Shown: one piece after another, positions 1 to 22,974 of the stretch
Numbering within the stretch: position 1 is the first letter of the stretch
How the letters are laid out: the number at the start of each line of letters is the position of its first letter
Source: a virus
Direction: 5' to 3' (one strand)
IMG/VR virus record: IMGVR_UViG_3300048029_000176
Span: 1 to 22,974 of that record
DNA length: 22,974 nt
Position numbers and translations under genes: made by a program
Notes under the pieces: model-generated
What the model saw: only the letters and a program-made list of their open reading frames with translations
Database searches by the model: none
Told to the model about the DNA's origin: nothing

Positions 1-244
1 CATCACCAGTTCTTTCTATACCAAATCTACAAACTTCTTTATTGTTTCTTGTTCTGATAATAAGACCACTATTATATGTTGTGTCTGTAACAGGTCCATT
101 TTTTATTAGTTCTTCTTTAGTTTCTACAGTATCGTAGTACATTGATGTTAGTGAGTGACAATGTATTTGGTTAATTTGTTTTGCCCACTTTTCTGCTTCA
201 ATTAATATTTTTTGTCGTTCTACTGCTTCGCTATACTCAGTCAT
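1..244 (-). CDS. Hypothetical protein, 3' part cut by window edge
   Basis: An open frame starts with ATG at 244 and stays open for 81 codons to the left edge, so the C-terminus is missing. The protein begins MTEYSEAVERQKILIEAEKW. It is mostly charged and soluble, with no signal peptide or membrane segment. The start codon lies directly after the stop of the SDR gene (245-247), which fits translational coupling as the last visible gene of the leftward operon. I do not recognise the family. Confidence 0.7.
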   Translation of the reverse strand, partial: MTEYSEAVERQKILIEAEKWAKQINQIHCHSLTSMYYDTVETKEELIKNGPVTDTTYNSGLIIRTRNNKEVCRFGIERTGD

Positions 245-922
245 TTATGCACCATACATTTCTATATTTGTAATTAAGTCCATAAAAACTTGTACTCTGT
301 CTTTGTCTTCCCAGTTTCTGTTTTGTTCAAGTGCGACTTCAAACTGCTCTAAGTATAATTTATTCTCTATATCTTTCCACATTCTTTTAGCAACATCATC
401 TGGTTCTAACATTGGGTAATCTTTGTGTTTTGTTGGGTCAAAGTTACCATGTATGTCTCTGTTTGTCAATCCTGTTTTAGTTAGACCAAGACTATAGTTT
501 GTCCAGTATACATCTTTTCCATTTCTGTTTCTTAATTTCCACATAAATGCTTCTAATAATAATTTTGCTTTATTTTCGTTATACTGCATATATGGTTGTT
601 TTAATAAATGGTCATAAAAATTATCAATATTGTCTGCTAAATATTTGTAACCAAGAATTGAACCAGTTGTAATCATAATACCTTTTTCAAATCTATCTAC
701 AAACCAAGTAGCAATCTGATTTTGATTGCCATCTCCCCAAACATTATTGAATAATATATCTGGTTTATATTCTTTTATAAAACCAAGAATGTCTGAAAGA
801 TTTTGTACAATGTCATGACCAGTTGCACGGGAAATGCCTTGCACTTCGTAATCACTAGGACAATTTTCTAGTATTGCTTTACCAATACCAGAAGTATGTC
901 CAGTAATTAATACTTTTGTCAT
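245..922 (-). CDS. Short-chain dehydrogenase/reductase (SDR) family protein
   Basis: The 225-aa protein is a Rossmann-fold oxidoreductase of the classical SDR type, expected to act on a carbonyl or sugar-like substrate with NAD(P)H. What is seen: the dinucleotide motif TGHTSGIG at residues 7-14, an NNVWG segment near 59-63 in place of the usual NNAG, a TTGSILG strand with the candidate catalytic Ser88, and the catalytic pair Tyr114/Lys118 in YNENK. Length is close to the usual 230-260. The ATG at 922 shares an ATGA overlap with the stop of the upstream 88-aa gene. Substrate is unknown. Two nucleotide-sugar genes further up the same operon make a sugar role possible, but that is inference. Confidence 0.8.
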   Translation of the reverse strand: MTKVLITGHTSGIGKAILENCPSDYEVQGISRATGHDIVQNLSDILGFIKEYKPDILFNNVWGDGNQNQIATWFVDRFEKGIMITTGSILGYKYLADNIDNFYDHLLKQPYMQYNENKAKLLLEAFMWKLRNRNGKDVYWTNYSLGLTKTGLTNRDIHGNFDPTKHKDYPMLEPDDVAKRMWKDIENKLYLEQFEVALEQNRNWEDKDRVQVFMDLITNIEMYGA

Positions 923-1185
923 ACTCTTTCTATTACCGATGTTGCTTCTTCATATGCTTTTTTAACATCTGCATGAGTATCAACAACTAAAACAACTTGT
1001 GGTTTCTTAAGTATAATTTCTTCTGGTGATTCTACAGAAGTTACACAAACTCCTTTTGCAAAACCAAAACCTTCTTGAGATTGTATAACCATTCTAGGGT
1101 TTTTTAATCTGATTACATCTGCACCTTCTTCAATTGCACCTATATATTCTCCATAAGTAGTCACAACAGTTTTTATATCTGCCAT
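919..1185 (-). CDS. Conserved-looking hypothetical protein (88 aa)
   Basis: An 88-aa soluble protein of unknown function with alternating hydrophobic and charged segments, suggesting a small alpha/beta fold. No catalytic motif is visible. The start is well supported: AGGAGA lies a few bases upstream of the ATG at 1185. Its stop overlaps the SDR start (ATGA at 919-922), so the two are probably translated together. Confidence 0.75.
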   Translation of the reverse strand: MADIKTVVTTYGEYIGAIEEGADVIRLKNPRMVIQSQEGFGFAKGVCVTSVESPEEIILKKPQVVLVVDTHADVKKAYEEATSVIERV

Positions 1186-1193
1186 ATTTTCTC

Positions 1194-1397
1194 CTATAAT
1201 TTTACTGCTAACACAACTAATATTGCTAACTGTATTAATATAACTATCAACAATTCAATACCCAAGATAGTATGATACCATATCCATCTAGTTTTATATG
1301 CATTGTCAACACTTAATTCTCCTGGGTCTGGTTCACCAGATATACCTTTGTCTGGTGCACCCCATAATGTGTCTTTTACTTTATTTACTATTCCCAT
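1194..1397 (-). CDS. Small single-pass membrane protein (67 aa)
   Basis: The first 40 or so residues are polar and the C-terminal third (about residues 42-66) is an unbroken hydrophobic stretch rich in Ile, Leu and Val. This predicts one transmembrane helix with the C-terminus almost at the membrane. The ATG at 1397 overlaps the 3' end of the helicase gene by 10 bases. No family is recognised. Small membrane proteins beside phage replication genes can anchor replication or alter the host envelope, but nothing here decides between these. Confidence 0.65.
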   Translation of the reverse strand: MGIVNKVKDTLWGAPDKGISGEPDPGELSVDNAYKTRWIWYHTILGIELLIVILIQLAILVVLAVKL

Positions 1398-2776
1398 TTA
1401 AAATCTTTAAATTTTTCTGAACTTACTCTTTCGCCTGATGTTGACTTATCAAATACAGGTGTATCATCATCATTTGTCACAACATTTTGATTATCATCAT
1501 CTGATAATCGCATTTTACTTCTGTCAATTTTTAGTGTGAATCTATTGTATTTAGTTGGGTCGTTATACCTGTTTTTTAGTTGCTTGACAAGTATCTTACC
1601 CATTGTATTTAATTCTTCATTTGATATTAATGCAAACATTAAGTCAGCAGTTGCTGGCAAACCAAATGACTCAGAAGTATCTTCTAACCCAGGGTCGTCA
1701 CTAGTAAACCCGCTTCTATTTGTTTGTGTTGCACTCATAATCGGGACATTGAATTCTACTGCAAGACCTCGCATTTCTTCTGCAATACTCTTGATATAAG
1801 AATAAGAGTTGATACTACCACCAATCATTTTCATTCTACTTGATGCACAAATGTTTAGATAGTCAACAAAGATTATTTCTGGTATAAAGTTTTTCTTAAG
1901 TTTTAATTCATTAAGTAATGCACGAAAGTGTGAAGTGTTTGCTTGACCAGTTGGATATTCTTTGATAATTAATTTACCATCTGTCTTTGCAGTTATCTGA
2001 GATACTTTATCTTTAAACATATCTTTAGATAGATTCTCAATCTGGTCGATTGGTATATTTAATAAGTTAGCATCGATTCTTTCTGCAATTTTTTCTTCTG
2101 CCATTTCCATAGTAATATATAAGACGTTTCTACCTTGTGATAATATATTAGATGCTAAGTGACACATGAATAAAGATTTACCAACACCAGTGCCTGCAAG
2201 AGCAATGTTTAAAGTTTTGTTTGGTAAACCACCTTTAGTTATTTTATTAAAGTTATCTAAGTCAAAAGGAATACGTTCTTCTTGTTCATGATAATAATCA
2301 TAACGTTCATCTACTTGTTCAAGATAATCGTGACCAATATTAGTATCAAAAGAAACACCAAGTGCTTTCGATAGAACATCGGGTATTGCATTCTTTTGAA
2401 GTGTTGCATGTTTACCATCGATGATAGATATAGATTCCATAACTGCATTATATACAGAACGGTCTTGACACCACTTTTCAGTTCTTTCAACTAACCAGTC
2501 TAGATTCTCAGATTCAGCAGTAAAAATATTAGGCAACATTTCAATTGCTTGTCGATAGTTTTCTTCACTTAATCTGTTGCCTTCATCGACTTCAATTTTA
2601 AATGATTCAAGAGTTGGTATCTTATTATACTTAGATACAAACTTTGCGACTTCTTTAAATAAGTCTTTGTAAACACCTTCGAAATAATCAGGTGCTAGAA
2701 ATGGTAATACTCTACGTGTGTATTCTTCATTAGTAAGAAGATTTCTAAGTATCGTCTGTTCTAGATTTATATTCAT
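1388..2776 (-). CDS. 41: Replicative DNA helicase, T4 gp41-like (DnaB family)
   Basis: The 462-aa protein (T4 gp41 is about 475) is the ring helicase that unwinds the fork 5'-3' and works with primase. What is seen: Walker A GTGVGKS at residues 195-201, the ITMEMAEEKI segment near 221-230 carrying the DnaB-type catalytic glutamate, Walker B IIFVDYLN near 301-308, and SATQTNRSG near 348-356 (the sensor/H4 region of RecA-fold helicases). The N-terminal half is helical, as in DnaB-type helicases. The ATG at 2776 overlaps the upstream 127-aa gene by 32 bases. It shares an operon with uvsX. Confidence 0.95.
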   Translation of the reverse strand: MNINLEQTILRNLLTNEEYTRRVLPFLAPDYFEGVYKDLFKEVAKFVSKYNKIPTLESFKIEVDEGNRLSEENYRQAIEMLPNIFTAESENLDWLVERTEKWCQDRSVYNAVMESISIIDGKHATLQKNAIPDVLSKALGVSFDTNIGHDYLEQVDERYDYYHEQEERIPFDLDNFNKITKGGLPNKTLNIALAGTGVGKSLFMCHLASNILSQGRNVLYITMEMAEEKIAERIDANLLNIPIDQIENLSKDMFKDKVSQITAKTDGKLIIKEYPTGQANTSHFRALLNELKLKKNFIPEIIFVDYLNICASSRMKMIGGSINSYSYIKSIAEEMRGLAVEFNVPIMSATQTNRSGFTSDDPGLEDTSESFGLPATADLMFALISNEELNTMGKILVKQLKNRYNDPTKYNRFTLKIDRSKMRLSDDDNQNVVTNDDDTPVFDKSTSGERVSSEKFKDFKWE

Positions 2777-3128
2777 TTTCTGCCCATTCTAAATTTTCTT
2801 TTGTTGCAAGAACTTCTTCATTCTCTTTGTCCCATGCCATCATTGACCCATCGGCAATAGATGCCTCTATAATATTACTTAGTATTCTCCCACAGTACTC
2901 TTGGAATTCAAAGTTGCCTTCTATTTCTAACTCAGGGTCAGGACTGCTAACTATATTATAGTTAAAAGTAAGTGCATCTTGTTTACCATCGAATGCAACA
3001 TTACCATAACGTATAACAGTTTCGGGAAACTCTTCTAGCAGTCTTACGTCCCAACCCTTTTCATCTAACGAACTTGGAATAATTTCATAGTGAATACCTT
3101 CACTAAGTTTATCTACGATATCATTCAC
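2745..3128 (-). CDS. Hypothetical acidic protein between uvsX and gp41 (127 aa)
   Basis: A 127-aa acidic protein of unknown function. The only usable start is GTG at 3128, which overlaps the uvsX stop (GTGAATGA). The Shine-Dalgarno is weak (GGAAG), so translation probably depends on coupling to uvsX. The 3' end overlaps the helicase start by 32 bases. No known motif is seen. Its position between recombinase and helicase suggests a replication or recombination accessory role; this is inference. Confidence 0.75.
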   Translation of the reverse strand: MNDIVDKLSEGIHYEIIPSSLDEKGWDVRLLEEFPETVIRYGNVAFDGKQDALTFNYNIVSSPDPELEIEGNFEFQEYCGRILSNIIEASIADGSMMAWDKENEEVLATKENLEWAENEYKSRTDDT

Positions 3129-4170
3129 TAACGATTTCTTCCATATCTACTTTTGAAGTCAAACCAATAGAATATTGATTCTTAACAAAATCTTTAAAGT
3201 CTGTATCTGCAAAGATAGGATTCCAGAACTCGCCTGTCAAAGTATCTTTTTCTCTTAGTTTACTGCCAATCATTTCACCAGATTCTTTATTGACTACTTG
3301 GTACCAACCATTACTAGGTTTGACTACATAACCACCAGCAAGTGCAACATCGAGTAGACCACTAAACTCTTCTATGCCACCTTCCCATGATACTGAAATA
3401 GGAATCTTAGACTTTTCTTTAACATATCTACTTTTTTCAATGTTGATAACAAATTCATAACCAGTAACTTCTGTGCCAGTTTTTTGTTGTCTTCTACCTA
3501 TAATCCAGATGTTGTCTGCAGAATAATAGATACCAGTACCACCACCAACAACGTCTTTAGGGAACAGACCAATTTCTTTATAAGTATGATTTACTGCAAG
3601 AAGCGGTATGTTTTTCATTTTTAAATAAGGTGTTGTCATTCTAAATAAACCTTTCAATGATTTTGCACGAGACATATCTGCGACTGACTTTTCATTGAAC
3701 GTGTCTTCAAGTTCTTTTTTACTTGCAAGGTTACCAATAGAATCAATCACAACGATTACATCATCGTCTCTATCTAATTCTTCTAGTTGTCTAATCAAGT
3801 CAAACTTTAATTCTTCTACGTTAGTAATAGGTGTATGTAAAACTCTCTTTGTGTCAATATCAAATTGTTCAAAGTAAGATTGTGGTGAACCAAACTCTGA
3901 ATCATAAAATAGTAATACTGCATCTTTCTTTTCTTTTAAATAAGACGATGCCATTTTTAATGCAAACGATGTCTTGAAGTGTTTACTTGGTCCAGCAAGA
4001 ACAGTAAGACCTGGCATTACACCACCATCGAAGTTACCACTTAATGCTACGTTAATCATGGGTACGTCTGTAGTTACCATATCTGATTCAGTAAAGAATT
4101 TAGAATCAGAAAGTATCGCAGTATTTCCTAGTGTTGAATTTTTCTTCAACTTATCCATTATAGATGCCAT
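3121..4170 (-). CDS. uvsX: RecA-like strand-exchange recombinase UvsX
   Basis: UvsX forms filaments on single-stranded DNA and catalyses strand invasion for recombination-dependent replication and repair, loaded by UvsY. What is seen: Walker A GPSKHFKT at residues 60-67 (T4 UvsX has GPSKSFKS), Walker B VIVVIDS near 138-144, and the RecA core around LLAVNHT and GGGTGIYYSAD. I chose the ATG at 4170 (349 aa) because GAGGA sits 8 bases upstream. The longer frame begins at a TTG (4185) that overlaps this ribosome-binding site. The upstream dehydrogenase ends one base before the start. T4 UvsX is 391 aa, so this form is somewhat shorter. Confidence 0.95.
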   Translation of the reverse strand: MASIMDKLKKNSTLGNTAILSDSKFFTESDMVTTDVPMINVALSGNFDGGVMPGLTVLAGPSKHFKTSFALKMASSYLKEKKDAVLLFYDSEFGSPQSYFEQFDIDTKRVLHTPITNVEELKFDLIRQLEELDRDDDVIVVIDSIGNLASKKELEDTFNEKSVADMSRAKSLKGLFRMTTPYLKMKNIPLLAVNHTYKEIGLFPKDVVGGGTGIYYSADNIWIIGRRQQKTGTEVTGYEFVINIEKSRYVKEKSKIPISVSWEGGIEEFSGLLDVALAGGYVVKPSNGWYQVVNKESGEMIGSKLREKDTLTGEFWNPIFADTDFKDFVKNQYSIGLTSKVDMEEIVSE

Positions 4171-4171
4171 A

Positions 4172-5029
4172 TTATTTATCCTCAAAATTTATGTTGTTAG
4201 ATTTCTCTCGTTCATCGAGTTCATACTCTTCTCGCATTTTGTTGTTTATTTTAACAGACTCGGCAATCAAAGTCAAGTCTTCGTCAAATTTAGTAATTGC
4301 ATTCATATCTTTTGGCAAACATGCACCACCAAATCCACGTTTACCATCATACCCAGGAACTCTAGAGTGTGCAAAACCTATTCTATCATCGTTACAGATA
4401 CCATTGATTATTCTTTGTGGACTTAAACTTTGTTTTTTTGCACTATCATATATTTGATTCATGAATGTAACTTTCATGCCAAGATAACTATTCACACCAT
4501 ATTTTACCATGGCCGCTTCTTGTGGTGTCATACTAACCCAAGAAAGATTAATACATAGACTAAACGTATTATAGAGTGACATAATTCTTTGGCAAGATTC
4601 TTCTGTTGGTCCACCAATAATTCTCATTCTAGAAGTCACAAATTGTTCTTTTGCATTATTTTCTGTTAAAAACTCTGGATTGTGTGTGATTCTAAGTTTA
4701 TCATCGTCATGTACTGAATTATATAATCTAGTCAGAATATCTGGTGTTACTGTTGATTTAATAACAACAAGTGCATTTGTGTGTTGAATTATTTTTAATA
4801 CTGCATCTTCTACGATAGCACCATCAACTGTTCCATTATCAGACATTGGTGTTGGCGCACACACGAAAACACATGCTGGGTCCCATTTACATAATTCGTC
4901 AATGTTGGTATTTAATTTTGGGTCAACATAAAACTTATCAACTAAGTCGTGAGTAAATGCATAGTCAATTGCTTGACCTACAAATCCATAACCAACAATA
5001 CCTATTTTTACTTTTTCTTTTTGTACCAT
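4172..5029 (-). CDS. UDP-glucose/GDP-mannose dehydrogenase-like protein, short form
   Basis: This family oxidises a nucleotide-diphospho-sugar to the uronic acid with two NAD+. What is seen: Rossmann motif GYGFVG at residues 13-18, CAPTPMS, STVTP, NPEFL, the K-x3-N helix region (MVKYGVNSYLGMK), and the catalytic block GFGGACLPKD with Cys237. The protein ends about 48 residues after that Cys (285 aa; family members are about 390-450), so the C-terminal UDP-sugar binding domain is missing. It may be inactive alone, pair with another subunit, or use a different substrate. ATG at 5029; it overlaps the 43-aa ORF upstream and is followed directly by uvsX. Confidence 0.9.
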   Translation of the reverse strand: MVQKEKVKIGIVGYGFVGQAIDYAFTHDLVDKFYVDPKLNTNIDELCKWDPACVFVCAPTPMSDNGTVDGAIVEDAVLKIIQHTNALVVIKSTVTPDILTRLYNSVHDDDKLRITHNPEFLTENNAKEQFVTSRMRIIGGPTEESCQRIMSLYNTFSLCINLSWVSMTPQEAAMVKYGVNSYLGMKVTFMNQIYDSAKKQSLSPQRIINGICNDDRIGFAHSRVPGYDGKRGFGGACLPKDMNAITKFDEDLTLIAESVKINNKMREEYELDEREKSNNINFEDK

Positions 5030-5139
5030 TCTTCAAACTCTGGATTATCTTTAAATATTGCATATACATCACGTGGTGAAATTTGTTCTGTCTTAATGCA
5101 AAATGCGAGATTATCCCATTCTTCTTTATTATATTTCAT
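5008..5139 (-). CDS. Small hypothetical protein (43 aa)
   Basis: A short frame running from ATG at 5139 to TAA at 5008-5010. It encodes a charged, Trp-containing peptide starting MKYNKEEWDN and ending EFEEWYKKKK. The start is supported by GAGG seven bases upstream and by a TAATG overlap with the epimerase stop. The 3' end overlaps the dehydrogenase start by 22 bases. This nesting between two related sugar genes and the good ribosome-binding site make it a likely real gene. Function is unknown. Confidence 0.7.
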   Translation of the reverse strand: MKYNKEEWDNLAFCIKTEQISPRDVYAIFKDNPEFEEWYKKKK

Positions 5140-6107
5140 TAATTAACCTCATGATAATCTTTGTACCAACTTACAAACTCTGCAACACCTTCTTCGATAT
5201 CAACTACTGGTTGATATCCAATCTTTTCAATCTTAGATGTATTACTCCAAGTTTCGATTACGTCTGCAGGGTGAGGTGGTGTTTTTATAATATCTGGTTT
5301 CCTATTCAATTCAATTCCTATTCTATTTATAAAATGCATTAGGTCGACTTGTCTGCCTCTACCAATATTAAAAATTTCATTTGAAGGTATATCTTGATTA
5401 AAGATACATAATTTAATACCAGAGATTATGTCAGATATATACGTAAAGTCTCTTTTCATGAGACCCCAATTAAATGCTCTAACAGGATTACCAGCAACGA
5501 TATTTTTTGTCATATCATACAATGCCATATCTGGTCTACCCCATGGACCATATACTGTAAAAAATCTTAGACCTATATTATGTAAACCAGACATTTTAAA
5601 TTGACATTCATTTACATACTTAGTATATGCATATGGATTCTTTTGATGTGGTTGAACTATCTCTTCTGTCCATGGCAATGTTTTTGTGCCACTATAAACA
5701 GATGATGTTGATGCATAAATTACTTTAGTGACGTTATGTAACTTACATACGTTAATTAAATTTTGTGTGCCATCTATATTATCTCTGTGATACAAGTGTT
5801 CGTTGCCGACACTTTGGCGAACTCCAGCACGTGCCGCTAAATGTACGACAATATCTGGTTCATAATCCTGAAAAAGATAATCTAGTTTTTCAAAGTCATT
5901 TAAATCACAATTTCTTATTTCTAATCCAAAAGCATCACATCTATCTTCTTTTATTTGTGGGTCGTAATAGTTATTAAAGTTATCAATACCAACACAATAC
6001 AAATCATATTCTTCTGTTAGTAAAGAATTCATCAAATGACTGCCGATAAATCCTGCTCCACCTGTAACTAAAATTTTCACGTAGTTAACTTCTGTTTCTG
6101 TAGACAT
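5139..6107 (-). CDS. NAD-dependent epimerase/dehydratase, UDP-glucuronate 4-epimerase-like
   Basis: An extended-SDR enzyme acting on nucleotide-sugars. What is seen: GGAGFIGS at residues 16-23, HLAARAGVRQS near 89-99, the STSSVY strand near 133-138, the catalytic YxxxK at Tyr159/Lys163, and RFFTVYGPWGRPDMALY. The last block and HLAARAGVRQS are typical of UDP-glucuronate 4-epimerases. With the dehydrogenase next door it could convert UDP-glucose through UDP-glucuronate to UDP-galacturonate; the pathway is inferred. The start is uncertain: ATG 6107 gives 322 aa and overlaps the upstream gene, while GTG 6080 would give the family-typical MKILVTGGAGF start. Neither has a strong Shine-Dalgarno. 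Confidence 0.9.
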   Translation of the reverse strand: MSTETEVNYVKILVTGGAGFIGSHLMNSLLTEEYDLYCVGIDNFNNYYDPQIKEDRCDAFGLEIRNCDLNDFEKLDYLFQDYEPDIVVHLAARAGVRQSVGNEHLYHRDNIDGTQNLINVCKLHNVTKVIYASTSSVYSGTKTLPWTEEIVQPHQKNPYAYTKYVNECQFKMSGLHNIGLRFFTVYGPWGRPDMALYDMTKNIVAGNPVRAFNWGLMKRDFTYISDIISGIKLCIFNQDIPSNEIFNIGRGRQVDLMHFINRIGIELNRKPDIIKTPPHPADVIETWSNTSKIEKIGYQPVVDIEEGVAEFVSWYKDYHEVN

Positions 6108-7038
6108 ATTCTAAGGCCCTATCTGCTTCTCGTACCATATCTCTGTTTTTATACCAACCACCAGTTTCTGCATCAAACTCTTTGCATAGAGTTGCGACTT
6201 GTTGAGCAGTAATTGGGTAACCTTTCGATACTGCATTACCAGATGTTGCGACCATAATCTGATACATTTTATAATACCAACCACTTTCTGTTATAGTTCG
6301 ATATTCTGTTTCAAGTTTCTTTGACCAGAAAGGACAATCTCTATAACTAGACCAATTGACGTTAGTATTATTTAGTTTGCTTTTACGATGTTCAACAACT
6401 GCTTTCTGTAATTCTGGTGGTAATCTATCTAGAAAGTTTACACCCTTGTTTTCAATATAAGAATGTTTCTCCATTAACATTTCTGGGTCAAGTTTGACAC
6501 CATCGTTAGTAAAGATAAAATTAAATGCATTTGGGTATTGTGCAGGAACATAATACATACGGGCAAGGTCTTTTGTTTGTTCGTCACCAATTTCTTTGAA
6601 TTGTTTGTTCATCGCAAACCAGAAATGTGATAAGTCCTTCGCATCTACTTCTTTAGTAAGAGGAAAGACTAAACGAAACTTTGGTCGTTTTTCTGTAGAT
6701 GATGCAGTACTATAACATACATAATGATAAGCACCAAACTTTTCATACAACTCTTTTTTTAATTGCACAAGAACATCGCCAGATGTATCAGCAAGTATAT
6801 AACTATCAACATCAAGACAAGACCAAGCACCCCATTTATTAACACTCTTATTACTTCTTGTCCGACCTTCGTCAAACCTAGCAGGACTAATAAGAGCAGA
6901 ACTATTATTTCCACCTTTTGCACCTCGTTCATTAGATAATTTGTATAGCAACTCTTCAAATTTATCCCATGAATCAAAACTCATAGTTCTATGAGTCTTA
7001 TTATCATAAGTATTTTTGAATATTGTTAAACTATACAT
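6085..7038 (-). CDS. Putative AEP-type (primase-polymerase-like) replication protein
   Basis: A 317-aa protein. Motifs resembling archaeo-eukaryotic-type primases: LDVD at residues 75-78 (metal-binding hhDhD), YSTASSTEKRPKFRLVFPL near 109-127 (the S/T-S-...-K-R-R-hh-PL segment seen in many phage AEP-like replication proteins), and DLARMYYVP near 157-165 (the D-x-x-R segment after the core). The C-terminal 100 residues are helical, possibly a PriCT-like helper domain. It heads the operon that includes gp41 helicase, so a primase role is attractive. No DnaG/gp61-type primase is in this window. ATG 7038 is preferred; an in-frame GTG lies just before at 7041. No separate ribosome-binding site is spaced correctly. 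Motif-level assignment only. Confidence 0.6.
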   Translation of the reverse strand: MYSLTIFKNTYDNKTHRTMSFDSWDKFEELLYKLSNERGAKGGNNSSALISPARFDEGRTRSNKSVNKWGAWSCLDVDSYILADTSGDVLVQLKKELYEKFGAYHYVCYSTASSTEKRPKFRLVFPLTKEVDAKDLSHFWFAMNKQFKEIGDEQTKDLARMYYVPAQYPNAFNFIFTNDGVKLDPEMLMEKHSYIENKGVNFLDRLPPELQKAVVEHRKSKLNNTNVNWSSYRDCPFWSKKLETEYRTITESGWYYKMYQIMVATSGNAVSKGYPITAQQVATLCKEFDAETGGWYKNRDMVREADRALEYVYRNRS

Positions 7039-7046
7039 CACCTATT

Positions 7047-7075
7047 ATTATACATAATATAACAATAATTGTCAA
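7047..7075 (-). promoter_or_regulatory. Sigma70-type promoter for the primase-uvsX-gp41 operon
   Basis: On the minus strand TTGACA (7075-7070), exactly 17 bases, then TATAAT (7052-7047): both boxes match consensus. The expected start of transcription is near 7040, only about two bases before the ATG at 7038, so the mRNA would be leaderless or nearly so. The -35 box overlaps the stop region of the 39-aa ORF. Confidence 0.85.
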
Positions 7076-7191
7076 TCAGAAGAATCTCTCCAGTGCATAC
7101 AACCTTGTTCTTTCCATATCTTGCGATATTTGGCCATTCGTTTTTCGTGTTCTTCTTGTAACTTTTTTTGTTTTTTTGTAAAATTACCCAA
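7072..7191 (-). CDS. Small basic hypothetical protein (39 aa)
   Basis: The frame ends with TGA at 7072-7074 and encodes a highly charged peptide with a KKQKKLQEEHEKR helix and a C-terminal KEQGCMHWRDSSD. The best start is TTG at 7191, six bases after GGAG; an upstream GTG at 7203 would add four residues. It overlaps the stop of the 51-aa membrane ORF by 8 bases. Codon use and the tight overlap support a real gene, but the non-ATG start leaves doubt. Function is unknown. Confidence 0.55.
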   Translation of the reverse strand: MGNFTKKQKKLQEEHEKRMAKYRKIWKEQGCMHWRDSSD

Positions 7192-7339
7192 ACTTCGCTC
7201 CACTATTTACATCATCTTTTTCTTTCTTTTTGAAAGTAAAAAATCTTTTGAAACCACCACTGAGTCCCCATATAGTAAATAAATATACTACAGTTAGTAT
7301 ACCTATTATTTGTAATATTGCTTCAATCCACTCTACCAT
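7184..7339 (-). CDS. Small membrane protein (51 aa)
   Basis: Runs from ATG at 7339 to TAA at 7184-7186. Residues about 4-26 form a continuous hydrophobic helix, followed by a basic stretch (FKRFFTFKKKEK). This predicts one transmembrane helix with the positive tail inside the cell. GAGGA lies just upstream of the ATG and the start overlaps the stop of the 111-aa gene by 7 bases. No family is recognised. Confidence 0.7.
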   Translation of the reverse strand: MVEWIEAILQIIGILTVVYLFTIWGLSGGFKRFFTFKKKEKDDVNSGAKFG

Positions 7340-7668
7340 TTTTCCTCGTCAATTAATTCACCAGTCTTGTAATCCCAACCATTAGTTTTATACAAGTATT
7401 TTTCACCATAAGCATCGACACCTTCTTTTTGTTCAGCAACTCCATGAGAAGCAGACATAGGGTCGTGTTCTGTGCCAACATATTTAAATGCTTTCGAACC
7501 TTCTGAATATCCACCTTGACCTTCTAACTTACATGGTGGTACGTGGTCAAACTCATGTTCACATTCGCAGTTGTGTTTGACACTATACTTACCAATATCT
7601 AAATTAGTACCATAGATGTACTCTCCGTTAGTCATCTTCATATAAATCATTTCATGTACTGATGCCAT
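7333..7668 (-). CDS. Hypothetical protein with Cys/His cluster (111 aa)
   Basis: A 111-aa soluble protein. A cluster of Cys and His (CECEHEFDHVPPC, about residues 34-46) could bind a metal such as zinc. The rest is rich in Gly, Tyr and acidic residues. ATG at 7668 has GAGGT five bases upstream. It sits in the string of small ORFs downstream of DNA polymerase. I do not recognise a family. Confidence 0.75.
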   Translation of the reverse strand: MASVHEMIYMKMTNGEYIYGTNLDIGKYSVKHNCECEHEFDHVPPCKLEGQGGYSEGSKAFKYVGTEHDPMSASHGVAEQKEGVDAYGEKYLYKTNGWDYKTGELIDEEKW

Positions 7669-7670
7669 AA

Positions 7671-7850
7671 TTACCTCGGTCCGTTACCTTTATTATTACC
7701 TGAATCATATTCTCTAAGTGCTTTCCAATATTCTCTTGTTTTTACACCAACTTTATACCAAAAAATGTTCATACCCCTAGGGTTTGAATTCTCCCCTATC
7801 ATTAAAATAATACATAAAAATACTAATGTCATTAAAATAAATTCGGTCAT
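7671..7850 (-). CDS. Small membrane protein downstream of DNA polymerase (59 aa)
   Basis: From ATG at 7850 to TAA at 7671-7673. The N-terminus (about residues 3-18) is a hydrophobic helix, followed by a polar tail with a basic, aromatic segment (FWYKVGVKTREYWKALREYD). This suggests an N-terminal membrane anchor or uncleaved signal. AGGGG is six bases before the start, and the ATG lies 9 bases after the polymerase stop. Its stop codon is part of the leader of the 111-aa gene. Function is unknown. Confidence 0.65.
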   Translation of the reverse strand: MTEFILMTLVFLCIILMIGENSNPRGMNIFWYKVGVKTREYWKALREYDSGNNKGNGPR

Positions 7851-7859
7851 CCTTAACCC

Positions 7860-10328
7860 CTATTCAAAGAAACTCTCCAACGATGCTTTTGGTTCTGCCG
7901 ACCAATCAATTGCATCGAAGATTGGTTCAAGCGGTTCAAGAAAAGTTTTTTCAAACATTGTATCATAGTCAATGTATTTATGCAAATTAAACTCTTCTGG
8001 TAATCTCATTTTAAAAGAAATAACATTTTCATTAATTGGGTTTGGTGTTTTTAGATAACAAAATTTAATCTTTTCACCATTACCAATCATTTCATATCTT
8101 TTAGTCAATTGGTGTTTTTCTACGTAATGATTATGTAGCAAACTGCCTCTAGAATGTATTGGTGTGCCTTTGGTATAAATGTTTTTGTTGTCTTTGTATT
8201 TTTTTACATGACGAACACCACGAGGAAATGCAATATCTTCTGGGCGTATTTCACTAAACTCTTTACGAAAATCTGCAACAAAACTTTGTGCTTCATCTTG
8301 AGTTTTACCAACTAAGATAGGAAACAACTCTTTCATTTTGTTACGAACTAATTCTGGTGTAGAAGATTTAATTGCTTCAATGCCCATAATTTTTAGTTTT
8401 GGTTTTGCATATTGAACACCTTCTGAGTTATGTACATTTAGAATATATCTTTTCTTTGCCTGCCAGATACCCTTGTCTGCAATAACTTCTCTACCCATTT
8501 CCATACGATTACTCATTGCACCAGAATAGTTTGCAAACTCTTGATATGAATCTGTTAAGACTTTTTCAAAATGAGTTTTAGATATCTCGTCCAGAAACTT
8601 AACAGGATTTTTAGGATTGAATTTCTGGACGAGTTCACCCATACGAATGTATAGTGAATCTGTGTCAATTGCTATGACATAATCTTCTTCATCTGTTTCT
8701 AATAACTTATTCATTTCTTTATTGACAGTTCGTTCTGCCCAAAGAATTGCTAACTGACCTGACATTGTGATAGATTCTGCAACACGTTGGTCAAAGTATC
8801 TAAACCAACGATTGCCTAATGCACCATAAAGTGAGTTCATTAAAATCTTAATTGCCATTTGTTCATTGTACAGATGCGATATCTTATTTGATAATGCTTT
8901 TGTTGGTGTAGTCTCATACTCTTGTTGTAACTTCAACATTTCTTTTTTAATCTCTACACGTTCTTCATAATATTTCTGAATAACAAATGGGATTACACCT
9001 TGTCTATCTTTTTTAAATCTTGCACCATTTGGTGTAGTTGCATATGTTGTATCAATGTCTGTTTGTTTTCTTAACATATGTTCAATAGACGTATCGACTA
9101 ATCCATCAACTACAGTTTCGGGTGACATATTATTCTGAACGATAATATTAGGATATAGTGAGTTCAAGTCAAATGATACTACCCAATCATGGGCACCAAT
9201 CTGAGGTTCTTTGACATATGCGCCAACAAAATCTGATTTACTCTTTTCTATTTTAGGTGGACAAACAACTTTATTCTGTTCGAGTATGCGATAGATAATA
9301 GTGTCCCATATCATTGTCGTGCCTAGCACGTCTCTGTAGTTCACACCACCACGATATGCCATAGTCAATGCTAATGTAATAAGACCTAACTTTTCTTCGA
9401 ATCTATCAACTAATTCAACGTCTTTAATATTGTATTCAATAAACTTTTGATAATCATTTTTATATAATGAAAACAAACTGCCTTGGTCTTCATATGATAA
9501 CTTACCTTCACCAAGTTCTACGTGTGCAATATGATTTAATGAATACATTTCTTGTTGCACATATGTAAACTTCTTATATAATTCTAAATAGTCAAGTTGA
9601 GTTATGCCCATAATGTCATATGCATAATTAGTATTACCAGTAAACTTATCTTTTCTATTGTCTTCTTTGACATTACCCCAGGGTGATAGTTTTTTAATTT
9701 CTTCTTCACCATAAACTTTTCTAATTCTATTGACGATGTATACCATATCAAAACCAATACTATTCCAACCAGTGACAATATCTGGATAGTTATCTTTCCA
9801 ATACTCTAGAAATTTGTGAAGCAGGGCCGCTTCGTTTTTACATTGTATATAAACTACATTGTCTGCTGGATTAAATTCATTAAAACCCCATGTGCGATAA
9901 ACATTTTCTTTACTGTTCTTGATTGTGATTGCAGTAATGGGCCATTCTGCTAAATGTGGTTCAGGGAAACCTTGGTCTGATTGACATTCAATATCAATTG
10001 TTGTGACAGATATATCATCACGATTAAATTTAATTTCTTCTGGATATTTTTGTGCAATAAATTGTGAAACATAATTATTCATACCATAAACTGTAAAGTC
10101 ATCTACATGTTCATATCTCTTTACAAATTCTGTTGCATCTTTCATAGAATCAAACTCAATTGGTTCTACTAAAATATTGTCTAAAGTTTGATAACCAGTT
10201 TTTGGTTTAGATGTTGAAATGTATAATTTTGGTTTGAATGGAATTCTTTGCTTGACTCTTTGTCCACCTTTGTAACCCATATAGAGCAAACTATTGCCAT
10301 AACGAGTTACGTTAGTATAAAAATTCAT
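7860..10328 (-). CDS. 43: Family B DNA polymerase, T4 gp43-like
   Basis: The replicative polymerase with proofreading (822 aa; T4 gp43 is 898). What is seen in order: Exo I DIE at 112-114, Exo II WNSIGFD at 188-194, Exo III YNIKD at 299-303, Pol motif A DLNSLYP at 387-393, motif [13 protein letters not shown] from 494, motif C DTDS at 555-558, then KKRYILNV. All catalytic aspartates are present. The last residues, KASLESFFE, resemble the clamp-binding tail of T4/RB69 polymerase. ATG at 10328 has CAGGA seven bases upstream and lies behind its own consensus promoter. In T4 gp43 represses its own mRNA; no operator hairpin was evident in the short leader here. Confidence 0.97.
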
Positions 10329-10352
10329 AATATAATCCTGTAGTTATTGTGT

Positions 10353-10381
10353 ATTATACTAGGTTGAACAGAAAATGTCAA
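10353..10381 (-). promoter_or_regulatory. Sigma70-type promoter for DNA polymerase gene
   Basis: Minus strand: TTGACA (10381-10376), 17 bases, TATAAT (10358-10353). Expected transcription start is near 10346, giving a leader of about 18 bases that includes the CAGGA ribosome-binding site. The -35 box is also the end of the hsp20 terminator stem. Confidence 0.88.
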
Positions 10382-10403
10382 GGGATATTTCTACCCCTTG
10401 ACA
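10376..10403 (-). terminator. Rho-independent terminator after hsp20
   Basis: A perfect 9-bp inverted repeat (TGTCAAGGG at 10376-10384 against CCCTTGACA at 10395-10403) with a 10-base loop. On the minus strand it is followed by TTTTCTGTT. It begins 10 bases after the hsp20 stop. The 3' arm contains the -35 hexamer of the polymerase promoter. Confidence 0.75.
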
Positions 10404-10412
10404 CAAATACTA

Positions 10413-10823
10413 TTATTTAATTTTAATAGTTTTAGGTTTTTTCTCTTCAGGTATATTTTTTATCAATTCAATTGATAATATACCATCATCAAGTTCAGCA
10501 GATTTTACTTCGACAAACTCTGCAAGTGCAAAAGTTTTTACAAAGTCTTTTGTTGAAATACCTTTGTGTATTATTTCAGCAAATTTGTCTTCTGACTTAG
10601 CGATAACAGATATCTTAAGTGAAGAATCTTCTACTTCGATGTTGATATCCTTCTTTTGAAAACCTGCAACTGCAAGTTCAACAAAATAACTTTCGCCTTT
10701 CTTGACGATGTTATATGGAGGATAGTTTGATTGAGGAACCGATACTCTTTGTAAAGTATCAAAGATAGAATCGAATCCCACCGAGAATGGTCTGAATTGA
10801 CCAAATGCTTCTATTTGTGTCAT
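10413..10823 (-). CDS. hsp20: Small heat shock protein, Hsp20/alpha-crystallin family
   Basis: An ATP-independent chaperone (136 aa) that binds unfolding proteins, possibly protecting virion or replication proteins. What is seen: the IbpA-like N-terminus with FDSIFDTLQRV, the alpha-crystallin domain from YPPYNIVKKGESYFVELAVAG (typically YPPYNI..) to DGILSIELIKNIPEEKKPK, and a KTIKI tail resembling the I-x-I/V oligomerisation motif. Length is typical. ATG at 10823 has AGGAG upstream. Hsp20 genes are well known in marine T4-like phages. It is followed by its own terminator. Confidence 0.95.
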   Translation of the reverse strand: MTQIEAFGQFRPFSVGFDSIFDTLQRVSVPQSNYPPYNIVKKGESYFVELAVAGFQKKDINIEVEDSSLKISVIAKSEDKFAEIIHKGISTKDFVKTFALAEFVEVKSAELDDGILSIELIKNIPEEKKPKTIKIK

Positions 10824-10885
10824 ATTAACTCCTAATATTAAGCAAGTTTATGTGTATGCCGAACCATTCGCACATACTACTATTA

Positions 10886-10915
10886 TATATATGTGTATGA
10901 ATTTCTAAATTTCAA
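10886..10915 (-). promoter_or_regulatory. Possible hsp20 promoter
   Basis: Minus strand TTGAAA (10915-10910), 18 bases, TATATA (10891-10886), with an overlapping perfect TATAAT at 10887-10882 that lacks a well-spaced -35. The region is the 108-base divergent gap between hsp20 and the 72-aa gene. It also contains two copies of TATGTGTATG (10849-10858 and 10890-10899). Confidence 0.4.
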
Positions 10916-10931
10916 CCCCTAGAGTAAAAAA

Positions 10932-11150
10932 ATGCCAGCAAAGTTTAAACCTACAGAAAAAATTGTTGATAGAGCAACTAAAAAAATAAGTGTAAAACAT
11001 TATTATCTTAAACAAGTGCCTCAGAATGAATTGTTTTCAGCACTTAATAATGATTCTACGCCAAATAAAAAGAAACAAAAGATTCGTAATGAATTGATTC
11101 GTAGAGGTGTAAAGATAGTTCGTACTTCAAAACAAGCAGGCATCTGTTAA
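10932..11150 (+). CDS. Small basic hypothetical protein (72 aa)
   Basis: A lone rightward gene among leftward ones. The 72-aa protein is very basic (MPAKFKPTEKIVDRATKKIS... NKKKQKIRNELIRRG), which suggests nucleic-acid binding. I recall similar short proteins beginning MPAKFKPSEK in marine T4-like phages, without a known function. The Shine-Dalgarno is weak (TAGAG). Its stop codon overlaps the stop of the convergent cupin gene (shared bases 11147-11150). Confidence 0.8.
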   Translation: MPAKFKPTEKIVDRATKKISVKHYYLKQVPQNELFSALNNDSTPNKKKQKIRNELIRRGVKIVRTSKQAGIC

Positions 11151-11632
11151 CCTTCAATTCCAAAAGAATAAGTTACACGAGATTGTAATGGCGTTATTTC
11201 GTGGTCAGTACCTCTAGGTATGTAAACAATATCGCCTGGCATCATAACTTTATCTATTTCTTCTACTGCTAACTTGATACGACCTTTTACTTGTAGTAAT
11301 AAAACGTCCATATTATCTCTGTGTAATGGATAACTTTCATGTTTACCAAAACCCATAAATGCAATATTTGTAATTGTTTTGTTTGGACAAATGTCTTGCA
11401 ATAAAGAAATAATTGTTTTTACAATAGGTTTAACAGATTGTCTTTGATGTAAATCATTTAACATGATTCTATTTTTATTAGGTTCTCTTTTAACTAAATC
11501 GTTAGGGTGACTATCAATCATGTTAACGATTGTAGTCCAGTTTTGATTGATTAGTTTAGGGTCAATACTTGTTTCGAAAACACGATTATTTTGTATTGCC
11601 GATGTTATATTTTGGGCAAAGTTCCCATTCAT
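11147..11632 (-). CDS. Cupin/JmjC-like putative Fe(II) oxygenase
   Basis: A 161-aa protein whose second half is a double-stranded beta-helix domain. What is seen: HRD at His104-Asp106 followed by MDVLLLQVKGR, then PGDIVYIPRGTDHE (132-145) with His144. This gives a complete H-x-D...H iron-binding triad. The arrangement resembles JmjC/Cupin_4 hydroxylases (H-x-D, D-V-x-x-L-Q-x-x-G, P-G-D-x-x-Y-x-P-x-G-x-x-H). Substrate is unknown, and it could also be a plain cupin. ATG at 11632 overlaps regA by 47 bases with only a purine-rich stretch upstream, so translation is probably coupled. It is the last gene of the gp44 operon. Confidence 0.7.
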   Translation of the reverse strand: MNGNFAQNITSAIQNNRVFETSIDPKLINQNWTTIVNMIDSHPNDLVKREPNKNRIMLNDLHQRQSVKPIVKTIISLLQDICPNKTITNIAFMGFGKHESYPLHRDNMDVLLLQVKGRIKLAVEEIDKVMMPGDIVYIPRGTDHEITPLQSRVTYSFGIEG

Positions 11633-11999
11633 TCTTTTCTTTAAAAGGTATTATTTTAATTTGTTTTAGAGAACTACATTCTTTTACTTGTTCTGTATTT
11701 TGTATTTGAATTAATCCCCAATCACTTAGCAATGTTGCTATAGTATTTCTACGTTCTAAATCTGATTGCTCTAAATTAGATTTCTTTCCGTCTAGCATAA
11801 ACAACTCTTTAAAGTGTACTATAAAGTATCTACCTTGTTTATGTAATATATGACACGATTGAAATAATTTGTTTTCTTTTCTTGATGCAACACCGATACG
11901 TGTTAATGTTTCTCTTACTTTTAAAAAGTCATCTGGTTCTGCAATTGTTACTTCTAACATATCTGCAGGTGACCACGTTACTATATTATTTTCTTCCAC
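11586..11999 (-). CDS. regA: RegA translational repressor
   Basis: RegA binds start regions of early phage mRNAs and blocks ribosomes. Strong resemblance to T4 RegA: DFLKVRETLTRIGVAS, QSCHILHKQGRYFIVHFKE, the LLSDWGLI block, and a C-terminus KNEWELCPKYNIGN. Two starts are possible. GTG at 11999 (137 aa) has AAGGTGAG at good spacing. ATG at 11960 (124 aa) aligns with the T4 start MIEITL and gives the family length (about 122) but lacks a Shine-Dalgarno. I list the first. The order gp44-x-gp62-regA follows T4. Confidence 0.92.
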   Translation of the reverse strand: MEENNIVTWSPADMLEVTIAEPDDFLKVRETLTRIGVASRKENKLFQSCHILHKQGRYFIVHFKELFMLDGKKSNLEQSDLERRNTIATLLSDWGLIQIQNTEQVKECSSLKQIKIIPFKEKNEWELCPKYNIGNTK

Positions 12000-12363
12000 C
12001 TTTACTCACCTTCTTTCTTAATACATCTAATTGTTGAGGTGTAAGTAGTTGAATAACTTGTCTTGCTTTTTCATTGCTATATCCATAGTATTCTTTCACC
12101 ACTTCAACATCATTTTCGATTTCTGGTTTAATCCATTTACTAAATCGTTTTCTCTTTCTAATAGTATTTATAAGAAATGCGAATTGTAGACGTGATTCTA
12201 AGTGGCCATATCTATTCATTTCGTTAGCAAGTGCGACAGTATCAGGAAAGTAAGACAATGACCTATTAATTATAAAAGGTGCATATGCTTTTTCTGTCTC
12301 TTCATCTACCATGATATTTCTTTTACCATAGTTGATTTCGTTTAAATATTTAAATGGATTCAT
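11986..12363 (-). CDS. 62: Clamp loader small subunit, T4 gp62-like
   Basis: The small subunit that joins gp44 in loading the gp45 clamp. The 125-aa protein matches the short marine-phage form of gp62: MNPFKYLNEINYGKRNIMVDEE, NRSLSYFPDTVALANEMNRYGHL, RLQFAFLINTIRKRKRFSKW, and VVKEYYGYSNEKARQ. T4 gp62 is longer (187 aa). It overlaps the oxygenase gene upstream by 14 bases and regA downstream by 14 bases, so the chain is translationally coupled. Confidence 0.9.
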   Translation of the reverse strand: MNPFKYLNEINYGKRNIMVDEETEKAYAPFIINRSLSYFPDTVALANEMNRYGHLESRLQFAFLINTIRKRKRFSKWIKPEIENDVEVVKEYYGYSNEKARQVIQLLTPQQLDVLRKKVSKGGRK

Positions 12364-12841
12364 TATTTTTAAAATTCATTGATAAACATATTCTACCATC
12401 TAATGATGGTTCAACGCCATGAACTAAATTAGTATCAAATAATACAAAATAATTCTCTCTAGGTTCTATTGTTATACCTTCATCTGGAAAAACTAAACTG
12501 CCTGATTCATCGCCAACTTTTAAATAATATACTGCAGTCATATCAGCACGTTCATTTCTATGAGTATGAAACTTACAACCTTGACCACCAGAATACTCAG
12601 TTGCCCACATTTTTATAACTTTCATTTTAACATGATTTTCAATTTCATTTGTCGTTATAGTCCAAGAAAGTGGTATTTCTTTATTGTAATTTTCCGAATC
12701 ATATACTGGTTGCCATATTTTACCACCAAGTATTCTAGTGATATTTATGTTTGTTCTTGTTTGGTCACGATGGCCATTTTCTTGAATATGATTTATAATC
12801 AAGTCTTTGTGTGTTATTTCAAGTTTACTTAAACTCAACAT
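12350..12841 (-). CDS. Putative 2OG-Fe(II) oxygenase inserted between gp44 and gp62
   Basis: A 163-aa protein with a jelly-roll oxygenase pattern: FHTHRNERADMTAVYYL with His92 and His94, GSLVFPD, then FDTNLVHGVEPS with His141 and RICLSMNF with Arg150 as likely 2-oxoglutarate anchor. The H-x-H...H arrangement, rather than H-x-D...H, matches the phage-rich TIGR02466-type putative oxygenases. Substrate is unknown. It overlaps gp44 by 17 bases and gp62 by 14, so it is a fixed member of the operon. In T4, gp44 and gp62 are adjacent; here this gene separates them. Confidence 0.8.
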   Translation of the reverse strand: MLSLSKLEITHKDLIINHIQENGHRDQTRTNINITRILGGKIWQPVYDSENYNKEIPLSWTITTNEIENHVKMKVIKMWATEYSGGQGCKFHTHRNERADMTAVYYLKVGDESGSLVFPDEGITIEPRENYFVLFDTNLVHGVEPSLDGRICLSMNFKNNESI

Positions 12842-13760
12842 TTGCCATAATCTCTGTCAAACATGCTACCATATTTAGTTCATGGTCAGCAACAAAAGAA
12901 TTTTTGTATTGATAATCAGCAAGTATAATTACAAGTTGTGGTATACTTTCTGGTTTGACATTCTCGTGCATAGTATCATAGACACCACGAATAATTGCCA
13001 CTGGGTCAATATCAATATTGTTTACAACCCATGTTCGCATACGTTTGAAATCTTTTGCTTTCAAGGCAGGATATAAATCATTGAAACTGTCATCTTGTCT
13101 TATTAAAACTTCTGCATCAATTGTGCCACCAATAGAGTTACGTTGACACTCATTTAAAACTCTACGCCAATCTGGTGCATGTTTACTAATAAGTTCTGCA
13201 ATTACATCTTTATTGTATTTAATATTTTCTTGAGTAAGAATATCTTCAAGACGTTTCATAAATTGCATACACAATTGTGCCATAGTTTTCTTATCAGTAT
13301 TAAACTCATAAACACCACATCTTGAATGTAGTGGTTCAATCACACGATTCTTAAAATTACATGTGAGAATAAATCTACAGTTCTGAGAAAACTCTTCGAT
13401 GAAACCACGAAGTGCTGGTTGAGTTGATTGTGGATTCAAATAGTCTGCTTCATCTAGTATGACTACTTTGTAACCACCCTGTAATGAGATAGAAGATGCA
13501 AACTGTTTTATCTTACCACGAAGTGTATCTATGTTACCTTCTTCTGACCCATTGATAACAATGTAATCAAGTTGAAGTTGTTCGCATATTGCTTTTGCTA
13601 CAGTTGTCTTACCAAGACCTGCAGTACCAGTGAATAACATATTTGGTATTTCACCAGATTCAACAATCTTAGTAAATGTATCTTTTAGTTGTTTTTGAAG
13701 TATTGTCTGTTCGACAGTTTTTGGTCGATACTTCTCGACCCATAAGAAATCATCATTCAT
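12825..13760 (-). CDS. 44: Clamp loader ATPase subunit, T4 gp44-like
   Basis: AAA+ ATPase (311 aa; T4 gp44 is 319) that opens and loads the gp45 clamp. What is seen: WVEKYRPKT at 7-15, Walker A GTAGLGKT at 45-52, Walker B VVILDEAD at 99-106, sensor 1 ILTCN at 131-135, and the clamp-loader SRC motif at 146-148. ATG at 13760 has no Shine-Dalgarno (the bases before it are an AU-rich AACTTTATATT). Its roughly 93-base leader contains a 12-bp inverted repeat, so initiation may be regulated, for example by RegA, which represses gp44 in T4. Confidence 0.95.
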   Translation of the reverse strand: MNDDFLWVEKYRPKTVEQTILQKQLKDTFTKIVESGEIPNMLFTGTAGLGKTTVAKAICEQLQLDYIVINGSEEGNIDTLRGKIKQFASSISLQGGYKVVILDEADYLNPQSTQPALRGFIEEFSQNCRFILTCNFKNRVIEPLHSRCGVYEFNTDKKTMAQLCMQFMKRLEDILTQENIKYNKDVIAELISKHAPDWRRVLNECQRNSIGGTIDAEVLIRQDDSFNDLYPALKAKDFKRMRTWVVNNIDIDPVAIIRGVYDTMHENVKPESIPQLVIILADYQYKNSFVADHELNMVACLTEIMANVEFK

Positions 13761-13778
13761 AATATAAAGTTCAAAGGT

Positions 13779-13843
13779 GAGAGTTGTAAGAAAGCGTTGT
13801 GTATAATATTACTGTGACACCTAGCAATGTGCTTACAACTCTC
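13779..13843 (-). promoter_or_regulatory. Long stem-loop in the gp44 leader
   Basis: A perfect 12-bp inverted repeat, GAGAGTTGTAAG (13779-13790) against CTTACAACTCTC (13832-13843), with a 41-base loop. It lies wholly in the 111-base gap, inside the predicted leader RNA and ending 18 bases before the gp44 ATG. There is no U-run after the stem, so it is not a standard terminator. A leader control element or a small RNA domain is the likely explanation. Confidence 0.65.
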
Positions 13844-13859
13844 GAAATTAAAAAAGAGT

Positions 13860-13888
13860 ATTATAACAGGTCTAACTAGACTTGTCAA
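13860..13888 (-). promoter_or_regulatory. Sigma70-type promoter for gp44 operon
   Basis: Minus strand TTGACA (13888-13883), 17 bases, TATAAT (13865-13860). The spacer holds a palindrome, GTCTA-AC-TAGAC (13870-13881), placed like a repressor operator, which also contains the stop codon of the 75-aa gene. Expected start is near 13853. Confidence 0.85.
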
Positions 13889-14099
13889 GACCTTGCTTAG
13901 ATTGAAATTGTTCGCACAATTGTATAATCTGAGTTGCTTGGTCTCTAAGTTGACCTATAGTTGTCAACTCTTCTCCTTTGAAACCACCTCTTTGTACTAC
14001 TGTATCAATGACTGCTACTGTTGAACGTGCAACTCTATTTGATACTTCGTATATTTGCGAGTGGTCTTCTTCTTTCTTTTCAGGTACTGGTTTTGCCAT
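13872..14099 (-). CDS. Hypothetical protein between gp45 and gp44 (75 aa)
   Basis: A 75-aa, mostly helical, soluble protein (MAKPVPEKKEEDHSQIYEVS... QATQIIQLCEQFQSKQ). The longer frame starting at 14135 lies inside gp45 and lacks support. ATG at 14099 has GGAG six bases upstream, one base after the gp45 stop. No family is recognised. Its place between clamp and clamp-loader genes suggests a replisome accessory role, which is inference. Confidence 0.8.
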   Translation of the reverse strand: MAKPVPEKKEEDHSQIYEVSNRVARSTVAVIDTVVQRGGFKGEELTTIGQLRDQATQIIQLCEQFQSKQGLDKSS

Positions 14100-14100
14100 T

Positions 14101-14778
14101 TTATGCTCCGTATGTTGAAGATTTCTCAAGTGCAATAAAATATTCTATGTCACTCTGAGTACTTGTGAATTGTGAAATTAATTTTGAAGAGATTGCTACA
14201 TGAAAGTCTTCATCAATAACTTTTAAATTATTCACATTCATTATAAAGTTGAAGTTTACACCTTCAGGGTAAGTACCTTCAACATCTATGCTAAACAAGT
14301 TCGAAGTTGCATTTGATATATCAGCAATTGATAATCTTACTGCGCCCTGAGTATTAGAGATAGACAATTCACTATGCCCTAAAACACCAGCGGCCTTACG
14401 AACTCTTGCAAGTGTATCACTATCTAGTGTAAAATTAACTTCTGCTTCTGGCATAACAACGTCTTTACCAGATGAAGTTAACATATCTGGGTCGCTATAG
14501 TAATACTTTACTGCAGAACGACCAGTCTTGTCACCGATAGTTACATAATCAGATTCAAATGAAAGATTCGCACCATCTACTAAATCTAAGACGTTTAGAA
14601 ATTCACCTAAATCATATATGCCAAACCCTTGTGGGAATGACTCTTGAATTGTTGCCGATGAAAGAACATTTCTTGCTACAGAAATAGTCTTTATTTGATT
14701 ACCCGATTCGACAACGATGTTCGGGTTGATAGTTGCATAATTTCTTAATACACCTATCGTTTGGTCACTTAGTTCCAT
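14101..14778 (-). CDS. 45: Sliding clamp, T4 gp45-like
   Basis: The trimeric DNA clamp (225 aa; T4 gp45 is 228) that tethers gp43 to DNA and in T4 also activates late transcription with gp55 and gp33. The N-terminus MELSDQTIGVLRNYATINPNI, and the IYDLGEFLNVLDLVDGANL block align with T4 gp45. Clamps have no catalytic motif, so the call rests on these similarities, length and position between gp46 and gp44. ATG at 14778 has AGGAG, which overlaps the gp46 stop. An internal promoter lies about 120 bases upstream. Confidence 0.93.
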   Translation of the reverse strand: MELSDQTIGVLRNYATINPNIVVESGNQIKTISVARNVLSSATIQESFPQGFGIYDLGEFLNVLDLVDGANLSFESDYVTIGDKTGRSAVKYYYSDPDMLTSSGKDVVMPEAEVNFTLDSDTLARVRKAAGVLGHSELSISNTQGAVRLSIADISNATSNLFSIDVEGTYPEGVNFNFIMNVNNLKVIDEDFHVAISSKLISQFTSTQSDIEYFIALEKSSTYGA

Positions 14779-14787
14779 GATATACTC

Positions 14788-16503
14788 CTATCTAATTTTA
14801 CTAAAGTTCTTATCTTTGATAAACTCAATCTTTCTATCAAAGATTGAATCCTCAAGTTCTCCCTTATGGGATATTACAAATACTTTTGTATCTTCCTGCA
14901 AAGTATACAGTATTTTCATTAAATTGTCAACCCCTTCCATATCTAAAGATGAATCAAATGTTTCATCAAGTACCAGAAGATTGGTTGCTACACTATTTTT
15001 CATCTTAGCGATTTGTCGCCAAGTAAATAATAATGACAGGTCAATTCTTTGTTTTTCACCTTCTGAAAAAGAATCATAAGTAAAAGCATCACGGTGACGA
15101 GAACGAATAGTCTCTACGAAACTTTCGTCTAAGTCAAAGTGAACAAAGAAATCTAGTGTCTGTAAATATTGATTAGTCAATTTATTTATTACAGGTAAAT
15201 ATTGTTTTATTATTTTTGATTTGATACCAGTATCTCTTAACAGTTCACCACTTACTTGATGATAAGAAAACTGTTCATTCAATTTATATTTTTCGTCTTG
15301 ATGCTTTTCTTTCTCTTTTCTATATTCTTCTAGGTCTGCATTCGCATCTGATAAATCGCCACTTGATTCTATTTTAGAATCTATTTCATTTCTTAATGAA
15401 TCAATTACTTTATTTAATTTATCAATAGTTTTATTATTACCAGATATCTCTGAATTATATTTTGCACAATCATCAATCGTATCTTGAAATAGTTGTATTG
15501 ATTTTTTATAGTTTTCTCTTTCTGTATCTGATTTATCTAAACCTACTTTTAAATCGTCTAGTCTTTTTTTAGTTGTCTTTATTTTTTCTCGTTTTAATTT
15601 CAAGTCTATTTCTTGACTACATGTAGGACATTCATCGTTTTCAGAAAAGAATTTATGTTCTTTCTTAACAACTTTAAATTGTGCATTTATATTTGCGACA
15701 GTTTCTTCAAACCTCTCTTTTACTTTTATTACAGAACTTTGCATGTCTATTGCAGGTTGTAATGACATATCAACTTGTTTAGTTAATTCTATATTTTTAT
15801 CATTCAGTACTCTAATGTCTTCTTGAGTAGAAACAATCATGTCTTCTTTTTCTTTTCTAAACTGTGCATTTACACTTGCTATATCTCTTAGATATTTTTT
15901 CTGTGCATTTATTTTTGAATCAACTAGATTAATATCATTTTCGTTTTGTGTAATCTTTTCTCTTAAGATTGATATCTTTTCTTTTAACAATTGATTCATT
16001 ATAGAAAACATATTAATATCGAGTAGGTCTTCGATTACACCTCTACGTTGTTGTGAGGATAACTGCATAAAAGGTATAAAACTCGAAGACCCTAAAACTA
16101 CAATTTGGTGAAAAGATTTATGATTTAATTTGAGAATGTTTTTCTCTAGCATTGCCTGATAGTCTGTAACATGAGAGTTTTGATTTGCCATGTTACCATC
16201 TATCCAGACTTCAAACTTATTTGGTTTGATTGTTCTAACTATTTTAAATTGTTTTTTGCCGATTCTAAATTCTACTTCGACTACAGTACCTTTCTGATTG
16301 ACAGAATTAACTAACTGCATTTTAGATATCTTACGATGTGGTTTACCAAACAACCCAAAAGATATCGCATCTAACATTGTAGATTTACCAGCACCATTTT
16401 GTCCGACTACTAATGTAGTTGGTGTTTTTTCAAAATCGATTTCTGTAAAGTTGTTACCGGTACTAAGAAAATTCTTGTACCTCAATTTCTCAAAATGTAT
16501 CAT
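14788..16503 (-). CDS. 46: Recombination endonuclease subunit, T4 gp46-like (Rad50/SbcC family)
   Basis: ATPase partner of gp47 in the Mre11/Rad50-like complex that resects double-strand ends and breaks down host DNA. In the 571 aa (T4: 560): Walker A GQNGAGKS near residues 34-41, long coiled coils, the zinc hook CPTC near the middle, the ABC signature SEGEKQRID, and Walker B LLVLDETFDSSLD. The head and hook layout is complete. ATG at 16503 has no clear Shine-Dalgarno; the start is set by the family N-terminus (MIHFEKLRYKNFLSTG). Confidence 0.96.
   Translation of the reverse strand: MIHFEKLRYKNFLSTGNNFTEIDFEKTPTTLVVGQNGAGKSTMLDAISFGLFGKPHRKISKMQLVNSVNQKGTVVEVEFRIGKKQFKIVRTIKPNKFEVWIDGNMANQNSHVTDYQAMLEKNILKLNHKSFHQIVVLGSSSFIPFMQLSSQQRRGVIEDLLDINMFSIMNQLLKEKISILREKITQNENDINLVDSKINAQKKYLRDIASVNAQFRKEKEDMIVSTQEDIRVLNDKNIELTKQVDMSLQPAIDMQSSVIKVKERFEETVANINAQFKVVKKEHKFFSENDECPTCSQEIDLKLKREKIKTTKKRLDDLKVGLDKSDTERENYKKSIQLFQDTIDDCAKYNSEISGNNKTIDKLNKVIDSLRNEIDSKIESSGDLSDANADLEEYRKEKEKHQDEKYKLNEQFSYHQVSGELLRDTGIKSKIIKQYLPVINKLTNQYLQTLDFFVHFDLDESFVETIRSRHRDAFTYDSFSEGEKQRIDLSLLFTWRQIAKMKNSVATNLLVLDETFDSSLDMEGVDNLMKILYTLQEDTKVFVISHKGELEDSIFDRKIEFIKDKNFSKIR
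14902..14930 (-). promoter_or_regulatory. Internal promoter within gp46 for gp45
   Basis: Minus strand TTGACA (14930-14925), 17 bases, TATACT (14907-14902; five of six consensus bases). It lies in the 3' part of gp46 and would start transcription near 14895, giving extra gp45 mRNA with a leader of about 117 bases. The flank GGTTGACAATTTA is shared with the promoter at 22168-22196. Confidence 0.65.
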
Positions 16504-16539
16504 AAATTATATTGTTTCTTTATTTTTTCTGGTATGGGT

Positions 16540-16689
16540 TCATGAAATGGAATCCCGTTCATCGTTCTCACTTTCATTTCTAGAATTAGATTTCTGTTTT
16601 TTCCTGAATATTCTTTCGTAGTTTTCTTCATATTTTTTCCTGTCAGTTGGTCTTTGTTTTGAACCTTTACCACCATGCCACTTGCTCAT
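16540..16689 (-). CDS. Small basic phage protein (49 aa)
   Basis: ATG at 16689 overlaps the gp47 stop as ATGA and the frame ends with TGA at 16540-16542. The peptide MSKWHGGKGSKQRPTDRKKY followed by EENYERIF resembles a short basic protein I recall as widespread in tailed phages (MSKWHGGKGS...), function unknown. The C-terminal half is a charged low-complexity tail. It fills most of the 182-base gap between gp47 and gp46. Confidence 0.75.
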   Translation of the reverse strand: MSKWHGGKGSKQRPTDRKKYEENYERIFRKKQKSNSRNESENDERDSIS

Positions 16690-17744
16690 TGTATTTCAAG
16701 ATTCTGTGCCTCTGTCATCAAAGATGATATTTCTCTTTTAATTCTATTTTTATCTAAATCAGTTTGTACTGAGTCGATGTAATTATACACTACTGTTTCA
16801 GTATTGTCAATGTTTATTTCGCCGTCATCTACATTTGTGCCAATAAACTCAGAAAAGTCTTCTGCAATTTTTAGTTCATGTATTTTTTGACTTTGTATTC
16901 TATCAACAAATCTTTCAAACTTGTAACTATCACCTTTGTTGACTACAATTAGTTTTACAAATTTATTATCTAGATATCTTAAATCTTGAAAGTCATTTAT
17001 CTTTTCGTGGTCATAATATATTTTTTCAAAGATAGTGTTTGGATTTAGTATTGCTTCTATTTCTCTTGTTTCAGTATCAAGAACATGAAAGTATTTTTTA
17101 TCGCCACAATCATTCCAGAAGAACTCCATTTGTGCCCCTAGATAATGTATGTTACCCTGAGAAGACTTAGCATGAAAATGTCCAGTCAATACCATTTCGA
17201 ATCTATCAAATAATTTTCTATCCATACCGTCATGTGCTGGCATACCTCGATACATGTCAAAACCAATTAGTTCTAAGTGGGCACCAATGATAGATGCATT
17301 ACAATTGTTAATAAACTCTAGTGATTCTTTTTCATTGTCATCTGCAATCCATGGCACTAGACCTATTTTTAATCCATCATAATCCATGACAGTAGGTTTT
17401 TGAATGATATTTACTTCATTCATATAGTGACCTTGTAATTCTTTTAGTGAGTTCAACTCATTCGTGTTTTTAAAATAAGTGTCGTGATTACCTAGAATAA
17501 TGTCCATAGTCATACCATATTCTCTTAGTTTCTCAAGAAATATTTTACGATTATGATTTAAGCATTTGAAATTGACTGTTTTACGATTATCGTAGTAATC
17601 ACCAAGATGTAATATTCTTGTAATGTTGTTTTCTAGTAAATAGGGAAAGAATACATCACGATAAAATAATTCTTGATAGTCCATAAATATATCAGAAGAA
17701 TTACGAATACCGCAATGGGTATCATTTAAGATAGCAATTTTCAT
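16686..17744 (-). CDS. 47: Recombination endonuclease subunit, T4 gp47-like (Mre11/SbcD family)
   Basis: The nuclease of the gp46/gp47 complex (352 aa; T4: 339). Calcineurin-like phosphoesterase motifs are all visible: NDTHCG near residues 7-12 (D-x-H), LGDYYDNR (G-D), LGNHD (G-N-H-D), and GHFHA (G-H-x-H). I chose ATG at 17744 rather than the longer frame from 17798, because GAGGAA lies six bases upstream and MKIAILNDTH is the family start. The longer form would also begin upstream of the predicted transcription start. Confidence 0.95.
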   Translation of the reverse strand: MKIAILNDTHCGIRNSSDIFMDYQELFYRDVFFPYLLENNITRILHLGDYYDNRKTVNFKCLNHNRKIFLEKLREYGMTMDIILGNHDTYFKNTNELNSLKELQGHYMNEVNIIQKPTVMDYDGLKIGLVPWIADDNEKESLEFINNCNASIIGAHLELIGFDMYRGMPAHDGMDRKLFDRFEMVLTGHFHAKSSQGNIHYLGAQMEFFWNDCGDKKYFHVLDTETREIEAILNPNTIFEKIYYDHEKINDFQDLRYLDNKFVKLIVVNKGDSYKFERFVDRIQSQKIHELKIAEDFSEFIGTNVDDGEINIDNTETVVYNYIDSVQTDLDKNRIKREISSLMTEAQNLEIQ

Positions 17745-17769
17745 TGAATGTTCCTCACAATTGTGTAGT

Positions 17770-17798
17770 ATTATATATATCTCGGCAACTTTTGTCAA
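17770..17798 (-). promoter_or_regulatory. Sigma70-type promoter for gp47-gp46-gp45
   Basis: Minus strand TTGACA (17798-17793), 17 bases, TATAAT (17775-17770). The predicted start is near 17763, with GAGGAA and the gp47 ATG just downstream. The -35 and its upstream flank (TTGTCAACCACTAATTT on the plus strand, 17792-17808) recur with one mismatch at 22190-22206. Confidence 0.87.
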
Positions 17799-17823
17799 CC
17801 ACTAATTTGCAGGTTGTAAAATA

Positions 17824-17831
17824 TATAAATA
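17824..17831 (+). promoter_or_regulatory. T4-type late promoter box
   Basis: TATAAATA, an exact match to the T4 late promoter element recognised by gp55 with the gp45 clamp. In T4 spacing the start would be at about 17837, which is the A of the ATG of the structural gene. No -35 is needed for this class. Confidence 0.7.
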
Positions 17832-17836
17832 GATGT

Positions 17837-18373
17837 ATGGCAGTAAACTCAACAGTACAAGTAGATGACCAGAATCTAACCACGAATCTAAATTATCTAC
17901 AACCAACTGGATTTAAACTTTTAATAGATAGAGTTAAATATCCTAATTTAGAATACTTTTGTCAAGGTGTTGCACACCCGAGTGTTCAATTAAATCCTGT
18001 CGAGTTGCCTACAAGAAGAATTACATCTGTACCACTTGCTGGTGATAAAATAACTCATGGTGAAATTACATTTACAATAATACTTGATGAAAACATGACT
18101 GGTTATAATGAAATGTTTAATTGGTTACAACGACTAGTAAATGATGGACAAGTAAATCCTATACAAAGAAATACTAAATTTCCAACTTATGCAGATATAA
18201 CTCTTGCAATATTATCGAGTCACAATAACACAACTCAAAAAATTAGATACAAAGATTGTTTACCTACTGGTTTAGGTGCTATAAACTTTGTTACTACGAC
18301 TGGTTCAGTAACGTACTTAACTTTTGATGCTACGTTTAGATTTAGTCAATTTGAGATAATCGCACAAACCTAA
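17837..18373 (+). CDS. Virion structural protein, probably tail-tube-like (gp19-type fold)
   Basis: A 178-aa protein with YLQPTGFKLLIDRVKYPNLEYF near the N-terminus, RRITSVPLAGDKIT in the middle and a beta-rich C-terminus ending FDATFRFSQFEI. The pattern (beta strands, R-x-I-x-V-x-G-D, a helix such as NEMFNWLQRLVNDG, and a final strand) resembles T4 gp19/gp54-type tube proteins (T4 gp19 has RKINVAGDRTFDDW, 163 aa). I place it as a tube or baseplate-tube relative rather than a definite gp19. The ATG at 17837 is used, since the upstream part of the frame covers the gp47 promoter. It sits behind a late box, as expected for a structural gene. Confidence 0.7.
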   Translation: MAVNSTVQVDDQNLTTNLNYLQPTGFKLLIDRVKYPNLEYFCQGVAHPSVQLNPVELPTRRITSVPLAGDKITHGEITFTIILDENMTGYNEMFNWLQRLVNDGQVNPIQRNTKFPTYADITLAILSSHNNTTQKIRYKDCLPTGLGAINFVTTTGSVTYLTFDATFRFSQFEIIAQT

Positions 18374-18374
18374 T

Positions 18375-19460
18375 ATGAAAATAATAAAAACTCAAACTCC
18401 AAAAAACATAGTCGAATATAACGGAGAGGAATATCCTGCAAACTTAGACCCAACAGATGTTGTTGAAATTTTTCAAACACCTTTAACTGGTTCTTATAAC
18501 TGGGATTATACTGTTCAAGATAATCGTATTAAAAAACTATATGAATTAGGTAAAGAACTTAATTGGAATGTAGAAGTCGATGTTGACTGGTCACCAGAAT
18601 TAAATGATACAATGCCAGATGGTGAGTTCGAACATAAAGATGCTCAGTGGATAAATCACCCACAATATAAAACTTGGGATAGAATGAGACGTGAAGAGTT
18701 TTTTAACGATTTAGATAGTTGGGGAACAAGTCAGTTTCTTCATGGCGAACAGGGCGCATTATTAGTTGCAAGTCAATTAACATCATGTGCGCCAACATTT
18801 AATGCAAAACTATATGCGGCCTCTCAAACTTTTGATGAAGCAAGACACGTTGAAGCATTTAATAAGTATATTCAAACAAGATTAGGAAAAAGATGGCCAG
18901 TTGGTAGAGCATTAAAAGGTTTACTAGATAAAATACTTACTGACCCTAGATGGGATTTAAAATTTATCGGTATGCAAGTAATTATTGAAGGTCTTGCACT
19001 AGCGGCCTTTCAAGCGGCAAAAGAAGGTACTAATGACCCAGTTTATAAACAAATGTTAGAATATATTATAAGAGACGAAGCAAGACACGTTACTTTTGGT
19101 ATAAATTATTTGACTGATTTTGTGCAAACACTTTCAGAAGAAGAACAAATGGATAGAGCAAAGTTTGCCTTAGAGGCATGTACTGTCAGCAGAAACAGAT
19201 TAAAAGCATATGAAGTATGGAATAAATATGGTCTAAATATAGAAGAGACAGAAGAGTATGAAAAAGGTCATGTATTTCAAACTCAGTTTCAAGATGTATT
19301 ATTCAGTAGAATAATGCCGAATCTTAAAAAGATAGGACTATTACGAGAAGAACTTACGCCTGAATATGAGAAACTAGGTGTTATGGGTTATGCAGAAGGT
19401 GATAGTGATTATGAAACAAGTTGGGAAGAACTTAGTAAACCATTGAAGGAGGCAGTATGA
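18375..19460 (+). CDS. Di-iron carboxylate (ferritin-like) oxygenase-type protein
   Basis: A 361-aa helical protein with a complete di-iron ligand set: Glu125 (HGEQGALL), Glu155 and His158 in DEARHVEAF, Glu205 (IIEGLALAAF), and Glu235 and His238 in RDEARHVTFG. The E...ExxH...E...ExxH pattern is that of ferritin-like oxygenases, AurF-type N-oxygenases and R2-like proteins. It is not the phage ribonucleotide reductase beta subunit as far as I can judge. Substrate is unknown; it is probably an auxiliary metabolic gene taken from a bacterial host. The start at 18375 follows the tail gene stop by one base and has no Shine-Dalgarno, so coupling is likely. Confidence 0.8.
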   Translation: MKIIKTQTPKNIVEYNGEEYPANLDPTDVVEIFQTPLTGSYNWDYTVQDNRIKKLYELGKELNWNVEVDVDWSPELNDTMPDGEFEHKDAQWINHPQYKTWDRMRREEFFNDLDSWGTSQFLHGEQGALLVASQLTSCAPTFNAKLYAASQTFDEARHVEAFNKYIQTRLGKRWPVGRALKGLLDKILTDPRWDLKFIGMQVIIEGLALAAFQAAKEGTNDPVYKQMLEYIIRDEARHVTFGINYLTDFVQTLSEEEQMDRAKFALEACTVSRNRLKAYEVWNKYGLNIEETEEYEKGHVFQTQFQDVLFSRIMPNLKKIGLLREELTPEYEKLGVMGYAEGDSDYETSWEELSKPLKEAV

Positions 19461-19657
19461 CAAGTGAAATAATTGATGTGTTAATTAAACAATGCGAAGC
19501 GGGCATTGAAAGACATAAAATGAATGTAAGAGTGCTAACTGAAAAAAGAGTTGGTCTTGCAGAACATGGTGATTTAATAGTGACTATTGAAGAAGAACTA
19601 GACAAGATTGCACACTACGAAGATAGACTAGAAGTACTAAAAAAACACTTTACATAA
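19457..19657 (+). CDS. Small coiled-coil hypothetical protein (66 aa)
   Basis: A 66-aa helical protein with heptad-like spacing (IIDVLIKQCEAGIERHKMNV... YEDRLEVLKKHF), suggesting a short coiled coil. The start is very well supported: AAGGAGG just before the ATG at 19457, which overlaps the previous stop as ATGA. No family is recognised. Confidence 0.8.
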   Translation: MTSEIIDVLIKQCEAGIERHKMNVRVLTEKRVGLAEHGDLIVTIEEELDKIAHYEDRLEVLKKHFT

Positions 19658-19677
19658 TCTGCCTAATACTGTATAAT
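19649..19677 (+). promoter_or_regulatory. Sigma70-type promoter for uvsY-uvsW
   Basis: TTTACA (19649-19654), 17 bases, TATAAT (19672-19677). Expected start is near 19684, giving a 17-base leader with AGGAA before uvsY. The -35 overlaps the end of the 66-aa gene. Confidence 0.75.
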
Positions 19678-19683
19678 AGGCAG
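19659..19683 (+). terminator. Hairpin overlapping the uvsY promoter
   Basis: A 7-bp inverted repeat CTGCCTA (19659-19665) and TAGGCAG (19677-19683) with an 11-base loop containing most of the -10 box, followed by TTTATAG. It could act as a weak terminator for the upstream genes. The T-run is short, so the call is tentative. Confidence 0.4.
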
Positions 19684-19700
19684 TTTATAGGAAATATATT

Positions 19701-20150
19701 ATGGTAAATTTAGAATCAATACTTGCAGAGTGGAAAGAAGATTCACAGATATCAAAAAATCAATTAGATGAAGTATCTAGAATCACACCTGCATTGCACT
19801 CAAAATATCTAGAGTATCTTTCACTTACTAAACTCAGATTAAAAAGAGCAGAGTTTGACCAGAAAAATCTGTTAAAAGAAAAATGGTTATATTACGAAGG
19901 TAAAATGCCACAAGAAGATATAGAGAAAAGAGGTTGGAAAGCAGACCCATATGATGGACTTGTTATCACAACAAAAGGTCAGAAAGAAAATTGGTATGAT
20001 ACTGATAAAGAGATTCAAGATTCTGAATTAAAGTTGCAATATTTACAGACAACTATTGAAACACTAACTGAAATAGTAAACAATCTTACATGGCGACATC
20101 AAACGATATCGAACATGATTAAGTGGAGACAATTCGAAACTGGAATATAA
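19701..20150 (+). CDS. uvsY: Recombination mediator UvsY
   Basis: UvsY loads UvsX onto single-stranded DNA coated with the phage SSB. The 149-aa protein (T4: 137) shows the UvsY layout: an N-terminal LESILAEWKEDSQISKNQLDEVS segment, LHSKYLEYLSLTKLRLKRAE, KEKWLYYEGKMPQED, and a C-terminal helix ending IKWRQFETG (T4 ends QDMRAFEAGK). ATG at 19701 has AGGAA upstream and its own promoter. It is immediately followed by uvsW through a TAATG overlap, as expected for a recombination pair. Confidence 0.9.
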   Translation: MVNLESILAEWKEDSQISKNQLDEVSRITPALHSKYLEYLSLTKLRLKRAEFDQKNLLKEKWLYYEGKMPQEDIEKRGWKADPYDGLVITTKGQKENWYDTDKEIQDSELKLQYLQTTIETLTEIVNNLTWRHQTISNMIKWRQFETGI

Positions 20151-21646
20151 TGCGACCTGCAAATACTATAGAGATTGGTCTCAAAGACCATTCGATGATG
20201 TTGATAGATGCCGAAGGGCATCAACTCAAAGAATTATCTGAATACTTTTCATTCTTTGTCCCTGGGCATAGATATATGCCAGCATTTAAACGTAGAGTCT
20301 GGGATGGCAAAATAAGATTATTTAATCAAATGACACGTGAGTTAAATGTCGGTCTATATCCACATATAAAGAAGTTTGCTCTAGACAGAATGTACCCAAT
20401 TCAACTTGTCGATAATGACGAGTATGGACACCCCGAAGTAAAAAATAAAATACAACACAAGTCTTTAATAAAGTATCTTGATAGTTTAGATGCGCCATTT
20501 GAAATAAGAGATTATCAGTACGATGCAATATCGCATGGTATAGAAAACAAAAGATGTTTATTATTATCGCCAACTGGTAGTGGTAAATCATTTATTATTT
20601 ACAATTTATTACGTTGGTACTATGATAATCACGACAAGAAAATGTTAGTTATTGTTCCGACAACAAGTTTAGTAGAGCAATTATATAAAGACTTCTATGA
20701 ATATGGGTTTGATGTTGACAATGAAGTGCATCGTATTTATTCTGGTAAAGATAAAGTGACTGACAAACGTATTATCATTTCTACGTGGCAATCTATCTAT
20801 CGACTTAAGTTTGATTGGTTCGAACAGTTTGGTGCAGTCTTTGGTGATGAAGTGCATTTATTTAAAGCAAAATCATTAACTGGTGTAATGAACAAATGTA
20901 AGAATGCAGAATATCGTTTTGGTACTACGGGTACACTGGACGGTACAGAAACAAATAAATTAGTATTAGAAGGATTGTTTGGTCTAACTCATAAAGTAAT
21001 CGCAACACGTGATTTACAGGTACGTGGTACTCTTGCTGGTTTAGATATTAACGTTCTATTGTTAAGATATCATAATGACGTATGCCACATGATGAAAGGC
21101 AAGACATATGCAGAAGAAGTAGATTATATTGTACGCCACGAAAAACGAAATAACTTTATTAAGAATATGACACTAGATTTAAAAGGCAATACTTTAGTTT
21201 TATTTCAGTTTGTCGAAAAACATGGTAAAGAACTTTTCGAAATAATAAAGAAAGATGCAGACAAAGACCGAAAAGTTTTTTACGTATCTGGTGAAGTAGA
21301 TGCAAAAGACAGAGAACAAATAAGAGGTATAGTTGAAACACAAAAGAATGCGATTATTGTTGCATCATTAGGTACATTTAGTACAGGTATTAATATAAAG
21401 AATCTCCACAACATTGTTTTTGCATCGCCTAGCAAGAGTCAGATAAAAGTATTACAGTCGATTGGTCGTGGTTTGCGACAATCAGACGATGGCAGTAATA
21501 CAACTTTGTATGATATAGCAGACGATATGCATGTGAAGTCACATAAAAACTTTACATTGAGACATAGTGGAGAAAGAATAAAGATATATGCGAAAGAACA
21601 ATTTCCATATAAAATTATTCCTATCAATTTAAAAGGTGATAAATAG
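20150..21646 (+). CDS. uvsW: Recombination DNA/RNA helicase UvsW
   Basis: Superfamily 2 helicase (498 aa; T4: 503) that remodels stalled forks, R-loops and recombination intermediates, and in T4 helps move from origin to recombination-driven replication. What is seen: an N-terminal domain with FSFFVPGHRYMPAFKRRVWDGKIRL as in T4, motif I SPTGSGKS, motif II DEVH, a motif III-like TTGT, and motif VI QSIGRGLRQ. I chose ATG at 20150 (TAATG overlap with uvsY, TGGA upstream) over a GTG at 20123 inside uvsY. Confidence 0.95.
   Translation: MRPANTIEIGLKDHSMMLIDAEGHQLKELSEYFSFFVPGHRYMPAFKRRVWDGKIRLFNQMTRELNVGLYPHIKKFALDRMYPIQLVDNDEYGHPEVKNKIQHKSLIKYLDSLDAPFEIRDYQYDAISHGIENKRCLLLSPTGSGKSFIIYNLLRWYYDNHDKKMLVIVPTTSLVEQLYKDFYEYGFDVDNEVHRIYSGKDKVTDKRIIISTWQSIYRLKFDWFEQFGAVFGDEVHLFKAKSLTGVMNKCKNAEYRFGTTGTLDGTETNKLVLEGLFGLTHKVIATRDLQVRGTLAGLDINVLLLRYHNDVCHMMKGKTYAEEVDYIVRHEKRNNFIKNMTLDLKGNTLVLFQFVEKHGKELFEIIKKDADKDRKVFYVSGEVDAKDREQIRGIVETQKNAIIVASLGTFSTGINIKNLHNIVFASPSKSQIKVLQSIGRGLRQSDDGSNTTLYDIADDMHVKSHKNFTLRHSGERIKIYAKEQFPYKIIPINLKGDK
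21638..21645 (+). promoter_or_regulatory. Possible T4-type late promoter box
   Basis: GATAAATA, seven of eight bases of the late consensus TATAAATA, overlapping the uvsW stop. As at 17824, exactly five bases separate it from the next ATG (21651). It could be chance, because it reuses the codons GAT AAA TAG. Confidence 0.3.
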
Positions 21647-21650
21647 TATT

Positions 21651-22139
21651 ATGGAAGTAAAACATTTTAAGTTAGACACAGGAGAAGAACTTTTGTGCGA
21701 AGTGGTAGAATGGCATGATGAAGAAGGGTTTGAAGACGAAATAATAATTCGTAAAGCGGCCAAATTAGTTTACACTAAAACAACAACTGGTATACCTTTT
21801 TATTCACTACGCCCATGGATGGTGTATCAAGAAAACCTTTCAGATGTTATGACGTTAGACAGAAATCATATTGTCGGTATGGCAACGCCTCCAGATTATT
21901 TAATTATACAATGGGAAGATGCTATTCTAGATATGCAAGAACTTCATAATCAAAGACAGAAAGAAACATTTGCAAAAATGAAAAATTTTTATGAAAAAGC
22001 AAAAGATAAACCTGTATCAGAATTGATTGGAGATTTATTAGATAATATAAAAGAAAGTATACCGAAAGAAGAGTATGAAGATAATGTGATTGAATTATTT
22101 CCTAAAAAAGATGGTGATGATTCAGATACAATTCATTGA
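21651..22139 (+). CDS. Hypothetical protein, possibly LSm-like N-terminus (162 aa)
   Basis: A 162-aa acidic protein. Its N-terminus (HFKLDTGEELLCEVVEW... IIIRKAAKLVYTK) has the strand pattern of small Sm-like barrels seen in several phage hypotheticals. The middle contains IPFYSLRPWMVYQ and the C-terminal third is a charged helix with an acidic tail. I recall similar proteins beside uvsW in marine T4-like phages, but no function. The ATG at 21651 is preferred to GTG 21636, which lies within uvsW. Confidence 0.75.
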   Translation: MEVKHFKLDTGEELLCEVVEWHDEEGFEDEIIIRKAAKLVYTKTTTGIPFYSLRPWMVYQENLSDVMTLDRNHIVGMATPPDYLIIQWEDAILDMQELHNQRQKETFAKMKNFYEKAKDKPVSELIGDLLDNIKESIPKEEYEDNVIELFPKKDGDDSDTIH

Positions 22140-22167
22140 GTATTCAGCGCCCCGGCGAACTTTAAAG

Positions 22168-22196
22168 ATTATACCACACAAAACATAAATTGTCAA
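22168..22196 (-). promoter_or_regulatory. Orphan antisense sigma70-type promoter
   Basis: Minus strand TTGACA (22196-22191), 17 bases, TATAAT (22173-22168), both perfect. It points left into genes that are all on the plus strand, with a predicted start near 22161. The first bases of the RNA would form a compact GC-rich hairpin (22143-22159), then run antisense to the 162-aa gene. No ORF longer than a few codons follows, so an antisense or small RNA is the natural product. Confidence 0.75.
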
Positions 22197-22211
22197 CCAT
22201 TAATTTAAAGA

Positions 22212-22240
22212 TTGACTAAATATGTAACATAGAGTATAAT
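22212..22240 (+). promoter_or_regulatory. Sigma70-type promoter for gp55
   Basis: TTGACT (22212-22217), 17 bases, TATAAT (22235-22240). It is back-to-back with the antisense promoter, the two -35 boxes being 15 bases apart. Expected start is near 22247, so the GGAG at 22243-22246 would fall just outside the mRNA unless transcription starts a few bases earlier. Confidence 0.75.
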
Positions 22241-22254
22241 ATGGAGAAATGAAA

Positions 22255-22854
22255 ATGACAAAAGCGAGTGAAAAACCACATTACGTAAACAACAAAGAGT
22301 TTTCGTTAGCAGTAGTAGATTATTGTGAGAAAGCAGAGAAGGCAAAAAAACAGAAATCAAAAAAAGTGCCAATCGTACCTGACTACATTGCAGAATGTTT
22401 TTTAAAAATAGCAGAAGGGTTGTCACATAAATCAAACTTTATAAGATATACGTATCGTGAAGAAATGGTCATGGACGCCGTAGAAAATTGTTTAAAAGCA
22501 ATTAAAAACTATGATATTAAAACTGCAACAAGAACTGGTACACCAAATGCATTTGCATATTTTACTCAGATATCTTGGTATGCATTCTTACGTAGAATCG
22601 AAAAAGAAAAGAAACAACAAGACATTAAATTAAAATACATCGCCAATGTTGGTATAGATGATTTAGTTGACACACAAGATGGTGATATTAATCCAGACGA
22701 ATCTACTGCATTTATAGACAATCTACGTTCAAGAATCGATGGTGTTAGAGCAAACGATTTATATTGGAAAGATATTGTTACAGAAGAGAAAAAGAAGACA
22801 AGAAAGAGACGTGCAGTAAACGTTGATTCAGATTTAAAAGATTTCTTAAAGTAG
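22255..22854 (+). CDS. 55: Late transcription sigma factor, T4 gp55-like
   Basis: gp55 is the highly diverged sigma that directs host RNA polymerase to TATAAATA late promoters with gp33 and the gp45 clamp. The 199-aa protein (T4: 185) aligns in order: HYVNNKEFSLAVVDY (T4 KYNYVNNKELLQAIIDW), CFLKIAEGLSHKSNFIRYTYREEMVMDA, then NCLKAIKNYDI, TPNAFAYFTQISWYAFLRRIEKEKKQ (T4 [23 protein letters not shown]). A basic C-terminus precedes SDLKDFLK, a likely clamp-binding tail. ATG at 22255 is eight bases after GGAG; ATG at 22249 is too close to it but would suit a leaderless start. Confidence 0.93.
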   Translation: MTKASEKPHYVNNKEFSLAVVDYCEKAEKAKKQKSKKVPIVPDYIAECFLKIAEGLSHKSNFIRYTYREEMVMDAVENCLKAIKNYDIKTATRTGTPNAFAYFTQISWYAFLRRIEKEKKQQDIKLKYIANVGIDDLVDTQDGDINPDESTAFIDNLRSRIDGVRANDLYWKDIVTEEKKKTRKRRAVNVDSDLKDFLK

Positions 22855-22911
22855 GTATACAGAACCCCCGGATAAGTCTCTAGTCTATAGTATATATACG
22901 AACTAAGTTTT

Positions 22912-22974
22912 TCAGAACTGAACTGAGACGCCACACCCACATGACGATACTTCTTTAGGGTTTATTATTTTAAA
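22912..22974 (-). CDS. C-terminal end of a HesB/IscA-type Fe-S carrier (partial)
   Basis: A minus-strand frame enters from the right edge and stops with TGA at 22912-22914. The 20 visible residues end NPKEVSSCGCGVSVQF. The NP-x-x-x-S-x-C-G-C-G pattern is the conserved C-terminus of A-type iron-sulfur carriers (IscA, SufA, ErpA, HesB), whose last two Cys bind the cluster. HesB-like genes are known from marine T4-like phages. Only the tail is present, so the rest is unverified. It is convergent with gp55. Confidence 0.65.
   Translation of the reverse strand, partial: FKIINPKEVSSCGCGVSVQF

Follow-up and report, generated by a model that had tools for sequence, protein, structure and literature searches.

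The replication origins oriF and oriE of bacteriophage T4 are among the closest described counterparts of the locus analyzed here. In the T4 record, oriF lies downstream of uvsW with a primer that runs back toward uvsW, and the oriE primer is given as the 'complement of gene 5 transcript'. According to the parts of PMC3016281 drawn on here, the R-loops formed by oriF transcripts very likely give primers, oriE apparently needs an early promoter, and R-loops at oriF and oriG are unwound by UvsW, a late product. Cyanomyoviruses are reported, in the portion of PMC2984593 used, to be without motA; if so, an origin of this kind would need another promoter type in these phages. Among openly licensed papers, we found no title on where marine T4-like phages begin replication and none describing the element reported below, the latter being weak evidence of absence.

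The window (the whole stretch analyzed, a 22,974-base virus record) comes from a marine T4-like phage. Left of ~17.8 kb, its genes lie almost all on the minus strand, and from ~17.7 kb a plus-strand run encodes a tail tube protein, an AurF/ribonucleotide-reductase-like protein, uvsY, uvsW, a 162-aa protein (hereafter, X), and gp55 (Table 1). The initial annotation, which placed all neighboring genes on the plus strand, is thus correct for ~17.7–22.9 kb only and not leftward, where nearly all are minus-strand. X has weak matches to phrog_527 and to phrog_471 'methylamine utilization'. The 361-aa protein encoded after the tail tube gene and before uvsY (18375–19460) matches both AurF and the ribonucleotide-reductase small chain, in both cases weakly and under the curated cut-off. 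At the head of the plus-strand run, TATAAATA may be a T4-type late promoter; its pattern has 3 matches in the window compared to 4.7 expected, leaving position as its sole support. The sequence GTATACAGAACCCCCGG, directly after the gp55 stop (22855–22873; also at 82843 in G001), closely resembles GTATTCAGCGCCCCGG after the X stop (22140–22155); both are located at gene ends, and the GTATACAGAACCCCCGG copy has no visible TTGACA-type antisense promoter.

Table 1 Features of the window around the antisense promoter (coordinates on the 22,974-base record)
Feature	Coordinates	Strand	Remark
TATAAATA, possible T4-type late promoter	17824–17831	+	Head of plus-strand gene run
uvsY	19701–20150	+	PF11056; same run as uvsW
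uvsW helicase	20123–21646	+	UvsW_N, ResIII; second gene the antisense transcript would enter
Gene X, 162 aa	21651–22139	+	Overlapped by predicted antisense transcript
Conserved initially transcribed block CTTTAAAGTTCGCCGGGGCGCTGAATAC	22140–22167	-	Ends at X stop codon
Predicted transcription start	22161	-	Seventh base after -10; inferred
-10 box TATAAT	22168–22173	-	17-base spacer; TG precedes
-35 box TTGACA	22191–22196	-	Antisense promoter
gp55 early-type promoter TTGACT-17-TATAAT	22212–22240	+	Divergent from antisense promoter
gp55 late sigma factor	22249–22854	+	phrog_234, E 4e-50

Behind X, the minus strand carries an exact TTGACA-N17-TATAAT at 22196–22168, as the initial annotation had stated, together with a TG before the -10 box. 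The pattern TTGACW-N17-TATAAT occurs seven times in the window compared to 0.05 expected from shuffles, showing that the antisense promoter is not due to chance. Six sites are perfect TTGACA-N17-TATAAT, all on the minus strand; five of them point at minus-strand genes (four within ~110 bases of a gene start), and the site behind X is the only one aimed straight into plus-strand genes. Judged by its perfect sigma-70 consensus, this promoter should be usable by the host polymerase early in infection. The claim that no coding ORF follows it holds for the first 530 bases past the expected start, where minus-strand ORFs all stay below 60 aa; further on, a mechanical 62-aa minus-strand ORF (21439–21627) lies inside uvsW. 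A minus-strand leader peptide was considered and rejected on the same ground (a very short ATG-to-stop frame was noted by eye only).

Relatives were collected through X (70 loci) and through two gp55 proteins (at least 80 rows for each, partly overlapping), with the addition of the named phages C48C1, P-SSM3, Mosig, Sf-FP1, and P-TIM68 and two single-cell marine viruses. The set comprises 243 sequences (242 loci and the window), 233 of which have gp55; the window itself and fragments of it (such as L076, the representative of the window's clade) are among these 233, and some contigs occur twice. Clustering by shared 8-mers reduced the 233 to 146 non-redundant clusters, and the seven clusters without X in the locus were left out, giving 139. 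An antisense promoter was scored when it contained TTGAC and agreed with the consensus at 10 or more of 12 bases. Among the matches listed, such a promoter lies between X and gp55 in 138 of the 139 non-redundant X-holding loci (225/226 overall), whereas the same rule gave 2.2/139 in shuffles and 1/137 in equal-length stretches just upstream; the shuffles used here for promoter counts, terminators, and the inverted repeat preserve base composition only. The sole miss (L239) keeps TTGACT-17-TACATT, which matches at 9/12 bases. Within 180 bases before gp55, a minus-strand promoter of at least 10/12 was found among the matches listed in 204 of 233 loci, compared to ~17 in shuffles, and in 124 of the 146 clusters, again among the matches listed. 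When gaps between plus-strand gene pairs were compared, the promoter was present in 117/121 X-gp55 gaps vs. 8/86 other gaps drawn from the same loci, and at least five of these eight contain this same element, separated from gp55 by an inserted gene (L007, L212, L213, L216, and L228).

This conservation extends over relatives in which the identity of X proteins goes down to ~38%. The sixth base of the -35 box is A in 75% of 123 non-redundant sites (sites chosen to begin with TTGAC), and the -10 box is kept with variation within what a sigma-70 box allows. Alignment of related phages had been proposed as a check, and both boxes proved to be retained in relatives that keep the neighboring genes (138/139 non-redundant X loci), so that the antisense promoter at this locus is genuine and conserved beyond what could be known from the window. 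On this sequence evidence, a promoter of host sigma-70 type is fixed in antisense orientation behind uvsY-uvsW-X of marine T4-like phages. A direction scan of 11 records with the pattern TTGACW-N17-TANRMT found 13 forward sites and 1 reverse site in Sf-FP1 (200 kb), and 1 forward and 13 reverse sites in G003 and G004; the lone opposing site is the antisense element by its coordinates in all three. In P-SSM3, P-TIM68, and G006, the element is one of two sites opposing the prevailing direction. The pattern misses the element of C48C1 and Mosig because of a TTGACG -35 box or a 16-base spacer, and a separate scan found both.

Across 130 sites, conservation is high over the -35 box, the -10 box, and ~25 bases beyond, and then returns to background. 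Directly after the -10 box and around the expected start, we found an inverted repeat in 117/138 sites compared to 33 in shuffles, with 42 distinct arm pairs; examples with TGT between the arms are AACTC-TGTCAA-GGGTT, AACGG-TGT-CCGTT, and CGACT-ATGT-AGTCG, and TGT occurs within bases 5–10 past -10 in 119/138 sites. An earlier count gave 111/121 sites (a subset of the 123 profiled sites) vs. 27 in shuffles, and 38/118 still after a 20-base shift. The repeat is followed by a purine-rich tract (77% purine at bases 17–24 past -10 in 130 sites). Exchanging arms between loci lowered the repeat fraction from 0.85 to 0.44. Among stems of at least five pairs that close with one mispair, 50 sites (10 distinct arm pairs) require G.T when read on the antisense strand and none requires C.A, many of the G.T stems deriving from one ancestral T.G. 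Covariation of the arms and the occurrence of G.T but never C.A imply that selection seems to act on the structure in the antisense (non-template) strand. At the usual distance of seven bases past -10, the start falls within the TGT, and hence either a hairpin forms in the DNA strand during initiation or transcription truly begins upstream; if the start is inside the repeat as expected, the RNA would carry one arm only.

The repeat is absent in 21/138 sites, including the window's clade, which has CTTTAAAGTTC-CCGGGG-GCTGAATAC or a close variant instead; in the window, the CTTTAAAGTTCGCCGGGGCGCTGAATAC block occupies the place where most relatives carry the repeat. The initial annotation had described a GC-rich hairpin at the RNA start. 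A GC-rich block is indeed present (22147–22157), but it folds like shuffled sequence (z of -0.10, 0.11, and 1.45 for three stretches holding the block), and its pairing is broken in same-clade relatives such as L007 and L015 (by eye). With no stable hairpin, the alternative suggestion that this block is a plus-strand terminator for the sense gene also lost its basis.

Three features would fit a promoter for a small regulatory RNA that starts with a hairpin and works in trans or through X: the conserved first 25 bases, the purine-rich tract after the hairpin, and the covariation of the hairpin arms, with G.T pairing in the antisense strand. The instability of the window's hairpin, the lack of the repeat in its clade, and the expected start, which excludes the 5' arm from the RNA, argue against it. 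Minus-strand terminators downstream show no excess (25/118 loci vs. 21/118 after a single shuffle), and no lasting synonymous constraint was found in X or uvsW, the last 20 codons of X reaching 0.51 compared to 0.34–0.48 elsewhere in X (26 sequences). Positions 17000–22974 of the window returned four Rfam 15 matches, all below the gathering score, with E of 0.66 or worse. As neither a conserved terminator nor an RNA family nor lasting constraint was found downstream, the discrete hairpin-bearing small RNA proposed in the initial annotation is unlikely, and we consider a regulatory RNA acting in trans or on X quite improbable.

The two -35 boxes of the antisense and gp55 promoters are 15 bases apart in the window, as had been noted, yet the functional coupling of the two promoters that was suggested from this spacing is not supported by the relatives. 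The distance between them ranges from -50 to 66 bp (106 gaps; large negative values may reflect misassigned boxes). The element stands directly behind X despite genes before gp55 in, for example, L007, L039, L212, L213, L216, L217, L228, and L236, and it follows further coding sequence behind X in L020, L023, L036, L037, L047, L056, and L064. These inserted genes and the variable placement show that the element is not tied to gp55, and not to the precise point where X ends either; when genes intervene, it keeps its place behind the uvsW operon. Neither fixed geometry nor co-inheritance with gp55, the traits of a coupled bidirectional promoter, was found.

The same comparison bears on whether the element is a boundary, at which polymerase from the antisense promoter would block uvsW-operon transcripts from entering the gp55 operon (a roadblock or collision insulator). 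In C48C1, P-SSM3, Mosig, Sf-FP1, P-TIM68, S-PM2, and S-RSM4, it lies between X and gp55 at a likely late/early junction, with uvsW and X presumably late and gp55 early if T4 timing carries over. However, the element leaves the side of gp55 when other genes are inserted, and early promoters should be off when insulation would be needed. A promoter with TGT that opposes the main gene direction is also found almost solely at this element in six genomes (one each in Sf-FP1, P-TIM68, P-SSM3, and S-PM2, one more in Mosig, and none in C48C1). We regard a boundary function as improbable.

Antisense interference is the main rival to an origin: early transcription against X, uvsW, and uvsY would silence the operon until late transcription, by collision or by duplex formation with the mRNA, a mode that we take to resemble lambda paQ. 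The antisense orientation agrees with such a role, as does the fixation at the end of the gene run in 138/139 loci, whichever gene is last. A conserved antisense promoter over a gene, one trait of cis-antisense RNAs, is present, and phages are known to make cis-antisense RNAs, CfrI and PAK_P4as15 among them (PMC12197685 and PMC2984593, in the parts used). The second trait, a defined RNA end or a constrained antisense body, is absent, since the body shows no lasting constraint and no conserved end. In addition, if uvsW is late as in T4, the RNA would appear at a time when its target is not being made, and such promoters are rare in other plus-strand gaps (8/86, at least five being the same element). 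We regard interference as somewhat less probable than an origin; if antisense control were nevertheless the element's function, it would be nearly universal among the phages examined.

Copies of the promoter-plus-repeat module also exist outside this position. A second copy stands in sense orientation before small genes once each in S-PM2, Sf-FP1, and P-SSM3 (from 2238 on in L300, S-PM2 162737; from 1446 on in L298, Sf-FP1 17945; and P-SSM3 131787). The exact cyanophage form of the module was found in 119 viral loci among the matches listed, 101 antisense in the X/gp55 position and 18 elsewhere (L324, L327, L346, L359, L366, L371, L377, L380, L398, L401, L402, L405, L412, L416, L418, L422, L428, and L434); a smaller count of 80, among the matches listed, contained 70 antisense copies in the X/gp55 position and 10 that were not. 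The off-position copies examined seem to stand before short genes. The sense and off-position copies imply that the cassette is a phage promoter type able to drive genes as well, and hence that the module does not mark an origin specifically; the antisense X/gp55 copy is the syntenic one. We also considered whether the sense copy is syntenic with T4 oriE, because by position it lies just behind gp5/lysozyme genes in S-PM2 and Sf-FP1 and behind a lysozyme relative in L416, and discounted this because this arrangement is absent in P-SSM3 and the direction is sense, unlike oriE. As to a host origin of the module, the genome collection gave one match (L441, 2686–2731), on a 4.4-kbp contig of a Lewinella bin that is perhaps a misbinned phage contig.

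With only modest confidence (a probability of roughly 0.4), we propose that the element is the RNA-primer promoter of a T4-type replication origin. Compared to the T4 record, its position and direction relative to uvsW are those of oriF, in the window as well as in the relatives. The sequences show the promoter with its conservation, placement, and orientation, the covarying repeat that favors the antisense strand, and the absence of conserved product features; when and whether the promoter is active, where it starts, the R-loop and its use as a primer, and the shut-off through UvsW belong to the scheme that we infer. In it, host RNA polymerase would initiate at ~22161 early in infection and move leftward, the G-/purine-rich first ~25 bases would favor an RNA:DNA hybrid, and in most relatives a hairpin in the non-template strand around the start would aid it. 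The hybrid would then prime leftward leading-strand synthesis; later, the promoter would fall silent and UvsW would unwind leftover hybrids. Conservation that fades ~25 bases past -10, together with an unconstrained transcript body, fits a promoter that serves to start a hybrid. Only tentatively can this be extended to an origin behind uvsW that is common to marine T4-like phages, in which a non-template hairpin at the start site holds the R-loop and which fires across uvsW.

In 7/7 genomes, third-position GC skew is higher to the right of the element than to its left (20 kb; 6/7 at 10 kb), and third-position AT skew falls across it in 6/7 genomes, which is the direction expected of an origin but only suggestive. 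The GC3 shift at the element ranks at the 65th–92nd percentile of its genome (six genomes ranked) and is confounded with gene class. Plain cumulative GC skew showed no clear origin signal at the element in four genomes. The detrended cumulative GC-skew minimum of P-TIM68 (113149) lies 1.3 kb from the element (111862), and the minimum is not near it in three others. A local AT-rich unwinding element downstream was not apparent, as no peak occurs by the start in a region that is AT-rich throughout (59–73% AT). Under the origin reading, the origin would fire across uvsW, and the UvsW helicase, produced late, would bring replication from it to an end. The site is ~60 bases long, is conserved across cyanophages, a pelagiphage, and uncultured relatives, and can be tested directly.

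Bacterial divergent or bidirectional promoters likewise consist of two back-to-back promoters, sometimes with a shared palindromic -35 sequence (by eye), but here the distance varies and the element is separable from gp55. CfrI of cyanophage S-PM2 is also an antisense RNA of a marine T4-like phage, although it belongs to another locus, at psbA, and is ~225 nt long (PMC2984593, in the part used). T4 oriE shares a primer that is antisense to a late gene and apparently an early promoter; it differs in lying within gene 5, with repEA/repEB and 12-nt iterons (PMC3016281, as far as drawn on here), and no similar inverted repeat follows the nearby TATAAT (by eye). A T4 inverted repeat, CACGTTAAAACGTG, lies just upstream of the TATAAT before oriF (L442, 2886–2899) and differs in place from the marine repeat (by eye). 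The oriF promoter is of the MotA-dependent middle type (same portion of PMC3016281) and its transcript doubles as that of uvsY, whereas the marine element is a plain host-type promoter, antisense and without a gene of its own, with uvsY across uvsW. Like T4 oriF (ori(uvsY)), however, it is a promoter downstream of uvsW that is aimed at the uvsW 3' end and adjoins recombination genes.
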